Translations under genes and position numbers: made by a program
The notes under the pieces: generated by a model
The model's input: the letters and a program-made list of their open reading frames with translations, nothing else
Databases searched by the model: none
Told to the model about the DNA's origin: nothing
NCBI RefSeq assembly: GCF_000375345.1
Contig: NZ_AQXD01000001.1
Span: 182,807 to 246,806, forward strand
Direction: 5' to 3'
Length of the DNA stretch: 64,000 nucleotides
DNA from: Wohlfahrtiimonas chitiniclastica DSM 18708
GTDB taxonomy: Bacteria > Pseudomonadota > Gammaproteobacteria > Cardiobacteriales > Wohlfahrtiimonadaceae
Part shown: positions 1 to 64,000 of the stretch, in pieces
Numbering within the stretch: position 1 is the stretch's first letter
Layout of the letters: every line of letters begins with the position of its first letter

Positions 1-948
1 TTTTTAAAGTATTTTTTACCGGGGGCGATTTTCTCAAACCTCTGTTTTAGTTTTAATAACATGATGCGTGCATCGGGTTATCCGAAAAAAGCGATGTACA
101 CCATGTTATTGACATTGGTGCTGAACGGCATTTTTGCGCCCATTTTCATCTATTGGCTCAAATGGGGCATGGAAGGCGCTGCGATCTCCATCATTTTATC
201 CATGTTCATTGGCACGCTATTTGTGATGCAGCATTTTGTGAATGGGCATTCGGTGTTGCAATTTAAGGCCAAATACATTCGCTTTGATGCACAGATCACT
301 AAAGCGGTGCTCAGCATTGGTTTATCGCCATTTTTGATGAACATTGTTTCAAGCAGCATTATTTTCATCATCATTCAGCAAGTGCGCGTATATGGCGGCT
401 CTGTGGCGGTTGGCGCTTATACCATTGTGAATGTGTTGCTGATGCTCGTGGTGCTAGTGTTGCTTGGCTTGACGCAAGGGATGCAGCCGATTGTGGGTTA
501 TAGCTTTGGGGCTAAAGAGATTGCAAGGCTGCGTGAAGCTTTGCTGCAAACCATTAAAATTGGTGTGGGCATTGGCATTGTGGCGATGGTGATTGGCGTA
601 TTTTTCCCAGAATGGGTCATCATGCCGTTTAATCCATCGCCTGCGTTGTCTGATGTGGCGATTTCTGCCATTCGCATTGTGACGATGCTCTTTCCGTTGG
701 TGGGCTTTCAGATTGTGGTGACGATCTTTTTCCAAAGCATTGGTAAAGTGAAGCATTCCATCTTTTTAAGCTTAAGCCGTCAGATTCTCTTTTTGATTCC
801 GGGATTATTCATTTTGCCCCATTATTTTGGCATTGCGGGCGTTTGGTATGCCATTGTGGTGGCAGATTTGATCTCTACATGCACCGCAGCGCTCTTTTTG
901 TGGATTCAAATCAGAGAGTTTAATCGCTATTTAAAAGGCAATGCATAA
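1..948 (+). CDS. MATE family multidrug/Na+ antiporter, 5' end cut by window
   Basis: C-terminal part of a MATE (multidrug and toxin extrusion) exporter, an inner-membrane protein that expels drugs or metabolites in exchange for Na+ or H+. The reading frame is open from the first base of the window, and residues before the first Met (position 61) read like MATE sequence (FSFNN before MMRASGYPKKAMY), so the gene starts upstream. The visible 315 codons hold about seven to eight hydrophobic segments, with the family-like stretch NNMMRASGYPKKAMY and a GMQPIVGYSFGAK motif typical of the second half of MATE proteins. The latter resembles the VmrA/DinF-like branch more than NorM. Family assignment is firm; the substrate is unknown. 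About 100 bases separate it from the next gene. Confidence 0.9.
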   Translation, partial: FLKYFLPGAIFSNLCFSFNNMMRASGYPKKAMYTMLLTLVLNGIFAPIFIYWLKWGMEGAAISIILSMFIGTLFVMQHFVNGHSVLQFKAKYIRFDAQITKAVLSIGLSPFLMNIVSSSIIFIIIQQVRVYGGSVAVGAYTIVNVLLMLVVLVLLGLTQGMQPIVGYSFGAKEIARLREALLQTIKIGVGIGIVAMVIGVFFPEWVIMPFNPSPALSDVAISAIRIVTMLFPLVGFQIVVTIFFQSIGKVKHSIFLSLSRQILFLIPGLFILPHYFGIAGVWYAIVVADLISTCTAALFLWIQIREFNRYLKGNA

Positions 949-1053
949 CGTCATGTATAACAAAACATAACGAAAATTAACGATACTTGAATCGCAATCG
1001 GCGATGAACTCCCTTAGACTGATCGGCTTAATAATCATAAAGGATGGATCATC

Positions 1054-1968
1054 ATGAAAAAAGTTATGGCTGTTGCGGTTGCAAGTGTATTTCTTGTGGC
1101 ATGTTCTGAGAAAAATGAAGCCTATTATTTAGATAATATTGGTAAAGCTGAGCAAAAAATGGAAAGCTGCAACGAAGCTGCCCGTAAAGCATTCATGAGC
1201 GGTCAAACCTCTGAGCTTGATCGTTTAAAGAAAGATGCTGAGTGCAACGCGGCAAGTAGCGCCATCAAAACACATAAACGCATGCAATATGAGTTAGAGA
1301 AAAAGCAAGCCGAAGAGCGCCATGCACAGGCAGTGAAAACTGCGCGTGATGCGATTAATGAAAGCCTAAAAGATCAAACATGGCAAAAACAAATTGCCGC
1401 TTATTTAGGTTCAGAATGTGTCAATGCTTTCTCTTTTAACAAAACACCTGAATGTACGGCGTGGGATGAAGTGTATGAATCCGCCGTCACACAAGGTAAA
1501 GCAGAAATGCAAAGTGTGACATATTTAGAGCTTAAAGGTGAAGAGAAAACCTATTGCGGGGAAGACAAACGCCCAAAATCTGCATGCACAGTTTGGCAAA
1601 ATGTGGTGGGGGAAAAAGCCACAGAAGTATTGCAACCGATGGATATTTTTGAGCTTTATGCTAAAAAATATGATTTTTGTCATGCCGAAGGCTATGACGC
1701 AAGCAGCAGCTGTAAAGCGTGGGAAGGATTGTATCGTGAGCGCTCACAAGCTTTGACGCAACACTTTGTGAATGATTTTGATGCCTTTAAAACGGCTTAT
1801 AATCAATGTTATGTGAAGATGCAGGCTGTGCGTGATCTAGGTTTATCCTATTTTGATCAAGATGAACAATTTAGACCCATTTTACACAGCGTGCCATGTG
1901 CACAGGCGAATCAAGCATATCGTGATCGCCGCTTAGGTTACAGTGATTTTAAAGCACCGATTGAATGA
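1054..1968 (+). CDS. EexN-like lipoprotein of unknown function
   Basis: 304-residue predicted lipoprotein. The N-terminus MKKVMAVAVASVFLVAC is a type II signal peptide with lipobox LVAC and lipidated Cys17. Just after it, YYLDNIGKAEQKMESC...CNAASSA resembles the short EexN (entry exclusion) lipoprotein domain, in which a Tyr-Tyr-Leu segment and two spaced Cys recur. The rest (about 80-304) is charged, partly coiled-coil-like, with Cys-x(n)-CxAW repeats (ECTAWDEVYE, ACTVWQN, SCKAWEGLY) that look like an internal repeat of about 55 residues. No conjugation genes are nearby, so a true entry-exclusion role is doubtful. A ribosome binding site AAAGGA lies upstream and an intrinsic terminator follows directly. 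A second, much shorter EexN-like protein lies at 31697. Confidence 0.75.
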   Translation: MKKVMAVAVASVFLVACSEKNEAYYLDNIGKAEQKMESCNEAARKAFMSGQTSELDRLKKDAECNAASSAIKTHKRMQYELEKKQAEERHAQAVKTARDAINESLKDQTWQKQIAAYLGSECVNAFSFNKTPECTAWDEVYESAVTQGKAEMQSVTYLELKGEEKTYCGEDKRPKSACTVWQNVVGEKATEVLQPMDIFELYAKKYDFCHAEGYDASSSCKAWEGLYRERSQALTQHFVNDFDAFKTAYNQCYVKMQAVRDLGLSYFDQDEQFRPILHSVPCAQANQAYRDRRLGYSDFKAPIE

Positions 1969-1975
1969 TGAAAAA

Positions 1976-1997
1976 GCCCGCAATGCGGGCTTTTTTT
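1976..1997 (+). terminator. Intrinsic terminator
   Basis: Perfect 6-bp GC stem GCCCGC/GCGGGC around a 3-base loop, preceded by five A and followed by seven T. Terminates the lipoprotein gene. The A-tract on the other side means it can also serve the converging ttrA, which ends at 2002. Confidence 0.92.
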
Positions 1998-2001
1998 AAC
2001 C

Positions 2002-5000
2002 TTAAGCTTTAGTGATGCGGGCAGGAATACCTTGGCGCACCACAGCGCCGGTTGCCCAATCTAACCATGGTGCCGGAATGGCGCGGCTCGGATCTTGGAT
2101 CGCTAAATCATTGAGATTAAGCCCGCTGCCCACATGGCGATTAAAATAGAGCGGTTCGCCATCAATGTAGTGTGCCCGTGCGCCCATGTCACGGTGACCA
2201 TAACCATGTTCAATGGCAATCACACCGGGCATCACACCATCGAGCACCATAATTTGTGCCTCTTTTTTACCGGAGGGCGATTCGATGAACACCAAATCAC
2301 CATTGTTAATGTCGAGTAAATCAGCATCCACTTGGCTGATGGCGACAATATTGGTGGGCTTGATCATGCGCATGCGCAGGTTTGAACCCGCCGTGCTGCT
2401 GATGAGGTTTGATTTAAATGAAGTGAGCAAAAATGGCCATTGATCTTTATGATAATGGGTGCGCATGTCCGAACCATCCATAAAGCGCGCAGGATAATAA
2501 GTCGGGCAACCGCTGTAACGCTCGCCATTGGTGCTGTGCGTGTGCACGCTGACATTTTCATTCCACAGTTGCATCGTCATTGGCCATTTTTTACGAAGGT
2601 GATCACCATCCCAGCCGGTGTCAAAATGGTTTGTTCGCCCACCACGAGCATATACATACGCCACTTTGGCTTGTTCTTCAGGTTTGAGCACGGCTTGAAT
2701 CTTTGGCAAAATGCGCGTGACGCCGGTCAGCACAAGGTCAGATTCTGTGGCATTATTTACGGGCGCATCATCAAATGCTACATTCGCTGCGGCGCGCAAA
2801 TAGTAATCCTCAGGGCGTTTAAATGGGTAGTGAATGGTGGGATCTTTTGCATCTTGAATGGCTTCATCGCCAAAACCCGGTAAATTCATGCGCTCGCCAA
2901 TGGCAATGAAAAAACTCTCCATACAGATGGGATCACCTTGGGCAGTTTTCTCAACGCGTGGTTCAACCACAGGCCAGCGCGCCGTTGTGGCTTTAAAAGG
3001 CACGCCGCCCCAAGGTGCAGTGAAGCCCCAACTTTCAAAATTATGAGTATCCGGCACGATGTAATCGGCAAAAGCGGTGGTTTCATTGATGAAGGCATCA
3101 ACCGCGACAAAGAGCGGCAACACTTTCGGGTCAGCGAGTTGCTTGCCCAATAACTGCCGAAAGCCTGCAATGCCATACACAGGATTGGTCATATGGCTAA
3201 TCCATGCTTTTAATGGATAAGGATCTTGGGCAAGGGCAGAGATCAACACTTCAGAGCTTTGTCCGCCGGCAAATGGATACCAAGGACGTTTGGCTGGGTA
3301 TGGATTTTTACCGGCTTTGACGAGTGCTTTATAATCCGTGGAGGTTTCATACGGTTTTTTTGCACGAGCAAGGAGCATGCCTTTTGGTTGCACCATGCCT
3401 TTAAAATTGACCAAGTTATAACGTGGTCCTGGTGCATACTCTTTAAATTTACCGCCATTGACCAATAAACCGCCTTTGTGGTTCATGTTGCCAATCAATA
3501 CATTGAGCGCCATGATGGACCATGCATTGTAAAAGCCATTGCCGCTCATCATGCCGCCATGGGTGATGACAGCCGCTTTGCGCCCGTGGCTTGTGAATTT
3601 CTTGGCCAAGGCTTTAATGGTGGCAACGGGCACGCCGCACAAGTTGCTGTATTCTTCTAACGAGTGGCGATGGGCGGATTCCGTGAGTAGAGTCATGCTT
3701 GATTTCACAAGCGGCGCAGTGCCATCTTTGAGGCGCACAGGTTCCTCAATATAAAGGCTGCCTGTGAGGCAATCATCGGCTTTCATTAAGGTGTGGCTCG
3801 CTTCATCCATCACCATAAGAGCGCTGTCTGAACGTGCACCATCCATCTCTGTGATGTCCCATTCACGCAAAAATTGGCCATACAATGGATGGGATTCATC
3901 ACTGATCACAAGGTGCGTGGCGTTTGAAACGCTCACCTCTTGATGATGTGCCATGCCAGCTTTACCCGGCGTTTTAAGGTATGTTGCGTTGTACCATTGC
4001 TCGTCGATGATCACGCGCATCAATGCCATTGCCATCGCGGAATCTGTCCCCGGTAAAATGGGAATCCAGCGGTTATCATCCACGGCTAAGGTATTGGTGA
4101 GCTGAAGATTTGGCGCGATGACGACATAAGAGAATTCTTCTGGTGTTTTGGTGCGGGCTTTGGCCAACAAACGCCCTTGGCGTTTGAATGGGTTGCCCGA
4201 TTGTGCAGGCGATGTGCCCATAAATAGGGCAAATTCAATGTGATCAAAATCCGGTTTGGCATGGGCATTTTTTTGCATGTCATCCATCACGGCGCCAGAA
4301 CCTAAACGATACGCAAGCCCACAGTATGAACCATGCTGTGCAAAGTTTTTGCTGCCAAATGAGTTAAAGGTAAAGCGTTTAGCGAGCTCTTCACGCCCTT
4401 CATTGCCCGCATCGGTGACCAAAAGCTGATTGGCTTTCGGGCCATATTCCGGAAAATTGGGGTCAATCGGTGTCTCTAAATCACGAATGGCACGCAAACC
4501 CTCCACATGACCCTCGCCAAAGAGATCACCACCTTCCACAACTTCTTTGACCAATTGTTCAAAGGAGATGCGTTGCCATTTGCCTTCGCCGCGTTTGCCC
4601 ACACGTTTTAATGGACTTAAGACGCGATAAGGACTCGTTAAACCTTCGCCCATCGCCGCACCGCGCGCACAGGCTGTGGAGCGATCATTGATGCCTGTTT
4701 CACCGCCTAAACGTACCCATGCCTCTTCAATGGGTAGATCATAAGGATAATGCTCATCATGGGATAAGGGGCTGTAAGGATTGCCACAGATGCGCAGCAC
4801 CTCATTTTTTGCTTGATCCACGCGCACACGTACGCCGCACACAGTCCAGCAGCCAAAGCATTGAGTGTTAGACATCACTTGCCCTGGCGTTTGAGTAAAG
4901 TGACCATCTTTAATCACGCCTTCCACCGTTAAAGCATTACCAAAAATGCGATTGTCCGTAGGTTCAGCTGAGGTGCCTTTGATCATGCCCACTGCCATAT

Positions 5001-5100
5001 TTTTGGCGGTATTGCTATAACCTGCAATGAATGCACCAACACCGCCTGCGGCTGCCAGCCCTTTGAGAAGATTGCGACGTTTTTTGTTGGTTTTATCCAT
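2002..5100 (-). CDS. ttrA: Tetrathionate reductase catalytic subunit A (molybdopterin)
   Basis: 1032-residue catalytic subunit that reduces tetrathionate to thiosulfate in the periplasm during anaerobic respiration. It belongs to the DMSO-reductase superfamily and binds bis-molybdopterin guanine dinucleotide and one 4Fe-4S cluster. The N-terminus carries a twin-arginine signal (KKRRNLLKGLAAAGG). The cluster/cofactor entry region reads NTQCFGCWTVCGVRVRV near residue 80, as in known TtrA proteins. Its length matches the family (about 1020 residues). The start overlaps the end of ttrC by 8 bases, so the order ttrB-ttrC-ttrA on the minus strand is one operon. Assignment rests on the motif, length and the complete ttr context. 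Arsenate or polysulfide reductase paralogues are less likely given the divergent TtrSR pair. Confidence 0.95.
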   Translation of the reverse strand: MDKTNKKRRNLLKGLAAAGGVGAFIAGYSNTAKNMAVGMIKGTSAEPTDNRIFGNALTVEGVIKDGHFTQTPGQVMSNTQCFGCWTVCGVRVRVDQAKNEVLRICGNPYSPLSHDEHYPYDLPIEEAWVRLGGETGINDRSTACARGAAMGEGLTSPYRVLSPLKRVGKRGEGKWQRISFEQLVKEVVEGGDLFGEGHVEGLRAIRDLETPIDPNFPEYGPKANQLLVTDAGNEGREELAKRFTFNSFGSKNFAQHGSYCGLAYRLGSGAVMDDMQKNAHAKPDFDHIEFALFMGTSPAQSGNPFKRQGRLLAKARTKTPEEFSYVVIAPNLQLTNTLAVDDNRWIPILPGTDSAMAMALMRVIIDEQWYNATYLKTPGKAGMAHHQEVSVSNATHLVISDESHPLYGQFLREWDITEMDGARSDSALMVMDEASHTLMKADDCLTGSLYIEEPVRLKDGTAPLVKSSMTLLTESAHRHSLEEYSNLCGVPVATIKALAKKFTSHGRKAAVITHGGMMSGNGFYNAWSIMALNVLIGNMNHKGGLLVNGGKFKEYAPGPRYNLVNFKGMVQPKGMLLARAKKPYETSTDYKALVKAGKNPYPAKRPWYPFAGGQSSEVLISALAQDPYPLKAWISHMTNPVYGIAGFRQLLGKQLADPKVLPLFVAVDAFINETTAFADYIVPDTHNFESWGFTAPWGGVPFKATTARWPVVEPRVEKTAQGDPICMESFFIAIGERMNLPGFGDEAIQDAKDPTIHYPFKRPEDYYLRAAANVAFDDAPVNNATESDLVLTGVTRILPKIQAVLKPEEQAKVAYVYARGGRTNHFDTGWDGDHLRKKWPMTMQLWNENVSVHTHSTNGERYSGCPTYYPARFMDGSDMRTHYHKDQWPFLLTSFKSNLISSTAGSNLRMRMIKPTNIVAISQVDADLLDINNGDLVFIESPSGKKEAQIMVLDGVMPGVIAIEHGYGHRDMGARAHYIDGEPLYFNRHVGSGLNLNDLAIQDPSRAIPAPWLDWATGAVVRQGIPARITKA

Positions 5101-6169
5101 GGTGTGCTCCTTTAAACGTAAACCAGCGATCGTTGAGTAGACTCCAAACGATGATCAATAAGGTGATCCATAAGCCAAAGGTGGAGATGATGCCAAGTGC
5201 ACCATCAAATCCCCACGAGAGATGATAAGGATTGATGAAGATATTGTATTTGGGTAATGTCTGCGCTTGCATGAGGATCGCCCAGCGAATCGTCCATGCC
5301 AGAGATAAACTCATCAGCGACAGCAATAGATATAGATAAGGGGAAAGTGTTCGTTTGTTTGTCCAAGTGAGCACGGTAAAGAGCATCAAGGACACCCAAT
5401 ACACCACCAACCCTAAACCAATGGTGAACCATACGCTGCCTTGTTCAGGCAATGAACGAAAAGCTGCCCCCGCTGGCGTCTCGGACAAACCCCACCCCAC
5501 CAATGTCACGAGTACGCCAGAGAGCGCAATGAACTGAATGCGCGTTAAACAAGCATTATTTTCTGTGATGTTAGCCAAGCGCTGCCAAGTTTTCACCAGC
5601 ATTGGCAGCGTTTGTAATGCCGTAAAAAAGAGCACCCACGGTAACCACGGCGTGTGCCAAATGGCTTGAGCTTGTACGATGTTCACCTCTTTACCGGTGT
5701 AGAGCAAAAGGCCAAAGGCAAAGAGGGCAAGGCAAATGCCCATCCATGGCAGAATTTTACTTTCATTAAAGTTAAACCAATGGAGCGCTTTAAAGCCTTT
5801 AAACAGTTTGTCAGGATCGGTATTTTCTCGCAGCACCAATAAAAATTGTGCCAATAAGAACACCACAAAGAAGGGCACAATGATGGCGCCAATCCACATC
5901 CATGACCATGGCGTAAAGGAGAGATAGAAATTTAGGATGCGCCCAGGCTGATGAAGATCAGCGCTGAGAGCAATCGGTCCCACAATGCCCGTTGTGACGG
6001 CAATGGCAAGCGTGATGAGTTCTGCCAATCGGTATTGCCCACGATGAAACAAGCGAAGATACACGGCAACGAGCGCGCCTGTCGCTGCGATGCCAATGAA
6101 GAAAAAGTATTGCACAGCCCACGGAAGCCATGCCAATTCTTGGGGATGGGTCAATAATTCGCGGATCAT
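5093..6169 (-). CDS. ttrC: Tetrathionate reductase membrane anchor subunit C
   Basis: 358-residue integral membrane protein of the NrfD/PsrC family. It oxidises the quinol pool and passes electrons through TtrB to TtrA. About nine hydrophobic segments are visible, starting with WAVQYFFFIGIAATGALVAV; an LSADLHQPGRILNFY segment near residue 70 is typical of NrfD-type quinol sites. The start overlaps the ttrB stop by 4 bases (ATGA type) and the end overlaps ttrA, which implies translational coupling. No signal peptide is needed. Length and position between the iron-sulfur and molybdenum subunits match Salmonella-type ttrBCA. Confidence 0.94.
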   Translation of the reverse strand: MIRELLTHPQELAWLPWAVQYFFFIGIAATGALVAVYLRLFHRGQYRLAELITLAIAVTTGIVGPIALSADLHQPGRILNFYLSFTPWSWMWIGAIIVPFFVVFLLAQFLLVLRENTDPDKLFKGFKALHWFNFNESKILPWMGICLALFAFGLLLYTGKEVNIVQAQAIWHTPWLPWVLFFTALQTLPMLVKTWQRLANITENNACLTRIQFIALSGVLVTLVGWGLSETPAGAAFRSLPEQGSVWFTIGLGLVVYWVSLMLFTVLTWTNKRTLSPYLYLLLSLMSLSLAWTIRWAILMQAQTLPKYNIFINPYHLSWGFDGALGIISTFGLWITLLIIVWSLLNDRWFTFKGAHHG

Positions 6170-6900
6170 AATTTCACCTCCTGCCAGAGCATCGCTTGAC
6201 CTTGCACATTGCGCGTAAAGGCTTCATCGAGCCCGATGTAGAAGACTTGGGGAATCGTGCCTTGCTCGGGTTTAAGCACTTTAATGTCATCTTTGAATGT
6301 GTTCAGCATTTGGCTGATTTCACTGTCAGGATCTTTCATATCCCCAATGATGCGCGCACCGCCCACGCAAGATTCTACGCAACCTGGCAGCAATCCTGCC
6401 TCTAAACGATGGACGCAAAAGGTGCATTTATCCGCAGTGCCCGTTTCATGGTTAATGAAGCGCGCTTCATAAGGGCAAGCTTGTACGCAGTAAGCACAGC
6501 CGACGCAGCGTTTATTGTCCACCACCACAATGCCATCTTTACGTTGAAAGGTGGCTTGAACAGGGCAGACAGGCACGCATGGCGGATTGTCACAATGATT
6601 ACACAAACGCGGTAAAACCACATTGGTGGCTTCTTGATGATGCTCATTGATCACTTGATATTGGCGCACTGTGGTGCGAAATTGCCCAGGCGGCATTTGA
6701 TTTTCTACAGAACAGCTCACCGTGCACGCTTGGCAGCCGATGCAGCGCCTTAAATCGATGATCATGCCATAGCGTTTTGTGCCATCACCTTCGCGGCGAT
6801 CCGGTGCCATCAAAGACTGAGCTTGCGTTAAGCTCATGACTGTTGCGCCTGCTGTGATGGTGGCAAGTTGTTTTAAAAGATCTCGACGATTCAAATTCAT
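6166..6900 (-). CDS. ttrB: Tetrathionate reductase iron-sulfur subunit B
   Basis: Electron-transfer subunit with four cysteine groups for 4Fe-4S clusters: CIGCQACTVSC, CNHCDNPPCVPVCP, CVGCAYCVQACP and CTFCVHRLEAGLLPGC. It also has a twin-arginine leader (NLNRRDLLKQLATITAG), so it is exported with TtrA and links TtrC haem/quinol oxidation to the molybdenum site. I take the start at 6900, three codons inside the longest frame (6909), because AAGGATGAGG then sits at proper spacing, whereas the upstream ATG is part of that ribosome binding site. First gene of ttrBCA; the promoter must lie in the 144-base gap shared with divergent ttrS. Confidence 0.95.
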   Translation of the reverse strand: MNLNRRDLLKQLATITAGATVMSLTQAQSLMAPDRREGDGTKRYGMIIDLRRCIGCQACTVSCSVENQMPPGQFRTTVRQYQVINEHHQEATNVVLPRLCNHCDNPPCVPVCPVQATFQRKDGIVVVDNKRCVGCAYCVQACPYEARFINHETGTADKCTFCVHRLEAGLLPGCVESCVGGARIIGDMKDPDSEISQMLNTFKDDIKVLKPEQGTIPQVFYIGLDEAFTRNVQGQAMLWQEVKL

Positions 6901-6924
6901 AAACCTCATCCTTTTTATTTGTGA

Positions 6925-6994
6925 TTTCCCAAAAAACCACTAGAATCATGTAAATATCATCGAGGTTTTTGCATTTTCTCTCTATTGTGGGAAA
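6925..6994. promoter_or_regulatory. ttrB/ttrS divergent control region with inverted TTTCCCA/TGGGAAA
   Basis: The gap between ttrB and ttrS must hold both divergent promoters. TTTCCCA at 6925-6931 and its complement TGGGAAA at 6988-6994 face each other, each followed by a copy of AACCAC (935-940 and 993-998). This could be a TtrR recognition pair, but that is inference. No clear FNR site (TTGAT-N4-ATCAA) is visible, although FNR control is known for ttr in Salmonella. Confidence 0.35.
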
Positions 6995-7044
6995 CCACAT
7001 TCAGGGGCAAAGATTGATCTGTGGCAAGAAAGGAAACAACTATA

Positions 7045-8805
7045 ATGATCAAAAGGTTTCGGCAGTGGTGGTTTTGTGTGTGTTTGCTCACAAGTGGCAT
7101 GATGGCGCTTGCACAAGATGTGGAAGATGCCTTAACGATTGCCATTTTAGCGCCGATGGGTGCACAAGAGACTTTAGAGAGTTGGCAAGGCTTTCAAACG
7201 TTGCTGGCCAGTCATTTAGATCGTTCAGTGGTTGTGTTACCGGTGACGTTTGAAGAATTTCAAACGGTGGCAAAAGATGCATCGGTCGATTTATTGATTG
7301 CAAATCAAACGGCATTTTTATCCATTTTTCCAGAGGTCAAATGGCGCTGGTTGGCAAGCCTTGATCAAAACAGCGCCTTGTTTAATCCTGAATCTGCCAT
7401 TGGCAGTGCAATTGTGGTGCGAAAAAACAGCCAGATTCGCACATTAGAAGATTTAAAAGGCCAGCGAGTGACGGCGGTGTCTAAAGATGCATTGGGCGGA
7501 TTTTTACTCGGTTATAAAGCCATTTATGATGCAGGCTTATCCGCGCCCGATGACTATTTCATTGAGATGACAGGCTTTCCCATTGAGCGCGGCATTTTTC
7601 TGGTGGAAAGTGGTTTGGCGGCAGCGGCCATTTTACCCACCTGTTTATTGGAAACTTTAGGGCAATCAGGATTGCTGAATGTGGCAGATTTTCGGGTGTT
7701 AAATGAGGTGCAAGGTGGGCGTTGTCGAAGTTCAACGCCATTGTCCTATCATTGGTCATTGGCCGCATTGCCAAATGTGGATGAAGCTTTGGCACAAAAG
7801 ATCGTGCAAATTTTATGGCAGAACACAGATCCTGCCCTTACCACTTGGCAAACGCCGATTAGTCTTGGTGAAATTTACGCCATGAAGCGTTTTGCAGGGC
7901 TCATTGAGATTGATGAAACATTGTGGGAAACCTTTGTGCGCCTTGCGAATGAATATAAATTAGGATTGCTTGCCATCATCTTATTGATGCTCGTGTTGGC
8001 CATGAATCATCTATGGCTCACATATGTTGCCCGTCAGCGCCGCTTTGCTCTAGAGAGCACATATCATCGTCTACATGATTATGAGGCATTGTTGTCAAAG
8101 GCAGATCGCATGAATATTTTGGGTGAAGTGGCCAGCGGTATCGGCCATGAGCTCAATCAACCCTTGATGGCGATTCGTAATTATGCCGAAGGCACATTGC
8201 TTGGCATTGAGCGCGGCAAAGCACCGAATCAATTCATTCAGCCTTTATCGCGCATCGTGACGCAGGTTGAGCAGTGCAGTGCCATCATTAAAAATCTACA
8301 AGCGTGGGTCAAGCCAAAAACCATGCAGCAGTTTGAGTGGTTTAATTTTCATGATTTTATGAATCGGATGCTAGAGATCATTCGCTTACAGACCAAAAAT
8401 CGCGTCGCCATCACGTTAGACATCAATTGTGAACAGCAAATTTACACGGTGGTGTCTGTGCTTGAGCAAGTGATGATGAATTCGCTGTTAAATGCGGTGC
8501 AAGCGGGCGCAACGGAGATCATTATTGAGGCGAGTTGTCACCAAGACTTTTATAAAATTCTCATTACAGACAATGGCCCGGGCTTTACGCAAGATGAGTT
8601 AGATGCGCCATTTGTGCCTTTTCGAACCTCAAAACCCACCGGCTTAGGGTTAGGATTGGTGATTTGCGAGCGTTTAATGACAGCAGTGGGCGGCAAATTT
8701 AGAATCGATAATCGCAAAGATGGAGAAATGGGCGCGTGCGTGCGCATCATTTTATCAAGCGGATCACAGCAGGAGGCAAAAGATGAAAATTCACATCGTG
8801 GATGA
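7045..8805 (+). CDS. ttrS: Tetrathionate sensor histidine kinase
   Basis: 586-residue membrane sensor kinase. Residues 1-25 form a signal peptide, and about 30-300 a PhnD-like periplasmic binding domain (APMGAQETLESWQGFQTLLASHL) expected to sense tetrathionate. A transmembrane segment (LGLLAIILLMLVLAMNHLWL) follows, then a HisKA domain with GIGHELNQPL (phospho-accepting His) and an HATPase domain (NSLLNAVQAGA, DNGPGF, GLGLGL). Start chosen at the ATG 7045 with AAAGGAAAC in front; an in-frame GTG at 7021 lacks a good ribosome binding site. It diverges from ttrBCA and its end overlaps ttrR by 23 bases, so the two are coupled. Expected to phosphorylate TtrR and switch on ttrBCA. Confidence 0.92.
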   Translation: MIKRFRQWWFCVCLLTSGMMALAQDVEDALTIAILAPMGAQETLESWQGFQTLLASHLDRSVVVLPVTFEEFQTVAKDASVDLLIANQTAFLSIFPEVKWRWLASLDQNSALFNPESAIGSAIVVRKNSQIRTLEDLKGQRVTAVSKDALGGFLLGYKAIYDAGLSAPDDYFIEMTGFPIERGIFLVESGLAAAAILPTCLLETLGQSGLLNVADFRVLNEVQGGRCRSSTPLSYHWSLAALPNVDEALAQKIVQILWQNTDPALTTWQTPISLGEIYAMKRFAGLIEIDETLWETFVRLANEYKLGLLAIILLMLVLAMNHLWLTYVARQRRFALESTYHRLHDYEALLSKADRMNILGEVASGIGHELNQPLMAIRNYAEGTLLGIERGKAPNQFIQPLSRIVTQVEQCSAIIKNLQAWVKPKTMQQFEWFNFHDFMNRMLEIIRLQTKNRVAITLDINCEQQIYTVVSVLEQVMMNSLLNAVQAGATEIIIEASCHQDFYKILITDNGPGFTQDELDAPFVPFRTSKPTGLGLGLVICERLMTAVGGKFRIDNRKDGEMGACVRIILSSGSQQEAKDENSHRG

Positions 8806-9370
8806 TGAAATTGAGGTGCGTGAATCGTGCCAGTTTTTAATTGAGCAATTGACGGATGCCTCCATTGAACCGTGGGAAAATGGTGAAATCTTTGTGCAAT
8901 CGGTGGCACTTTATGAACCGGCTGTGGTGATTTTAGACCTTCGCATGCCAAAAATGGATGGTGCAAGCGTGGTGGAATATTTAAAGCGTGAAGGCAGTGT
9001 GATTGCGCCGATTATTTTAACTGGGCATGGTGAATTGTCCCAAGCGGTGAGTTTACTCAAGCAAGGCGTGGTGGACTTTTTAGAAAAACCGGTCTCCTCT
9101 GTGAAACTTGCCGCAGCCCTACAGCATGCAGAGGCAGAAACTCACCGTTTATGGCGTGGATTTTGTTTGAATCAGCAATTTTCAGAGCTCACAGAGCGTG
9201 AACAACAAGTGAGCCGCCTTGTTTATGAAGGCAAAACCAATCGTGAAATAGCTGAGCATCTTCTCATTTCTGTGCGCACGGTGGAAGTTCAACGGGCAAG
9301 CGCCATGAAAAAACTCGGCGCAGAGACCTTAGCCGAGTTCATTGTGTTGTGTAATGGCGTGTGTGATTGA
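8783..9370 (+). CDS. ttrR: Tetrathionate response regulator (FixJ/LuxR type)
   Basis: 195-residue response regulator. The receiver domain (1-115) has the acidic pocket DDE at the start, the phospho-acceptor Asp in VVILDLRMPKMDG and Lys in FLEKP. The C-terminal LuxR/FixJ helix-turn-helix reads LTEREQQVSRLVYEGKTNREIAEHL. Start at 8783 is set by AGGAGG five to six bases upstream; the longer frame to 8720 merely runs inside ttrS. Translationally coupled to ttrS (23-base overlap). Stop codon directly abuts the end of the converging xdhC-like gene with no terminator between them. Confidence 0.93.
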   Translation: MKIHIVDDEIEVRESCQFLIEQLTDASIEPWENGEIFVQSVALYEPAVVILDLRMPKMDGASVVEYLKREGSVIAPIILTGHGELSQAVSLLKQGVVDFLEKPVSSVKLAAALQHAEAETHRLWRGFCLNQQFSELTEREQQVSRLVYEGKTNREIAEHLLISVRTVEVQRASAMKKLGAETLAEFIVLCNGVCD

Positions 9371-10348
9371 TCACGCTGCGCCATTTTTCACCCGCACAAT
9401 GTCCGCAAGGATCGCGAGCGCAATTTCTGCTGGGGTTTTGCTACCAATTTTAAGGCCAATCGGTGCATGGATGCGGGCAAGGGTGGCTTCTGAATGATCC
9501 GTCACTTCTCTAAGGCGCGCCATGCGATTGTCACTGTTGCGCTGTGAGCCCATTGCGCCAATGTAAAATGCATTCGTATCGAGTGCGGCCATCATGGTTA
9601 GATCATCAATGCGCGGATCATGGGTGAGGGATAAGATCGCTGTTTGTGCGTTTGCGCCATGTTTTTCTAAATGGGTGCAAGGGAATGTTTCAACGAGCTC
9701 AATTTTGCGCATCAATTCTGGGCGTGATCTCAGTTGGCGCAACTCCTCTTCACGATCTTCGCACACCAAAACATGGAAGCCTAAAGCATGGGCAAACTCA
9801 ATGCAGTAGAGCGCCACAGCAGAAATACAGCCAATGAAAACGGTGGTAAAGCTTTGCAGCGTAATGGTGATGAAATCATCATGCAGGGTAACGCGAGTTT
9901 CAAGGGCATCGTGATTGTCATTTAAGTGAGCTTTTTCGCCAATTTTCACCACTTTATGGGCAACCCAGTCACCTTTTAATGCACTGTGCATGGATTGCAA
10001 ATAAGCGATGTGCTCAGCTGTTGGCATCAGATATTCCACCAAAACTTCAATGGTGCCACCACAAGGCAGGGCAACAGAAGGCGGAAAATTCCCTTCGCCA
10101 TAACCATAACTCACCATTTGGCTTGGTGCCATAAAGCTTTGTTGATGGATGCGTTTTAAGAAATCTTCTTCAATACAGCCGCCGGACAATGAACCCACAT
10201 ATTGACCCTCTTGTGTGGCAGCAAAGAGGGCGCCCGGTGAGCGCGGCGCAGAGCCATAAGTGCTCACCACGGTGCACAGCCAGACATCTTTGCCTTGTTC
10301 GAGCCAATTGATGGCATCCTCTAAGACGTTTAAATCCAACATTTGCAT
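9371..10348 (-). CDS. XdhC/CoxI family molybdenum-cofactor chaperone
   Basis: 325-residue XdhC-family protein. These proteins bind molybdenum cofactor, help its sulfuration and insert it into xanthine-dehydrogenase-type enzymes. An N-terminal XdhC/CoxI segment (VVSTYGSAPRSPGALFA, GSLSGGCIEEDF) is followed by a Rossmann-like C-terminal domain (HDPRIDDLTMMAAL, FYIGAMGSQRN, PIGLKIGSKTPAEIALAILADIV). All are hallmarks of the family. It sits downstream of the molybdenum hydroxylase genes, which are its obvious client. A hairpin with a T-tract on the minus strand lies between the cytochrome gene and this one, so its level may be set by read-through. GAGGAG precedes the start. Confidence 0.92.
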   Translation of the reverse strand: MQMLDLNVLEDAINWLEQGKDVWLCTVVSTYGSAPRSPGALFAATQEGQYVGSLSGGCIEEDFLKRIHQQSFMAPSQMVSYGYGEGNFPPSVALPCGGTIEVLVEYLMPTAEHIAYLQSMHSALKGDWVAHKVVKIGEKAHLNDNHDALETRVTLHDDFITITLQSFTTVFIGCISAVALYCIEFAHALGFHVLVCEDREEELRQLRSRPELMRKIELVETFPCTHLEKHGANAQTAILSLTHDPRIDDLTMMAALDTNAFYIGAMGSQRNSDNRMARLREVTDHSEATLARIHAPIGLKIGSKTPAEIALAILADIVRVKNGAA

Positions 10349-10365
10349 GTTTTCTCCTCACAAAA

Positions 10366-10385
10366 ATGGCTGCACAGGCAGCCAT
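10366..10385 (-). terminator. Terminator-like hairpin between cytochrome c gene and xdhC
   Basis: Perfect 8-bp stem ATGGCTGC/GCAGCCAT with a 4-base loop. On the minus strand it is followed by TTTTTG, then by the ribosome binding site of the XdhC-like gene. It looks like an intrinsic terminator inside the operon and may lower chaperone expression relative to the structural subunits. Confidence 0.75.
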
Positions 10386-10404
10386 CTTGTTTGATGATGA
10401 TTGA

Positions 10405-11649
10405 TCAACGCAGGGCTTTGACCATGTCAGGGGTGACATCAGCAGGCAAGCCGCCCCATTGTACGCGTAAAAAGTTCACAAGATTGGCAATGGCTTCATC
10501 GGATAGATCTTTTGCAAAGGCTGGCATGGCTTGTAAACGCTCATCATTCGGGAAGGTTTGCCAAGGCAATCCCTCTAAAATCGCCGTGATGAGGTTGTGA
10601 GCATCAGCATTTCGCACCGTGCTATTGCCCACCATGGCAACCGCCACATTTGGCTTACCTAAGCCATCGCTGCTGTGACAACCTGAACAAAGGGTCAGAT
10701 AAGTATCGCGCCCAGCTGCATTGCCATTGCCTTCTGTGATGGTTTTAGGCGCCAATGGCTGATCACCCATTAAATAGGTGGCAACGGCCGTAATGTCTTG
10801 ATCTGTAAAATATTGCGTGCTGTTGTGGATCACTAAATACATGTCACTGAAGGCAGAACCTTGTGGCGCTAATCCTGTGCTTAAGTATTGTTGAAGATCT
10901 TTAAATGTCCAGCCACGATTCGCTAAGCCTTCAGGCGTGATGTCGGGCGCGGCAAAACTGCCCATGATGCCACCTTTAAACATTTGATCGCGCTTTATTT
11001 CGCCAAAGGGTCCCATCGGCGTGTGGCACATGGAGCAGTGCCCTAAAGTATCGACGATGTATTTGCCTCGCTGCCATTCTGGGGAGTCGCCTTTTGAAGC
11101 TGACGGCAGCGGCGTTTTATCTAAGAATAAAATGTTCCAACCGATCAACATGGCGCGAAGATTAAAGGGGAAATTGAGTCCATTTTGTGGCGGCGCCACA
11201 TCAATGGCAGGGATGGACATCAAATAAGCATAGAGCGCATCGGAATCTTGGCGAGTGATGTTTGTAAAATAGGCATACGGCATCGCAGGATAAATATTGT
11301 GATAAATGGGTGAAACACCTTCTGTCATCGAACGATAAAAGTCATCAGCCGTCCATCGCCCAATACCAAAGTCAGCCGATGGCGTAATGTTTGAGCTGTA
11401 AAGGGTGCCAAAAGGTGTTGCCATTTGATAGCCACCTGCTAACAGTGCACCATTGTTTGTGGTATGACAAGATGCACAGTCGCCAACCGCCGCTAAGTAG
11501 CGACCTTGATTGATTTGTGCCTCAGTGAATTGTGCCACTTGTGGTGGTTGACCTGGGCGTAGGCGCTCAATCCATGTGAGCACCACTACAATCACAATGG
11601 CTAGGATCACCACAGCGCTTAAAATGCGTAAAATCCGTGATTTTTTCAT
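10405..11649 (-). CDS. Membrane-anchored triheme cytochrome c subunit of molybdenum hydroxylase
   Basis: 414-residue protein with one N-terminal transmembrane helix (about 8-27) and three CxxCH haem-binding motifs: CASCHTT near residue 58, CSMCHTP near 205 and CSGCHSS near 320. This three-domain layout is that of the cytochrome c subunits of membrane-bound aldehyde/alcohol dehydrogenases of acetic acid bacteria and Pseudomonas. Here it follows, by 3 bases, the 2Fe-2S subunit of a molybdenum hydroxylase, so it should accept electrons from that enzyme and pass them to the respiratory chain in the periplasm. The exact substrate cannot be read from the sequence. Confidence 0.9.
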   Translation of the reverse strand: MKKSRILRILSAVVILAIVIVVVLTWIERLRPGQPPQVAQFTEAQINQGRYLAAVGDCASCHTTNNGALLAGGYQMATPFGTLYSSNITPSADFGIGRWTADDFYRSMTEGVSPIYHNIYPAMPYAYFTNITRQDSDALYAYLMSIPAIDVAPPQNGLNFPFNLRAMLIGWNILFLDKTPLPSASKGDSPEWQRGKYIVDTLGHCSMCHTPMGPFGEIKRDQMFKGGIMGSFAAPDITPEGLANRGWTFKDLQQYLSTGLAPQGSAFSDMYLVIHNSTQYFTDQDITAVATYLMGDQPLAPKTITEGNGNAAGRDTYLTLCSGCHSSDGLGKPNVAVAMVGNSTVRNADAHNLITAILEGLPWQTFPNDERLQAMPAFAKDLSDEAIANLVNFLRVQWGGLPADVTPDMVKALR

Positions 11650-11652
11650 GTC

Positions 11653-12201
11653 TTACCCCTTGATCAGTCCAGGTGTATTGAGGATCACATCGCGCACCGC
11701 ATCATAATAGCGCACATAACCAGTGCAGCGACAAATGTGATGGTTGAGGGCTTCGATGATGGCATCTTCAAGATCCGCGCGGGCAATGGGCTCACGCATC
11801 AATTTTTCTGCAAAGACAGTGGCAGCATTCACAAAGCCCGGTGCGCAATAGCCGCATTGGAAGGCAAAGTTGTCAATGAAGGCTTGCTGAATTTTAGAGA
11901 GTTTTTCTTTATGCGGATCTTCAGGATCTTTTTGCGCGATGCCCTCGATGGTGCGCACGGTTTTGCCGTTAAAGAAGTGTGCGCCCGTGATGCATGTGCG
12001 CATCTCTTCGCTTGTGCCATCAGGGTGATCTAATATCAGCACGCAGGCATGACAAATCCCTTGGCCGCAGCCCATGCGCGAGCCGGTTAAGTCCATATAT
12101 TCATGTAAAAAATCGAGCATCATTAAGCCTTCAGGGACATCGATGGGGCCGACTTTTTTGCCATTGACGGTCATTGAGAGTGGTTTATAGATGATTGGCA
12201 T
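11653..12201 (-). CDS. 2Fe-2S subunit of xanthine-dehydrogenase-family oxidoreductase
   Basis: 182-residue small subunit with two 2Fe-2S clusters. The N-terminal plant-type ferredoxin fold has CGQGICHAC, and the C-terminal helical domain has CGYCAPGF and CRCTGY. Electrons pass from the molybdenum centre of the neighbouring large subunit through these clusters to the cytochrome c subunit. No signal peptide is visible, so it is probably carried through the Tat system together with the large subunit, which has a twin-arginine leader. The first 17 bases overlap the end of the large subunit gene, indicating coupling. IorA- and aldehyde-dehydrogenase-type small subunits have this length. Confidence 0.93.
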   Translation of the reverse strand: MPIIYKPLSMTVNGKKVGPIDVPEGLMMLDFLHEYMDLTGSRMGCGQGICHACVLILDHPDGTSEEMRTCITGAHFFNGKTVRTIEGIAQKDPEDPHKEKLSKIQQAFIDNFAFQCGYCAPGFVNAATVFAEKLMREPIARADLEDAIIEALNHHICRCTGYVRYYDAVRDVILNTPGLIKG

Positions 12202-14989
12202 TTAAGACCTCCAAAACTTGTTTTGGCAAAATGGGATGATGATTAAAATAGTGACCGGTTGCAGCAGCGATGGCATTGGTGATGGCAGAAACCACAGGGA
12301 TCATCACAACTTCCGCCATGCCTTTCGGTGGATCAGTTTCTGACAAAGGTGGTAAAACTTCACTGGTTTGTGTCCAAACCGCCACTTCGCTTGCGAGTGG
12401 CAAGTGATAGCGGTTAAAGTTCCATGTGCCATTGCCGGGACCATCTTCAAATTGTGGTAAATATTCGTATAACGCATGACCAATGCCCATGGCAACACCC
12501 CCTTCGATCTGCCCAGAAACCAATTGCGGTACGATGACATTACCACATTCTACGACGGTATGGTGATTGAGGACAGTGACGGTGCCACTCGCTTCTTCGA
12601 TGTCTAATTCCACACAAGTGGCCAGCGCCGTATAATATGTGACGCCTGCATTGCTGCGTTGTACATAAGGATAATAAGCGCGTGTACGTGGATTGACTTG
12701 ATATTCTTTTGCATCGCCAAAGCGTAAAGAGATGGCATCCAATGCACGGCGCGTATTTTCTCCAAAAATTGTGAAATCGGCTTCTGCCCATTGCCAGCGG
12801 TTAAATGCATGGGCAACTGCACCCGTTAAACCGCCCATTTCATACACACGTTTCGCAAGGCGCGCTAAACTGAGCGGTTCAAGCCCATTGGCAGTTAAGC
12901 CGCGTTCATTCCAGCGGGCATCCTCTTTACGCACTACAAGGGGCGCTGCTTGTCCGCCGCCAATGCCTTCTGTCCAAATGGAAACAGCGGCCGGCCATAA
13001 GCCATAATCAAAGAGTAAACGACCCGTTTCAGTTGTGGTGTGGGAAAAGAAATAGGCAGAGTTACTCGCACTGGCAGGCGAGCTATAAGCCGGTGACCAC
13101 AATGGGTTGAGTTGTAATTGATCTTGTTCTTTTTGTGTGAGGGCAGAAGGATCATGATTGACAATGATGGGTAAATCCGGCCATTTTGATAAACCATACG
13201 ATGATTCATCGGCAGGGCGCCCAAACCATTTTGCACACAACACCGCCTGAGAGGTGGACATTCCTGTACCAATCTCAATACCACTGTGCCATAAGGAGAT
13301 TTTACCATCTGGTGAGAGTTCAATTTTGGCAAAGGAAGACTCTTGGCCGGTGCCATAATCTTTTTGCACGCAAGAGATGCCCGTGGTGAAAATATGTCCA
13401 GGATGCTTTGCTTCATACGCAGCTTTACGAGCATTGCGATCTTTCCAAATGGGATGTTCTGCACATTTTGTGAGGACTTCATCGCCACGCATCATGCCAC
13501 CTGGAATTGCACCTTGCGTATTTTTCATGCCAGATCGCAAGAGGTTTTTAAGGCGAAATTCAACAGGATCAGCACCTAAAAGATGTGCCGCTTCATCCAT
13601 CAATGTATCTAAAGATGGCATGGCTTGTAATGTGCCATAACCGCGCGCAGACCCAGAATCCACAGAGCGCGTTGCGAGCCCCACAGCAGAGAGATCACTT
13701 TTAGGAATGTAATAAATGCCTTGCACACCCGTTGCGCCAACCGCCATCACACCTGGCGTAAAGTTACAGCGACCGCCACCATTGCCGATGAATTCACCAA
13801 TAAAGGATTCAATTTTGTGCGTTTTTTTATTCACTGCCAATTGAAAATGCATGTCAAAAGGATGACGTTTTAAGGCAGATTGAAATTGCTCATAGCGATC
13901 ATTGGCCAATCGAACGGGTAAACCATTGCCATATAATGCAGCCATTGCGCCTAAAATGGGTTCAGGTGCATGATCTTTTGAGCCATAGCCCACTGTGAAA
14001 CATGGGTGTAAAAAGAGATTTTTAAGGGCAAAGCGAGAACGACTGATCATTTCAATGACCGAAGCCATCACTTCTGTGGGCGATTGGGCTGCCACCACTA
14101 AATGCAGAGATTGGGTGGCTTCATCATACCAACCATTGGAGTTGTTCGGCTCCATCGCGCAGGTGTCAATGGATTGCGAATGGTAAGTGCGATCAAGCAC
14201 CAACCAATCTTCCGGTGGGTTTGCCATCTCGTTTGCCAATTGATCTGCATAATACATGCCTTCTTGATCAAGCTTGCCGCCTTCTTTGCCTTTTGGCCAT
14301 ACGGGTAAGAATTTTTTAAAGCCAGAAGGATTGATGCTCATGTCCTTCATGCTTGAATAAACATCAGGTGCGTAAGGATCAGCGGCACCAATGCGCACGC
14401 CACGATAAGTGCCCCATGGATCACGTTGAATGTAGCCTGTGGTTTCACCATATTTTATGATGTCGGGTTTGAATTTGAGGGCATTTTTGGCAAAGCGAAA
14501 ACGATCAAAATCATTGTAAATCAATAGCGCGACAGATTGCCCAAGGTAAGCGGGCGTTTTGCCTTCAGGCAGTAACATGTCATCGCCAAAGAAAGCGGGG
14601 AAGGAGATTTGATCACGCTCAAGGTCTTTTGCCGTGACGATGCGATCAGGCATTAAACCATCTTTCAGAATGGAGAGATCAAAGCCTTGATAGATTTTAT
14701 CAGCTTCAGTGACGCGCAAAAATAGGGCATGTGATTGTTGCTCTGGCCAATTGGGCATGTCTTTTGCACGAATGTCCATGGAGAAGACTTTCTCTCCTGT
14801 GACTTTGGCAAAAGCATCGGTGCGATATAAAACGCGCTTGGTTTTAGGATCCCAATTTGGGGATTGCAAAATGTTCTCTTCAAACAGCGCAGCATGTGCT
14901 TTGCTAAAGGGTTTGGCGATGTAGACAGAAACACCTGCCACCATTAGGCACTTTAAGAAGCTTCTACGAGAAAACCCTGACTCTTTCAT
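12185..14989 (-). CDS. Periplasmic molybdopterin-binding aldehyde oxidase-type large subunit
   Basis: 934-residue catalytic subunit of the xanthine dehydrogenase family (molybdopterin cytosine dinucleotide type). A twin-arginine signal SRRSFLKCLMVAG starts the protein. The aldehyde oxidase a/b hammerhead and molybdopterin-binding domains follow, with GNGGGRCNFTPG, SGSARGYGTLQAMPS and GIEIGTGMSTSQAV in the expected places and a C-terminal EGGVAMGIGHALYE. This architecture (Mo subunit, 2Fe-2S subunit, triheme cytochrome, XdhC) is that of membrane-linked aldehyde or isoquinoline-type oxidoreductases that hydroxylate a carbon next to oxygen or nitrogen. First gene of a four-gene minus-strand operon. 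The substrate is unknown; an aldehyde is the best guess. Confidence 0.9.
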   Translation of the reverse strand: MKESGFSRRSFLKCLMVAGVSVYIAKPFSKAHAALFEENILQSPNWDPKTKRVLYRTDAFAKVTGEKVFSMDIRAKDMPNWPEQQSHALFLRVTEADKIYQGFDLSILKDGLMPDRIVTAKDLERDQISFPAFFGDDMLLPEGKTPAYLGQSVALLIYNDFDRFRFAKNALKFKPDIIKYGETTGYIQRDPWGTYRGVRIGAADPYAPDVYSSMKDMSINPSGFKKFLPVWPKGKEGGKLDQEGMYYADQLANEMANPPEDWLVLDRTYHSQSIDTCAMEPNNSNGWYDEATQSLHLVVAAQSPTEVMASVIEMISRSRFALKNLFLHPCFTVGYGSKDHAPEPILGAMAALYGNGLPVRLANDRYEQFQSALKRHPFDMHFQLAVNKKTHKIESFIGEFIGNGGGRCNFTPGVMAVGATGVQGIYYIPKSDLSAVGLATRSVDSGSARGYGTLQAMPSLDTLMDEAAHLLGADPVEFRLKNLLRSGMKNTQGAIPGGMMRGDEVLTKCAEHPIWKDRNARKAAYEAKHPGHIFTTGISCVQKDYGTGQESSFAKIELSPDGKISLWHSGIEIGTGMSTSQAVLCAKWFGRPADESSYGLSKWPDLPIIVNHDPSALTQKEQDQLQLNPLWSPAYSSPASASNSAYFFSHTTTETGRLLFDYGLWPAAVSIWTEGIGGGQAAPLVVRKEDARWNERGLTANGLEPLSLARLAKRVYEMGGLTGAVAHAFNRWQWAEADFTIFGENTRRALDAISLRFGDAKEYQVNPRTRAYYPYVQRSNAGVTYYTALATCVELDIEEASGTVTVLNHHTVVECGNVIVPQLVSGQIEGGVAMGIGHALYEYLPQFEDGPGNGTWNFNRYHLPLASEVAVWTQTSEVLPPLSETDPPKGMAEVVMIPVVSAITNAIAAATGHYFNHHPILPKQVLEVLNANHL

Positions 14990-15206
14990 AAGTTGACCTC
15001 TATATTGTTATTCTTTATGTATAGTTGTTTATACAAATGAAAATAAATCTTATCATTCATTGAGTATTACAAGTTTGATTTCCATTATAGCAATGATTGA
15101 TGCAATAAATCATCCCCGCCTTGAATTTCTCATTTCCATAGCCATTATTGAGCGTATCCATGGCATAATATGTCATTCATTTTTAATCGATGAGGAAAAT
15201 TGTCAG

Positions 15207-18101
15207 ATGTCATTTACCCAACTAAAATCCACCTATATCGACTCGTTGAACGTCACTTTAGAAGAGTATGTTCATAACGAAACGAAAGCAAAACATTTTC
15301 ACATCGCTTCTGAAGATACAAACAATACATTTTTAGTGGGCTTTTTGACGGTGCCGCAAGATTCAACGGGTGTGGCACACATTCTTGAACATACGGCGTT
15401 GTGTGGTTCAAAAAATTATCCGGTGCGCGACCCATTTTTCATGATGATCCGCCGCTCTTTAAACACCTTTATGAATGCGTTCACCTCTTCGGATTGGACG
15501 GCGTATCCATTTTCGAGCCAAAATGAGAAAGACTTTTACAACCTCATGAACATCTATTTAGATGCGGCGTTTTTCCCGAACTTAAACTATTATGATTTCT
15601 TGCAAGAAGGGCATCGCTTTGAGTTTGAAGAGCCGAACAATCCTGAAAGTCCATTGGTGTATAAAGGCGTTGTGTTCAATGAGATGAAAGGCGCGATGAG
15701 TTCGCCGATCTCATTACTCTATCAAGAGATCTCTACAAATTTATTCCCAACCGTGACGTATCATCACAACTCAGGCGGCGATCCTAAGAACATCCCTGAT
15801 TTAACACACGATGCGTTAAAAGCTTTCCATGCCAAACATTATCACCCATCAAACAGCGTGATCATGACGTATGGTAATTTAGATCCTAAAGCACATCAAA
15901 AAGTGTTTGAAGAGCGCGTATTGTCCCATTTCTCTGAAGAGAAATTTGATTTTGCTGTGCCAGATGAACATCGCTTCAGTGCACCTAAATATGTGACCAG
16001 CTATTATCCATTGCCAAAAGAAGAGAGCATGGAGAAGAAAACCCATGTGATCAATGCATGGTTGCTTGGCCCCATTTATGATACGTATGATGTGATGCGT
16101 GCCCGCATTTTAAGTGGTGTATTGCTTGATAACTCAAGCTCACCATTGCGTCTAGCCTTAGAATCCTCTGATTTAGGCGTTGCACCTTCCACATTCTGCG
16201 GCTTAGAAGACAGCACCAAAGAGATTTTCTTCAGCGCAGGTTTAGAAGGTGCAGAAGCAGAAGACGCTGCAAAAGTGGATGAATTGATTTTATCCACGCT
16301 CCTTAAAGTGCGTGATGAATCTGTGGATGTTTCTGTAGTGGAATCAGTGTTGCATCAAATTGAATTGTCCGCCCGCGAAATCACAGAAGGCAGAATGCCC
16401 TATGGTTTAAACTTGATTTTACAATGTTTAGCGCCAGTACTTCATGGCGGTGAAGCGATTGATGCTTTAGCCATTGATAATGTCTTATTAACAATGCGTG
16501 AAGAGATCAAAGATCCTAAATTCATTCCGAATTTGATTGATCGCTTACTCATCAACAATCCACATAAATTGTGTTTAACTGTGAAGCCAAGCCATACGCT
16601 TGCTGATGAATTGGTTGCGGATGAAAAAGCCCGATTAGCAGCGATTCAAGCAGAATTAACCGATGAAGAGAAAGCAAAAATCATTGCAGAAGCTGCCGAA
16701 TTAAAACGCCGCCAAGATGAAACAGATGACATCAGCTGCTTACCGATGGTGACGCGTGAAGACATTCCTGAAACTTTAGCCATCCCACATGTAGAAGCAA
16801 GCACAGTCAATGGTCAAACCATTTATACGGGTTCTGTGAACACCAATGGCATGATCTATCAAAGTTTATTGGTGAAATTGCCAGCCTTAACTGAAGCAGA
16901 AAGCCGTTTATTGCCGTACTTGAACAGCATCTTAACGGATGTGGGCTGTGGTCAATTGAGTTACACCGAGCAGCAAGCACGCATTTATGCGGTAACTGGC
17001 GGATTGAGCGCTGCAACGGTTTATCAAACAGATCGTAAAGATGGTCAATTAAAAGGTTTATGGACGTTGTCAGGTAAAGCCTTAGCGAGCAACAGCGCGC
17101 ACTTAAGTGATCTCTTAAAAGAGACATTTTTCAATGCGCGTTTTGATGAAATCAAACGCATTCAAGAGTTGTTGAGCCAATTGAAATTATCCCGTGAAGA
17201 AGGTATTGTGTCCAACGGTCACATGTATGCGATGGGTGCTGCGAGCCAAAACCTTTCTGAGATCAATTATCTCTCTGAAGAGCTTGGCGGTATGCGAGGC
17301 ATTCAGCAGGGCAATCAATTGACGAATCGCTTAAAAGATGTGGCAGCATGTGAAGCGTTTGCCGCTGACTTAAAAGCGTTATTGGCTAAATTGCAAGCGG
17401 CTGAATATGAGCTCATGGCGGTTTCAAGTGTGGTGGAATTGCCAAGTTTTAGTGATTATTTCACCCGTGCATTGAGCCATGAAGTGAGTGATCATGCGCC
17501 GTATCAATTCCCATTTGCAGTGCCAACGGATGCTTTAAACATTGGTTGGGCCATCAATGCACCTGTGCATTATTGTGGCAAAAGTTATCGTGCCGCAACA
17601 AGTGGAGAAGCCGATGCACCTGCATTGACCATTTTAGCGGGATTCTTACGCAACGGTTATTTACACCGTGCAATTCGTGAACAAGGAGGGGCTTATGGCG
17701 GTGGTGCAAATTACAATCCAAGAGGTGGCGCATTTAATTTCTTCAGTTATCGTGATCCTCGTTTAACTGAAACATTGAAAGACTTTGATGCCGCCATTGA
17801 CTGGATGCTGAACACCAAACATGAGCAATTAGCATTGGAAGAGGCTGTGCTTGGTGTGATCTCTAGCATTGATAAACCCGCATCTCCGGCAGCTGAATAT
17901 CAACAAACAGCGATTGCCAATTACTTTGGCAATACGCCAGATGTGCGTGAAGCATTCCGTTCGAACGTTTTGAAGGTGACGCTAGATGACTTAAAAGCAG
18001 TGACTGAGAAATACTTTGTGGGTCAAAGGGCAGACATTGCTGTCCTTGGGCCAAAAGAGGCATTAGAAAAGGCAGATCTCAAGGTTTATACTTTGGCATA
18101 A
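15207..18101 (+). CDS. M16C family zinc metalloprotease (presequence protease-like)
   Basis: 964-residue inverzincin-type peptidase of subfamily M16C, related to mitochondrial PreP and bacterial homologues that degrade short unstructured peptides. The zinc motif HILEH is at residues 58-62 (GVAHILEHTALCGSKNYPVRDPF is strongly conserved in M16C). A second half repeats the fold without the motif, ending with REQGGAYGGGANYNPRGG. Start set at ATG 15207; the frame is open upstream to a TTG at 15060 but those residues do not look like the family and GAGGA lies before 15207. Probably cytosolic, as no signal peptide is seen. Single gene with its own terminator. Confidence 0.93.
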   Translation: MSFTQLKSTYIDSLNVTLEEYVHNETKAKHFHIASEDTNNTFLVGFLTVPQDSTGVAHILEHTALCGSKNYPVRDPFFMMIRRSLNTFMNAFTSSDWTAYPFSSQNEKDFYNLMNIYLDAAFFPNLNYYDFLQEGHRFEFEEPNNPESPLVYKGVVFNEMKGAMSSPISLLYQEISTNLFPTVTYHHNSGGDPKNIPDLTHDALKAFHAKHYHPSNSVIMTYGNLDPKAHQKVFEERVLSHFSEEKFDFAVPDEHRFSAPKYVTSYYPLPKEESMEKKTHVINAWLLGPIYDTYDVMRARILSGVLLDNSSSPLRLALESSDLGVAPSTFCGLEDSTKEIFFSAGLEGAEAEDAAKVDELILSTLLKVRDESVDVSVVESVLHQIELSAREITEGRMPYGLNLILQCLAPVLHGGEAIDALAIDNVLLTMREEIKDPKFIPNLIDRLLINNPHKLCLTVKPSHTLADELVADEKARLAAIQAELTDEEKAKIIAEAAELKRRQDETDDISCLPMVTREDIPETLAIPHVEASTVNGQTIYTGSVNTNGMIYQSLLVKLPALTEAESRLLPYLNSILTDVGCGQLSYTEQQARIYAVTGGLSAATVYQTDRKDGQLKGLWTLSGKALASNSAHLSDLLKETFFNARFDEIKRIQELLSQLKLSREEGIVSNGHMYAMGAASQNLSEINYLSEELGGMRGIQQGNQLTNRLKDVAACEAFAADLKALLAKLQAAEYELMAVSSVVELPSFSDYFTRALSHEVSDHAPYQFPFAVPTDALNIGWAINAPVHYCGKSYRAATSGEADAPALTILAGFLRNGYLHRAIREQGGAYGGGANYNPRGGAFNFFSYRDPRLTETLKDFDAAIDWMLNTKHEQLALEEAVLGVISSIDKPASPAAEYQQTAIANYFGNTPDVREAFRSNVLKVTLDDLKAVTEKYFVGQRADIAVLGPKEALEKADLKVYTLA

Positions 18102-18114
18102 CATTGTTAAAATG

Positions 18115-18138
18115 AGCGCTCGCAAGGGCGCTTTTTTT
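18115..18138 (+). terminator. Intrinsic terminator
   Basis: Stem AGCGC/GCGCT extended by one T-G pair, six-base loop, then seven T. Ends the M16C peptidase transcript. Confidence 0.85.
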
Positions 18139-18161
18139 ATTCACGCAATCAAGGAGATGAT

Positions 18162-19850
18162 GTGGTTAGACAACGATTCCTGATGGGTTTACAGACCTTT
18201 TTGATCATGGGGCTTTTGAGCGTCATGGGCATCAGTCATGCAGATGACAGTGGACAATTTGCCGAGCTCAATCGCGTGGAGCAATCGTTGAGTGAAAATT
18301 TAGAGAAACAAAAGAACCTTCAAGCCACTTTGAAAAAAACGCGCGATGAAGAGCAGCAAAAAGAGCTGCAAACGCAATTGAAAACTTTAAAGTCACAAGA
18401 AAAGAGTTTAGAGGATGTTTTCAATAAGATGGTCTTTGGCGGCATCAATCCCCAAAACTTTAAAACACAAGAACAGACGGACAATTACAATTGGCAAGAA
18501 GAGTTGTTGGTGATTGTCAAACCACTGTTTGCAGAGCTTCGCTCATTGACGGCAAAGCCGCGGGAAAAAGATCGTTTAAGCTATGAAAACAGCGTGCTGA
18601 CTGAGCGCTATAAAACATTAACGAACGGCTTAAATGCTTTAAAAGAGATTCCGCAAGATCAATTGACGCCGAGCGCGAAAAAGCGCGTGGAGCAATTGAG
18701 TAAACAGTGGGGCGCGCATCAGCAAGAGTTACTGAATCAAAAAAACATCATCGAGCTGCAAATCAAAGAGCTGGAAAGCAGCGACATTCCGTTAGAAGTG
18801 CGCATCAAAAATGCTTTGAGTTCCATTTTTCTTGGGCGCGGCTTGATTTTATTGTTAGCAGTGTTGGCAGGTGCGACCATTGTGCTCATTTTTGGCGTGG
18901 GTGCTAAGCGGTTATTCATGTGGTTTGATAAAAAACGCAATCGCAATTGGCACAAAGCCCGTTTAGAGGCACATAAGCAGGTCAATACGCGGTTACGTTT
19001 TTTGTGGATCATTTACAGCATTGTGGTGTACATCGCGGCGATGCTCGCATTTTTAAGCGTCATTTACATTCAAGGGGATATGGTCTTATTTGGCCTAGCA
19101 GTGCTGGTGATTTTCCTTGGCATCATCAGTTTACGCAATTATGCGCCACAATATGTGAGTGAGCTGAAAATCTTTTTGAATTTAGGTGCGGTGCGTGAAG
19201 GTGAACGCATTATGTATCGTGGCATTCCGTGGGTGGTGACGCGCTTGAGTTTTTATTGCACGTGCGTCAATCCGTTATTGGAAAATGGCCGCATCCGCAT
19301 TGCATTGAGCGAGATTGCCCATTTAAATTCGCGCCCCTTTAATTCAGAAGAGGATTGGTTCCCAACAAAAGTCGGGGATGACATCTTTTTACCGAATGGC
19401 AAATATGCCAAAGTGCGCCGTCAAACGCCAGAAATGGTCTATTTAGACAGCTTCTTTCGGGAAACGATGATCCCAACGCCAGAGTTTTATGCCATGAAGG
19501 TGGAGAATTTAATCCATGGTTTTTATGTCTCCCCAACCTTTGGGCTCGATTATTGTCACACGGATTTGCCAGTGAGCACCGTTGCCAGTGCATTTGAAGA
19601 AAAGGTGCGTGAAAAGCTCACAGAGATTGGTGTCACAGAGTATTTACGCAGTTTAAACGTGCAGGTCAAACGCATCATTTATGGGCAAGCCATTGAATAT
19701 GCCATCATCATGGAGTTTGAAGGGGCATGTGGCGGCTCTTATTTTAGGATTGAACGCTTGGTCAATCATGCTTGTTTAGAAGTGTGTCAGGAACACGGGT
19801 GGCAATTGCCGCGCCAACAAATTGCCATGAGTGAAGGAGCTCAGCCATGA
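18162..19850 (+). CDS. MscS-like membrane protein with periplasmic coiled coil
   Basis: 562-residue protein starting at GTG, with AAGGAG six bases upstream. A signal peptide (1-27, ending SHA) is followed by a long charged, heptad-like segment (about 30-90 and 160-205) predicted as periplasmic coiled coil. Three hydrophobic segments follow at about 220-240, 283-300 and 305-325, then a soluble C-terminal half with VREGERIMYRGIPWVVTRLS and FLPNGKYAKVRRQTPEMVYLDSFF. The last region resembles the beta domain of MscS-family channels but is diverged. It may gate in response to tension or simply be a structural relative. The end overlaps the nif3-like gene by 4 bases. Confidence 0.65.
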   Translation: MVRQRFLMGLQTFLIMGLLSVMGISHADDSGQFAELNRVEQSLSENLEKQKNLQATLKKTRDEEQQKELQTQLKTLKSQEKSLEDVFNKMVFGGINPQNFKTQEQTDNYNWQEELLVIVKPLFAELRSLTAKPREKDRLSYENSVLTERYKTLTNGLNALKEIPQDQLTPSAKKRVEQLSKQWGAHQQELLNQKNIIELQIKELESSDIPLEVRIKNALSSIFLGRGLILLLAVLAGATIVLIFGVGAKRLFMWFDKKRNRNWHKARLEAHKQVNTRLRFLWIIYSIVVYIAAMLAFLSVIYIQGDMVLFGLAVLVIFLGIISLRNYAPQYVSELKIFLNLGAVREGERIMYRGIPWVVTRLSFYCTCVNPLLENGRIRIALSEIAHLNSRPFNSEEDWFPTKVGDDIFLPNGKYAKVRRQTPEMVYLDSFFRETMIPTPEFYAMKVENLIHGFYVSPTFGLDYCHTDLPVSTVASAFEEKVREKLTEIGVTEYLRSLNVQVKRIIYGQAIEYAIIMEFEGACGGSYFRIERLVNHACLEVCQEHGWQLPRQQIAMSEGAQP

Positions 19851-20605
19851 ATATTTTTGAATTAGAACGCATCCTAGATGCCAAACTCAATGCCAAAACC
19901 ATTAAAGATTATGCACCAAATGGCTTACAGATCGAAGGGCGCCATGAGGTGAAAAAAATCATCACAGGTGTCACCGCTTCCATGCGTCTGATTGAGGCTG
20001 CCATTGAGCGCAAGGCGGATCTTATATTGGTGCATCACGGTTACTTTTGGCGCGGGGAAGACATGCGTTTGATTCATGCGAAATATCGTCGCATTAAAGC
20101 TCTCATGCAGCATGACATTGGTTTAATGGGTTATCATTTACCCCTCGATATGGCGCCAGAAATTGGCAATAATGCGCGCTTAGGGCAGTTGTTGAACATT
20201 CAGGCTGTTGAAGGGTTAGATCCACATGATCCCAACCCATTGATTTTAAAAGGTCGTTTAGCCACGCCGATGACGGGGGAAGCGTTTGCCCATGTGATTG
20301 AAAAGGTGCTGAACCGCACGCCGTTACACATTCCATCAGAACGTGATCAGTTGATTGAAACTGTTGCTTGGTGTAGTGGTGGCGCGCAAGATTACATTGA
20401 TCAAGCCGCACTTGCGGGCGTGGATGCCTATTTAACCGGTGAAGCGAGTGAGCGCACAACCCACAGCGCTCGTGAAATGGGCATCCATTTTTATGGTGCA
20501 GGGCATCACGCCACAGAGCGCTATGGCATCGAAGCTTTGGGCAAATGGTTGGCTCAGACGCATCAACTTGATGTAGAATTCATTGATTGTGACAATCCTG
20601 TATAG
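19847..20605 (+). CDS. Nif3-like dinuclear metal centre protein (YbgI type)
   Basis: 252-residue Nif3/YbgI family protein. Members form hexameric rings with a two-metal site. Annotated as GTP cyclohydrolase 1 type 2 in some databases, but the physiological reaction is not settled. Metal-ligand motifs are visible: LILVHHGYFW near residue 62, YHLPLDM near 97 and the C-terminal GAGHHATERYG. The length is normal for the short form (about 250 residues). Its ATG overlaps the stop of the MscS-like gene (ATGA), and TamB starts 8 bases downstream, so the three are probably cotranscribed. Confidence 0.92.
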   Translation: MNIFELERILDAKLNAKTIKDYAPNGLQIEGRHEVKKIITGVTASMRLIEAAIERKADLILVHHGYFWRGEDMRLIHAKYRRIKALMQHDIGLMGYHLPLDMAPEIGNNARLGQLLNIQAVEGLDPHDPNPLILKGRLATPMTGEAFAHVIEKVLNRTPLHIPSERDQLIETVAWCSGGAQDYIDQAALAGVDAYLTGEASERTTHSAREMGIHFYGAGHHATERYGIEALGKWLAQTHQLDVEFIDCDNPV

Positions 20606-20613
20606 ATGATGAT

Positions 20614-23600
20614 ATGACTGAAGAATCTGATAAGAAACACACGGTCGCCCCGACAGAAGCGGCTGTAAAATCCTCGCGTAAAAGTCCTTGGCGTTGGCTC
20701 AAGCGTTTCATTTATGCTTTGGTGGGTTTAGTGGTGATTGTGGTGGGATTGATCGCCTTTATCCTCTTGACTGAAAGCGGCTTAAAGCTCGTCAATTATG
20801 GGCTTAAAAAATCGACCCTCAATGATATGGTGCAGATCGATGAATTAAGCGGCACATTGTGGCGCGGCATTGCATTTGATCGTCTTTATTTGCAATTGAA
20901 TGATGACAATCACATTGAGCTCAATCACGGTGCCTTAGCATGGAATTTAAAGGGATTGTTAGATCGTAAAGTGGTGATTGAAAGTGTGCGTCTGAAAAGC
21001 GGCGATGTGATGCTTGAAACACCGGGCGAACCGACGCCAGAGGATCCAAATGCGCCGCCATTTTTACCATTCTCCTTTGAGCGTGGTCAATTGCCTGTGG
21101 ACATTTACATTCAAACGGTCGAAGCCAATGATGTGGCCGTGATTCTGCCGGATTTATCGGTGTATGTGGAGAGTGCAAGCGTTAAAGATGGCGAAATCAG
21201 CCACACCACATGGGCATTTAAAGATGTGTTGTATCAAGGGCTTCTCAATATTGGTGAAGAGGTGACATTGCCTTTGAACATGAGCGCGAGCATTGATGCA
21301 GATAAAGTCAATGATCACATCAACATTCGCTTGAAAAATGCCACCCGAGAAATGCGCGTGGGGGATGATTATTTTGATCATGCCATGAGCTTGATTTTAA
21401 CGGGTTCTTTAAATGATTTAACCATTCATGACAGCATCACCTTTAACTGGCCGAATAAATTGGCCAAGCCTTTGGTGATCGAGAGCGCGATCGACATTCG
21501 CAATCAAGCGGATGTTTCATGGGATTTGACGCTCTTTAACATTTCTAATCAACTGGCAACAACCGGGCAATGGTCACTGAGTCGCCCCACAGAAATTCAA
21601 GCGAATTTAGATTTGTATCTCGCACAGTTAAAAGATGCCTATCCTGACATTTCGGGTGCGTTAAAAGGTGATTTTAGCATCGCGGGCGATGTGAAAAAAC
21701 CGCTCTTATCCGGTGACATTAAAGGCCACGACATTGAAGGCTTTGGCTTGATCCTTGATGAACTCACCGTGACGGCTGAGCACAATGAAGTGCAAACCAC
21801 CAATTTTGTCGCGGCGCTGAACAATCTAAAGTTTGATGAGTTTTCGATTCAATCGGGTAAAGTTGAGCTCCATGCGGAAAAAATTGAACAGTTTGACATT
21901 GCTGTGACCGCAAAAAACATTGTGGATAAAGAGAAAACCCTCATTGATCAAATGACATTCACCACGGTGGGATCACTGGAAACACATGACATTGACTTTA
22001 AAATCCGCAGTATTTTTAACACCACAGATTTTAAAGGCATTGGGCATGTGGTCACAAATGCTGAAGGGGAAAAAGAGTGGACGCTCGATATTAACCGCTT
22101 TGATGTGTACAGCGACATCATTGGGCGCTATACCTTGCTCAATCCTGCGAAAGTTGTGGCATCCAGTGGTGATGTGAGTTTATCGCAACTCTGTTTAGCA
22201 GAGTTACCCACCACCATTTGTGTGCAAGGTCAGCATCATGAAGGCAATAGCTTTGGGACATTGGCGGTGCGCCGTTTGCAACCTAAGCGCATCAATGCCT
22301 TTTTACCGCCTGAAATTCAGGTCAATACCACCGCGGATCTTGTGGTGGCAGGGCAATTTAAGGATCAAAAAAGTTTCAATGGGATTGTGGATGCATCATT
22401 ATCTTCTGGGCAAATTCGCTATCGCATGCAAGGCTATGAGATCAATGTACCATTAACGAAAACGCAAGTATTGGTGCGTGCTAAGCCTGAAGCCATCACC
22501 TCAACGGTGGATGTGGATTGGGGGCAATATTTACAGATTCACGGCGGTGGTTCATTAGATGATCCTTTTGGCCGTCAATTGGTCAAAGTAAAAATTGATG
22601 GCAATGCGCCCACATTAAAATGGATTCTCCCGATTGTGCCACAGCTACAAAAGCTTGAAGGTCAATTGACCATGCAGGCGGAAGCAGCGGGCGAACTCTC
22701 TCAGCCAAAAGGCGTGGAAGTGGGCTTTAGAATGGGGCTCGCCAATGGTGAGATCTATAATGCGGAATACAATACTTTGCTCAAAAACATTGCGCTCAAT
22801 GTGGTGCTTAATAAAGGGCAGCCCACATTGAACATCACAGGTGGTTTGATGGCAGGTAAAGGTCGCATGACGATCCTTGGGGATATTGATTTGGTCACCC
22901 TCAATGCCAATTTAAAATTGCGGGGCGATCAATTGCTCCTTGCGGACAGCACCAATGTTAAAGCGCTTGTTTCTCCAAATGCGGATGTCACCATGCGTAA
23001 TGGTCAGCTCAATATTCAAGGGGGATTGAAAATTCCGGAGCTGCGCTTTATTTATAAGAGCTCGGATGATCCGCGTGGCAGTGTGGAGCATGTGTCACCG
23101 GATACCATTGTGATTTCATCGAAATTGCCTGCGCCCACTGATAAAGAACAACCAGATTTTTGGAAAAAAGCCTCCATGAACTTTAACATCTCCTTAGGCG
23201 ATAAAGTCTCTGTGGGTGCCGTTGGCTTTGTGGGTAAATTGACAGGTGGGATTGACCTTAAAAAGAGCGTCAATGAGCCACTGATGGCGATCGGCATCAT
23301 CAATATTGGCAGCGGTGTGTACAATGTGCTTGGGCAAGAATTGACGCTCGATAAAGGGCGCATTCAGTTTACAGGGCTTAACATGACCAATCCGAATATT
23401 GAATTCCAAGCATCCCGCGTGTTTGACAACAAACGCACGGGCTCTAAGGTGAGCGTGGGTGTGCGCGTGACGGGCACGGCGAATAATCCGAAGTTGAACT
23501 TATTCTCTCAGCCGACGATGCCAGCAAACTCCATTGTCTCTTATTTAGCGTTAGGAACGGATGTGGATTCATTGACGGCGATTGAAGTGCTGCAAATTGC

Positions 23601-23898
23601 CAAAATGGCGCAGCGCATTGCATCCGGTGAAATTGTCACATCGCCGGAAGATGGCTTTGCCAAAAGTGTCGGCTTAACGGACTTTGGTGTGATGAAGGAT
23701 CTGTCAGGCAATACGAGCCTTGGCATCGGTAAATATTTAACGCCAAACTTCTATGTGGGCATTGGCTTTAGTATTTTTGAAGAGAGCAATGGCGCTTTTG
23801 GCATCATGCGTTATAACTTCTTAAAGTACTTTAGCTTTGATACGCAGGTGAGCGATGAATACTCCACGATTGATCTAAGGTTCTCTAAAGAGATTTAG
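20614..23898 (+). CDS. tamB: Translocation and assembly module protein TamB
   Basis: 1094-residue AsmA-like protein spanning the periplasm. It acts in outer-membrane protein assembly and bulk phospholipid transport. One N-terminal signal-anchor helix (ALVGLVVIVVGLIAFILL, about 35-52) is followed by long beta-rich repeats and the C-terminal DUF490/TamB domain. That domain shows GVYNVLGQELTLDKGRIQFTG, NPNIEFQASR and a final beta segment ending in IDLRFSKEI. The partner TamA is not next to it, unlike in enterobacteria. A terminator follows. The length is slightly below that of E. coli TamB (1259). Confidence 0.93.
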   Translation: MTEESDKKHTVAPTEAAVKSSRKSPWRWLKRFIYALVGLVVIVVGLIAFILLTESGLKLVNYGLKKSTLNDMVQIDELSGTLWRGIAFDRLYLQLNDDNHIELNHGALAWNLKGLLDRKVVIESVRLKSGDVMLETPGEPTPEDPNAPPFLPFSFERGQLPVDIYIQTVEANDVAVILPDLSVYVESASVKDGEISHTTWAFKDVLYQGLLNIGEEVTLPLNMSASIDADKVNDHINIRLKNATREMRVGDDYFDHAMSLILTGSLNDLTIHDSITFNWPNKLAKPLVIESAIDIRNQADVSWDLTLFNISNQLATTGQWSLSRPTEIQANLDLYLAQLKDAYPDISGALKGDFSIAGDVKKPLLSGDIKGHDIEGFGLILDELTVTAEHNEVQTTNFVAALNNLKFDEFSIQSGKVELHAEKIEQFDIAVTAKNIVDKEKTLIDQMTFTTVGSLETHDIDFKIRSIFNTTDFKGIGHVVTNAEGEKEWTLDINRFDVYSDIIGRYTLLNPAKVVASSGDVSLSQLCLAELPTTICVQGQHHEGNSFGTLAVRRLQPKRINAFLPPEIQVNTTADLVVAGQFKDQKSFNGIVDASLSSGQIRYRMQGYEINVPLTKTQVLVRAKPEAITSTVDVDWGQYLQIHGGGSLDDPFGRQLVKVKIDGNAPTLKWILPIVPQLQKLEGQLTMQAEAAGELSQPKGVEVGFRMGLANGEIYNAEYNTLLKNIALNVVLNKGQPTLNITGGLMAGKGRMTILGDIDLVTLNANLKLRGDQLLLADSTNVKALVSPNADVTMRNGQLNIQGGLKIPELRFIYKSSDDPRGSVEHVSPDTIVISSKLPAPTDKEQPDFWKKASMNFNISLGDKVSVGAVGFVGKLTGGIDLKKSVNEPLMAIGIINIGSGVYNVLGQELTLDKGRIQFTGLNMTNPNIEFQASRVFDNKRTGSKVSVGVRVTGTANNPKLNLFSQPTMPANSIVSYLALGTDVDSLTAIEVLQIAKMAQRIASGEIVTSPEDGFAKSVGLTDFGVMKDLSGNTSLGIGKYLTPNFYVGIGFSIFEESNGAFGIMRYNFLKYFSFDTQVSDEYSTIDLRFSKEI

Positions 23899-23914
23899 CA
23901 AAACAAAGTTAAAC

Positions 23915-23944
23915 AAAAAGCCATCAATCTCTGATGGCTTTTTT
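23915..23944 (+). terminator. Bidirectional intrinsic terminator
   Basis: Perfect 7-bp stem GCCATCA/TGATGGC with 5-base loop, flanked by A-tract and T-tract. Serves tamB and possibly the converging pilin gene. Confidence 0.9.
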
Positions 23945-23973
23945 ATGATGCGCGAATCATGAAATTCTATGAA

Positions 23974-25053
23974 TTACGCATCTTTATGCAATGAGTTTAA
24001 ATGCATGTTTTTAAAACGGATGACGCGTTCAAGGGTGCTTTTTTCATTGGTTTTAGGATTCACAAGCGTGAAAGTAAAACGGATGGCGCGCACTTGCTCG
24101 GTCGCCTTTTTATTTAAAGGATAGGTGATCATATCTTTAATCGGTGCTGCAAACTCACTGTGAAGTTGCTTGTTCACCTTTTTAGCGGTTTCGTGGTTGC
24201 CTGTTTTGTCCACAATTAAATTGTATTTGGTTTCATTCTCATAAGGATCTAACCAGCCGCCTGTGGTTAAACTAGTCATTTTGATGTTTGGCACAGAAGA
24301 GGACTCTTGATGGTTTGAGAAGCCTAATTCAATTTTCACATCATTTTGTTTAAAGGGCAGGCGCATTTCCTTTTCATTGGCCATCAGTAACAGAGAAACG
24401 GCATCATGAATGCTTAAAGGATAAGGAGAAACCACCGTTTTATGGGCATTGTTAGTTTTCCAGCCTGTGGGCACCAAGTCACTTTCTTTACTGACGCGTG
24501 TTTGATATGTAGAGAGAATGACGAAATCTGTATATTGAGACGTAAACTCTTGTGTGGTGATGAAAATGCCATGTTTATCTTTCGGTGGAATCACTTCAAG
24601 AATGGTGGCACCCACATATAGGCTGCTGTCGTCTTGCCCGCAGCTTGATGCCACTTTAATGGGGCTATAATTGAGCTCATTGCCCGTTGCTTCAATGATG
24701 CCAAGGCTGTCCATCACATGTGCTTCTGTGATCGGATGGGCAAACACAAATTGTTTACGATCTCTATTTTTATAGTCACCAAGCGCGATGACATTGCGTG
24801 GGAAGCGATTGTCATCAAAGATGTCGCTGTTTTTAGCGCATTCAAACGCGCCCACATTTTCTAAATCTTTTGATAAGAGATTGAAGAGCTTGCGCAATTG
24901 TTGTTGCTCTTGATTGGCAATACGATGCGTGGTGACATTTTGCTGCGTCACGGCATAAAATGCCAACATGGAGAAAAGAAGTAAAATGCCAAGGGCCAAT
25001 GCCACCATCAATTCAATGATGGACAACCCTTTACTGTGAGGTATTTTTAACAT
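23974..25053 (-). CDS. PilW-like type IV pilus minor pilin
   Basis: 359-residue protein with a type III (prepilin) signal: short basic leader then SKG|LSIIELMVALALGILLLFSML, cleaved by PilD after Gly and carrying Glu5 of the mature pilin. The remaining sequence has several Cys and the overall layout of PilW-family minor pilins, which prime type IV pilus assembly. It lies 21 bases behind the FimT/GspH-like gene on the same strand, a usual pairing in minor pilin clusters. PilV, PilX and PilY1 are not present in this window, so the cluster is minimal. Confidence 0.85.
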   Translation of the reverse strand: MLKIPHSKGLSIIELMVALALGILLLFSMLAFYAVTQQNVTTHRIANQEQQQLRKLFNLLSKDLENVGAFECAKNSDIFDDNRFPRNVIALGDYKNRDRKQFVFAHPITEAHVMDSLGIIEATGNELNYSPIKVASSCGQDDSSLYVGATILEVIPPKDKHGIFITTQEFTSQYTDFVILSTYQTRVSKESDLVPTGWKTNNAHKTVVSPYPLSIHDAVSLLLMANEKEMRLPFKQNDVKIELGFSNHQESSSVPNIKMTSLTTGGWLDPYENETKYNLIVDKTGNHETAKKVNKQLHSEFAAPIKDMITYPLNKKATEQVRAIRFTFTLVNPKTNEKSTLERVIRFKNMHLNSLHKDA

Positions 25054-25074
25054 GTGATGTCCTAACTTAACGGT

Positions 25075-25932
25075 TTATTGCATGAAAACTGAATGGCAGG
25101 CTGAATTGCCAAAGGCAAAGGCTGGGGAAAATTTATTCGCCGAGTCCATCGCGAACAGATCCGCAGGGAGCATGGCATCTTGGTTAAACGTGTAACTGAT
25201 GGTGTCTGCAATTTTGCCTTGATGGGTGCGGCAACCGCCTAAGAGCGCCACAACATTGCCCGTTGAATTGCCCTTAGCAAAACCTTTATAGGTACCATCA
25301 AACACATCACGCCATTTCGCTGAAAGGCTAGTGAATGAATAGTTTTTCCCCTTTTTAGCAATGACAAAAATGGGCAATGTCACCTCACCGGACGGTGAAA
25401 ATTTAAGAAAACCTGGTTTGCCACCATTTTGACTGCGATAACCATTGAGCGCATAAATGCCACCAGGTTCACTGATCAAACCATTGCTTGCATTCATGGC
25501 ACTTTCTAGAGTGTAGATGTTAAATTGGCCATTATCTTTAAAGACTCTTTGGCGGGCAATTTCATACGGTGAGTTGTCTTTTAAAAGCGCTTTTTCTTGT
25601 TCTTTAAAGGTCACAAAATCTCTGCCCACAGGTTTAAAGGACATGATCCAAGGTTGATTCCAGTAGCTCTCTTTTTGTGCTTTGTTCGCAGCATCATAAC
25701 CTTTATAGCCTTCTGTATAAACATAAACTGTGCGGTTCGTGGCTGTGGCAATCTCTTGGGCAGAGCGCAGGAAGTTTGCGGCTTGAGCCACTTGGTTTTT
25801 CATGTCTGACTTGCCCAAAAATGCATAAAATGCGGGCAAGCCAAAGAGGGCAATGATGGCGAAAATCACCAAAGTTATCATCAGCTCAATGAGCGTATAA
25901 CCTTTGCTGTGAAGGGTTCTATGTGATCGCAT
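25075..25932 (-). CDS. GspH/FimT-type pseudopilin
   Basis: 285-residue minor pseudopilin. The prepilin signal reads SKGYTLIELMITLVIFAIIALFG with cleavage after Gly and Glu5 present. The region after it (DMKNQVAQAANFLRSAQEIATATNR) is the conserved GspH/FimT alpha segment. The C-terminal beta domain is longer than in typical FimT (about 170-220 residues), probably through insertions around residues 85-170. Likely initiates or caps a type IV pilus together with the PilW-like protein encoded next. Confidence 0.86.
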   Translation of the reverse strand: MRSHRTLHSKGYTLIELMITLVIFAIIALFGLPAFYAFLGKSDMKNQVAQAANFLRSAQEIATATNRTVYVYTEGYKGYDAANKAQKESYWNQPWIMSFKPVGRDFVTFKEQEKALLKDNSPYEIARQRVFKDNGQFNIYTLESAMNASNGLISEPGGIYALNGYRSQNGGKPGFLKFSPSGEVTLPIFVIAKKGKNYSFTSLSAKWRDVFDGTYKGFAKGNSTGNVVALLGGCRTHQGKIADTISYTFNQDAMLPADLFAMDSANKFSPAFAFGNSACHSVFMQ

Positions 25933-26142
25933 TTGTTATAACCTTATGTTGGCCAATAGAATACAAGTAAGTATGATTAAAATTTTGCTATTGTAGCATT
26001 ATGAGGGCAAAAATACCGCCCCATAATGTTGAATCTAGATCAAAATTGTGGTGATTGAGCCACCGGGAAAAGTGCGTGATCTTTTCGGCAGTCGTTGCCT
26101 TTTTTGTTACAATTGAACCTTTCTCATTATTTGGAAGTGTTT

Positions 26143-26811
26143 ATGGAATTTGATTTGCCCACCTTATTGTTGATGATCATCCCATTGATATTTGCCATCA
26201 CTGTTCATGAAGCGGCGCACGGCTATATGGCCAATCTGTTAGGCGATAATACGGCGAAAATGCAGGGACGTTTGTCTTTGTCACCGTTAAAGCACATTGA
26301 TCCGATCGGGACGATTGTGGTGCCCATGGTGATGCTTGTGGTGTCAAGCATGGCAGGCTCGATGTTTGTTTTTGGTTGGGCAAAGCCAGTGCCATTTGAT
26401 CCACGCAATTTTAAAAACCCACGCAAAGACATTGCATTGACGGCATTTGCAGGACCTTTATCAAATCTCATTCAAGGCTTTATTTGGGCGTTGGTGTTGA
26501 TGATTGTCTCAAGCACCATGCATGTCACAAATGAACCGAGCATGGGGCTTGGATTGTTAAAAATGGCGTATTTTGGCGTCTCCATTAATGTCTTTTTAAT
26601 GGTGTTAAACTTAATGCCCATTCCACCCCTCGATGGCGGACGCATCGCGATGATGCTGTTGCCTTACAATGCGGCCAAACAATTAGAAAAAATCGAGCCG
26701 TATGGCGTGTGGATTTTACTTGGGCTACTGTATTTAAACATTTTACCGTTAGGCTTGATCTCAAGCTATGTGATCAAACTTATTTTATCCATTATCGGAG
26801 TCTTTTTTTAG
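26143..26811 (+). CDS. Site-2 protease family (M50) membrane metallopeptidase
   Basis: 222-residue multi-pass membrane zinc protease of family M50, YwhC-like. The zinc ligands HEAAHG (HExxH) lie near residue 24, and the third ligand is in NLMPIPPLDGGRI near residue 160. About five hydrophobic segments are visible. I start at ATG 26143 (GGAAG upstream); a longer frame to a TTG at 26095 has no support. The order site-2 protease, trpS, scpA is conserved in many gammaproteobacteria. The natural substrate is unknown for this branch. Confidence 0.9.
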   Translation: MEFDLPTLLLMIIPLIFAITVHEAAHGYMANLLGDNTAKMQGRLSLSPLKHIDPIGTIVVPMVMLVVSSMAGSMFVFGWAKPVPFDPRNFKNPRKDIALTAFAGPLSNLIQGFIWALVLMIVSSTMHVTNEPSMGLGLLKMAYFGVSINVFLMVLNLMPIPPLDGGRIAMMLLPYNAAKQLEKIEPYGVWILLGLLYLNILPLGLISSYVIKLILSIIGVFF

Positions 26812-26820
26812 GATAGTCAA

Positions 26821-27813
26821 ATGTCTCAACGAATTATATTAACGGGGATTACCACCACAGGCACGCCACATCTTGGCAACTACGCAGGCGCCATTGGTCC
26901 TGCCATTGAAATGAGTCAGCAAAATGATAACTGCTTTTTCTTTTTAGCCGATTATCATGCCTTGATCAAATGCCAAGAGCCTGAACGCATCATTCAGTCG
27001 CGTCAAGAGATTGCTGCAACGTGGCTCGCTTTAGGATTAGACACAGAAAAAGCCACGTTTTATCGTCAATCAGACATTCCTGAAATCACGCAATTGATGT
27101 GGTTATTGACCTGTGTGACGGCCAAAGGGCTGATGAATCGCGCACATGCTTATAAAGCGGCTGTGGATGCGAATACAAGCAATGATGAAGATGCAGATAA
27201 AGGCATCACCATGGGCTTATTCTCGTACCCTGTGTTGATGGCGGCGGACATTTTAATGTTCAATGCCACCGATGTGCCTGTCGGGCGCGATCAGATTCAA
27301 CATGTGGAAATGGCGCGTGACATTGCCCAGCGCTTTAACTACTTATATGGTGAGCACTTTGTCTTGCCAGAAGCCAAAATTGCTGACAATGTTGCATTAT
27401 TGCCGGGCACAGATGGCCGTAAAATGAGTAAGAGTTATAACAATACCATTCCATTGTTCTTGCCTGAAAAACAGTTGCGTAAAGCGATTATGCGCATTGT
27501 GACCGATTCAAGTGAGCCGGGTGAACCAAAAGACCCCGATCAGTCTACATTGTATGAAATGTACAAAGCCTTTGCCACTGAAGAAGAGTGCGCACAGATC
27601 CGCCAAGCGTATGCAGAAGGCATTGCTTGGGGCGAGATGAAGCAAGTGCTCTTTGAAAAGGTCAATGCTTTACTCAGTGAACCACGTGAAAAATACAATG
27701 AATTGATGGCCAATCCGCAATATGTGGAAAACATTTTATTGCAAGGCGCTGAGAAAGCACGCGCGCATACAGTGCCATTCATTGCAGATTTGAAAAAAGC
27801 TGTGGGTCTATAA
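26821..27813 (+). CDS. trpS: Tryptophanyl-tRNA synthetase
   Basis: 330-residue class I aminoacyl-tRNA synthetase that charges tRNA-Trp. The HIGH-like motif is TPHLGNYAG at residues 15-23 and the KMSKS loop is at 201-205 ([13 protein letters not shown]). The length fits bacterial TrpRS (about 330). It starts 9 bases after the site-2 protease gene and ends one base before the scpA start, so the three form one transcription unit. Confidence 0.97.
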
Positions 27814-27814
27814 G

Positions 27815-28606
27815 ATGCAGTTATCCTTTGAGCAGGACAACGTTGGGGCGATTTATAAAGGGGAAACGGTGGCAGCACCGACGGATCTCTTCATTCCGCC
27901 CGATGCGCTTGAGCTGTGGCTTGATGCCTTTGAAGGACCCTTTGACTTATTGCTCTATTTGATCCGTAAAAATCACTTTGATATTTTGGACATTCCTTTG
28001 TCTGAAATTGCGCGTCAATATATGTCCTATGTGGATGTGCTGAAAAAAGATCGCTTTGAGTTGGCATCTGATTACTTAGTGATGGCGGCCTGGCTCGCTG
28101 AGATCAAATCGCGCCTCTTATTGCCAAAGCATCCCACAGTGGAAGAGGAAGAAGAGGGCACGGATCCGCGTCAAGAGCTCATGGAACGCTTACAATTGTA
28201 TGCACAATATAAGGAAGCGGCACAAGCGCTGCAATTGTTGCCACGCTTTGAGGAAGAGATTTTCCCCATCACGCCGGTGCTGCCAGAGCTCATTGTCAAT
28301 GAAGCCTTACCCGAGGTGCACATTGATCAGCTCACAGCGGCGTTAAAGCGTCTATTGAAGGATCAAGCACACTATACGCAGCATGTGATCACGACGGAAG
28401 TCTTGTCGGTGCAAGAGCGCATGGTGAACATTTTAGACTGTTTAAGTGATGTGGCTTTCATCTCCTTTGAGAAAGTGCTCAATTTAAAAGAGGGCAAGCT
28501 TGGCGTTGTGGTATCGTTTATGGCGATTTTAGAGTTGACGAAGCAACAAATGGTGGAAATTGTCCAAGATGATGCATATGGCACCATTCATTTGAAGCTC
28601 AAATGA
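27815..28606 (+). CDS. scpA: Segregation and condensation protein A
   Basis: 263-residue kleisin that bridges the SMC dimer together with ScpB in chromosome condensation. The N-terminal kleisin segment FEGPFDLLLYLIRKNHFDILDIPLSEIARQY is characteristic, and the C-terminal winged-helix region ends at VSFMAILELTKQQMVEI. The ATG lies one base after the trpS stop. In most bacteria scpB follows; here a terminator and tRNA-Gln follow instead, so ScpB must be encoded elsewhere or the system uses a different arrangement. Confidence 0.95.
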   Translation: MQLSFEQDNVGAIYKGETVAAPTDLFIPPDALELWLDAFEGPFDLLLYLIRKNHFDILDIPLSEIARQYMSYVDVLKKDRFELASDYLVMAAWLAEIKSRLLLPKHPTVEEEEEGTDPRQELMERLQLYAQYKEAAQALQLLPRFEEEIFPITPVLPELIVNEALPEVHIDQLTAALKRLLKDQAHYTQHVITTEVLSVQERMVNILDCLSDVAFISFEKVLNLKEGKLGVVVSFMAILELTKQQMVEIVQDDAYGTIHLKLK

Positions 28607-28620
28607 GGATCGCTGATATC

Positions 28621-28655
28621 AAAACCGCCTAATTTTTAGGCGGTTTTGTTTTTTT
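28621..28655 (+). terminator. Intrinsic terminator after scpA
   Basis: Perfect 12-bp stem AAAACCGCCTAA/TTAGGCGGTTTT with a 3-base loop followed by GTTTTTTT. Confidence 0.93.
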
Positions 28656-28832
28656 GGCACTTTTTTTAAAAGTTTTTTCAGAATTTTTCAAAAAAAAATT
28701 CATTAAAAATGGGGTGAAAAAAGGTATATTGTCAGGGGTCAAGCTGTGTGCAACAACTTTTTTCAAAAAAAATCAAAGAAATTTTTAATATAACTCACTG
28801 AAAAATAATGATTTATCATAATTGATCAAAAG

Positions 28833-28841
28833 TTATGCACA
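28833..28841 (+). promoter_or_regulatory. Single DnaA-box match
   Basis: TTATGCACA fits the DnaA consensus TTATNCACA exactly, 8 bases upstream of the -35 hexamer of the tRNA-Gln promoter. A single 9-mer match in AT-rich DNA can arise by chance. Confidence 0.35.
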
Positions 28842-28849
28842 TATAGGGG

Positions 28850-28877
28850 TAGACAAGTCCTCAAAAATCCCTATAAT
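28850..28877 (+). promoter_or_regulatory. Sigma-70 promoter of tRNA-Gln
   Basis: TAGACA (28850-28855) and TATAAT (28872-28877) with a 16-base spacer; -10 ends 13 bases before the mature tRNA. Confidence 0.8.
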
Positions 28878-28890
28878 GCAATCCATCTTT

Positions 28891-28965
28891 TGGGCTGTAG
28901 CCAAGCGGTAAGGCAGCGGGTTTTGATCCCGCCATTCCCAGGTTCGAATCCTGGCAGCCCAGCCA
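28891..28965 (+). tRNA. tRNA-Gln (anticodon UUG)
   Basis: 75-base cloverleaf including encoded CCA. Acceptor TGGGCTG pairs with CAGCCCA, followed by discriminator G and CCA. The anticodon stem GCGGG/CCCGC encloses loop TTTTGAT with anticodon TTG at 28923-28925. T-arm CCAGG TTCGAAT CCTGG. It lies just upstream of prs, a common gammaproteobacterial position. Confidence 0.97.
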
Positions 28966-29089
28966 AATTTCTTATTTTCAATTGAGTTTGCAGTTTTGAG
29001 CTTCTAATGCTTATGAAAAATATAGTCATATATCCATGCTGCAAACATCATCTTCATATCCATCACTTTTTAATCAAGGAAATATAGTC

Positions 29090-30040
29090 ATGAGCGGCGC
29101 TCAGATGATGATCTTTGCTGGTAACGCAAACCCAGAATTAGCGGAAAAAATTGTTGAACACCTAGGAATGACTCTCGGTAAAGCTACTGTTGGTCGTTTT
29201 TCTGATGGTGAAGTCATGGTTTCTATCGATGAAAACGTTCGTGGTAAAGATGTTTTCTTGATTCAGCCAACTTGCTACCCAACCAATGACAACTTAATGG
29301 AGTTATTGGTGACTGTTGATGCACTTCGTCGTGCGTCTGCAATGCGTATCACAGCGGTTATCCCTTACTTTGGTTATTCAAGACAAGATCGTCGCCCTCG
29401 TTCAGCGCGTGTACCAATTTCTGCTAAAGTTGTGGCAAATATGATCACAAGCGTTGGCTGTGACCGTGTATTGACCATTGATCTTCATGCTGACCAAATT
29501 CAAGGTTTCTTTGAAATTCCTGTCGATAACATCTATGCAACTCCAGTAATGTACCGTGACATCATCGGTTTACAACCAGAAAATTTATGTGTTGTTTCGC
29601 CTGACGTTGGTGGTGTATTGCGTGCGCGTGCGATTGCAAAACAATTAGAAACCAATGATTTAGTGATCATTGATAAACGTCGCCCTGCGCCAAACGTCTC
29701 TGAAGTGATGAACATCATTGGTGATGTGCGTGGTAAAAACTGTGTGATCGTGGATGACATCGTTGATACAGCCGGTACTTTAGCCTCTGCTGCGAATGTA
29801 TTGAAAGAAAATGGTGCATTGTCTGTACGTGCTTACTGTTCTCACCCAATTTTATCGGGTAAAGCGATCCAAAACATCGAAAACTCAGCATTAGATGAAA
29901 TGATCGTGACAGATACGATTCCATTGCGTCCTGAAGCGGAAGCCTGTGAAAAAATTCGTGTATTGTCTGTGTCACACATCATTGCCAATACCATCCGCCG
30001 TATCCACGCGGAAGAATCAGTGAGCAGCCTTTTTGCTTAA
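29090..30040 (+). CDS. prs: Ribose-phosphate pyrophosphokinase
   Basis: 316-residue PRPP synthetase, which makes 5-phosphoribosyl 1-diphosphate from ribose 5-phosphate and ATP for nucleotide, histidine and tryptophan synthesis. Visible hallmarks: GRFSDGEV near residue 35, [11 protein letters not shown] near 100, the metal-binding [11 protein letters not shown] near 130, and the PRPP-binding loop [12 protein letters not shown] near 220. Start set at ATG 29090 with AAGGA nine bases upstream, which gives the normal family N-terminus; the frame extends to an ATG at 29036 without support. A terminator follows. Confidence 0.97.
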
Positions 30041-30062
30041 TTGAAAATTTAAGTTATATTAT

Positions 30063-30095
30063 AAAGCCAGATTTTTATCTGGCTTTTGTTTTTTA
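30063..30095 (+). terminator. Intrinsic terminator after prs
   Basis: Perfect 10-bp stem AAAGCCAGAT/ATCTGGCTTT with a 4-base loop, then TGTTTTTT. Confidence 0.92.
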
Positions 30096-30108
30096 TAGAG
30101 GATTGAAA

Positions 30109-30381
30109 ATGTCACGCACTGTATTTTGTCAAAAATTAAAAAAAGAGGCTGAAGGTTTAGCTCGTCCGATGTACCCAGGTGAGATTGGTCAAAAAATCTT
30201 TGAAAACGTGTCTAACGAAGCTTGGCAGCAATGGTTAAAACAGCAAACCATTTTGATCAATGAGTATCGCGTGAATCCTTTAGATCCGAATGCGCGTAAG
30301 TTCATTGAAGAGCAAATGGTCAAATTCTTCTTTGAAGACAGTGACATTCAATTGCCAGATCAATTTGTGCCTGAAAAATGA
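30109..30381 (+). CDS. Fe(2+)-trafficking protein YggX
   Basis: 90-residue YggX family protein, a small cytosolic protein that protects iron-sulfur clusters from oxidation and may traffic iron. The N-terminal Cys in SRTVFCQKLKKEAEGL and the stretch YPGEIGQKIFENVSNEAWQQWLKQQTILINEYRVN match the family well. ATG 30109 with AGAGGA upstream is preferred over the in-frame TTG two codons earlier. It is a monocistronic gene between two terminators. Confidence 0.95.
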   Translation: MSRTVFCQKLKKEAEGLARPMYPGEIGQKIFENVSNEAWQQWLKQQTILINEYRVNPLDPNARKFIEEQMVKFFFEDSDIQLPDQFVPEK

Positions 30382-30383
30382 TA

Positions 30384-30410
30384 AAAACCGCTCGTTTGAG
30401 CGGTTTTTTT
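30384..30410 (+). terminator. Intrinsic terminator, bidirectional
   Basis: 10-bp stem AAAACCGCTC/GAGCGGTTTT, loop GTTT, T-tract on the plus strand and A-tract on the other. Serves yggX and the converging dipeptidase gene that ends at 30412. Confidence 0.92.
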
Positions 30411-30411
30411 G

Positions 30412-30969
30412 TTATTCGATGACGCCTAAGCGATCATCTTCCACAAGTGGGTATTCATAGCTGTTAAAAAACTGGTAATGCCACCATTCATGAGAGTAAT
30501 TATCAAAGCCTGCATTGAGCATCATGCCTGCAAGCATCAGGCGATTTTTTTGTGCCTCAATGGAGACATTGTAGTTAGCATGCCAAGATTCTGGTAAAAA
30601 GCTGTCAAAGGGCGTGCCCATGTCTAGGTATTGCTGTGTTTTCATGTCCACTAAGCCAACATCAAGGGCAACACCACGAGAATGGGGCGAGCCGCGTTTG
30701 TGTGGATTGGCTAAAAAGTCAGGATCGGGCGTATGATCCCAGAAAATAAATTGTGCCTTAGGTGGGCGATAAGCATCATACACCACAAATTGTAGCCCTA
30801 AATGAGCGGCTTGTTCGATGGCTTTACGGAATTTAAGTTCTGCATCTTTGTGCAATAATACGCGTGCTTGATCATAAACTGCGCGATGCGTGAAATTTCT
30901 TTCATCTGCATAGGGCATATCGATGATAATATTGTGGGATTCGGGCGTCAGTTCGACTAAATCACTCAT
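30412..30969 (-). CDS. D-alanyl-D-alanine dipeptidase (VanX/DdpX family, M15D)
   Basis: 185-residue zinc dipeptidase expected to cleave D-Ala-D-Ala. Zinc-binding motif SPHSRGVALDVG (SxHxxGxAxD) lies near residue 95 and the catalytic Glu with the third zinc ligand in HEWWHYQF near residue 160. Catalytic-site Arg is likely in VYDAYRPPKAQ. No signal peptide, so a cytosolic enzyme like E. coli DdpX that recycles cell-wall D-Ala-D-Ala; no other vancomycin-resistance genes are nearby, so resistance is not implied. Confidence 0.92.
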   Translation of the reverse strand: MSDLVELTPESHNIIIDMPYADERNFTHRAVYDQARVLLHKDAELKFRKAIEQAAHLGLQFVVYDAYRPPKAQFIFWDHTPDPDFLANPHKRGSPHSRGVALDVGLVDMKTQQYLDMGTPFDSFLPESWHANYNVSIEAQKNRLMLAGMMLNAGFDNYSHEWWHYQFFNSYEYPLVEDDRLGVIE

Positions 30970-31061
30970 GGCTAACCTCTTTATAAGACAAGGAGTTATG
31001 ATAGCGCTCTGAAAAGATTTGTGTTATTTTGATCAAAGAATGATCAAATTGAAAAATAGTG

Positions 31062-31090
31062 TTGACGACTCTATAGAACCTCTCTATAAT
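31062..31090 (+). promoter_or_regulatory. Sigma-70 promoter of tRNA-Met
   Basis: TTGACG (31062-31067) and TATAAT (31085-31090) with the ideal 17-base spacer, 20 bases before the mature tRNA. Confidence 0.92.
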
Positions 31091-31110
31091 GCGACTCCTC
31101 AACACAGTAC

Positions 31111-31187
31111 GGACATGTAGCTCAGCTGGTTAGAGCACAGCACTCATAATGCTGGGGTCGGTGGTTCGATTCCACCTATGTCCACCA
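31111..31187 (+). tRNA. tRNA-Met, elongator (anticodon CAU)
   Basis: 77-base cloverleaf with encoded CCA. Acceptor GGACATG/TATGTCC, D-arm with GCTCAGCTGGTTAGAGC, anticodon stem CAGCA/TGCTG around loop CTCATAA with CAT at 31145-31147, T-loop TTCGATT. The ACTCATAATG anticodon region and the paired first base match elongator Met rather than initiator tRNA. Its 3' end abuts a decayed accessory segment. Confidence 0.95.
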
Positions 31188-31200
31188 TATAAAACATCTA

Positions 31201-31226
31201 AGCCCTTGTTATTCAAGGGCTTTTTT
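31201..31226 (+). terminator. Intrinsic terminator after tRNA-Met
   Basis: Stem AGCCCTTG/CAAGGGCT, 5-base loop, six T. Confidence 0.9.
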
Positions 31227-31320
31227 GTTGCCTAAAGCTTTCTTGTCCCAACTTTTGTCCCATTTTAAAAAAAAATAATTATGAAATCATTAGTAAAAAT
31301 GAGGGGTTTGAGAGATTGTT

Positions 31321-31683
31321 ATGATTAAAATTCAATCAGCTAATCCATCACAATATGATGTGCTCATTGTAATTTGGGAATCATCTGTTCGTGCCACGCA
31401 TGACTTTTTACCTGAATCAGATATAGATGGTTTAAAGCCATTAATTAAAGAGCAGTACATCCGAATGTGACGTTGTTTATGGTTTTGGATAATGAGGATA
31501 TACCACTAGTGTTCATAGGGACGCACGAGAGTCGCATTGAGATGCTTTTTATGGGCTCAAAATGTATTGGTAAAAAAGAGCGATGAGAAATATAGAATGC
31601 GAAAATTGAAAGTTAATGAGGTTAAAATTGCGCTAATCAATAAGCCATATGATAAGTATCAGTTCAATACAACGAATCACTGA
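31321..31683 (+). pseudogene. GNAT family N-acetyltransferase, frameshifted remnant
   Basis: The first frame (31321-31470) gives 49 residues, including IVIWESSVRATHDFLPESDI, the usual start of one GNAT acetyltransferase subgroup. It stops at TGA 31468. A shift by one base at about 31467 continues the family in another frame (VTLFMVLDNEDIPLVFIGTH...IEMLFM) to TGA 31584. A third piece in yet another frame has KLKVNE, which matches the VNEQN region near the C-terminus of this family. The acetyl-CoA loop between them is eroded. The gene is dead through at least two frameshifts. Its original substrate cannot be told. Confidence 0.82.
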
Positions 31684-31696
31684 CAATCGGTAGTTT

Positions 31697-31924
31697 TTGT
31701 TTGGATTTTTCCCCTTATTAGTCATTGCATGCAGTGCAGAAGTGAAACCAGTTGAATACTATGAAAATAATATGGAAGAAACAAAGGCGGTATTAAAAAA
31801 ATGTGAGGTGACGCAGGGCAGTCAGAATGATCAAAACTGTCTTAATGCTAAGAAAACCAGTCGTAATAAATATATTGCAGAGCAGTTTAAACTCCCTTCA
31901 TGGGCTAAGACGTATGAGGAATAA
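31697..31924 (+). CDS. Small EexN-like lipoprotein, possibly 5'-truncated
   Basis: 75-residue reading frame from a TTG start with VIACSAEVKPVEYYENNMEETKAVLKKCEVTQ...NCLNAKKTS. This is the EexN lipoprotein pattern: lipobox Cys, a YYxxN motif, then two Cys followed by NA. The signal peptide is short and lacks the usual basic residues, and a stop codon lies directly upstream of the TTG, so the true start may have been lost. No conjugation genes remain nearby. It could be a leftover of a mobile element that once encoded entry exclusion. Whether it is translated is uncertain. Confidence 0.5.
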   Translation: MFGFFPLLVIACSAEVKPVEYYENNMEETKAVLKKCEVTQGSQNDQNCLNAKKTSRNKYIAEQFKLPSWAKTYEE

Positions 31925-31940
31925 CCAATATTGACCCATA

Positions 31941-32031
31941 TATGTTTATGAAATCGACACGTTGTCATGATGTGTCGATTTTTTTTGATTTTTTAAACAT
32001 GTTCTGTTGATATGTCGATTGTATCAACATA
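31941..32031. repeat. 91-bp direct repeat, copy 1 (terminator plus palindrome)
   Basis: About 86% identical over 91 bases to the copy at 34405-34495, by eye. Contains an intrinsic terminator (AATCGACAC/GTGTCGATT, 31952-31980, then T8), the shared GATTTTTTAAACATGTT, and at the end GTCGATTGTATCAAC (32014-32028), an imperfect palindrome. It lies between the small lipoprotein gene and the Fic remnant. Confidence 0.85.
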
Positions 32032-32060
32032 TACTTTATCCAATAATTAAAGGATAAAGT

Positions 32061-32419
32061 ATGACTTGGATTGTTATCAGTCCTACAATAACTTACCATT
32101 GTTGCCACCAAATGTAGATTTGGAAACTAAAGAAGTGCTTAAAGCATATATTAAAGCTCGCAGAGCATTATCTGAATTAAATTAAGCAGGGAATCTATTA
32201 TCTAATCAAGGACTACTGATTAATTTATTACTGATTATGGAAGCGCCAGGCAACTCCGAGATTGAAAACATAGTCACAACGACGGATAAACTTTTTCAGT
32301 ATGTAGATAAAGAGAATAATGCTGATCCTATGAACTAAAGAAGTATTAAGTTATCATCGAACATTATACTACGGTTTTGCATCGTTGAAACGCTCACCAT
32401 TGAGCTATGCTGAAGAACT
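32061..32419 (+). pseudogene. Fic family protein, N-terminal remnant cut by IS element
   Basis: Begins ATGACTTGG with AAAGGA upstream (MTW, the usual start of this Fic subgroup). A frameshift leads to YNNLPLLPPNVDLETKEVLKAYIKARRALSELN, a TAA stop interrupts, and [20 protein letters not shown]...[16 protein letters not shown] follows in the same frame. Another frameshift leads to [20 protein letters not shown]. These are the Fic N-terminal domain including the helix with the inhibitory-type SEIENI motif. The catalytic HPFxxGNGR part is absent: the frame ends where the IS3-family element begins and I find no Fic sequence on its other side. At least two frameshifts, one stop and a truncation. 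Confidence 0.85.
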
Positions 32420-32467
32420 TAGACACTAAAACTTGGTAATATTATCTCATAACCAAGGAATTATTTT

Positions 32468-32761
32468 ATGACTAAACGTGAAAAGTACACAGCAGAATTT
32501 AGAGCGCAAGCTGTTAAAAAAGTAGAAGAACATAATGGCAATATCAGCCTAACCTCTCGTGAGTTGGGACTGCCGATGCAAACTCTATTTAATTGGTGTA
32601 ACAAAGCCAATAAAGGCCAACTGATTGGGACTGAACAATATGACCCAGATATCATGGCTATTCTAGAAGAAAACAAACAATTAAAGCGTGCGCTACGGAT
32701 CGCTGAAGAGGAGCGTGAAATCCTAAAAAAGGCCACAGCATACTTCGCAAAAAACAGTTAG
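32468..32761 (+). CDS. IS3-family transposase OrfA
   Basis: 97-residue DNA-binding protein with an N-terminal helix-turn-helix (YTAEFRAQAVKKVEEHNGNISLTSRELGL, TLFNWCNKA) and a leucine-zipper-like C-terminus (ILEENKQLKRALRIAEEEREILKKA). It ends in the overlap with OrfB. The slippery heptamer A-AAA-AAG in its 3' part should yield the OrfAB transposase by -1 frameshifting; OrfA alone usually acts as a repressor in this family. Confidence 0.93.
   Translation: MTKREKYTAEFRAQAVKKVEEHNGNISLTSRELGLPMQTLFNWCNKANKGQLIGTEQYDPDIMAILEENKQLKRALRIAEEEREILKKATAYFAKNS
32725..32731 (+). other. Programmed -1 frameshift site A-AAA-AAG
   Basis: The heptamer is in the OrfA phase (CTA AAA AAG) and OrfB is open in the -1 frame from 32719. 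This is the standard arrangement for making the IS3-family OrfAB fusion. Confidence 0.8.
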
Positions 32762-32811
32762 AGAAGTATGCTTTTGTACAAAATAACTCTAAAAGGTTCA
32801 GTATTAATCGA

Positions 32812-33633
32812 ATGTGCAAGGTATTTGATGTACACGTTTCTGGTTATTACCAATGGATTAATAAAAAAATAAGTATCCAATCGACTCATCGTAATCGTTG
32901 TGAATTGATTGTTAAAGCGGCACATCAAGCCAAAAACGGTTTATATGGTCATGAACGCTTACATCAATATTTATTGGTTCAGGGTTACAGTATTAGCCTG
33001 TACATGGTGCGTACTATTCGAGAAAAGCTAGGCATTCGGTGCACTAAGCATCGTAGATATAAGCAAACCACTCAATCAAAACATAATAAACCTATTTACA
33101 CTAATTTATTAGGCCAATATTTTGAATATAGTCAGCCGAATCAGGCTTGGTGCAGTGATATTACTTATATCTGGACTGCTGAAGGTTGGTTGTATGTTGC
33201 AGGTATTAAAGATCTTTTTACTCATGAAATTGTCGGTTATGCAATTGATAAACATATGACTTCCCAATTAGTGTGTGATGCACTGAATATGGCAATTCGC
33301 AATCAAAAGCCATCCAAAGGATTAATTGTGCACTCGGATCGTGGTAGCAAATATTGTAGTAAAGCTTATCGATCTATTATTCAGAGACATAAGTTTTTAG
33401 GTTCAATGAGCCGTAAAGGCAATTGCTATGACAATGCACCAATTGAGAGTTTTTGGGGAACTTTAAAGAATGAATTGATGTATCACAAAGATTACAAAAC
33501 GAGAGGTGAAGCTAAAGCTGATATTACTCAGTATATTGAACTTGAATACAATCAAACTAGGATTCAAAAAGGATTAGGATGGATGTCGCCAACACAACTG
33601 GCAAATTTATATTATGAGCGTCATGCTGCATAA
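32812..33633 (+). CDS. IS3-family transposase OrfB (DDE integrase domain)
   Basis: 273-residue catalytic part. An HTH_21 region (HQAKNGLYGHERLHQYL) precedes the rve integrase core with the first Asp in WCSDITYIWT, the second in LIVHSDRGSKYCS and the Glu in NAPIESFWGTLKNE. The frame is open upstream to 32719, so the functional product is most likely the OrfAB fusion made by frameshifting at 32725; the ATG at 32812 may be used little or not at all. Ends 27 bases before the right inverted repeat. Confidence 0.93.
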   Translation: MCKVFDVHVSGYYQWINKKISIQSTHRNRCELIVKAAHQAKNGLYGHERLHQYLLVQGYSISLYMVRTIREKLGIRCTKHRRYKQTTQSKHNKPIYTNLLGQYFEYSQPNQAWCSDITYIWTAEGWLYVAGIKDLFTHEIVGYAIDKHMTSQLVCDALNMAIRNQKPSKGLIVHSDRGSKYCSKAYRSIIQRHKFLGSMSRKGNCYDNAPIESFWGTLKNELMYHKDYKTRGEAKADITQYIELEYNQTRIQKGLGWMSPTQLANLYYERHAA

Positions 33634-33660
33634 TGAAAATCTCCCAAGTTAAAGTGTCTA

Positions 33661-34063
33661 CATTTGACAGCATAGGTCAACATGGTAAGAGCACAAGAAA
33701 CTCAGTTTATTTATGAGGTATTTTGCCCCACTTCACTTCTGTCCCTAAATAGAAAAAGTATATGTCATAATATATTTTAGTAATTTTAAATATATCAATG
33801 TAATAGTGTAGTATAATATCTTAAGGTCCTAACTTATTCCCACCATATAAACAAGCCTAGAACCCTGTTAAACACAGGGTTTTTTGCTATTTGTCTTTTG
33901 AAATGTTCACAAAATAAGAAACGTACATGCCAAATGAATAGATTAAATCTGATTGAGTAAACGAAAGAGCGATTGTAACGCGCTCATTTATTTCTTCTGA
34001 AATATTATTGTACGTCTAATTGCCGGGTAATATAATTTATATCCTAAGTAGGAGAAATAGATC
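33661..34063. other. AT-rich intergenic region with a terminator
   Basis: 403 bases between the IS element and the DUF1778 antitoxin gene with no convincing reading frame. It contains the second copy of CCACCATATAAA (33840-33851) followed by a clear terminator (AACCCTGT/ACAGGGTT at 33861-33882, then T). No tRNA body is recognisable in front of it. GTAGGAGA before 34064 is the ribosome binding site of the antitoxin gene. Confidence 0.7.
33861..33885 (+). terminator. Intrinsic terminator without an intact upstream gene
   Basis: 8-bp stem AACCCTGT/ACAGGGTT, 5-base loop, T-tract. Located just after the repeated tRNA-end-like sequence. Confidence 0.8.
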
Positions 34064-34333
34064 ATGACCGTAAAAACAGAAAGAATTGAGGCAAGATTTT
34101 TGCCAGAAGTCAAAAGATCAGCTGAGCGTGCAGCCTTGGCTACTGGGGTGACTTTAACGGAATACTTATCTAAGTTAGTACAAGAAAATGCGCCAAAAAC
34201 TCTCAATGCTTATCATGAGATTGTCTTAACTAATCAGCAATTTGATGGTTTTCTAGCAGCTTGTGAAGTCGTACAATCACCTAGCAAAAAAATCAAACAA
34301 GCAGCTGCTCTTTTAGACAAAGAGGGATTTTGA
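34064..34333 (+). CDS. DUF1778 (TacA-like) antitoxin without adjacent toxin
   Basis: 89-residue ribbon-helix-helix protein of the DUF1778 family: RIEARFLPEVKRSAERAALATGVTLTEYLSKL is the DNA-binding part, and the C-terminal EIVLTNQQFDGFLAACE...PSKKIKQAAALLD is the toxin-neutralising tail. In TacA/TacT-type modules a GNAT acetyltransferase toxin follows directly; here the 70 bases after the stop lead to a terminator repeat, so the toxin is missing. It may be a leftover or may neutralise a toxin encoded elsewhere. AGGAGA lies nine bases before the ATG. Confidence 0.85.
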   Translation: MTVKTERIEARFLPEVKRSAERAALATGVTLTEYLSKLVQENAPKTLNAYHEIVLTNQQFDGFLAACEVVQSPSKKIKQAAALLDKEGF

Positions 34334-34404
34334 GAATATTCTGTTTCACCCAACGAATTTAAAATAAAAAATACGAGCTGGGCAGGGCATCAGAATGATT
34401 AAGA

Positions 34405-34495
34405 TATGTTGATGAAATCGACACGTCGTCAAAACGTGTCGATTTTTTTGGATTTTTTAAACATGTTTTTTGTATTGGTTGATTGTATCAACATA
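34405..34495. repeat. 91-bp direct repeat, copy 2 (terminator plus palindrome)
   Basis: Partner of 31941-32031. Terminator stem AATCGACACG/CGTGTCGATT (34416-34444) followed by T7, then GATTTTTTAAACATGTT and the palindrome GTTGATTGTATCAAC (34478-34492, 6-3-6, perfect here). It terminates the antitoxin gene and lies in the promoter region of the S4-domain gene. Confidence 0.85.
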
Positions 34496-34573
34496 AAATA
34501 ATTTTGTTATGATATGCACATTCAGTCTTTAATCACAGTATGCAGATTTTGCATGCAAAACCGAGAATCTCTC

Positions 34574-34807
34574 ATGACACAACAAACTAAATTCTATCTT
34601 GAAAGCCATCCCCATGTTGCCCTAAATGACCTATTGAAAATGGTGGGCATTGCCGACACAGGCGGGCGCGCAAAATTGATGGTGGCAGAAGGCAACATCA
34701 GCGTAAATGGCGCCATTGAACTTCGTAAAACTGCCAAAATTCACGCAGGCAGCATTGTAACTGGTATAGGCTTTGAAATTCTGGTCTGTGAAGGCTTTGA
34801 AGCATAA
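34574..34807 (+). CDS. S4-domain RNA-binding protein (YbcJ-like)
   Basis: 77-residue protein with an S4 RNA-binding fold: HPHVALNDLLKMVGIADTGGRAKLMVAEGNISVNGAIELRKTAKIHAG matches E. coli YbcJ closely in layout. Likely binds structured RNA; function unsettled. ATG 34574 chosen because it gives the family N-terminus; the frame is open to an ATG at 34514. The promoter region overlaps repeat copy 2, whose palindrome lies about 80 bases upstream. Followed by a terminator. Confidence 0.88.
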   Translation: MTQQTKFYLESHPHVALNDLLKMVGIADTGGRAKLMVAEGNISVNGAIELRKTAKIHAGSIVTGIGFEILVCEGFEA

Positions 34808-34809
34808 TA

Positions 34810-34836
34810 AAAAATCGGCCATGTGCCGATTTTTTA
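34810..34836 (+). terminator. Intrinsic terminator
   Basis: Stem AAAAATCGGC/GCCGATTTTT with a 5-base loop. Confidence 0.92.
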
Positions 34837-34865
34837 TTCATTAACTAAAAGATGAGTGAGTAATT

Positions 34866-35390
34866 ATGATGAGAAAATTATTATTAACTGTGTCCTTGTC
34901 GCTCTTGATTTCAGCACAGGCAGATGAAATTGTCAGTCATGAGCAGCCTTTTACTCTGATTTATCAAAAGACAACGCAATATACGCGCAATGATGTATAT
35001 GTGGGTTCTCAGATTTTATCGGGACAACTCTATTATGTGGGTGATGGCCCCTTTGGCGATGGTTTTTATTTTCAAGTGGATGACAAAGATGTGCCCAAAT
35101 TACCTGTGATCGTGATGCATAAAGGTGAGCCTCAGCAGACCACATTTGTGTTGAATGATTTACAAGATATGAACGATGAACAATTGCAATCAGCGGCTCA
35201 GGCTTTGGGCATTAAAACGGATTTAACATCCACAAGTTTTAGAGAGCGTATGTGTGGTGTTGAAGGGCCAATCACTTTACAAGCAAGTAATATCAATTTC
35301 TTTGGCGTTGAAGACTCAGAATATAATATCGATATGAGAATCGTGCGCGTGATTGATTCAGGGCCTTTTAGAACAATGTGCAATGAATGA
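34866..35390 (+). CDS. Exported protein of unknown function
   Basis: 174-residue protein I do not recognise. N-terminal signal peptide MMRKLLLTVSLSLLISAQADE, probably cleaved after AQA or nearby. The mature part is acidic, beta-rich in appearance, with aromatic-rich segments (LYYVGDGPFGDGFYFQVDD) and two Cys (in RERMCGVEG and at the C-terminal TMCNE) that could form a disulfide in the periplasm. Two ATG codons in tandem allow either start. Monocistronic, between a terminator and the end of the converging symporter gene. Confidence 0.8.
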   Translation: MMRKLLLTVSLSLLISAQADEIVSHEQPFTLIYQKTTQYTRNDVYVGSQILSGQLYYVGDGPFGDGFYFQVDDKDVPKLPVIVMHKGEPQQTTFVLNDLQDMNDEQLQSAAQALGIKTDLTSTSFRERMCGVEGPITLQASNINFFGVEDSEYNIDMRIVRVIDSGPFRTMCNE

Positions 35391-35448
35391 TAAACAACAA
35401 CGAAGACCATTAAGTGTTTCGTTGTTGAATTCATACAAATAGATTTGT

Positions 35449-36711
35449 TTATGCTTGAGGATCTATTTGTATTTTTATATTTTTCGCTTCATGCCGACGT
35501 TCAGATAAATCAACCATTTTTGCAGCCACAAGATCACCTGTAACATTTCCAAGCGTGAAAACCATATCAACTAATACATTAATACCTGCAGTTAAACCAA
35601 CTATTTCTATAGGTAATCCTGCCTGAGCAAAAACAGCTGACATGGCAATTAATCCAGCGCCTGGTACGCCAGCTGTACCTACTGCTGCTAATGTACCAAT
35701 AACAACGATCGAAACTAATTCAACCATACTTAAAGGCATGCCAATAATTTCAGAGGCAAAAATTACTGCAACCCCAAGACGTAATGCTGTGCCATTCATA
35801 TTGACAGTTGCCCCGATGGGTAATGTCAGATTGGCAATGCGTTCATCAATGCCTGCTTTTTTAGCAGCACGTAATGTGATTGGTAGGGTACCTAAGCTGC
35901 TGCATGTAACAAAGGCAGTAAGCATTGATTCTTTAATATCTTTATAAAATTGAATGACTTTACCACCCCATAATTTAAGAATAATAGGATAAAAGACAAC
36001 CAATAATAAAATCACACCAATGTATGAAGTGATGACAAATTTTGCTAATGCGATGACAGTGTCGATTCCCTGATTGCCAATAGTTGCAGCAGTGATGCCA
36101 AATACACCTATGGGGGCATATTCTAAAATACCGTTTAAAATTTTTAATGTGGCTTCATTGGCCGCCTCTGTAAATTTCATGAGAGTATATCCCATGTCTT
36201 GTTGCTTATTATCTTGTGCATGGCGCATATATAAAATTGCTAAGCCAGCAATCACTGCCATAAATACCACAGATAAAATATTACCATCTGCAAAAGATTT
36301 GATGATATTAGTGGGAATCATATTGATGAGTGTATCTAAAAAACCTTGACGTTCAGGGACTGATATTACAATCTCAGAATCTGTTGAGACACCTTTTCCT
36401 GGACGCATAATACTTGCAATGATAATGCCAATGGCAACCGATATACCTGTAGTAATGACATAAATTGGAAATACTTTAACGCCAATTCTCCCTAGTTCTG
36501 TAGGATTTGAATGATTGACTGCAACAATAAGAGATAAAAAAATGAGTGGGATGACAATCATTTTTAATAAATTCATAAAAATGATACCTAGGGGCGCAAA
36601 AAATGTATTTGCAGGTCCAAATGTTAGGCCAAAAATTAAGCCAAGCGTAAAACCCACCGTAATTTTGAGCATAAAAGACTTGCTCCGATACCATTTCCAC
36701 AATGCGATCAT
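35449..36711 (-). CDS. Dicarboxylate/amino acid:cation symporter (DAACS family)
   Basis: 420-residue sodium- or proton-coupled symporter for glutamate, aspartate or C4-dicarboxylates (GltP/DctA/GltT relatives). Typical motifs: AFVTCSSLGTLPITLRAA (the serine-rich HP1-like loop), LPIGATVNMNGTAL (unwound TM7) and GTAGVPGAGLIAMSAVF (HP2). Start set at 36711 because AGGAGG lies six bases upstream; the frame runs further to 36840 without support. It diverges from a LysR-type regulator, which suggests specific control. The substrate is probably an acidic amino acid. Confidence 0.92.
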   Translation of the reverse strand: MIALWKWYRSKSFMLKITVGFTLGLIFGLTFGPANTFFAPLGIIFMNLLKMIVIPLIFLSLIVAVNHSNPTELGRIGVKVFPIYVITTGISVAIGIIIASIMRPGKGVSTDSEIVISVPERQGFLDTLINMIPTNIIKSFADGNILSVVFMAVIAGLAILYMRHAQDNKQQDMGYTLMKFTEAANEATLKILNGILEYAPIGVFGITAATIGNQGIDTVIALAKFVITSYIGVILLLVVFYPIILKLWGGKVIQFYKDIKESMLTAFVTCSSLGTLPITLRAAKKAGIDERIANLTLPIGATVNMNGTALRLGVAVIFASEIIGMPLSMVELVSIVVIGTLAAVGTAGVPGAGLIAMSAVFAQAGLPIEIVGLTAGINVLVDMVFTLGNVTGDLVAAKMVDLSERRHEAKNIKIQIDPQA

Positions 36712-36986
36712 TGTGACCTCCTCTTGAATGAATAAAATATAATTGTTATGTATTTTTGATGCAATGCATTGAAATAAAATACTTTTTGCATTAAAAGTTG
36801 AGCTTTTACATGGTTCTGTGCAATATGAATATAGATTCATAATTGATTTAGATCATGTGTTCACCTAGATTAGGGGCAAATGAGACATAACTGCAAGAGA
36901 GCTTTCTGCATAAGGTCATTCCTATTTTGCTTAAAGTTTTTTGTGGTTGGATGAGTCCATGCATTAATTTGAGGGTGAATAGGGGT

Positions 36987-37928
36987 ATGAGTTTTTCAAG
37001 AATTCCACGTAAAAAAGTGCCATCTATGGCTGCATTACAATGCTTTGAGGCATCTGCAAGATATTTAAGTTTTACACAAGCTGGGGAAGAATTGTATTTA
37101 TCTCAAAGTGCCGTTAGTAAACAAGTGGCACAATTAGAGATGACTTTGCAAACAACTTTATTTTATCGAGTTCGCAAGCGTTTGCGATTATCTACAGCAG
37201 GTCAAATGTATTTACCAGAGGTCAGAAAAATTCTTGGTGTTGTCGAAGAATCTACATTGCATATGTTGTCTTATGAAAGTGATCGAGAGATTTTAAGTCT
37301 TGCGGCTCATCCTACATTTGGTGCACGTTGGTTAATTCCTGCTTTAAAAGGATTTTATGATTTATATCCAAATATTCATTTAAATTTGAAAGACTACGTG
37401 CAGCCTTTTGATTTAGCAAAAGCGGGTATTGATGTAGCCTTTTTATTTGGAAGTGGTATTTGGGAGGGTTTGGAAACAATTAAATTATTTGATGAATTGA
37501 TGATCCCTGTTTGTCAGCCACAATTTTTAAGCAATCATACAAAACAGCTTACAAATGTAGAGGAGTTTCAAAATTATATTTTGTTACAGTGTCAATCACG
37601 CTCTGCTTCTTGGTATTTATATTTTTCAAGTCAAAATGTAGAGATTGATCGTTGTTATCAAGGTCCGGGTTTTGAAACATGGTCGGCATGTATTCAAGCA
37701 GCAGAAATGGGATATGGTATTGCATTGGTGCCTAAGTTCTTAGTACAAGATGAATTGATAAGAGGCTCACTGATTATACCTTGGCACTATGAGCTGGCAA
37801 GCCATGGTGCATATTATTTAGCGTATGAAGCACAGTCTGCAGATATTCCTAGGATAAAAAAACTGGTTGATTGGACAAAGCGGCATTTATCGAATCAAAT
37901 CTTAGAAGAATCGGAAAAAAAGGAATAA
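36987..37928 (+). CDS. LysR-family transcriptional regulator (GcvA-like)
   Basis: 313-residue LysR regulator. The winged helix-turn-helix (PSMAALQCFEASARYLSFTQAGEELYLSQSAVSKQVAQLE) and effector domain (FGARWLIPALKGFYDLYPNIHLNL) match the GcvA/AmpR-like subgroup. Start at ATG 36987 with AGGGG upstream; an upstream frame start at 36927 is not supported. It lies between the divergent symporter gene and the aminotransferase-hglS pair and is likely to control one or both. An imperfect palindrome (37969-37992, GTTGT...ACAAC) between it and the aminotransferase gene could be its operator. Confidence 0.92.
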   Translation: MSFSRIPRKKVPSMAALQCFEASARYLSFTQAGEELYLSQSAVSKQVAQLEMTLQTTLFYRVRKRLRLSTAGQMYLPEVRKILGVVEESTLHMLSYESDREILSLAAHPTFGARWLIPALKGFYDLYPNIHLNLKDYVQPFDLAKAGIDVAFLFGSGIWEGLETIKLFDELMIPVCQPQFLSNHTKQLTNVEEFQNYILLQCQSRSASWYLYFSSQNVEIDRCYQGPGFETWSACIQAAEMGYGIALVPKFLVQDELIRGSLIIPWHYELASHGAYYLAYEAQSADIPRIKKLVDWTKRHLSNQILEESEKKE

Positions 37929-38027
37929 ACCACCGCATTTTTTTCGTTTGAATCACCTAGGTAATTTTGTTGTTATAGAACCATTCTACAACATGATAAG
38001 GCATCTGCCGCCTCGGAGGATTCAACC

Positions 38028-39287
38028 ATGCAAGTGACATCTGCGCTCTCGATTGTGCACCCCATTTTGCTCTCACACGGTCAAAACGCCACTGTGTGGG
38101 ACACAGATGGGCAAGCGTACATTGATTTTATTGGCGGCATTGGTGTCCTCAATTTAGGGCATTGTCATCCGAAAATCGTGGCGGCGATTGTGGATCAAGC
38201 CCAGAAACTCACCCATTATGCTTATAATGCAGCGCCACATGGGCCGTATCAAGCGTTGATGGCGGCGCTCTCAAAATTCATTCCAACGCGCATCCCAATG
38301 ATGGGCATGCTGACCAACTGCGGGGCAGAAGCCACAGAAAATGCCCTTAAAATTGCGCGTATCCATACAGGACGTACAGCAAGCATTGCCTTTGATGGTG
38401 GTTTTCATGGTCGCACATTGGCTGCCCTTAATTTAAATGGCAAAGTCGCACCTTATAAGCAAGGTTTAGGACCATTGCCGGGTCCTGTGTATCATTTGCC
38501 TTTTCCAAGCCCAGACAATGGCATCAGCTGCCAGATGGCGATTGCAGCATTAGAGCGCCTCATTCAGGTGGAAATTGATGTCAAAGAGATTGCCAGCATC
38601 TTTGTAGAGCCTGTGCAAGGTGAAGCAGGCTTTCAGCTGTTAGATCGTGACTTTGCACGTTATCTGCGCTCATTTTGTGATGAGCATGGCATTGTGCTGG
38701 TGTTAGATGAGATTCAATCGGGCTTTGGTCGCACAGGCAAACCCTTTGCCTTTGAACATTTAGGGATTGAACCAGATTTATTGTTGCTAGCAAAAAGCAT
38801 TGCAGGCGGCATGCCCCTTGGCGCGGTGATGGGGAAACCTCATTTGATGGACAATCTCCCTAAAGGCAGTTTAGGTGGCACCTATTCTGGCAATCCTGTG
38901 GCGTGTGCTGCAGCATTGGCCACCATTGAAATTCTATCAGATCGTGATTCTCTTAAGCATTGGGGCGCGCATTATGAAAAAACCGTCAAAGCCCATCATG
39001 CACAGTGGCTCAAAGAGGGCTTGACCTGCGTGGCACCTTTAACGGGCATTGGCGCAATGCGTGGCATTCCTTTGATCACAGAAAATGGCGAACCGAATGC
39101 AAAACTATTGGCGGAATTATTGCCGATGGCGCGTGAGCGTGGCTTATTGTTGATGCCAAGCGGCAAGCATCGCAACATCATCCGCCTTTTAGCCCCTTTA
39201 ACCATAGAGCCTGAACAATTAGAAGCAGGCCTGACCATTTTAGGCGATTGCCTACACACCATAACCAAACCATCGATGGAGAAATGA
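38028..39287 (+). CDS. Class III aminotransferase (GabT-like; possibly 2-aminoadipate transaminase)
   Basis: 419-residue PLP-dependent aminotransferase. The PLP-contact motif DEIQSGFGRTGK is at 228-238 and the Schiff-base Lys is K256 (LLLLAKSIAGGMPLGA). The sequence resembles 4-aminobutyrate aminotransferase. However, its next gene, one base away, encodes an HglS-type 2-oxoadipate-converting enzyme, so the physiological amino donor may be 2-aminoadipate, with 2-oxoadipate as product. A Pseudomonas putida GabT-like protein plays that role in lysine breakdown. Substrate assignment is therefore inference from context; family membership is firm. CGGAGGA precedes the start. Confidence 0.88.
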   Translation: MQVTSALSIVHPILLSHGQNATVWDTDGQAYIDFIGGIGVLNLGHCHPKIVAAIVDQAQKLTHYAYNAAPHGPYQALMAALSKFIPTRIPMMGMLTNCGAEATENALKIARIHTGRTASIAFDGGFHGRTLAALNLNGKVAPYKQGLGPLPGPVYHLPFPSPDNGISCQMAIAALERLIQVEIDVKEIASIFVEPVQGEAGFQLLDRDFARYLRSFCDEHGIVLVLDEIQSGFGRTGKPFAFEHLGIEPDLLLLAKSIAGGMPLGAVMGKPHLMDNLPKGSLGGTYSGNPVACAAALATIEILSDRDSLKHWGAHYEKTVKAHHAQWLKEGLTCVAPLTGIGAMRGIPLITENGEPNAKLLAELLPMARERGLLLMPSGKHRNIIRLLAPLTIEPEQLEAGLTILGDCLHTITKPSMEK

Positions 39288-39288
39288 T

Positions 39289-40677
39289 ATGTCTAATGCT
39301 GTATTTGTCTCGCCGGATGTGATCCGCGCACAGTTTTCTGCGGCGATGTCCGATATGTATCAAAACGAGGTGCCCCTGTATCGTGATTTGATGAATTTGG
39401 TGTCCGATGTCAATGCGGCCACATTGCAAGAAGATGGCAATTTGTATGATCGCCTTCTACAAACGGGCGAGCTTGAACGCTTAGATGAAGAGCGCCACGG
39501 CGCCATTCGCGTGGGTACGGCCGAAGAACTCGGCACCATTCGCCGCCTTTTTGCCGTGATGGGCATGTATCCTGTGGGGTATTATGATCTAACGCCGGCT
39601 GGTGTGCCTGTGCATTCGACGGCATTTCGTGCCATTCATGAAGATGCGCTGAAAATCAGCCCATTTCGTGTGTTTACATCATTATTGCGCTTAGAGTTGA
39701 TCGATGATGAGGCATTGCGTGAAGAAGCAACGCGCATTTTATCTGAGCGCAATATTTTTACTGACAATGCTTTGCGTTTAATTGATCAACATGAGCAAGC
39801 CGGCGGATTGACAGAAGCAGAAGCAACCGAATTTGTGCAAGAAGTGTTAGAAACTTTCCGCTGGCATGCGGATGCAACAGTGACGGCAGAGCAGTATCAG
39901 AATCTACATGATCAACACCGCTTAATTGCGGATGTGGTGGCATTTAAAGGGCCACACATCAACCATTTGACGCCAAGAACGGTGGACATTGATGTGATTC
40001 AGCAACAAATGCCTGCACGTGGCATGAATGCCAAAGCCGTGGTTGAAGGCCCACCGCGCAGACAATGCCCAATTTTATTGCGTCAAACCAGCTTTAAGGC
40101 CTTAGAAGAAGCAGTCTCTTTTAAAAATCAGCAAGCGGATGATACTGGCAGCCACACGGCACGCTTTGGGGAGATTGAGCAGCGCGGTGCTGCATTAACG
40201 CCCAAAGGTCGCGCTTTATATGATGAACTGTTGAATAAAACGCGTGCAGAAGTGCCTGCAACGACAGAACACAATGCCGATGAATATTATGCGGCGCTTG
40301 AAAAACATTTTGCAGCCTTTCCGGACGATTATGCAACGCTGCATGATCAAGGTTTGGCCTTCTTTGCCTATTATCCCACAGAAAAAGGGTTGGCCAATCG
40401 TGGGCAATACTCAAAAGAGATGAGCGCTGCAGATTTAATTGCCGCGGGCGCCATCACTTATGAACCCATTGTGTATGAAGACTTTTTGCCAGTGAGTGCG
40501 GCGGGTATTTTCCAATCGAATTTAGGGGAAGGGGCACAAGCTGATTATGCCCAAAATTCAAGCGAAGCAAAATTTGTGGCGGATTTAGGTGCCTCTGTCA
40601 TTGATGAGCTTGAGATGTATGCAGCCTCACAAGCCCGCTCATTAGAAAAATGTAAAATCGCTTTGGGCATGGTGTAA
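39289..40677 (+). CDS. hglS: 2-oxoadipate dioxygenase/decarboxylase (HglS, DUF1338)
   Basis: 462-residue DUF1338 protein of the YdcJ/HglS type. HglS is an Fe(II) enzyme that converts 2-oxoadipate and oxygen to D-2-hydroxyglutarate and CO2 in lysine catabolism. Key residues fall where expected: His70 and Arg74 in RHGAIR, His226 in NHLTPRT and Glu295 in FGEIEQRG (one residue off the P. putida numbering I recall). This makes an active enzyme likely. It follows the aminotransferase by one base, forming a two-step module from 2-aminoadipate. A terminator follows. Genes for the earlier lysine steps are not in this window. Confidence 0.9.
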   Translation: MSNAVFVSPDVIRAQFSAAMSDMYQNEVPLYRDLMNLVSDVNAATLQEDGNLYDRLLQTGELERLDEERHGAIRVGTAEELGTIRRLFAVMGMYPVGYYDLTPAGVPVHSTAFRAIHEDALKISPFRVFTSLLRLELIDDEALREEATRILSERNIFTDNALRLIDQHEQAGGLTEAEATEFVQEVLETFRWHADATVTAEQYQNLHDQHRLIADVVAFKGPHINHLTPRTVDIDVIQQQMPARGMNAKAVVEGPPRRQCPILLRQTSFKALEEAVSFKNQQADDTGSHTARFGEIEQRGAALTPKGRALYDELLNKTRAEVPATTEHNADEYYAALEKHFAAFPDDYATLHDQGLAFFAYYPTEKGLANRGQYSKEMSAADLIAAGAITYEPIVYEDFLPVSAAGIFQSNLGEGAQADYAQNSSEAKFVADLGASVIDELEMYAASQARSLEKCKIALGMV

Positions 40678-40695
40678 AATTGAGTGGATCATCTG

Positions 40696-40723
40696 AATCG
40701 GCGCTCTGTGCGCCGATTTTTGT
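40696..40723 (+). terminator. Intrinsic terminator after hglS
   Basis: 9-bp stem AATCGGCGC/GCGCCGATT, 5-base loop, T-tract. Confidence 0.92.
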
Positions 40724-41006
40724 TACAATCATGTCAATTTCCATAACAACATTAGAGCAATATAAAGATGAAATTACATGAAGTGAGAACAAAACATCAT
40801 TTATAAAAACATCACCGGTTATGTGGTGGGCGAAGATGCCTGAACCAATTGCTTTAAGGCAGGCGCTGCATTGGCTTGATTTGACAGTCACCCATTATCT
40901 CGGATATTCTCTATTAATAAATAAAAATTAATTTATATTTAATTAATTTTTATATTAAACGACAGATTTTAATTGACATAATGCAGTTCGTTTATGGGTG
41001 ACTACA
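40724..41006. other. Intergenic region before cyoA
   Basis: No gene is convincing here. Short open stretches exist (a 12-codon frame from 40768, a 31-codon frame from ATG 40836) but none has a recognisable product; the GC content of 40800-40890 is higher than in the flanks, so it may be the worn remnant of a gene. From 40900 to 40970 the DNA is almost pure AT. The cyoA promoter should lie in this AT-rich part, but I cannot place its -10 and -35 with confidence. Confidence 0.5.
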
Positions 41007-41912
41007 ATGAGAAAAACCTACACAAAAGTTGTACGCACGGGCGTGATGCTCCTAGCGCTGATGATTCTGTCAGGCTGTGATCTTGCGCTCTTTAATCCGA
41101 AAGGTGAAATCGCTGAATATGAAAAATGGCTCCTGATCTTCAGCGCCGGCATCATGCTGCTGGTGATCATTCCGTGCATCATCATGGCGGTGGTATTCCC
41201 ATGGTGGTTTCGTGAATCGAATCAAAAAGCGAAATATCACCCTGAGTGGCGGGAGTCAAAAATTTTAGAAAAGTTCATGTGGGGCGTGCCGATTGTCATT
41301 ACGGTGATTTTAGCGTTCATCGTGATTCAAAGCACCATTGACCTCAATCCGAAAAAGCCCATTGAATCAGAGCATGATGAGCTGGTGATCGAAGTGGTTT
41401 CGATGGATTGGCAATGGCTCTTTATCTATCCTGAAGAGGGCATTGCCACCATCAATGAGCTCTATTTACCGGTGGATCGTCCGCTCAAATTCCGCTTAAC
41501 CTCTCAAACAGTGATGAATGCCTTTTTTGTGCCGCAATTGGGCACGCAGCTTGATGTGATGAGCGGCATGGAAAACGTCTTGCATTTGATTGTCAATGAG
41601 CCAGGGCGCTTTCAAGGGGCATCGTATGGCTTTAGCGGCGCGGGTTATTCTGACATGAAATTCCCTGTGATTGCTGTGCCAATGGCGGACTTTGATGCAT
41701 GGGTGCTAAAAATGCAGAGCACAGATAATCATCCGCTTACTTGGGCAAAATACCAAGAGATGGTGAAAGCTCAGCCCATCAATGCACCGGTGCAATATTT
41801 CCATCCCATCGACAAGGGCATTTATCTACGCATCATCGGGCAGTTCATGGATCTTAAAGAACTGGAAGAACACATGATGCACATGCATCACATGCCTGCC
41901 TCTCAACCATAA
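41007..41912 (+). CDS. cyoA: Cytochrome bo3 ubiquinol oxidase subunit II
   Basis: 301-residue lipoprotein subunit of the proton-pumping quinol oxidase. The signal peptide ends in LILSGC (lipidated Cys about 25). Two transmembrane helices follow and then a cupredoxin domain (MDWQWLFIYPEEGIATINEL, PQLGTQLDVMSGMENVLHL) that lacks the CuA ligands, as expected for a quinol rather than cytochrome c oxidase. ATG 41007 (GGGTGA upstream) preferred to the in-frame GTG at 40998. First gene of cyoABCDE. Confidence 0.96.
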   Translation: MRKTYTKVVRTGVMLLALMILSGCDLALFNPKGEIAEYEKWLLIFSAGIMLLVIIPCIIMAVVFPWWFRESNQKAKYHPEWRESKILEKFMWGVPIVITVILAFIVIQSTIDLNPKKPIESEHDELVIEVVSMDWQWLFIYPEEGIATINELYLPVDRPLKFRLTSQTVMNAFFVPQLGTQLDVMSGMENVLHLIVNEPGRFQGASYGFSGAGYSDMKFPVIAVPMADFDAWVLKMQSTDNHPLTWAKYQEMVKAQPINAPVQYFHPIDKGIYLRIIGQFMDLKELEEHMMHMHHMPASQP

Positions 41913-41922
41913 GGAGCCAAAT

Positions 41923-43929
41923 ATGTTTGGACGATTAACCATTGATAGCATTCCATGGAGCCATCCCATTCCCTTGGCGGCCTTTGGCTTCATCATTTTA
42001 GTGGTGCTGGCGGTTTTAACCACCATCACTGTGACGCGCCGTTGGGGCTGGCTCTGGACGAACTGGCTCACCACAACAGATCATAAACGCATTGGCATCA
42101 TCTACATCATCGTGGCGATTGTGATGTTGCTGCGCGGTTTTTCCGATGCCATCATGATGCGCACACAAATGGCGCTCGCCTCCACGGGGGATCGCGTGGG
42201 TTATTTACCGCCAGAACATTATGATCAGATTTTCTCAGCCCACGGCGTGATCATGATTTTCTTTATGGCGATGCCATTCATCATTGGTTTGATGAACATC
42301 ATCATTCCGCAGCAACTTGGGCGCCGCGATGTGGCATTTCCTGTATTAAATGCGGTCAGCGTTTGGCTCACCGTTGCTGGGGCGATTTTAATTAACTTAT
42401 CCCTCGGGATTGGTGAATTTGCCAAAACAGGTTGGGTTGCGTATGCACCGCTCTCTGAAAGCTTATACAGCCCGGGCGTTGGCGTGGATTATTATATGTG
42501 GAGCATCCAGATTTCGGGGCTTGGCACCACATTTGCCGCCATCAATATGTTTGTGACCATTTTACGCATGCGCGCGCCTGGCATGAAAATGTTTCAGATG
42601 CCGCTCTTTTCCTGGTCAACCTTCTGTACGTCCATTTTGATTTTAGCAACATTCCCCATTTTGACGGCAACGATGTTACTTTTGGCGCTTGACCGTTATT
42701 TAGGTTTTGAGATCTTCACCAATACATTGGGCGGCGGTAGCCAAATGATGTATGTGAACCTCATTTGGGCTTGGGGTCATCCGGAAGTGTACATTTTGAT
42801 TTTGCCAGTCTTTGGGATCTTCTCAGAAGTGGTGTCAACCTTTAGCCGTAAATATCTCTTTGGTTATAAAGCGTTGGTTTGGGCGATCATTGCCATTTTA
42901 TTCATGTCGCTGACTGTATGGCTTCATCACTTCTTTACGATGGGCGCAGGGGTGAATGTGAATGCCTTCTTTGGCATTACTACCATGCTGATCGCGATTC
43001 CGACAGGCGTGAAGGTCTTTAACTGGCTGTTCACCATTTATCGTGGGCAAGTGCGCATGGAACCGCCAATGTTATGGGCAGTGGGTTTCTTGGTGCTCTT
43101 TGTGCTTGGGGGAATGACAGGTGTGATGCTTGCGATTCCGGGCGTGAACTATTCTGTGCATAACACCATGTTTGTGGTGGCGCACTTCCATAATACGATC
43201 ATTGGCGGCGTTGTTTTCGGCGTCATGGCAGGTTACAACTATTGGTTCCCGAAAGCCTTTGGTTTCAAGCTTAATAAAGGCTGGGGTGTAGCATCATTCT
43301 ATCTTTGGTTCTTTGGCTTCCTCTTTGCCTTCGTTCCGCTCTATTTAGTGGGCTTTGATGGCATGCCGCGCCGCGTGAGTCAAAACATTGACTATCGTTA
43401 TGGACCGTATTTAGTGGTGGCATTCTTTGGTGCTGTGATGATTCTCTTTGGCATCATCACCATGTTGATTCAGCTCTTTGTGAGCATTAAACATCGTGAA
43501 CAGTTGCGCGATGAAACGGGCGATCCTTGGAATGGCCGTACATTAGAGTGGTCGATTCCATCACCGCCACCTGCGTATAACTTTGCGGTCATTCCTGAAG
43601 TGGATGACATCGACATGTTCTGGAAGCTCAAACAAGAGGGCAAAGCGTATGATCCGCATCGAACTTATGAGGACATTTATGTGCCCAAACATACAGCCCT
43701 TGGGTTTGTGTCAGGCGGTGTTTTAGCGGGATTAACAGCTTTTTGTTTGGTGTGGAGCATTTGGTGGCTTGGCATCATCTTCTTTGGTGCAGCGATCATC
43801 TTCTGGATTGTGGAAAGTTTCCGCGAACATGAAGAGGTGAGAATTCCGAAAGAGAACATTGCCGCTGCCGATCAAGCCTTTTTACAACATGTTCAGCAAT
43901 ATCAACTGGCACAAGGAGGTCGCTCATGA
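41923..43929 (+). CDS. cyoB: Cytochrome bo3 ubiquinol oxidase subunit I
   Basis: 668-residue haem-copper oxidase subunit with low-spin haem b, haem o3 and CuB. Canonical motifs: WAWGHPEVYILILPVFGI (CuB His and cross-linked Tyr), LHHFFTMG (CuB His pair) and VVAHFHNTIIGG (haem ligands). About 15 transmembrane helices. The length matches E. coli CyoB (663). The stop overlaps cyoC by 4 bases. Confidence 0.98.
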   Translation: MFGRLTIDSIPWSHPIPLAAFGFIILVVLAVLTTITVTRRWGWLWTNWLTTTDHKRIGIIYIIVAIVMLLRGFSDAIMMRTQMALASTGDRVGYLPPEHYDQIFSAHGVIMIFFMAMPFIIGLMNIIIPQQLGRRDVAFPVLNAVSVWLTVAGAILINLSLGIGEFAKTGWVAYAPLSESLYSPGVGVDYYMWSIQISGLGTTFAAINMFVTILRMRAPGMKMFQMPLFSWSTFCTSILILATFPILTATMLLLALDRYLGFEIFTNTLGGGSQMMYVNLIWAWGHPEVYILILPVFGIFSEVVSTFSRKYLFGYKALVWAIIAILFMSLTVWLHHFFTMGAGVNVNAFFGITTMLIAIPTGVKVFNWLFTIYRGQVRMEPPMLWAVGFLVLFVLGGMTGVMLAIPGVNYSVHNTMFVVAHFHNTIIGGVVFGVMAGYNYWFPKAFGFKLNKGWGVASFYLWFFGFLFAFVPLYLVGFDGMPRRVSQNIDYRYGPYLVVAFFGAVMILFGIITMLIQLFVSIKHREQLRDETGDPWNGRTLEWSIPSPPPAYNFAVIPEVDDIDMFWKLKQEGKAYDPHRTYEDIYVPKHTALGFVSGGVLAGLTAFCLVWSIWWLGIIFFGAAIIFWIVESFREHEEVRIPKENIAAADQAFLQHVQQYQLAQGGRS

Positions 43930-44534
43930 TCAATGCCATCAACAGTCAAGAGATCAAAATGCGCCAATTAGAAGAGAGCGCCCACAATAAGATCTTTGGC
44001 TTTTGGATCTATTTAATGGCCGATGCCATCATCTTTGGCACATTCTTCGCGGTGTTCGTGGTGTTGGTGCGAAATACAACCGATGGACATACGCCACAAA
44101 GTTTATTTGATCTTGGCAATGCTTTTGTGGAGACAATGGCGCTCTTAACAAGTAGCTTAACGTGCGGGCTTGCGATGCTCTCTTTAAATGCAGGGCGCAT
44201 CAAGCAAACTTTGTGGTTATTGGTGGCGACTTTTATCTTTGGGGGGATTTTCCTCACCTTAGAAATTCGTGAGTTCATCGGCTTTATTGACATTGGCGCA
44301 ACCCCCCAAAGCAGTGGATTTTTATCAGGCTTTTTCTCCTTGGTGGGACTCCATGGTTTTCACTTATCCATCGGGATGATTTGGATGCTGGTGATGATGT
44401 TTCAATTGGCGTTGAAAGGCTCAACATTAGAAACACGCACGCGCCTTAAACTCTTTAGCCTCTTTTGGCACTTTTTGGACATCATTTGGATCTGCATTTT
44501 CTCCATCGTCTATTTAATGGGGGTATCACTATGA
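43926..44534 (+). CDS. cyoC: Cytochrome bo3 ubiquinol oxidase subunit III
   Basis: 202-residue five-helix subunit III of the oxidase. Family features include FGFWIYLMADAIIFGTFFAVF near the start and LVGLHGFHLSIGMIWMLVM near the end. Starts inside the cyoB stop (ATGA overlap) and overlaps cyoD in the same way, so translation is coupled along the operon. Confidence 0.97.
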   Translation: MINAINSQEIKMRQLEESAHNKIFGFWIYLMADAIIFGTFFAVFVVLVRNTTDGHTPQSLFDLGNAFVETMALLTSSLTCGLAMLSLNAGRIKQTLWLLVATFIFGGIFLTLEIREFIGFIDIGATPQSSGFLSGFFSLVGLHGFHLSIGMIWMLVMMFQLALKGSTLETRTRLKLFSLFWHFLDIIWICIFSIVYLMGVSL

Positions 44535-44857
44535 CCACAAATAATCGCTCAGATTTGATTCACTATTTGGTGGGTTATGGCTTTTCCATCGCATTGACTT
44601 TAGCGGCGTTTGGCACAGTGGTGTATTTGAAAGACGTGGTGGCCATTGGCTTATTGGCATCGATCATCGCCGTGTGTGGCATCACGCAAATTTTTGTGCA
44701 GATCGTCTATTTCCTACACATCAAAAAATCAGACAATGATGGCTGGAATGTGGCATCTCTGTCATTTACCGGAATCATTTTATTGATCGTCATTGGCGGT
44801 TCAGGTTGGGTGATGTATTACCTACACATGAACATGATGCCAGAATTGCCGATGTGA
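44531..44857 (+). CDS. cyoD: Cytochrome bo3 ubiquinol oxidase subunit IV
   Basis: 108-residue three-helix subunit needed for assembly of the CuB site. LIHYLVGYGFSIALTLAAFGTV and QIFVQIVYFLHIK are family-typical. The ATG at 44531 overlaps the cyoC stop; the longer frame to 44465 is only the cyoC shadow. The TGA stop overlaps the ATG of cyoE. Confidence 0.96.
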   Translation: MTTNNRSDLIHYLVGYGFSIALTLAAFGTVVYLKDVVAIGLLASIIAVCGITQIFVQIVYFLHIKKSDNDGWNVASLSFTGIILLIVIGGSGWVMYYLHMNMMPELPM

Positions 44858-45714
44858 TGCCTATGCGCCCGTATTTAAAGCTCATTAAACATGGCATCAT
44901 TTTGGGCAATTTAATGCCGGTGCTGGCAGGATTTTTGCTGGCATATGGTGCTGTGGGTCAATGGCAGGGCGCGCGTTTACTGTACACTTTGATTGGCATC
45001 ACAGGCGTGATGATTTCTGCCACTGTGTGGAATAACATCATCGACCGTGACATTGATCGGCACATGGCGCGCACGAAAAACCGCCCATTGGTCAATGGTG
45101 AAATTTCGTTAGAAATGGCCGTTGCCATTGCGGTGATTGCATCACTTGTGGGTTTTAGTATGCTGTATGGATTGGTGAATCCACTCAGTGGTCATTTAGC
45201 CATGATTGGCTTTGTGGATTATGTGATTTTGTATTCGCTCTTTTTTAAGCGCAATTCACGGCTTAGCATTGTGGTGGGCAGCATTTCTGGTGCGGTGCCG
45301 CCTTTGGTGGGTTACGTGGCGCTCAAAGGGCAATTAGACATGACGGTGGTGTGTTTATTCATTATCTTTTCGACATGGCAAATAGCGCATTCTTATGCAA
45401 TTGCGCTCTATCGAAAAGCTGATTATTTGGCCACAAACATTCCGATGCCGCCGCTTTTTATCACATTTGAGCGCACACAAATGCGCATGCTTGCTTATGT
45501 CAGTGCCATGATTTTGGCAGTGCTCTATTTAGCAGCCTTTGAGGTGCGAGGTTTTTGGTTGCCAAGCGTAATGGTGATCACGGTTGCCGCTTGGTGGTTC
45601 AGCTTACAGCGCCCGATTCATAAAAGCGAAGAAGCGTGGGGTAAGCAGCAGTTTTTGAATTCTTTGTGGGTGATCATGGCATTGTGTCTATGGATGATGC
45701 TCACAGCCCTTTAG
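44857..45714 (+). CDS. cyoE: Protoheme IX farnesyltransferase (haem O synthase)
   Basis: 285-residue UbiA-type prenyltransferase that adds a farnesyl group to haem b, making the haem o used by CyoB. Metal/prenyl-diphosphate motifs NNIIDRDIDRHMARTKNRPL near residue 70 (Asp-rich) are intact. Eight to nine hydrophobic segments. Start taken at the ATG overlapping cyoD (TGATG); an ATG two codons later is possible. Last cyo gene; the VOC gene follows after 9 bases and may share the transcript. Confidence 0.95.
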   Translation: MPMRPYLKLIKHGIILGNLMPVLAGFLLAYGAVGQWQGARLLYTLIGITGVMISATVWNNIIDRDIDRHMARTKNRPLVNGEISLEMAVAIAVIASLVGFSMLYGLVNPLSGHLAMIGFVDYVILYSLFFKRNSRLSIVVGSISGAVPPLVGYVALKGQLDMTVVCLFIIFSTWQIAHSYAIALYRKADYLATNIPMPPLFITFERTQMRMLAYVSAMILAVLYLAAFEVRGFWLPSVMVITVAAWWFSLQRPIHKSEEAWGKQQFLNSLWVIMALCLWMMLTAL

Positions 45715-45723
45715 GAGGAAACG

Positions 45724-46296
45724 ATGACAGAACGATTGACGACGGTTCAATGTGCAAAAGATGCCTTTGGTGAATTGCCAAGAGGGATTCATCACTTAGG
45801 TGTGACGGTCCCGGACATTGATGCCGCCACGACATTTTTCCGTAAAGCCCTCGGGGCAAAGTGGTGTTATGACGGTTTAACCTTACAAGATGAACCGCGC
45901 GGTGGGCAAATTGTTGAGTTGCAATTAGGTTTGCCAAAGGGCGCGAAGATCATTCGTCAGCGCATGCTCAGAATTGGCAACGGACCGGGGCTTGAGCTCT
46001 TTGAAATTAAAGCGCTGGAGCAGCGTAAGCCTTTGCGTTTGTGTGACTTTGGCATCAATCACATGGCGCTTTATTGTGATGATCTAGAAGCCTGTGTGGC
46101 GCGCATTCAAGCCGCAGGCGGGCAGTTATTGGATCAGATCCATGGCAATTCGCGCCATGAAGACAGCGAAGGCAATGGCAGTATTTATGCATTGTCGCCT
46201 TGGGGCATGTTGATTGAACTGCAATCGATTCCGAATGGTTATTATTATGATGAAGACTCCGAAGCCACCGCATGGCTGCCGCAGCGGCGCGGGTAA
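45724..46296 (+). CDS. VOC (glyoxalase/dioxygenase superfamily) protein
   Basis: 190-residue vicinal-oxygen-chelate protein with a first betaalphabeta-betabetabeta module (IHHLGVTVPDIDAATTFFRKALGAKW) and a second (FGINHMALYCDDLEACVARIQAAGGQLL...WGMLIELQSIPNG). Conserved His and Glu positions that bind a divalent metal in glyoxalase-like enzymes are present (IHHLGV, GLELFEI, NHMALY, LIELQS). Reaction unknown; the family includes lactoylglutathione lyases and ring-cleaving dioxygenases. AGGAGGAAACG gives a strong ribosome binding site right behind cyoE. Confidence 0.85.
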   Translation: MTERLTTVQCAKDAFGELPRGIHHLGVTVPDIDAATTFFRKALGAKWCYDGLTLQDEPRGGQIVELQLGLPKGAKIIRQRMLRIGNGPGLELFEIKALEQRKPLRLCDFGINHMALYCDDLEACVARIQAAGGQLLDQIHGNSRHEDSEGNGSIYALSPWGMLIELQSIPNGYYYDEDSEATAWLPQRRG

Positions 46297-46393
46297 AGTG
46301 GCAAAACTTTGACATTTATCAATGTTTTCAGATGTGGTATCATGCGCGCGAGTGAGGATTCATCCCCACATCGATACTATTGAAGGAGTTTAT

Positions 46394-46885
46394 ATGCGTT
46401 TAAAAAGTTTATTATTGTGTGTGCCATTTGCTTTGAGTTTAGCAGCTGCGGATACAAAAGCAGAAGCAGTGATCACACATAAAATGGACAATTTCCCAAT
46501 TGCTGAATCTGTAGAGATCAATGCGGGCAAAGACATCATCTTTTTAAGTGGCAAAGTGCCAACAAAAAAAGCTGCCGATTTACCAAATGCAGAATTGGCA
46601 TCTTACGGTAACACAGAAGAGCAAACCATCAATGTGTTAGAACAAATCCAAGCGCATTTGGCTCAATTAGGCTTAAGCATGGAAGATGTGGTTAAAATGC
46701 AAGTGTTCTTAGTGGGCGGCGAAGAAACTGACGGCACAATGGATTTTAAAGGCTTCATGGATGGCTATACCAAATTCTTTGATGGCAAAAGCAGCAAATT
46801 ACCCGCGCGTTCTGCATTTCAGGTGGCGAAGTTAGCAAACCCTGCATGGCGTGTAGAAATCGAAGTGACTGCGGTTCGTCCGTAA
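46394..46885 (+). CDS. RidA/YjgF family protein with signal peptide
   Basis: 163-residue RidA-family protein. RidA hydrolyses reactive enamine/imine intermediates such as 2-aminoacrylate. The family core runs from about residue 35 to the end, with GKVPTKKAADLP, EEQTINVLEQIQAHLAQLGLSMEDVVKMQVFLV and LPARSAFQVAKLANPAWRVEIE; the Arg in PARSAF is the catalytic position. Unlike cytosolic RidA it carries an N-terminal signal peptide (MRLKSLLLCVPFALSLAAADTKA), so it should act in the periplasm. Start at ATG 46394 is fixed by GAAGGAG; the upstream frame to 46322 is unsupported. Own terminator. Confidence 0.9.
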   Translation: MRLKSLLLCVPFALSLAAADTKAEAVITHKMDNFPIAESVEINAGKDIIFLSGKVPTKKAADLPNAELASYGNTEEQTINVLEQIQAHLAQLGLSMEDVVKMQVFLVGGEETDGTMDFKGFMDGYTKFFDGKSSKLPARSAFQVAKLANPAWRVEIEVTAVRP

Positions 46886-46895
46886 GCATTCGATG

Positions 46896-46925
46896 AAAAA
46901 GCCTTGGGACGCCAAGGCTTTTTTT
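46896..46925 (+). terminator. Bidirectional intrinsic terminator
   Basis: Stem AAAAAGCCTTGG pairing with CCAAGGCTTTTT around a 4-base loop. Serves the RidA gene and the converging hydrolase gene ending at 46937. Confidence 0.92.
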
Positions 46926-46936
46926 ATGCCTAAAAT

Positions 46937-47722
46937 TTAAGGCGCATCCACTTTTGATAAGAATTGATCGATGGCGCGCACCACAGCATCGGTTTTTTGT
47001 GCATGCACCCAATGACCTGCGCCTGCAATCACTTTTGCCTGCACATTTGGCAATTGCGCGGTGATCGCGGCTTGATCTTTACGGGAGACATACGGTGAAT
47101 CACCGCCCACAATGAATAAACAAGCACCGTTCCATGGGGCAATGGTTTCCCAACCCACGATGTTCGCGTATTGATTCTCTAAAACAGGCACATTAAATTT
47201 CCATTCACCTTTGCCCGCGCGAAAGGATTTTAATAAAAACTGAATCACAAAGGGCTCGTCTAAATATTCAGCCATCGCAGCTGCAGCGATTTTACGATCC
47301 GTAATGCCTTGAGCACTCACGGCTTTGAGGGCAGCAAAAATCTCACTGTGACGATTTTCTTGATAAGCAACGGGCGCAACATCAATCACGATTAAAGCCG
47401 TAATGCGATCATTCATCATTTCTGTCATGCGCATGGCGATTTTTCCGCCCATTGAATGGCCAATGATGATGGCTTTTTCCACATTGAGGTGATCAAGCAG
47501 TGCCACGACATCTTTTGCCATCTCGCCATAATTCATGACATCTGTGTGAAAAGATTCGCCATGATTGCGCACATCCACTTGAATGGTGGTGTAATCAGCA
47601 AGGGCACGGGCGATCATGCCAAGGTTGTTCATGTCCCCAAATAGACCATGAATGAGCACAATCGGGGTGGCATGTCGAGGATTGTCCGGCTGCGTGATTT
47701 TATGATTGAGTAATGTATGCAT
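46937..47722 (-). CDS. Alpha/beta hydrolase (YbfF-like esterase)
   Basis: 261-residue alpha/beta-fold hydrolase. HGLFGDMNNLGM holds the oxyanion-hole HG motif, VDVRNHGES follows, the nucleophile Ser is in IGHSMGGK near residue 92, the acid probably in ESFVVGGDSP-like IVGGDSPYV, and the catalytic His in GAGHWVHAQ near the C-terminus. This layout is that of E. coli YbfF, an esterase with preference for acyl-CoA or short esters in vitro. Physiological substrate unknown. Monocistronic on the minus strand. Confidence 0.9.
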   Translation of the reverse strand: MHTLLNHKITQPDNPRHATPIVLIHGLFGDMNNLGMIARALADYTTIQVDVRNHGESFHTDVMNYGEMAKDVVALLDHLNVEKAIIIGHSMGGKIAMRMTEMMNDRITALIVIDVAPVAYQENRHSEIFAALKAVSAQGITDRKIAAAAMAEYLDEPFVIQFLLKSFRAGKGEWKFNVPVLENQYANIVGWETIAPWNGACLFIVGGDSPYVSRKDQAAITAQLPNVQAKVIAGAGHWVHAQKTDAVVRAIDQFLSKVDAP

Positions 47723-47834
47723 AATTGTGTTTAAAATGAAGGATTATGGCAGAATTCTAACATAATGCATCACAATGGCGCATTATGCTCTATGCTTTAA
47801 CCATGATTCATCCACAATAAAGAAAGATAGAATA

Positions 47835-49079
47835 ATGAATAGTACAGTCATCATATTTTTATTGGTTTACACCGTTATGGCGTTAGGGAAGTTTCCGGGG
47901 CTCAAACTCGATCGCACGGGCGCTGCGCTTGTTGGCGCGCTTGCCATGTTGGTGATGGGCGCAATCAGCGGTCAAGAAGCATGGAATGCCATCAGTTATC
48001 CAAGTTTAGGCTTATTGTTTGGTTTAATGGTGGTGTCGGGCGCTTTTGGCGTGTCAGGCTTTTACCGCTTTGCAGCCGAGCGCGTGGCGACGTTAAAAGT
48101 GAGTCCGCCAAAATTACTGGCCATTTTGATTGTAGTGTCGGGCGTTTTATCCTCAGTGTTAACGAATGATGTTGTGGTGGTGGCAATGACGCCACTGTTG
48201 ATTGCAGTGACATTGTCGCGTGGTTTAAACCCGGTGCCATTTGTGTTGGCATTCTGCTTTGCTGCGAATACAGGATCAGCGGGCACATTGATCGGTAGCC
48301 CACAAAATATGATCATTGCACAGCAGTTAGAACTCTCATTCACAGGATTGTTAAAGGTTGCAGGCGTGCCTGCTGTATTGTCACTGTTGATTGTGTGGGC
48401 GGCGATTGTGCTCATTTATCGTAATCGTTGGGATCTGCCGCCGTTTTATCGTAAAAGCCATGACACATCGCCGAATGTTGCGGTGCTCAATACCGTAGAA
48501 ACCATTAAAGCGAGCATCGTGACAGTGGCAGTGATCATCGCCTTTATGCTCAATATTTGGCCGCAAGCGATTGTGGCACTTGCAGGTGCGGCGGTGTTGC
48601 TGATGAATCGCAAAATCTCTTCCCAAGATGTGTTAAAAGAGGTGGATTATAGTTTGCTCATTTTGATCATGAGTCTATTTGTGGTCAATGCGGCGATGGC
48701 AAAAACAGGTTTACCACAAGCATTGCTCGGTGATTTAAAGGCCATTGGTTTGAATCTCAATGATCCTTTATCCCTCTTTTTCTCAAGCGCTGTATTGAGC
48801 AACATTGTGGGCAACAATCCTGCGGTGATGCTTCTTGCGCCTTATGTTCATGTGGGCAGCAATGCCGATGTGTTAGGTGCTGCTTTAGTGCTTGGCACAG
48901 GATTTTCCAGCAATTTAATCGTGTTTGGCAGTTTAGCCGGCATCATTGCCGTGGAGGAGAGCGCAAAATATGGCATCATGATCTCTTTTAAAGAGTTTGC
49001 CAAAGCGGGCGTTCCCGTCGCATGCATTTGCTTAGCGATGGCGGCGGCATGGATTGTTCTGTTAACTTTCATCCATTAG
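47835..49079 (+). CDS. SLC13/ArsB-type anion permease
   Basis: 414-residue polytopic permease of the ion transporter superfamily (ArsB, NhaD, CitM, SLC13 relatives). About eleven hydrophobic segments; duplicated signatures TNDVVVVAMTPLLIAV and ANTGSAGTLIGSPQNMIIA in the first half and SNIVGNNPAVMLLAP with GTGFSSNLIVFGSLAGIIAVEE in the second. Substrate cannot be assigned; an oxyanion or di/tricarboxylate is likely. ATG 47835 selected; the frame extends to 47775 without a ribosome binding site. The next gene begins 8 bases downstream. Confidence 0.88.
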   Translation: MNSTVIIFLLVYTVMALGKFPGLKLDRTGAALVGALAMLVMGAISGQEAWNAISYPSLGLLFGLMVVSGAFGVSGFYRFAAERVATLKVSPPKLLAILIVVSGVLSSVLTNDVVVVAMTPLLIAVTLSRGLNPVPFVLAFCFAANTGSAGTLIGSPQNMIIAQQLELSFTGLLKVAGVPAVLSLLIVWAAIVLIYRNRWDLPPFYRKSHDTSPNVAVLNTVETIKASIVTVAVIIAFMLNIWPQAIVALAGAAVLLMNRKISSQDVLKEVDYSLLILIMSLFVVNAAMAKTGLPQALLGDLKAIGLNLNDPLSLFFSSAVLSNIVGNNPAVMLLAPYVHVGSNADVLGAALVLGTGFSSNLIVFGSLAGIIAVEESAKYGIMISFKEFAKAGVPVACICLAMAAAWIVLLTFIH

Positions 49080-49087
49080 GAGGCAAT

Positions 49088-49432
49088 ATGTTGCATTTAA
49101 TCACGCATTATACGGTGCTTGCACTCAATGTTTTTTCCATCGCCATTTTGCTTGTGGGCGTGATCAAAGCCTTTTTTGGTTTCATTATCAATGAAGGCAA
49201 GGGCGGTGATCGCTTTGATGTGGCCTCTAAAAATAACCACATTAAAATCTATTTAGGCTCGTACATTTTATTGAGTTTAGAGGTGTTGATTGCCTCAGAC
49301 ATCATCGAAACCATCATGAATCCGAGTTTAGATGACATTTTAGTGCTTGCTGGCATTGTGGTGATTCGTACAACCATTTCTTACTTTTTAGGCAAAGAGA
49401 TTGAAGTGGCGGAAAAAGAGCGCACATCTTAA
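49088..49432 (+). CDS. DUF1622 membrane protein
   Basis: 114-residue DUF1622 protein with three predicted transmembrane helices (LNVFSIAILLVGVIKAFFGF, YILLSLEVLIASDIIETI, ILVLAGIVVIRTTISYFLG). Function unknown. The ribosome binding site TAGGAGG overlaps the stop of the permease gene, so the two are cotranscribed; a functional link between them is possible but unproven. Confidence 0.87.
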   Translation: MLHLITHYTVLALNVFSIAILLVGVIKAFFGFIINEGKGGDRFDVASKNNHIKIYLGSYILLSLEVLIASDIIETIMNPSLDDILVLAGIVVIRTTISYFLGKEIEVAEKERTS

Positions 49433-49434
49433 GT

Positions 49435-49477
49435 CAAAGTTATCCTAGGTTATCCACATCTTCTGTGGATAACTTTG
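49435..49477. promoter_or_regulatory. Nested inverted DnaA boxes upstream of the division cluster
   Basis: Two perfect DnaA boxes face each other: TTATCCACA (49450-49458) and TGTGGATAA (49464-49472), inside a 10-bp inverted repeat with a 5-base spacer. A further outer pair, CAAAGTTATCC (49435-49445) and GGATAACTTTG (49467-49477), adds a partial third box (TTATCC at 49440). No T-tract follows, so a terminator role is less likely. Probable DnaA binding cluster; whether it regulates transcription or titrates DnaA is unknown. Confidence 0.75.
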
Positions 49478-49501
49478 TGAAAAACTCATGAAATTCCCCT
49501 C

Positions 49502-49528
49502 AAAACCCCATGCAATATTGGGGTTTTT
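49502..49528 (+). terminator. Intrinsic terminator
   Basis: 9-bp stem AAAACCCCA/TGGGGTTTT with an 8-base loop; T-tract follows. Ends the permease-DUF1622 transcript and separates it from the division cluster. Confidence 0.85.
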
Positions 49529-49651
49529 GGGTATGGTTTTTAAAAAAATAATTTAAATTCAAAGAGATGAATGTAATGGCATTGCAGCTGCATGGAATGT
49601 GGCGTTGTGCACAAATGAGGTGCGCAATAATGATGCAGCCAAGGCGGCGCT

Positions 49652-49709
49652 TGGAAATAAGAGTGGAAATAAGAGTGGAAAAAAGTGGGGAAAAGTGGTA
49701 AAAGTATGG
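49652..49709 (+). promoter_or_regulatory. MraZ-box-like tandem TGG repeats before rsmH
   Basis: Six TGG elements start at 49652, 49664, 49676, 49686, 49696 and 49707. The first units are 12-bp repeats of TGGAAATAAGAG, the later ones 10-bp units (GTGGAAAAAA, GTGGGGAAAA, GTGGTAAAAG). MraZ represses the division cluster in other bacteria by binding direct TGGG-type repeats with 10-bp spacing just upstream of mraZ, so position and periodicity fit. No mraZ gene lies between here and rsmH. Confidence 0.6.
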
Positions 49710-49738
49710 CATAAAACTATATTTGGATCGATTTTTTC

Positions 49739-50665
49739 ATGTCAGAGTTTCAGCACGTTTCCGTTCTTTTAAATGAGGCGATTAATGCGCTCAATATTCA
49801 ACCTGCCGGCGTCTACGTGGATGGGACATTTGGCCGCGGCGGTCATTCCTCTGAAATCCTAAAACGATTGACAGCAGGACACTTAATCAGCATTGATCGC
49901 GACCCAACGGCGCAAGCCTGTGCCAAAGAGCGTTTTAAAGGGGCTGAAAATTTCACATTTTTTGCCGGCTGCATGAGTGATATTAAAGCGGCGGTGGCTT
50001 CTGCACATTTTGAAAAAGTCGATGGTGTATTGTTAGACATTGGTGTGTCATCACCTCAATTAGATGATGCAGAACGTGGCTTTAGCTTTATGAAAGATGG
50101 CCCGCTTGACATGCGCATGGACCCAACCTCTGGCATCAGTGCAGCGACATGGGTGGCAACGAGTGATTTTGCCACGATGGCCAGCGTCTTTCGTGAATTT
50201 GGGGAAGAGCGTTTTGCGGGTAAAATTGCCGGTCACATCATTAAATGCCGCGAGCTTGCCCCGATTGAAACCACTCATCAATTGGCAGAGATCATCTCAG
50301 AAGCGGTGCCTTTTAAAGATAAACATAAACACCCGGCAACACGTGTGTTTCAAGCCATTCGCATTGCCGTCAATGAAGAGCTGACGGAGCTGAGCCAAAC
50401 CTTAAATGCCGCCTATGATTTATTAAATCCTGGGGGTCGTTTAGTGGTGATCAGCTTCCACTCATTAGAGGATCGCATCGTGAAAAACTTCATGAATCAC
50501 CATGCGAAACCGAAAGATTTATTGCCAGATTTACCTGTGGCGCAGTTTGTGTCTGAGCCCACACTTAAATTGATCGGCAAACCTGTGAAAGCGAGCGATG
50601 AAGAGTCGCGTCATAATCCTCGGGCCAGAAGTGCCATCATGCGTATAGCGGAGAAATTACCGTGA
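49739..50665 (+). CDS. rsmH: 16S rRNA (cytosine(1402)-N(4))-methyltransferase
   Basis: 308-residue MraW/RsmH, which methylates C1402 in the ribosomal P site using S-adenosylmethionine. Motifs: HVSVLLNEAI, DGTFGRGGHS (SAM-binding), LDIGVSSPQLDDAERGFSF and HSLEDRIVK. First gene of the division/cell wall cluster in this genome; mraZ, which normally precedes it, is absent. The stop overlaps the GTG start of ftsL. Confidence 0.97.
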   Translation: MSEFQHVSVLLNEAINALNIQPAGVYVDGTFGRGGHSSEILKRLTAGHLISIDRDPTAQACAKERFKGAENFTFFAGCMSDIKAAVASAHFEKVDGVLLDIGVSSPQLDDAERGFSFMKDGPLDMRMDPTSGISAATWVATSDFATMASVFREFGEERFAGKIAGHIIKCRELAPIETTHQLAEIISEAVPFKDKHKHPATRVFQAIRIAVNEELTELSQTLNAAYDLLNPGGRLVVISFHSLEDRIVKNFMNHHAKPKDLLPDLPVAQFVSEPTLKLIGKPVKASDEESRHNPRARSAIMRIAEKLP

Positions 50666-50985
50666 ATATCACAAAAAGTTTGGTGATTTTGTGTGGTTTA
50701 GCGCTCATTGCTGTGGGAATGTTAAAAATTCACACCACACAAGAGCATCGTCATTTATGGCATCAGTACGAAAAAGCACTGACGCAAAAAATGGACTACG
50801 ATACAGAGTGGAACAAACTCAAGTTAGAAGAGAGCATGTTGATCACAGCGGTGTTGATGGACAAAACGATCCGTGATCGCTTGAACATGGTATTACCTAA
50901 ACAAGAGAGCATCGTCTATGTGACAGAGAAAAAGACTGCAACATTGGTGAGTGCTCAAAATGATAAAGATCGTTACATTCAATAA
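50662..50985 (+). CDS. ftsL: Cell division protein FtsL
   Basis: 107-residue bitopic protein: short cytoplasmic start, one transmembrane helix (LVILCGLALIAVGMLKI), then a periplasmic coiled coil (EHRHLWHQYEKALTQKMDYDTEWNKLKLEE). Works with FtsB and FtsQ in the divisome to activate FtsW-FtsI. Identified by size, topology and position between rsmH and ftsI, since FtsL sequences diverge strongly. GTG start inside the rsmH stop. Confidence 0.9.
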   Translation: MNITKSLVILCGLALIAVGMLKIHTTQEHRHLWHQYEKALTQKMDYDTEWNKLKLEESMLITAVLMDKTIRDRLNMVLPKQESIVYVTEKKTATLVSAQNDKDRYIQ

Positions 50986-50988
50986 TTC

Positions 50989-52743
50989 ATGATGCGTCAA
51001 ACTCCAAAGAAGCGTCGCTCGAAAAAGGCGAAAAGCAAACGACCAGTGTTGCCCGGTCAAAATTACCGTCGCATGTTTGTGCTCGGTATTTTTTATCTTT
51101 TAGCCGTTGCATTGATGATCAGTGCCTTTGATTTACAGATTCTCAATCAGCAATTTTTGCAATCAGAGAGCAACAACCGTGTTTTACGCACACAAAACAT
51201 TCCTGCGGTGAGAGGGGCAATCATGGATCGCAACCATGAGTCTTTGGCCATCTCGACGGAAGTTTATTCCATTTGGGCGGACCCTAAAATTTTATTGCCT
51301 TATGCCGAGTATTTGCCAGATTTAGCCAAAGCCCTCGACATGAAGGAAAAGCATCTGTATGAGTTGTTGACCAAGCGTGACAATTCTCGCTTTGTGTGGT
51401 TAAAGCGCCAATTGCCGCCCCATGCAACGAATGATGTGGTCAAACTGAATTTACCGGGCGTGACCATTGAAAAAGAGTATAAGCGTTATTATCCGGATGC
51501 GGAAGTGACCGCCCAGCTCCTTGGCTTTACGAACTCAGAAGATGTGGGCATCGAGGGAATTGAGCTGACGTTTGAGGATCACCTCAAAGGTAAAATGGGT
51601 AAAAAACAGGTGGTGAAAGATTCGGCCAATCGCATCATTGATCAATTTAAATTGATTGAAGGGGCAGAATCCGGTAAAAACTTAGTGCTCACCATTGATC
51701 GACGCATTCAATTGGCGGCCTATCAAGCCCTTAAAAATGCCATCATTGAGCATAAAGCAAAAAGTGGTACTGCGATGGTGGTGGACGCTTGGACGGGCGA
51801 AGTGCTCGCATTGGTCAGTCAGCCTTCTGGCAATCCGAATAATTTACAGCACCGCATTCCTGAAATGATGAAAAACCGCGCCATTGCCGATGTGTATGAG
51901 CCAGGTTCCACCATTAAACCTTTTGTGATTGCCCTTGGCCTTGAGTCTAAAAAATGGCGCCCCACAAGCGTGGTACCAACGGGTTATCAATTCATGGTGA
52001 GCGGCAATGCCATCAAAGACGTGTCTAAATCAGAATCCATGGATTTGATCACCGTATTGGTGAAGTCGAGTAACATTGGTGTGGCGCGTGTGGCGCTTTC
52101 AATGCCGCCAGAGGTTTTATGGAATTTATATAAATCTTTAGGCATTGGGCATAAAACGGGCTTAGGGATCGTCGGTGAGCAAGCCGGTCACTTAGGCAAT
52201 GTACGCCCTTGGCAGCGCAATCAGTTTGAACATGCCACCAAATCCTTTGGTTATGGCATCAGCCTAAATACGGCGCAATTGGCGCAGATGTACTCTGTGT
52301 TTGCCAATGGTGGCGTTTATGAGCCTTTAAAAATTGTCAAAGATTTACCCCCTCAGACAGATCAACAGCGCCGCCGCATTTTCTCTAAACCTGTGGCGGC
52401 CTCCATGGTGGGCATGCTTGAGAAAGTGATCACCAATAACCCCACCTCTAAAGCGAAAGTGCCGCATTATCGCGTGGCCGGTAAATCGGGCACCGCACGT
52501 AAAATTGAAAAAGGACGCTATAGTAATACCAAGCACCGTGCATTTTTTGCCGGCTTTGGCCCAATCTCTAACCCTCGTTATGTGGTGGTGGTGATGATTG
52601 ATGAGCCTTCCGCGGGTCAATATTATGGTGGTGCTGTGGCAGCGCCGGTATTCTCTGAAATTATGGGTGATACACTGCGCATTTTGAATGTCAAACCCGA
52701 TGGTTTAGCGGAGTTACCTAAACTACAAATGTTATCCCACTGA
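50989..52743 (+). CDS. ftsI: Peptidoglycan D,D-transpeptidase FtsI (PBP3)
   Basis: 584-residue class B penicillin-binding protein that cross-links septal peptidoglycan. Basic cytoplasmic start (KKRRSKKAKSKR), one transmembrane helix (about 30-48), pedestal domain with RGAIMDRN, and transpeptidase domain with SxxK (STIK, Ser307), SSN (VKSSNIG) and KSGT (GKSGTA). Starts 3 bases after ftsL. Confidence 0.97.
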   Translation: MMRQTPKKRRSKKAKSKRPVLPGQNYRRMFVLGIFYLLAVALMISAFDLQILNQQFLQSESNNRVLRTQNIPAVRGAIMDRNHESLAISTEVYSIWADPKILLPYAEYLPDLAKALDMKEKHLYELLTKRDNSRFVWLKRQLPPHATNDVVKLNLPGVTIEKEYKRYYPDAEVTAQLLGFTNSEDVGIEGIELTFEDHLKGKMGKKQVVKDSANRIIDQFKLIEGAESGKNLVLTIDRRIQLAAYQALKNAIIEHKAKSGTAMVVDAWTGEVLALVSQPSGNPNNLQHRIPEMMKNRAIADVYEPGSTIKPFVIALGLESKKWRPTSVVPTGYQFMVSGNAIKDVSKSESMDLITVLVKSSNIGVARVALSMPPEVLWNLYKSLGIGHKTGLGIVGEQAGHLGNVRPWQRNQFEHATKSFGYGISLNTAQLAQMYSVFANGGVYEPLKIVKDLPPQTDQQRRRIFSKPVAASMVGMLEKVITNNPTSKAKVPHYRVAGKSGTARKIEKGRYSNTKHRAFFAGFGPISNPRYVVVVMIDEPSAGQYYGGAVAAPVFSEIMGDTLRILNVKPDGLAELPKLQMLSH

Positions 52744-52756
52744 TAAGGAAAACCCC

Positions 52757-54241
52757 ATGAAACTTTTACACTTATTTCCAACGCTTGAACTGCCCATTTC
52801 GTTGCAAGAAGTGACGGTCTCGGGGTTGTCGTCAGACAGTCGCTATGCTAAGCAGGGTGATCTGTTTTTTGCATTGCAAGGGGCAAACGGTCACGGTTTA
52901 GATTATATCGATGGATTACGTAAAACGGGCATTGCCGCCATTTTTTATGAGGGTGAGCCGGGCAATGTGCCCTCCGACATTCCTGCATTTAAAGTGGCAG
53001 ACATTCATGCACTCATGAAAGAAGCTGCGGTGATGTTTTATCAAGCGGCACTTAAAAAAACCAACATCATAGGCATCACAGGGACGGAAGGCAAAACCTC
53101 TGTGGCGATGTTTACAGCCGTTGCCCTACAAAAGTTAGGCAGAGCGGTGGGCATGATTGGGACGAATGGCATTGGTCCATTAGATAACCTTAAAGAAAAC
53201 ACTCACACCACGCCGGATTTTTTAGCACTCTATCGCTCCATTGATGAGATTGTGGCAGCATTTGAAACTGCTGAATCTGTGGACATTGTCTTAGAAGTCA
53301 CCTCTCATGCCCTTGATCAAGGGCGCGTGGCCGGTTTATCTTTTGCGGTCTCCACCTTTTTGAACCTTGCCCGTGATCACTTAGATTACCATGAAACCGT
53401 GGCCAATTATCGCGCCGCGAAAGAGCGCTTATTTAATGAGTATGCCTCGACCGCCTCAGTGTTGAACATCGATGATGTTGTTGGATATGATTTATTTAAG
53501 GCTTTACAAGCAAAAGGTGAGCGCGCTTTATATCCTTTTGGGGAGCAGGCATGTGAGCATGAGAATGATTTACGCATTTCAGAGATTGATCTTCATGCCC
53601 AAGGCTTACGTTTCACATTGACGCATCAAGGGCAATCTTATGCCATTGAGAGCCCATTGTATGGCCATTTCAATGCCCATAATTTAGTGGCGATGGTGGG
53701 CAATTTATTGGCCCTTGGCATTGAGATGCTGCGCATCATTGACTTACTGCCTGAAATCACTTTGGTCAAAGGGCGTATGGAAGCGATCTTTTTAGACAAT
53801 GGTGCCGTAGCGGTGATTGATTATGCCCATAAGCCTAATGCCTTATTGCAAGTGTTAAAAGCCTTGAAAAAACACATTCCAAATGGCGATTTATACTGTA
53901 TTTTTGGTTGTGGCGGGGATCGTGATCGCGGCAAACGTCCATTGATGGCGGAGATTGCCGAAGCCCATGCGGATCATGTGATTGTGACCAATGATAACCC
54001 ACGCACGGAAAATGATCTTGCCATCAGCGATGAGATTTTTACAGGCTTTAAAGCGCCAGAAAAAGTTCAGCGCATTTTAGATCGCAAATTGGCCATTGAA
54101 CATGCTGTGAGTGTGGCCAAAGCCGGGGACATTATCTTAATTGCGGGTAAAGGGCATGAAGATTATCAAATCATTGGCCACACCAAACACCATTTTTCCG
54201 ATGCTGAAATTGTTGCAGCATTCATTACACAGGATCGTTGA
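52757..54241 (+). CDS. murE: UDP-MurNAc-tripeptide synthetase (meso-DAP adding)
   Basis: 494-residue Mur ligase adding meso-diaminopimelate to UDP-MurNAc-L-Ala-D-Glu. ATP-binding loop GITGTEGKTSVAM; the loop has Glu where most MurE have Asn (GTNGKT). Central motif LEVTSHALDQGRV, and NDNPRTEND with the DNPR signature that selects meso-DAP over lysine. This supports a Gram-negative cell wall type. 13 bases after ftsI. Confidence 0.96.
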   Translation: MKLLHLFPTLELPISLQEVTVSGLSSDSRYAKQGDLFFALQGANGHGLDYIDGLRKTGIAAIFYEGEPGNVPSDIPAFKVADIHALMKEAAVMFYQAALKKTNIIGITGTEGKTSVAMFTAVALQKLGRAVGMIGTNGIGPLDNLKENTHTTPDFLALYRSIDEIVAAFETAESVDIVLEVTSHALDQGRVAGLSFAVSTFLNLARDHLDYHETVANYRAAKERLFNEYASTASVLNIDDVVGYDLFKALQAKGERALYPFGEQACEHENDLRISEIDLHAQGLRFTLTHQGQSYAIESPLYGHFNAHNLVAMVGNLLALGIEMLRIIDLLPEITLVKGRMEAIFLDNGAVAVIDYAHKPNALLQVLKALKKHIPNGDLYCIFGCGGDRDRGKRPLMAEIAEAHADHVIVTNDNPRTENDLAISDEIFTGFKAPEKVQRILDRKLAIEHAVSVAKAGDIILIAGKGHEDYQIIGHTKHHFSDAEIVAAFITQDR

Positions 54242-54247
54242 TATTGT

Positions 54248-55597
54248 ATGAAACTTTCACAAGCAGCCCAAATCCTACAAGGTGAGCTCAAAGGCATGGA
54301 TGCCATTTTTTATGGTGCCTCTACAGATACGCGCTTGATTCAAGCCGGCCAGCTCTTTTTTGCATGGAAAGGCGATAAGCACGATGCTCATAATTTTTTA
54401 GACAGCATTGAGGCAAAAGGTGCCATTGGTGCGGTGGTTGAGCGTTATACGCCATCTGTGAACATCAGCCAAATTGTGGTCAAAGACAGCCAAAAGGCGC
54501 TTGGCATATTGGCAAAGGCATGGATGGCCGATTGGCAGGGCACAACGGTTGCATTGACGGGGTCAAATGGCAAAACCACATTAAAAGAGATGATTGCCTC
54601 CATTTTGCGTGGCAAAGGGGCAACGCTGGCCACAGAGGGCAACTATAACAATCATGTGGGTTGCCCATTGACGATTTTAAAGCTCACCGATCAGTATGAA
54701 TATGCCGTGTTAGAAATGGGGGCGAATCACTTTGATGAGATTCGTTATTTAACTCATATTGCGTGTCCAGATGTGGCGATTTTGAACAATGCAGGACCTT
54801 GCCATTTAGAAGGTTTTGGCAGCATTGAAGGTGTTGCGCGCGCTAAAGGTGAAATCTTTGAAGGCTTAAAAGCGGGTGGAACAGCGATCATCAATGCCGA
54901 TGATGATTATGCAGACTATTGGCAGAGCCTGAATACAGAACATCGCGTCTTAACGTTTGGCATTCGTAACACTGCCGATGTGATGGCAAAAAACATCAGT
55001 GGTCAATCATTTGACTTGGTGATTCATGGGCAATCTATCCGTGTGACGTTGGCATTAGTGGGCATTCACAATATCTTAAATGCCTGTGCAGCGGCGGCCG
55101 CTACGTATGCTTTAGGCGCCTCTTTAGATGAAATTAAAACAGGGCTTGAAAATCTGCACTGCGTCAAAGGGCGTTTAGAGAAGATTCAATTGAGCGATCA
55201 TCACATTTTGCTCAATGATGCTTATAACGGCAATCCTGCCTCTTTGCGCGCAGGGATTGACGCATTAGAAGGCATTGCCGATCACACCTGGCTTGTGTTA
55301 GGAGACATGCGTGAATTGGGCACACAAGCGGTGCAAATGCATGAAGAGTGCGGGCGTTATGCAAAAGTGCGCGGCTTTGATCAGCTTTTGGCCTTAGGTG
55401 AGATGTCCGCAAAAAGTGCTGAGGCCTTTGGTGAAGGCGGGCAAGTGTATGCAGATCACGATGCCATCATTGACCACATCAACCAAACATTGGCCACACT
55501 TAAAGATGAATCGGTTGCCATTTTGGTGAAGGGTTCAAACTCCATGAAAATGTATTTAATTGCCGAGGCGATGGTTCAAAAAGAGAAGGAAGCTTAA
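54248..55597 (+). CDS. murF: UDP-MurNAc-tripeptide D-alanyl-D-alanine ligase
   Basis: 449-residue Mur ligase that adds D-Ala-D-Ala to complete the UDP-MurNAc pentapeptide. ATP-binding loop ALTGSNGKTTLKEM near residue 105, YNNHVGCPLTIL, and DAYNGNPASLRAG in the C-terminal domain. Stop codon directly followed by the mraY ATG. Confidence 0.97.
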   Translation: MKLSQAAQILQGELKGMDAIFYGASTDTRLIQAGQLFFAWKGDKHDAHNFLDSIEAKGAIGAVVERYTPSVNISQIVVKDSQKALGILAKAWMADWQGTTVALTGSNGKTTLKEMIASILRGKGATLATEGNYNNHVGCPLTILKLTDQYEYAVLEMGANHFDEIRYLTHIACPDVAILNNAGPCHLEGFGSIEGVARAKGEIFEGLKAGGTAIINADDDYADYWQSLNTEHRVLTFGIRNTADVMAKNISGQSFDLVIHGQSIRVTLALVGIHNILNACAAAAATYALGASLDEIKTGLENLHCVKGRLEKIQLSDHHILLNDAYNGNPASLRAGIDALEGIADHTWLVLGDMRELGTQAVQMHEECGRYAKVRGFDQLLALGEMSAKSAEAFGEGGQVYADHDAIIDHINQTLATLKDESVAILVKGSNSMKMYLIAEAMVQKEKEA

Positions 55598-56680
55598 ATG
55601 TTATATGCGTTACTCACATACTTAGCGGAGCATCAATGGGGTGCTTTGCGAGTGTTTCAATATTTATCGATGCGTGGCATCTGTGCGGTTTTGACGGCGC
55701 TGGTGTTTGCGCTCTTTTTTGGCCCGAAATTCATTCGTAAATTGCAGGCCAATCAAATTGGGCAATTTGTGCGTGACGATGGTCCGCAATCCCATTTATC
55801 CAAAAAAGGGACGCCAACGATGGGCGGCGTGCTCATCATTGCGAGCATTTCTGTGGCGGTGTTGTTGTGGGCTGATTTAAGCAACATCAATGTTTGGGTG
55901 GTGATGGGCGTGTTATGGGGCTTTGGTTATGTGGGCTTTATTGATGACTATCGCAAAGTGGTTAAAAAGCAATCCCTTGGGCTGCGCGCTAAAGAAAAGT
56001 ATCTCTATTTAACCATTGGCGGATTATTGGCTGCGGTGATTTTGTATTACAATGCAGGCGATCAGGGCACGCAACTTCTCATTCCATATTTTAAAGAGTG
56101 GTACATTCCTTTAGGCATTTTCTTCATTCCGTTTGTCTATTTTGTGATTGTGGGCGCAAGTAATGCTGTGAATTTAACCGATGGTTTAGATGGTTTGGCC
56201 ATCATGCCCACCATTTTAATTGCTGCTGCGCTTGCCATTTTTGCTTATGCCACAGGGCACGTGGAATTTGCCAACTATTTAGCCATTCCATATGTGCAAG
56301 GCGCAGGCGAAATGGCCATCATTTGTGCCGCAATCTTTGGCGCAGGTTTAGGCTTTTTATGGTTCAATACTTATCCTGCACAAGTCTTTATGGGCGATGT
56401 CGGTGCTTTAGCATTAGGTGGCGCATTGGGTGCGATCTCTGTGGTGGTGCGCCAAGAGCTTGTTTTCTTCATCATGAGTGGTTTATTTGTGGTGGAAACA
56501 CTCTCTGTGTTCATTCAAGTGGGTTCATACCGCATGTTTAAAAAGCGCGTGTTTAGAATGGCGCCGATTCATCATCACTTTGAGCTGAAAGGTTGGCCTG
56601 AGCCACGCGTGATTGTACGCTTTTGGATTTTGACGGTGATCTTGGTCTTAATCGGTTTAGCCTCCCTTAAAATTCGTTAA
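55598..56680 (+). CDS. mraY: Phospho-N-acetylmuramoyl-pentapeptide-transferase
   Basis: 360-residue ten-helix membrane enzyme that transfers phospho-MurNAc-pentapeptide to undecaprenyl phosphate, forming lipid I. Signature [15 protein letters not shown] (catalytic Asp pair), [22 protein letters not shown] and [13 protein letters not shown] are all present. Last wall gene of the cluster here; murD, ftsW and murG, which normally follow, are not next to it. Confidence 0.98.
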
Positions 56681-56682
56681 TC

Positions 56683-57282
56683 ATGACTGAAACCTACTTT
56701 GAAATTGCGGCGAATGTGCACTCAGAATTTACTGAACAAAAGAGTAAATTTCTGGGCTTTGCCCATCGCGTGCAATCTGAAGAGGAAATTAAAGCCATCA
56801 TTGCAGATTTACGGGCAATGCATCCAAATGCCAATCATGTTTGCTATGCCTATCGGCTTGGCAAACATTATGAATTGTATCGCTTTAGTGATGATGGTGA
56901 GCCCGGTGGCACAGCAGGGCGCCCAATCTTTGGGCAGATTGAAGCGTTTAAAGTCACCAATATTTTGGTGGCAGTTGTGCGTTATTTTGGCGGCATTAAG
57001 CTTGGCACCGGCGGGCTTGTGGCGAACTATCAGAAGTCTGCACGCCTAACATTAGACGCAGCTCAAGTTATCGAGCATAAAATTTTACAATCCCTACAGT
57101 TCGTTTATGATTATGATGTAACCAGTGATATTCAACAACTGTTACATGTGTCAAAAGCGGTGGTGGAAGCCACGGATTATGCAGAGCGTTGTGTGTGTAC
57201 GGTTTCGCTTGAGCCATCACAGATCGACGATTTTAAACATAAATTGATGCAAATAAAAAACACGCAGTTACTCAGTCCTTAA
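56683..57282 (+). CDS. IMPACT/YigZ family protein
   Basis: 199-residue YigZ/UPF0029 protein. N-terminal Impact domain with KSKFLGFAHRV, YRFSDDGEPGGTAGRPIFGQ and VRYFGGIKLGTGGLVANY, then a small C-terminal ferredoxin-like domain (DUF1949). Relatives of the yeast IMPACT protein, which affects translation control; bacterial function unknown. It begins 2 bases after mraY and so is cotranscribed with the wall genes, in the place murD usually holds. Confidence 0.94.
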   Translation: MTETYFEIAANVHSEFTEQKSKFLGFAHRVQSEEEIKAIIADLRAMHPNANHVCYAYRLGKHYELYRFSDDGEPGGTAGRPIFGQIEAFKVTNILVAVVRYFGGIKLGTGGLVANYQKSARLTLDAAQVIEHKILQSLQFVYDYDVTSDIQQLLHVSKAVVEATDYAERCVCTVSLEPSQIDDFKHKLMQIKNTQLLSP

Positions 57283-57322
57283 AGATGCCAATGGATCATT
57301 GGCCCGTGATATAAAGTGAGCA

Positions 57323-57769
57323 ATGATGCAGGTGTGGAAACGATTCGTTTGTGGTGTGATGTTAGGTTTGCTTTCTTTAACGCTTGCATGGAGCAGTACT
57401 TATGATGAGCTCGTGTGGCACAATGGTCATGTGCAATATGTCGTTCTTCACCATCCTAATCGTGCAGAATTTGAGATCCAACGCACCGAGTTTGCCAATC
57501 AGCCCATTCATCCGCCCACAGCCATTTTGATCCTTTCTGCAAATGTCACGGCATTTGAAGAAGAATATCTTTACTCATTTTTATCCCAAATCTTTAATTT
57601 AACCAGCATTTATACCAATACAGATCATGATCCAAACCCCGATTGTGTGGTGCATTTATGCCAATCTAACAGTTATCATTGTGTGCGTGTCAGTACGCAA
57701 CTCTTTGAGCATCAAGGGGGGCGCTTTGTATTTGACCGCTATATGCAAAGCTTATCTTGGCCAGAATAA
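57323..57769 (+). CDS. Exported protein of unknown function
   Basis: 148-residue protein I do not recognise. Signal peptide MMQVWKRFVCGVMLGLLSLTLAWSS, then a soluble part with three Cys clustered near residues 108-122 (PDCVVHLCQ, YHCVRV) that could form a disulfide or bind metal. Starts at either of two adjacent ATG codons; 40 bases after yigZ and followed by a terminator, so it may be the last gene of the same transcript. Confidence 0.75.
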   Translation: MMQVWKRFVCGVMLGLLSLTLAWSSTYDELVWHNGHVQYVVLHHPNRAEFEIQRTEFANQPIHPPTAILILSANVTAFEEEYLYSFLSQIFNLTSIYTNTDHDPNPDCVVHLCQSNSYHCVRVSTQLFEHQGGRFVFDRYMQSLSWPE

Positions 57770-57770
57770 A

Positions 57771-57792
57771 AAACCCTGCAAGCAGGGTTTTA
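57771..57792 (+). terminator. Intrinsic terminator
   Basis: 9-bp stem AAACCCTGC/GCAGGGTTT with a 2-base loop as written, in effect a 4-base loop; T follows. Ends the transcript running from the wall cluster. Confidence 0.85.
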
Positions 57793-57813
57793 GCATCAAT
57801 GGTTTAATGTCAT

Positions 57814-58611
57814 TTATTTAAAACTGTCTGGAAAATCTAAGGTGCCCACAAATTGATTGAGCGCCCAGTGATTTTTAATGCCTTTTTTAATGGCTTCTTT
57901 GGCTTCAAAGACAGATTCGCGCGGAGAAAAACCCTTGCAAAGGTTTGCAGCCACATGTGCGGCAAATGTACAGCCTAAACCATGGGTGTGATGGGTATCA
58001 ATGAAGGCGCCTTCCATCAACACAAACTCATGGCCATCATAGAATAGATCGCCAGAGGTTTTCGGTGCCATCACGCGGCCAACATTAGTGATGGCCACAG
58101 CTTGACAACCTAAAGCTAAAATGCGGCGTGCAGCTTCTTTAGCTTCTTCATAATTGGTGATCTCTTCCATGCCTGCTAATTGTGCCGCTTCAAATAAGTT
58201 TGGCGTTGTGACGGTGGCATGTTTGATCAAATGGGTGCGGATGGCTTCGGCATGTTCTGGGAATAAAGGTTTATTGCCTTTACACACCATCACAGGATCG
58301 ACAACAACAGGCACTTTTTTCGCCCAAGTCTTTAAATAACCATCGACATTTTCAATGATGGCTGGGGTTGGCAACATGCCAAGTTTAATGGCATCGACGC
58401 CGACGCCCTCAAGGGCTGTTTTGATTTGAGCATCAATCACAGGCAATTCAATCGGGAACACGCCGTGTGACCATGTGTCCGTTTCCATCGTCACGATCAC
58501 TGTGAGGGCACAAAAGCCATACAAATCATGCTTAGCAAAGGTGCGTAAATCCGCTTGAATGCCAGCGCCGCCGCTTGAGTCTGAACCTGCAATGGTCAAT
58601 ATCTTTTTCAT
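57814..58611 (-). CDS. pdxK: Pyridoxine/pyridoxal kinase of the ThiD-like (dual-cysteine PdxK) type
   Basis: 265-residue ribokinase-fold enzyme. The N-terminus KILTIAGSDSSGGAGIQADL is shared by ThiD and the Gram-positive PdxK group. Three features favour pyridoxal kinase: WSHGVFPI near residue 47, PVMVCKG with Cys exactly at 110, and HTHGLGCTF with Cys at 214. These are the positions of the paired cysteines described for the dual-cysteine pyridoxal kinase of Staphylococcus aureus. ThiD proteins such as that of E. coli lack the MVCKG lid cysteine. It would phosphorylate vitamin B6 vitamers. A HMP-kinase activity cannot be excluded; no thiamin genes or TPP riboswitch are nearby. Confidence 0.8.
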   Translation of the reverse strand: MKKILTIAGSDSSGGAGIQADLRTFAKHDLYGFCALTVIVTMETDTWSHGVFPIELPVIDAQIKTALEGVGVDAIKLGMLPTPAIIENVDGYLKTWAKKVPVVVDPVMVCKGNKPLFPEHAEAIRTHLIKHATVTTPNLFEAAQLAGMEEITNYEEAKEAARRILALGCQAVAITNVGRVMAPKTSGDLFYDGHEFVLMEGAFIDTHHTHGLGCTFAAHVAANLCKGFSPRESVFEAKEAIKKGIKNHWALNQFVGTLDFPDSFK

Positions 58612-58661
58612 CGAAAATCCTTTGTATTATATCCAGCAAATAGGTGGAAAATATAGAGTAC

Positions 58662-58690
58662 AAAAAAAAGCTCTAAATTTATAGAGCTTT
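58662..58690 (-). terminator. Intrinsic terminator after hemN
   Basis: Stem AGCTCTA/TAGAGCT with a 6-base loop; on the minus strand it is followed by eight T. Ends hemN, 13 bases after its stop. Confidence 0.9.
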
Positions 58691-58702
58691 TCAGGAAGTT
58701 TT

Positions 58703-60079
58703 TTAAATGACGCGGGAGAAACGCTGATCATTCTTTTGCAAATAGGCATCAAACACCATGCCAATGTTGCGAATGAGTAAGCGGCCACGATCTTGTACGT
58801 AATAAGTGTCACCTTCGACAACGATTAAGCCATCTGGCCCCATTGCACGAAGATCTTCCAATTCAATTTTAAAATGCTCTTTTGCATCGATGTTAAAACG
58901 GCGGCTGACATCATTGATGTCGAGCTTTAAGTTACACATGAGCTCTGTGATCACATAACGACGAAGTTCATCTTCAGGCGTCAGAGTCACGCCGCGCCAA
59001 ATCGGCAACTGTTCGCTGTTGATCACCGCTTCATAATCTGGCATGTCTTTCACATTTTGTGCATAGATGTTGCCAATTTGCGAGATGGACGATAAACCCA
59101 TGCCCACTAAATCACAATCAGAATGGGTGCTGTAACCTTGGAAATTGCGATATAAATTGCCTTCACGCTGCGCGATGGCCAATTGATCCGTCGGTTTTGC
59201 AAAGTGATCCATACCAATATACACATAACCTGCATCAGTTAAGCGCTCAATGATGTTTTTGAAGATCAAGAGTTTCTCTTCAGGCTTTGGCATGTCTTCT
59301 GCATTCATCTGCTTTTGTGTTTTAAAGAGATGCGGCATGTGAGCATAGTTAAAGACGGATAAACGATCCGGTGAGATTTCAATCATCTCTTCTAACGTTT
59401 GATTGAAGGTATCGACCGTTTGGAAAGGTAAACCATAAATCAAATCCACAGAGATGGAGCTAAAACCACATTCGCGTGCGGCGGTTAAGGTTTCAAGGGT
59501 GATCTCTTTTGGTTGAATGCGATTGACCGCCACTTGCACTTTTGGGTTGAAGTCTTGCACGCCCATGCTCAAGCGGTTAAAGCCGATGCTGCGTAAAAAG
59601 CGCACAGTGTCAGCATTTGCTTCACGCGGGTCCACTTCAATGGAGTATTCGCCTTGATCTTGATCGAGCAATGTGAAGTGTTTAGCAGTGGCATCCATCA
59701 CCGTGAGCATTTCATCACGGGATAAAAACGTTGGCGTACCGCCGCCCCAATGGAGCTGTTTCACTTTGCGTTGACGATCAAAAAGCTTGCCCTGCATTTC
59801 AATCTCTTTGAGTAAATGCTCAACATATGGCAAAGAGCGCTTACGATTTTTGGTGATGATTTTGTTACAGCCACAGTAAAAACAGATGGTGTCACAAAAT
59901 GGCATGTGAAAATAAAGGGACAAATCTCGATCAGATTCATTGGAGGCTAATGCGGCTTGAATGTAATCTTCGCGGGTGAATTCGGTGGTAAATTGTACAG
60001 CGGTGGGGTAAGAGGTATAACGAGGACCAGCCTTGTCATATTTATCGATGAGTTCACGATTAAAAATAGATTGTGTCAT
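58703..60079 (-). CDS. hemN: Oxygen-independent coproporphyrinogen III dehydrogenase
   Basis: 458-residue radical-SAM enzyme that oxidatively decarboxylates coproporphyrinogen III to protoporphyrinogen IX without oxygen. The cluster motif is CDTICFYCGCNK (CxxxCxxC) near residue 62; KAGPRYTSYPTA, LHWGGGTPTFL and SVDLIYGLPFQT are true HemN signatures rather than HemW. Start at ATG 60079; the frame extends three codons to TTG 60088. It would supply haem during the anaerobic growth implied by the ttr locus. Confidence 0.96.
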   Translation of the reverse strand: MTQSIFNRELIDKYDKAGPRYTSYPTAVQFTTEFTREDYIQAALASNESDRDLSLYFHMPFCDTICFYCGCNKIITKNRKRSLPYVEHLLKEIEMQGKLFDRQRKVKQLHWGGGTPTFLSRDEMLTVMDATAKHFTLLDQDQGEYSIEVDPREANADTVRFLRSIGFNRLSMGVQDFNPKVQVAVNRIQPKEITLETLTAARECGFSSISVDLIYGLPFQTVDTFNQTLEEMIEISPDRLSVFNYAHMPHLFKTQKQMNAEDMPKPEEKLLIFKNIIERLTDAGYVYIGMDHFAKPTDQLAIAQREGNLYRNFQGYSTHSDCDLVGMGLSSISQIGNIYAQNVKDMPDYEAVINSEQLPIWRGVTLTPEDELRRYVITELMCNLKLDINDVSRRFNIDAKEHFKIELEDLRAMGPDGLIVVEGDTYYVQDRGRLLIRNIGMVFDAYLQKNDQRFSRVI

Positions 60080-60210
60080 GTTGCCCAACTAGTATATTCG
60101 TTAATAAAGTAATCATGCGGTATATTGTACTGAATTACACCACAAACTGCGATTTTGTTTTATCGATGGGGCAGATTTATATTCATAATGCATGAAAAAA
60201 GGAGCAATTG

Positions 60211-61641
60211 ATGAAAAGAAGGACAAAGATTGTTGCAACATTAGGGCCAGCGAGTGATCGCCCGGGTGTGTTAGAAGGTATGATTAAAGCTGGGGTGAAT
60301 GTGGTGCGTCTGAATTTCTCCCATGGCACCCATGAGGATCACATTAAACGCGTCAATGCCGTGCGTGAAATTGCTGCGCGTTTAAAAGTGAATGTGGGGA
60401 TTTTATCGGATTTACAAGGTCCTAAAATTCGCATTGAGAAATTTAAAAATGGTTCGGTTGAATTGACAGAAGGCGCGTCCTTTATTTTAGACAGCGCACA
60501 TGCCGATGATGCCGGCGATGAAACGCGTGTGGGCATTGCGTATAAAGAATTAGTCAATGATGTGAAACCTAAGGATATTTTGCTGCTCGATGATGGCAAA
60601 ATCGTTCTTGAAGTGACGGCAGTGAAAGATTTAGAGGTGTATACCAAAGTTGTGATTGGCGGCACATTGTCAAACCGTAAAGGCATCAATTTACAGGGCG
60701 GCGGTTTGTCTGCGCCTGCTTTAACGGATAAGGATCGCGAAGATCTCATTTGCGCGGCGAATTTTAACACCGATTACATTGCAGTCTCTTTCCCAAGAAA
60801 TGGCAGTGATATGGATGAAGCGCGTGAATTGCTGAAAAAAGCAGGTTCACAGGCGCATTTGGTGGCAAAAATCGAGCGCATTGAAGCGGTGGCGAACATC
60901 GATGAGATCATTTTAGCGTCAGATGCCATCATGATTGCCCGCGGCGATTTGGCGGTGGAAATTGGCGATGCAAAATTGATGGGCGTGCAAAAGCGCTTCA
61001 TTTTAAGGGCGCGTGAGTTGAATCGTGCCACCATTACTGCGACGCAAATGATGGAGTCGATGATTGAGAACTCATGCCCAACGCGCGCAGAGGTGATGGA
61101 TGTCTCTAATGCGGTGTTAGATGGCACAGATGCTGTGATGCTCTCTGCTGAAAGCGCCGCCGGTAAATATCCTGTGGAAACGGTCAAAGCGATGGCAGAA
61201 ATCTGCATTGGGGCAGAGAGCGAGATGATGAATCATTTAAGCGCTAACTCCATGATTAAAAATAAACAGTTCACGCAAACGGATGAGGCGATCGCGATGT
61301 CCTCAATGGTGTTGGCCAACCATTATGATGTGCAAGCGTTGGTGTGTTTAACGGAATCGGGCACCACAGCAATGCTCATGAGCCGCGTCAATTCTGACAT
61401 TCCCATTTATGCTTTAACACGTCATGCGAAAACTGCGGGTTGGATGACCTTATATCGCGGTGTCGAACCGTTAGAATTTAACATTCATCATGCGAATGAA
61501 GAAGATGTGGTCAATGAAGTAATTGCGGTCTTAAAAGAGAATCAAGCGGTGACAGAGGGCGATCGCATTATCATTACGCGCGGTTCCCTCAATTATGTGC
61601 AAGGCGGAACGAATAACCTTCGCATTGCAGTGGTTGAATAA
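60211..61641 (+). CDS. pyk: Pyruvate kinase
   Basis: 476-residue glycolytic enzyme converting phosphoenolpyruvate and ADP to pyruvate and ATP. RRTKIVATLGPAS, NVVRLNFSHGTHEDH, the active-site region MIARGDLAVEIG and TATQMMESMI with the catalytic Lys in LVAKIERIEA are all present. The length and N-terminus fit PykA (type II). ATG 60211 chosen because GGAG is six bases upstream; a TTG one codon earlier is less likely. Terminator follows. Confidence 0.97.
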   Translation: MKRRTKIVATLGPASDRPGVLEGMIKAGVNVVRLNFSHGTHEDHIKRVNAVREIAARLKVNVGILSDLQGPKIRIEKFKNGSVELTEGASFILDSAHADDAGDETRVGIAYKELVNDVKPKDILLLDDGKIVLEVTAVKDLEVYTKVVIGGTLSNRKGINLQGGGLSAPALTDKDREDLICAANFNTDYIAVSFPRNGSDMDEARELLKKAGSQAHLVAKIERIEAVANIDEIILASDAIMIARGDLAVEIGDAKLMGVQKRFILRARELNRATITATQMMESMIENSCPTRAEVMDVSNAVLDGTDAVMLSAESAAGKYPVETVKAMAEICIGAESEMMNHLSANSMIKNKQFTQTDEAIAMSSMVLANHYDVQALVCLTESGTTAMLMSRVNSDIPIYALTRHAKTAGWMTLYRGVEPLEFNIHHANEEDVVNEVIAVLKENQAVTEGDRIIITRGSLNYVQGGTNNLRIAVVE

Positions 61642-61662
61642 CAGTCGATGAACCATAAAACG

Positions 61663-61686
61663 ATCCCGAGCAATGCTCGGGATTTT
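61663..61686 (+). terminator. Bidirectional intrinsic terminator
   Basis: Perfect 9-bp stem ATCCCGAGC/GCTCGGGAT, 3-base loop, then TTT. Between pyk and the converging queH. Confidence 0.85.
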
Positions 61687-61689
61687 GAT

Positions 61690-62346
61690 TTATTGATAAT
61701 ACATGACGCCAAGTTTAATCGGTGCGCGCCCTTTGCTTTTACGGAATTTATTGGTGTCACGCAGTGAATAGGCGCAGCCGCAATACTCTTGTTGATAAAA
61801 GTGTTCGCGCTTACTGATCTCGATCATGCGTGCAGAACCACCGCCTTTGCGCCAATTGTAATCCCAATAAGTGAGGTTTGGATAAGGGGCAACGGCGCGC
61901 TCACCACAATCATTGATTTGTGCCATGTTCTTCCAGCGTGAAATGCCAAGGGAACTTGTCATCACATCAAAGCCATGTTCATGAGCATAGAGCGCTGTAC
62001 GTTCAAAGCGCATGTCAAAACACATGGTGCAACGAATGCCGCGTTCGGGTTCCATTTCCATGCCTTTTGCGCGCTCAAACCAATTGTCTTTATCATAATC
62101 GGCATCAATGAAAGGGATGTTGAATTTTTCAGCAAAGCGAATGTTTTCCTCTTTGCGGATTTCATACTCTTTCAATGGATGGATATTCGGGTTATAAAAA
62201 TAGATGGTAAAGTCTATGCCAGAAGCCACCATTGCTTCCATCACCTCACCTGAGCACGGAGCGCAGCAAGAGTGGAGCAGTAATTTTTGGCCATTGTTTG
62301 GCAGGGTTAAGGTGTCGCGGACAAGTTCAGTCAAGAGGCGCTCCAA
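61690..62346 (-). CDS. queH: Epoxyqueuosine reductase QueH
   Basis: 218-residue QueH (formerly DUF208), the non-B12 epoxyqueuosine reductase that performs the last step of queuosine synthesis on tRNA. Conserved cysteine pairs for the iron-sulfur cluster: [10 protein letters not shown] near residue 27 and RCTMCFDMR near 110; also YFYNPNIHP and QEYCGCAYS near the C-terminus. Replaces the unrelated QueG of E. coli in function. Monocistronic on the minus strand, diverging from the sulfurtransferase gene. Confidence 0.95.
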
Positions 62347-62407
62347 TGGTTAAAATGAGTTAGATTACAATACTTTTCGATAAAATCAATCCCTTAAGGA
62401 GGTCAAA

Positions 62408-63254
62408 GTGTCAGCCATTTCATCCCTCATTTCAGTAGAGTCGTTAAAAGCGCAGATGCCATCGGCATCGCTCGTGATTTTAGCGGCAGAATCGAGCATG
62501 CAGCCCATTCAAGCGGATCATTGTTACATCAAAGGCGCGCGGCGCATTGATTTAGAAAAGGATGTGTGTACAACGGTGACGCCGTTATCAGGGCGCCATC
62601 CCTTAAAAAGTACGGATGAATTGATCCATGTGATGCAGCGCTTAGGCATTCATCAAGGTGATACAGTGGTTGTGTACGATGCTGGCAACACCATGATGGC
62701 AGCATACATTTGGTGGATTTTGCACCATTTAGGTCATGGGCAAACTTTTGTTCTCAATGGCGGTTTACGCGCATGGCAAGCGGCCGAGGGCGATGTGTCC
62801 TCTGTGCCTGATGCTGCGCCTCAACAAGGGGACATCATGCCATTGCCATCCAATTTTCAGACGGTGACGGCGGATGATATTATGGCATCGATTTCTCAGC
62901 CTCAGCCACCCCTTTGCATCATTGATGCGCGTGGCCATGCACGCTTTAAAGGAGAAGTTGAGCCACTTGATCCTGTGGCAGGGCACATTCCGACTGCCAT
63001 CAATCGACCTTTTGAACTCAACTTGCAGAGTGATGGCACATTTAAACCAAAAGCCATCTTGGCAGAAGCATTCAATCATTTGCTCAAGCATCATCAGGAT
63101 CAAACCATTGTGCATCAATGTGGCTCAGGTATCCGCGTGCCACAATCTATTGGCGATGGCCTATGCAGGCTTTGGGGCAACGGCGCTGTATGCCGGTTCA
63201 TGGAGCGAATGGTGCAAAAATCCTCTGCACCCAATTAAGCTTGGCGATGATTAG
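62408..63254 (+). pseudogene. 3-mercaptopyruvate sulfurtransferase (SseA-like), frameshifted
   Basis: Two-rhodanese-domain sulfurtransferase starting at GTG 62408 (AAGGAGG upstream). The inactive first domain (GARRIDLEKDVCT, GRHPLKSTDELIHVMQRLGI) and second domain (IIDARGHARFKGEVEP, AGHIPTAIN) are normal. The catalytic loop begins CGSGI in the first frame, but the following residues (RVPQSIGDGLCRLWGN) do not fit. The family sequence ACHNLLAMAYAGFGATALYAGSWSEWC continues one frame over, up to TAG 63252. The shift lies near 63131-63136, either one extra base or two missing ones in GGTATCCGCGTGC. The catalytic Cys remains, but the loop and last 40 residues are lost in the unshifted product, which ends at 63238. 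Sequencing error is possible. Confidence 0.85.
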
Positions 63255-63322
63255 AAATCCTCACATTTGCCCGTAATGATCTACAATACACACTTTCAAT
63301 CAAATGAATAGATGGAGTAAAC

Positions 63323-64000
63323 ATGCGCTGGGAAAATGAAAGACGCAGTGAAAATGTCGAAGATCGTCGCCGCTCAGGTGGTCAAAACAGTTTAGGGGGC
63401 TTGCCGATTCCGATGAATGGTAAAGCAGGCGTCGTACTCTTTATTGTGGTGATGATTGCCGGCTACTATGGCGTGGATTTATCGCCGTTATTAGAAGGGC
63501 AAATGCCTACACAAACAAATGCGCAATCGGCGAATATTTCACCCGAAGAAGAGCGTATGGCGAATTTCACATCAACATCATTGGGCATGACGGAAGATCT
63601 CTGGCAGCGCGAATTTAAAAAGCTTGGCAAAACGTATCAAGAACCCACACTTGTGATCTATTCAGGGCAAACCTCAACAGCGTGTGGTTATGGCCAAGCG
63701 GCGATGGGGCCATTTTATTGTCCGGCTGATTATAAAGTGTACATTGATCTCTCCTTTTATGATGACATGCGTAAAAGCTTAGGCGGTGGCGGCGATTTTG
63801 CTCAAGGTTATGTGGTGGCGCATGAGGTTGGCCATCATGTGCAGAATTTATTGGGCATCAATCAACAAGTGCGTCAATTGCAGCAACGCGCGAGTAAAAA
63901 AGAGGCCAATCAATTGTCCGTCAAAATGGAGTTGCAAGCAGATTGTTTTGCGGGCATTTGGGGCAAATATGTGCAAGAACGTGGTTTGCTTGAAATGGGC
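63323..64000 (+). CDS. YpfJ-type neutral zinc metallopeptidase, 3' end cut by window
   Basis: First 226 residues of a YpfJ-family protein (zinc_peptidase_F-like, 'neutral zinc metallopeptidase'). Basic start [16 protein letters not shown], one transmembrane helix ([19 protein letters not shown], about 36-54), then the protease domain with [16 protein letters not shown] and the zinc motif [11 protein letters not shown] (HExxH) plus ELQADCFAG downstream, where the Asp/Glu ligand is expected. Substrate unknown. The gene runs past the end of the window. ATGGAGTAAAC precedes the ATG. Confidence 0.93.

Follow-up and report, generated by a model that had tools for sequence, protein, structure and literature searches.

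MraZ-type boxes in front of rsmH and a distant, Bacteroidota-like mraZ in Wohlfahrtiimonas chitiniclastica and its family

Introduction

MraZ is a very widespread bacterial regulator, and its gene heading the dcw (division) cluster beside rsmH is the usual, though not strictly defining, arrangement. The window analyzed here, the whole stretch of 64,000 nucleotides from W. chitiniclastica DSM 18708 (contig NZ_AQXD01000001.1), raises the question of what reads a row of MraZ-box-like repeats that stands directly in front of rsmH at a locus without mraZ. A sequence-only reading of this DNA had offered two answers, either that mraZ was lost or moved while its operator persisted or that another regulator uses the boxes. 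We have followed both through the window genome, the genomes of the family and a wider set of bacteria.

The operator array and the division cluster

The interval from 49433 to 49738 lies between the end of the upstream gene (49432; presumably a DUF1622 gene, the label given in the sequence-only reading) and the start of rsmH (49739), and it contains no mraZ. TGG units are found at 49652, 49664, 49676, 49686, 49696 and 49707, with spacings of 12, 12, 10, 10 and 11 bp, and eight further TGG are scattered through the interval. The run of six TGG at 10 to 12 bp before rsmH, as originally described, is confirmed, with only 1 of 20,000 dinucleotide shuffles of the interval giving such a run, while an [AG]TGG triple at 10-bp spacing appeared in 22 of 20,000. 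The core of the array is formed by three GTGG boxes with 10-bp spacing (49675 to 49698, plus strand), so that this site has what is expected of a MraZ-box operator, at least three GTG-containing boxes with that spacing before a dcw cluster. The likeness to a MraZ operator holds in both form and place, and the 10-bp core is kept in 17/17 family genomes with rsmH.

The outer units appear to have another history. The two 12-bp units (TGGAAATAAGAG, 49652 to 49675, plus strand) lie 5' of the core; by eye, there are two copies in the window genome and one in the nearest species (G002), while the four remaining genus members lack a TGG-bearing copy, which indicates a local, lineage-specific duplication. 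The last TGG of the run (49707 to 49709, plus strand) is 11 bp past the third core box, within an ATGG present at this position only in the window genome (G000) and G002. The earlier ideas that the two spacings mark different binding modes or a decaying array are not supported, as the core is intact in all 17 relatives with rsmH and the 12-bp units are a duplication. A hexamer TATATT (49718 to 49723, plus strand), 19 bp after the third box, is predicted to be the -10 element; if this prediction is correct, the third box would occupy the -35 position.

Two other elements are found in the same gap. There is an inverted repeat at 49440 to 49472 with two perfect 9-mers (TTATCCACA at 49450 and TGTGGATAA at 49464), which we take to be DnaA boxes. 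Both 9-mers recur in G002 and one of them in G003, and neither was found in the other 14 of the 17 family genomes scanned over 700 bp upstream. A terminator-like hairpin with a T run (49495 to 49540, CCCCATGCAATATTGGGG, by eye) is probably the end of the upstream genes.

Downstream of the operator, rsmH (mraW; 49739 to 50665, plus strand) is the first division-cluster gene in the window, followed on the same strand by a small ftsL-like ORF, named by position (50662 to 50985), and by ORFs that, by sequence and order, we take to be ftsI, murE, murF and mraY-like genes (50989 to 56680), presumed to be co-regulated. The cluster seems to stop after mraY (55598 to 57282), where the next gene presumably codes for a YigZ/IMPACT-type protein.

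Conservation of the boxes in the family

We compared 18 genomes of the family Ignatzschineriaceae in the NCBI sense (Wohlfahrtiimonas, Ignatzschineria and kin), with four genus codes. The pattern RTGG-N6-RTGG-N6-RTGG gave 37 matches in these genomes, 17 of them immediately in front of rsmH, a single one per genome in the 17 where rsmH was hit; the remaining genome (G016) had neither an rsmH hit nor a triple-box match. The other 20 matches are at the background level, as the reversed control pattern gave 22. Since the triple box precedes rsmH in 17/17 while the other matches are close to background, the array is real and conserved, and its origin by chance is rejected by the family-wide search together with the shuffles. 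The sequence flanking the boxes differs among the family genomes (by eye). The window genome has three further triple matches, with look-alikes in sister species of the genus, and a wider MraZ regulon was rejected, as no match outside rsmH recurs across the genera of the family (by eye).

The sequence-only reading suggested a comparison of relatives with and without mraZ. Thirteen Gammaproteobacteria with rsmH and without mraZ were available among the matches listed; G020 was left out, having only a partial rsmH hit, and none of the 12 tested had a triple or double RTGG within 400 bp before rsmH. These boxless genomes include G021 and G024, of the same order, although the absence of mraZ is less sure in G024, which is 93% complete. 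We inspected the mraZ upstream regions of 28 of the 33 non-family genomes that carry the gene (all but the five without a fetched mraZ locus); within 300 bp before the adjacent mraZ, the strict triple was found in only 14/28 and a double in 20/28. In the Bacteroidota-like loci described below, the 250 bp preceding mraZ contain a triple in 13/20 and at least two boxes in 19/20. Boxes thus go with a MraZ, as none remain in the mraZ-less Gammaproteobacteria tested, and the operator of the family looks like one that a MraZ still recognizes.

A shorter form was seen in order mates of a sister family (f3; L039, L041 to L043, L045, L048 to L050 and L053), which have a native mraZ. In 7 of the 9 loci read, two boxes (GTGG-N6-GTGC) directly overlap a TATAAT-type -10 (TATAATGTGGG, by eye), a reduced operator missed by the strict triple pattern.

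The relocated mraZ and its product

The genome-wide search located a single mraZ in the window genome, on another contig (G000:C5:70889-71383, minus strand) and directly followed by murI. The absence of mraZ therefore holds for the rsmH locus only. Outright loss is ruled out in the whole family, as every genome has one mraZ locus (18/18, two domain hits at one place), and another regulator of the boxes is not needed because MraZ is present in all 18. The gene adjoins murI in 17/18; in G006, the sole genome of its genus here, it lies between purT-like and xerD-like genes (L069, 3446 to 3958), which suggests repeated relocation of the gene. We assigned the names murI, purT and xerD from sequence.

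In none of the 17 family genomes with both genes placed does mraZ head the dcw cluster beside rsmH; the two genes are apart in all of them. In the other Gammaproteobacteria they adjoin each other (gap of less than 1 kb) in 108/108 cases, a set made up of the 33 non-family genomes with both hits and those of 281 genomes that were pairable among the matches listed. One metagenome-assembled genome (G005) carries both genes on a single 26-kb contig (C20; L009 and L068), with rsmH from 1028 and mraZ at about 24,000, approximately 22 kb apart, which may be a real linkage or an assembly join. No triple box was found at mraZ itself in 18/18 family genomes (pattern search, with 180 bp upstream read by eye); because no box array precedes the gene, the usual autofeedback of MraZ has presumably been lost.

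The protein itself belongs to PF02381 and TIGR00242, with two PF02381 matches over the cutoff in one protein and 117 bits against a TIGR00242 cutoff of 98.35, while five narrower MraZ models match below their cutoffs. The DxxxR loops of MraZ have a role in DNA binding, and both motifs are present in 18/18 family proteins. The AlphaFold model (pLDDT of 80) has the MraZ fold and matches 1n0e, 1n0f, 9qlg, 9r4j and 9sz7 with TM-scores by query of 0.63 to 0.74. The matched structures include MraZ bound to its promoter, 9r4j and 9sz7 being MraZ-DNA cryo-EM entries, and these two show that the Mycoplasma genitalium MraZ has the same fold.

Ancestry of the family MraZ

To place the protein, the family MraZ alignment was used to scan genome_contigs, in which each of 84,980 species is represented by a single genome. 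The scan relied on two short motifs taken from the family, so it is biased and could miss other phyla. It returned 33 loci, of which 13 belong to the family (Wohlfahrtiimonas larvae, W. populi, Ignatzschineria ureiclastica, I. cameli, the draft AwWohl and a MAG labelled Lysobacteraceae, among others). Of the 20 outside, 19 are titled Bacteroidota and one is labelled Verrucomicrobia but groups with Bacteroidota, and rsmH adjoins mraZ in all 20.

Similarity consistently links the family to this set. The family profile scores 122 to 183 bits on the Bacteroidota proteins and at most 96 on those of Pseudomonadota. A search of 199 genomes of that phylum gave no score above 89 outside the family; three loci of that search (L129, L130 and L147) repeat genomes already represented and were not taken into the protein set. 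The best Mycoplasma chain reached 81 bits with the profile. The window-genome MraZ is 37 to 52% identical to the Bacteroidota set and 29 to 39% to 46 Pseudomonadota proteins. An N terminus of the form LG[EKT][YF][ED] is found in 18/18 family proteins, 17/20 of Bacteroidota and 0/46 of Pseudomonadota.

The phylogenies point in the same direction, with different strength. In the tree of all 84 rows, the family joins Bacteroidota (100/98) with pse_G393 attached just outside, and it is nested among them at 93/73. Six long-branch rows (pse_G393, gam_G037, G046, G056, G041 and G032) were dropped from the remaining analyses. Without them, the family, Bacteroidota and Pseudomonadota form three separate groups (Bacteroidota at only 43/0), a tree that by itself does not place the family; with Mycoplasma as the outgroup, the family and Bacteroidota group at 93/95. 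AU tests rejected the union of the family with ten order mates (P = 1.3e-7), with G018 alone (1.4e-48) and with the sampled Gammaproteobacteria (2.2e-14). These results strongly point to an origin of the family MraZ outside its order and the sampled Gammaproteobacteria, and make Bacteroidota the likely, but not proven, donor phylum.

Origin of the operator and competing explanations

We think it probable that the native mraZ of the family was replaced by a horizontally acquired, Bacteroidota-like one, which would act in trans on an inherited and working operator. The native gene would have been deleted from between operator and rsmH in the family ancestor, and a Bacteroidota-like mraZ, now elsewhere and beside murI in most genomes, would have been gained by horizontal transfer. 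The foreign MraZ would then have taken over the old operator (49675 to 49698) of the rsmH-headed division cluster, with a MraZ ring binding in trans to the boxes of the rsmH promoter and the feedback on mraZ itself lost. The box form, RTGG every 10 bp, is common to both lineages, so a foreign MraZ could adopt the old site. The original proposal of a persisting operator at a locus without mraZ stands; simple loss or movement of the gene does not, given the Bacteroidota-like copy elsewhere.

Alternatively, the boxes may be as foreign as the gene: a Bacteroidota mraZ may have replaced the native one inside the cluster and brought its boxes along, with only the gene later moving to murI. We regard this as unlikely. 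In most native Gammaproteobacteria with the triple, a predicted TATAGT-like -10 is found a few bases upstream of box 1 (at 8 bp in 7/15, from overlapping to 11 bp in 7 more and unclear in one). In Wohlfahrtiimonas and Ignatzschineria, a -10-like hexamer is located 19 to 21 bp downstream of box 3 in 14/17 family genomes (by eye; not clear in G007 and G009), and box 3 is predicted to sit at -35. An automatic search of 40-bp stretches placed the best hexamer at that distance in 6/17 and otherwise often picked other AT-rich hexamers. As the predicted promoter of most of the family lies downstream of the boxes, unlike that of typical Gammaproteobacteria, this operator may be a remodelled or an imported one, and some family arrays do resemble Bacteroidota ones (GTGGTAAAAAGTGG in G001 and G005). 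In G006, however, a TTGACG-17 bp-TATAGT sequence runs into box 1, as in the Gammaproteobacteria G048 and G056; this arrangement favors an inherited operator whose promoter changed later in the other genera. The spacers of the boxes do not separate native from Bacteroidota arrays either (by eye), and family rsmH appears nearer to Gammaproteobacteria than to the Bacteroidota loci (42 to 55% identity to the non-family genomes compared and 37 to 46%, respectively, with overlapping ranges). On balance, we infer a native origin for the operator.

That the boxes are a functionless relic, with the distant mraZ regulating something else, is highly improbable. The physical separation of mraZ from the boxes would fit such a relic, as would M. 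genitalium, where, according to the available part of PMC8475190, mraZ complementation worked only in cis. Against it, three boxes at fixed spacing are kept across the family while their flanks differ, the boxes are absent from the mraZ-less Gammaproteobacteria tested, no other match recurs across the genera of the family, and in Neisseria elongata an ectopic mraZ acts on the cluster (available part of PMC9395523). Still less credible is that the family MraZ is a fast-evolving, relocated vertical descendant of the gammaproteobacterial gene, for, although a single group of the family and all Pseudomonadota was not rejected with Mycoplasma as the outgroup (P = 0.32), the AU tests reject its union with order mates or sampled Gammaproteobacteria, and both the identities and the LG[EKT][YF][ED] N terminus set it with Bacteroidota. 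Replacement by a foreign MraZ is thus the reading that we retain, and MraZ binding to the rsmH boxes, with control in trans, may be expected in the family.

Comparison with known MraZ systems

The array resembles the Pmra of Escherichia coli, which also has RTGG boxes (three) at 10-bp spacing before the division cluster. Two differences are evident. The E. coli boxes are followed directly by mraZ, which here is Bacteroidota-like and located elsewhere, and the predicted -10 lies 7 bp upstream of box 1 in E. coli but downstream of the boxes here. E. coli MraZ is reported to repress its own operon (Eraso 2014, as cited in the available part of PMC8475190). The dcw operon of Burkholderia cenocepacia has the same 10-bp period, built from 7-nt repeats and 3-nt spacers, and its MraZ bound the site-bearing fragment in EMSA; it differs in having four repeats, mraZ inside the operon and, like E. 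coli, the -10 upstream of the site (available part of PMC7761207). The mraZ-rsmH clusters of Bacteroidota such as Lewinella cohaerens (L103) and Tenacibaculum holothuriorum (L109) hold the closest outside MraZ found and the same box form, but mraZ is there directly before rsmH.

The known systems also differ in the sign of control. The available text of PMC8475190 gives the Mollicutes boxes as direct repeats, AAAGTG[T/G], and describes the M. genitalium MraZ as a repressor that reportedly acts only when its gene is linked to the operator; in contrast, gene and operator lie apart in every family genome in which both are placed. N. elongata MraZ is an activator, and an ectopic copy raises expression of the cluster (available part of PMC9395523). 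We found no published report of the arrangement described here in the literature searched, which was mostly non-subscription, so this is not proof of absence.

Implications

A further step would be that placing an ortholog from a foreign phylum in a resident operator had consequences for control: feedback uncoupled, the promoter flipped so that the boxes are at -35 and not after the -10, perhaps a repressor turned into an activator, and mraZ expression tied to murI. We put this forward tentatively, as a possibility that we hold somewhat doubtful.

With its gene and operator long separated, the family represents a natural trans experiment and a possible counter-case to the cis-only complementation of M. 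genitalium. Such a swap points to a box code similar enough in different phyla that one regulator can replace another. Autoregulation, the preference for cis and the sign of control become directly testable in this family.
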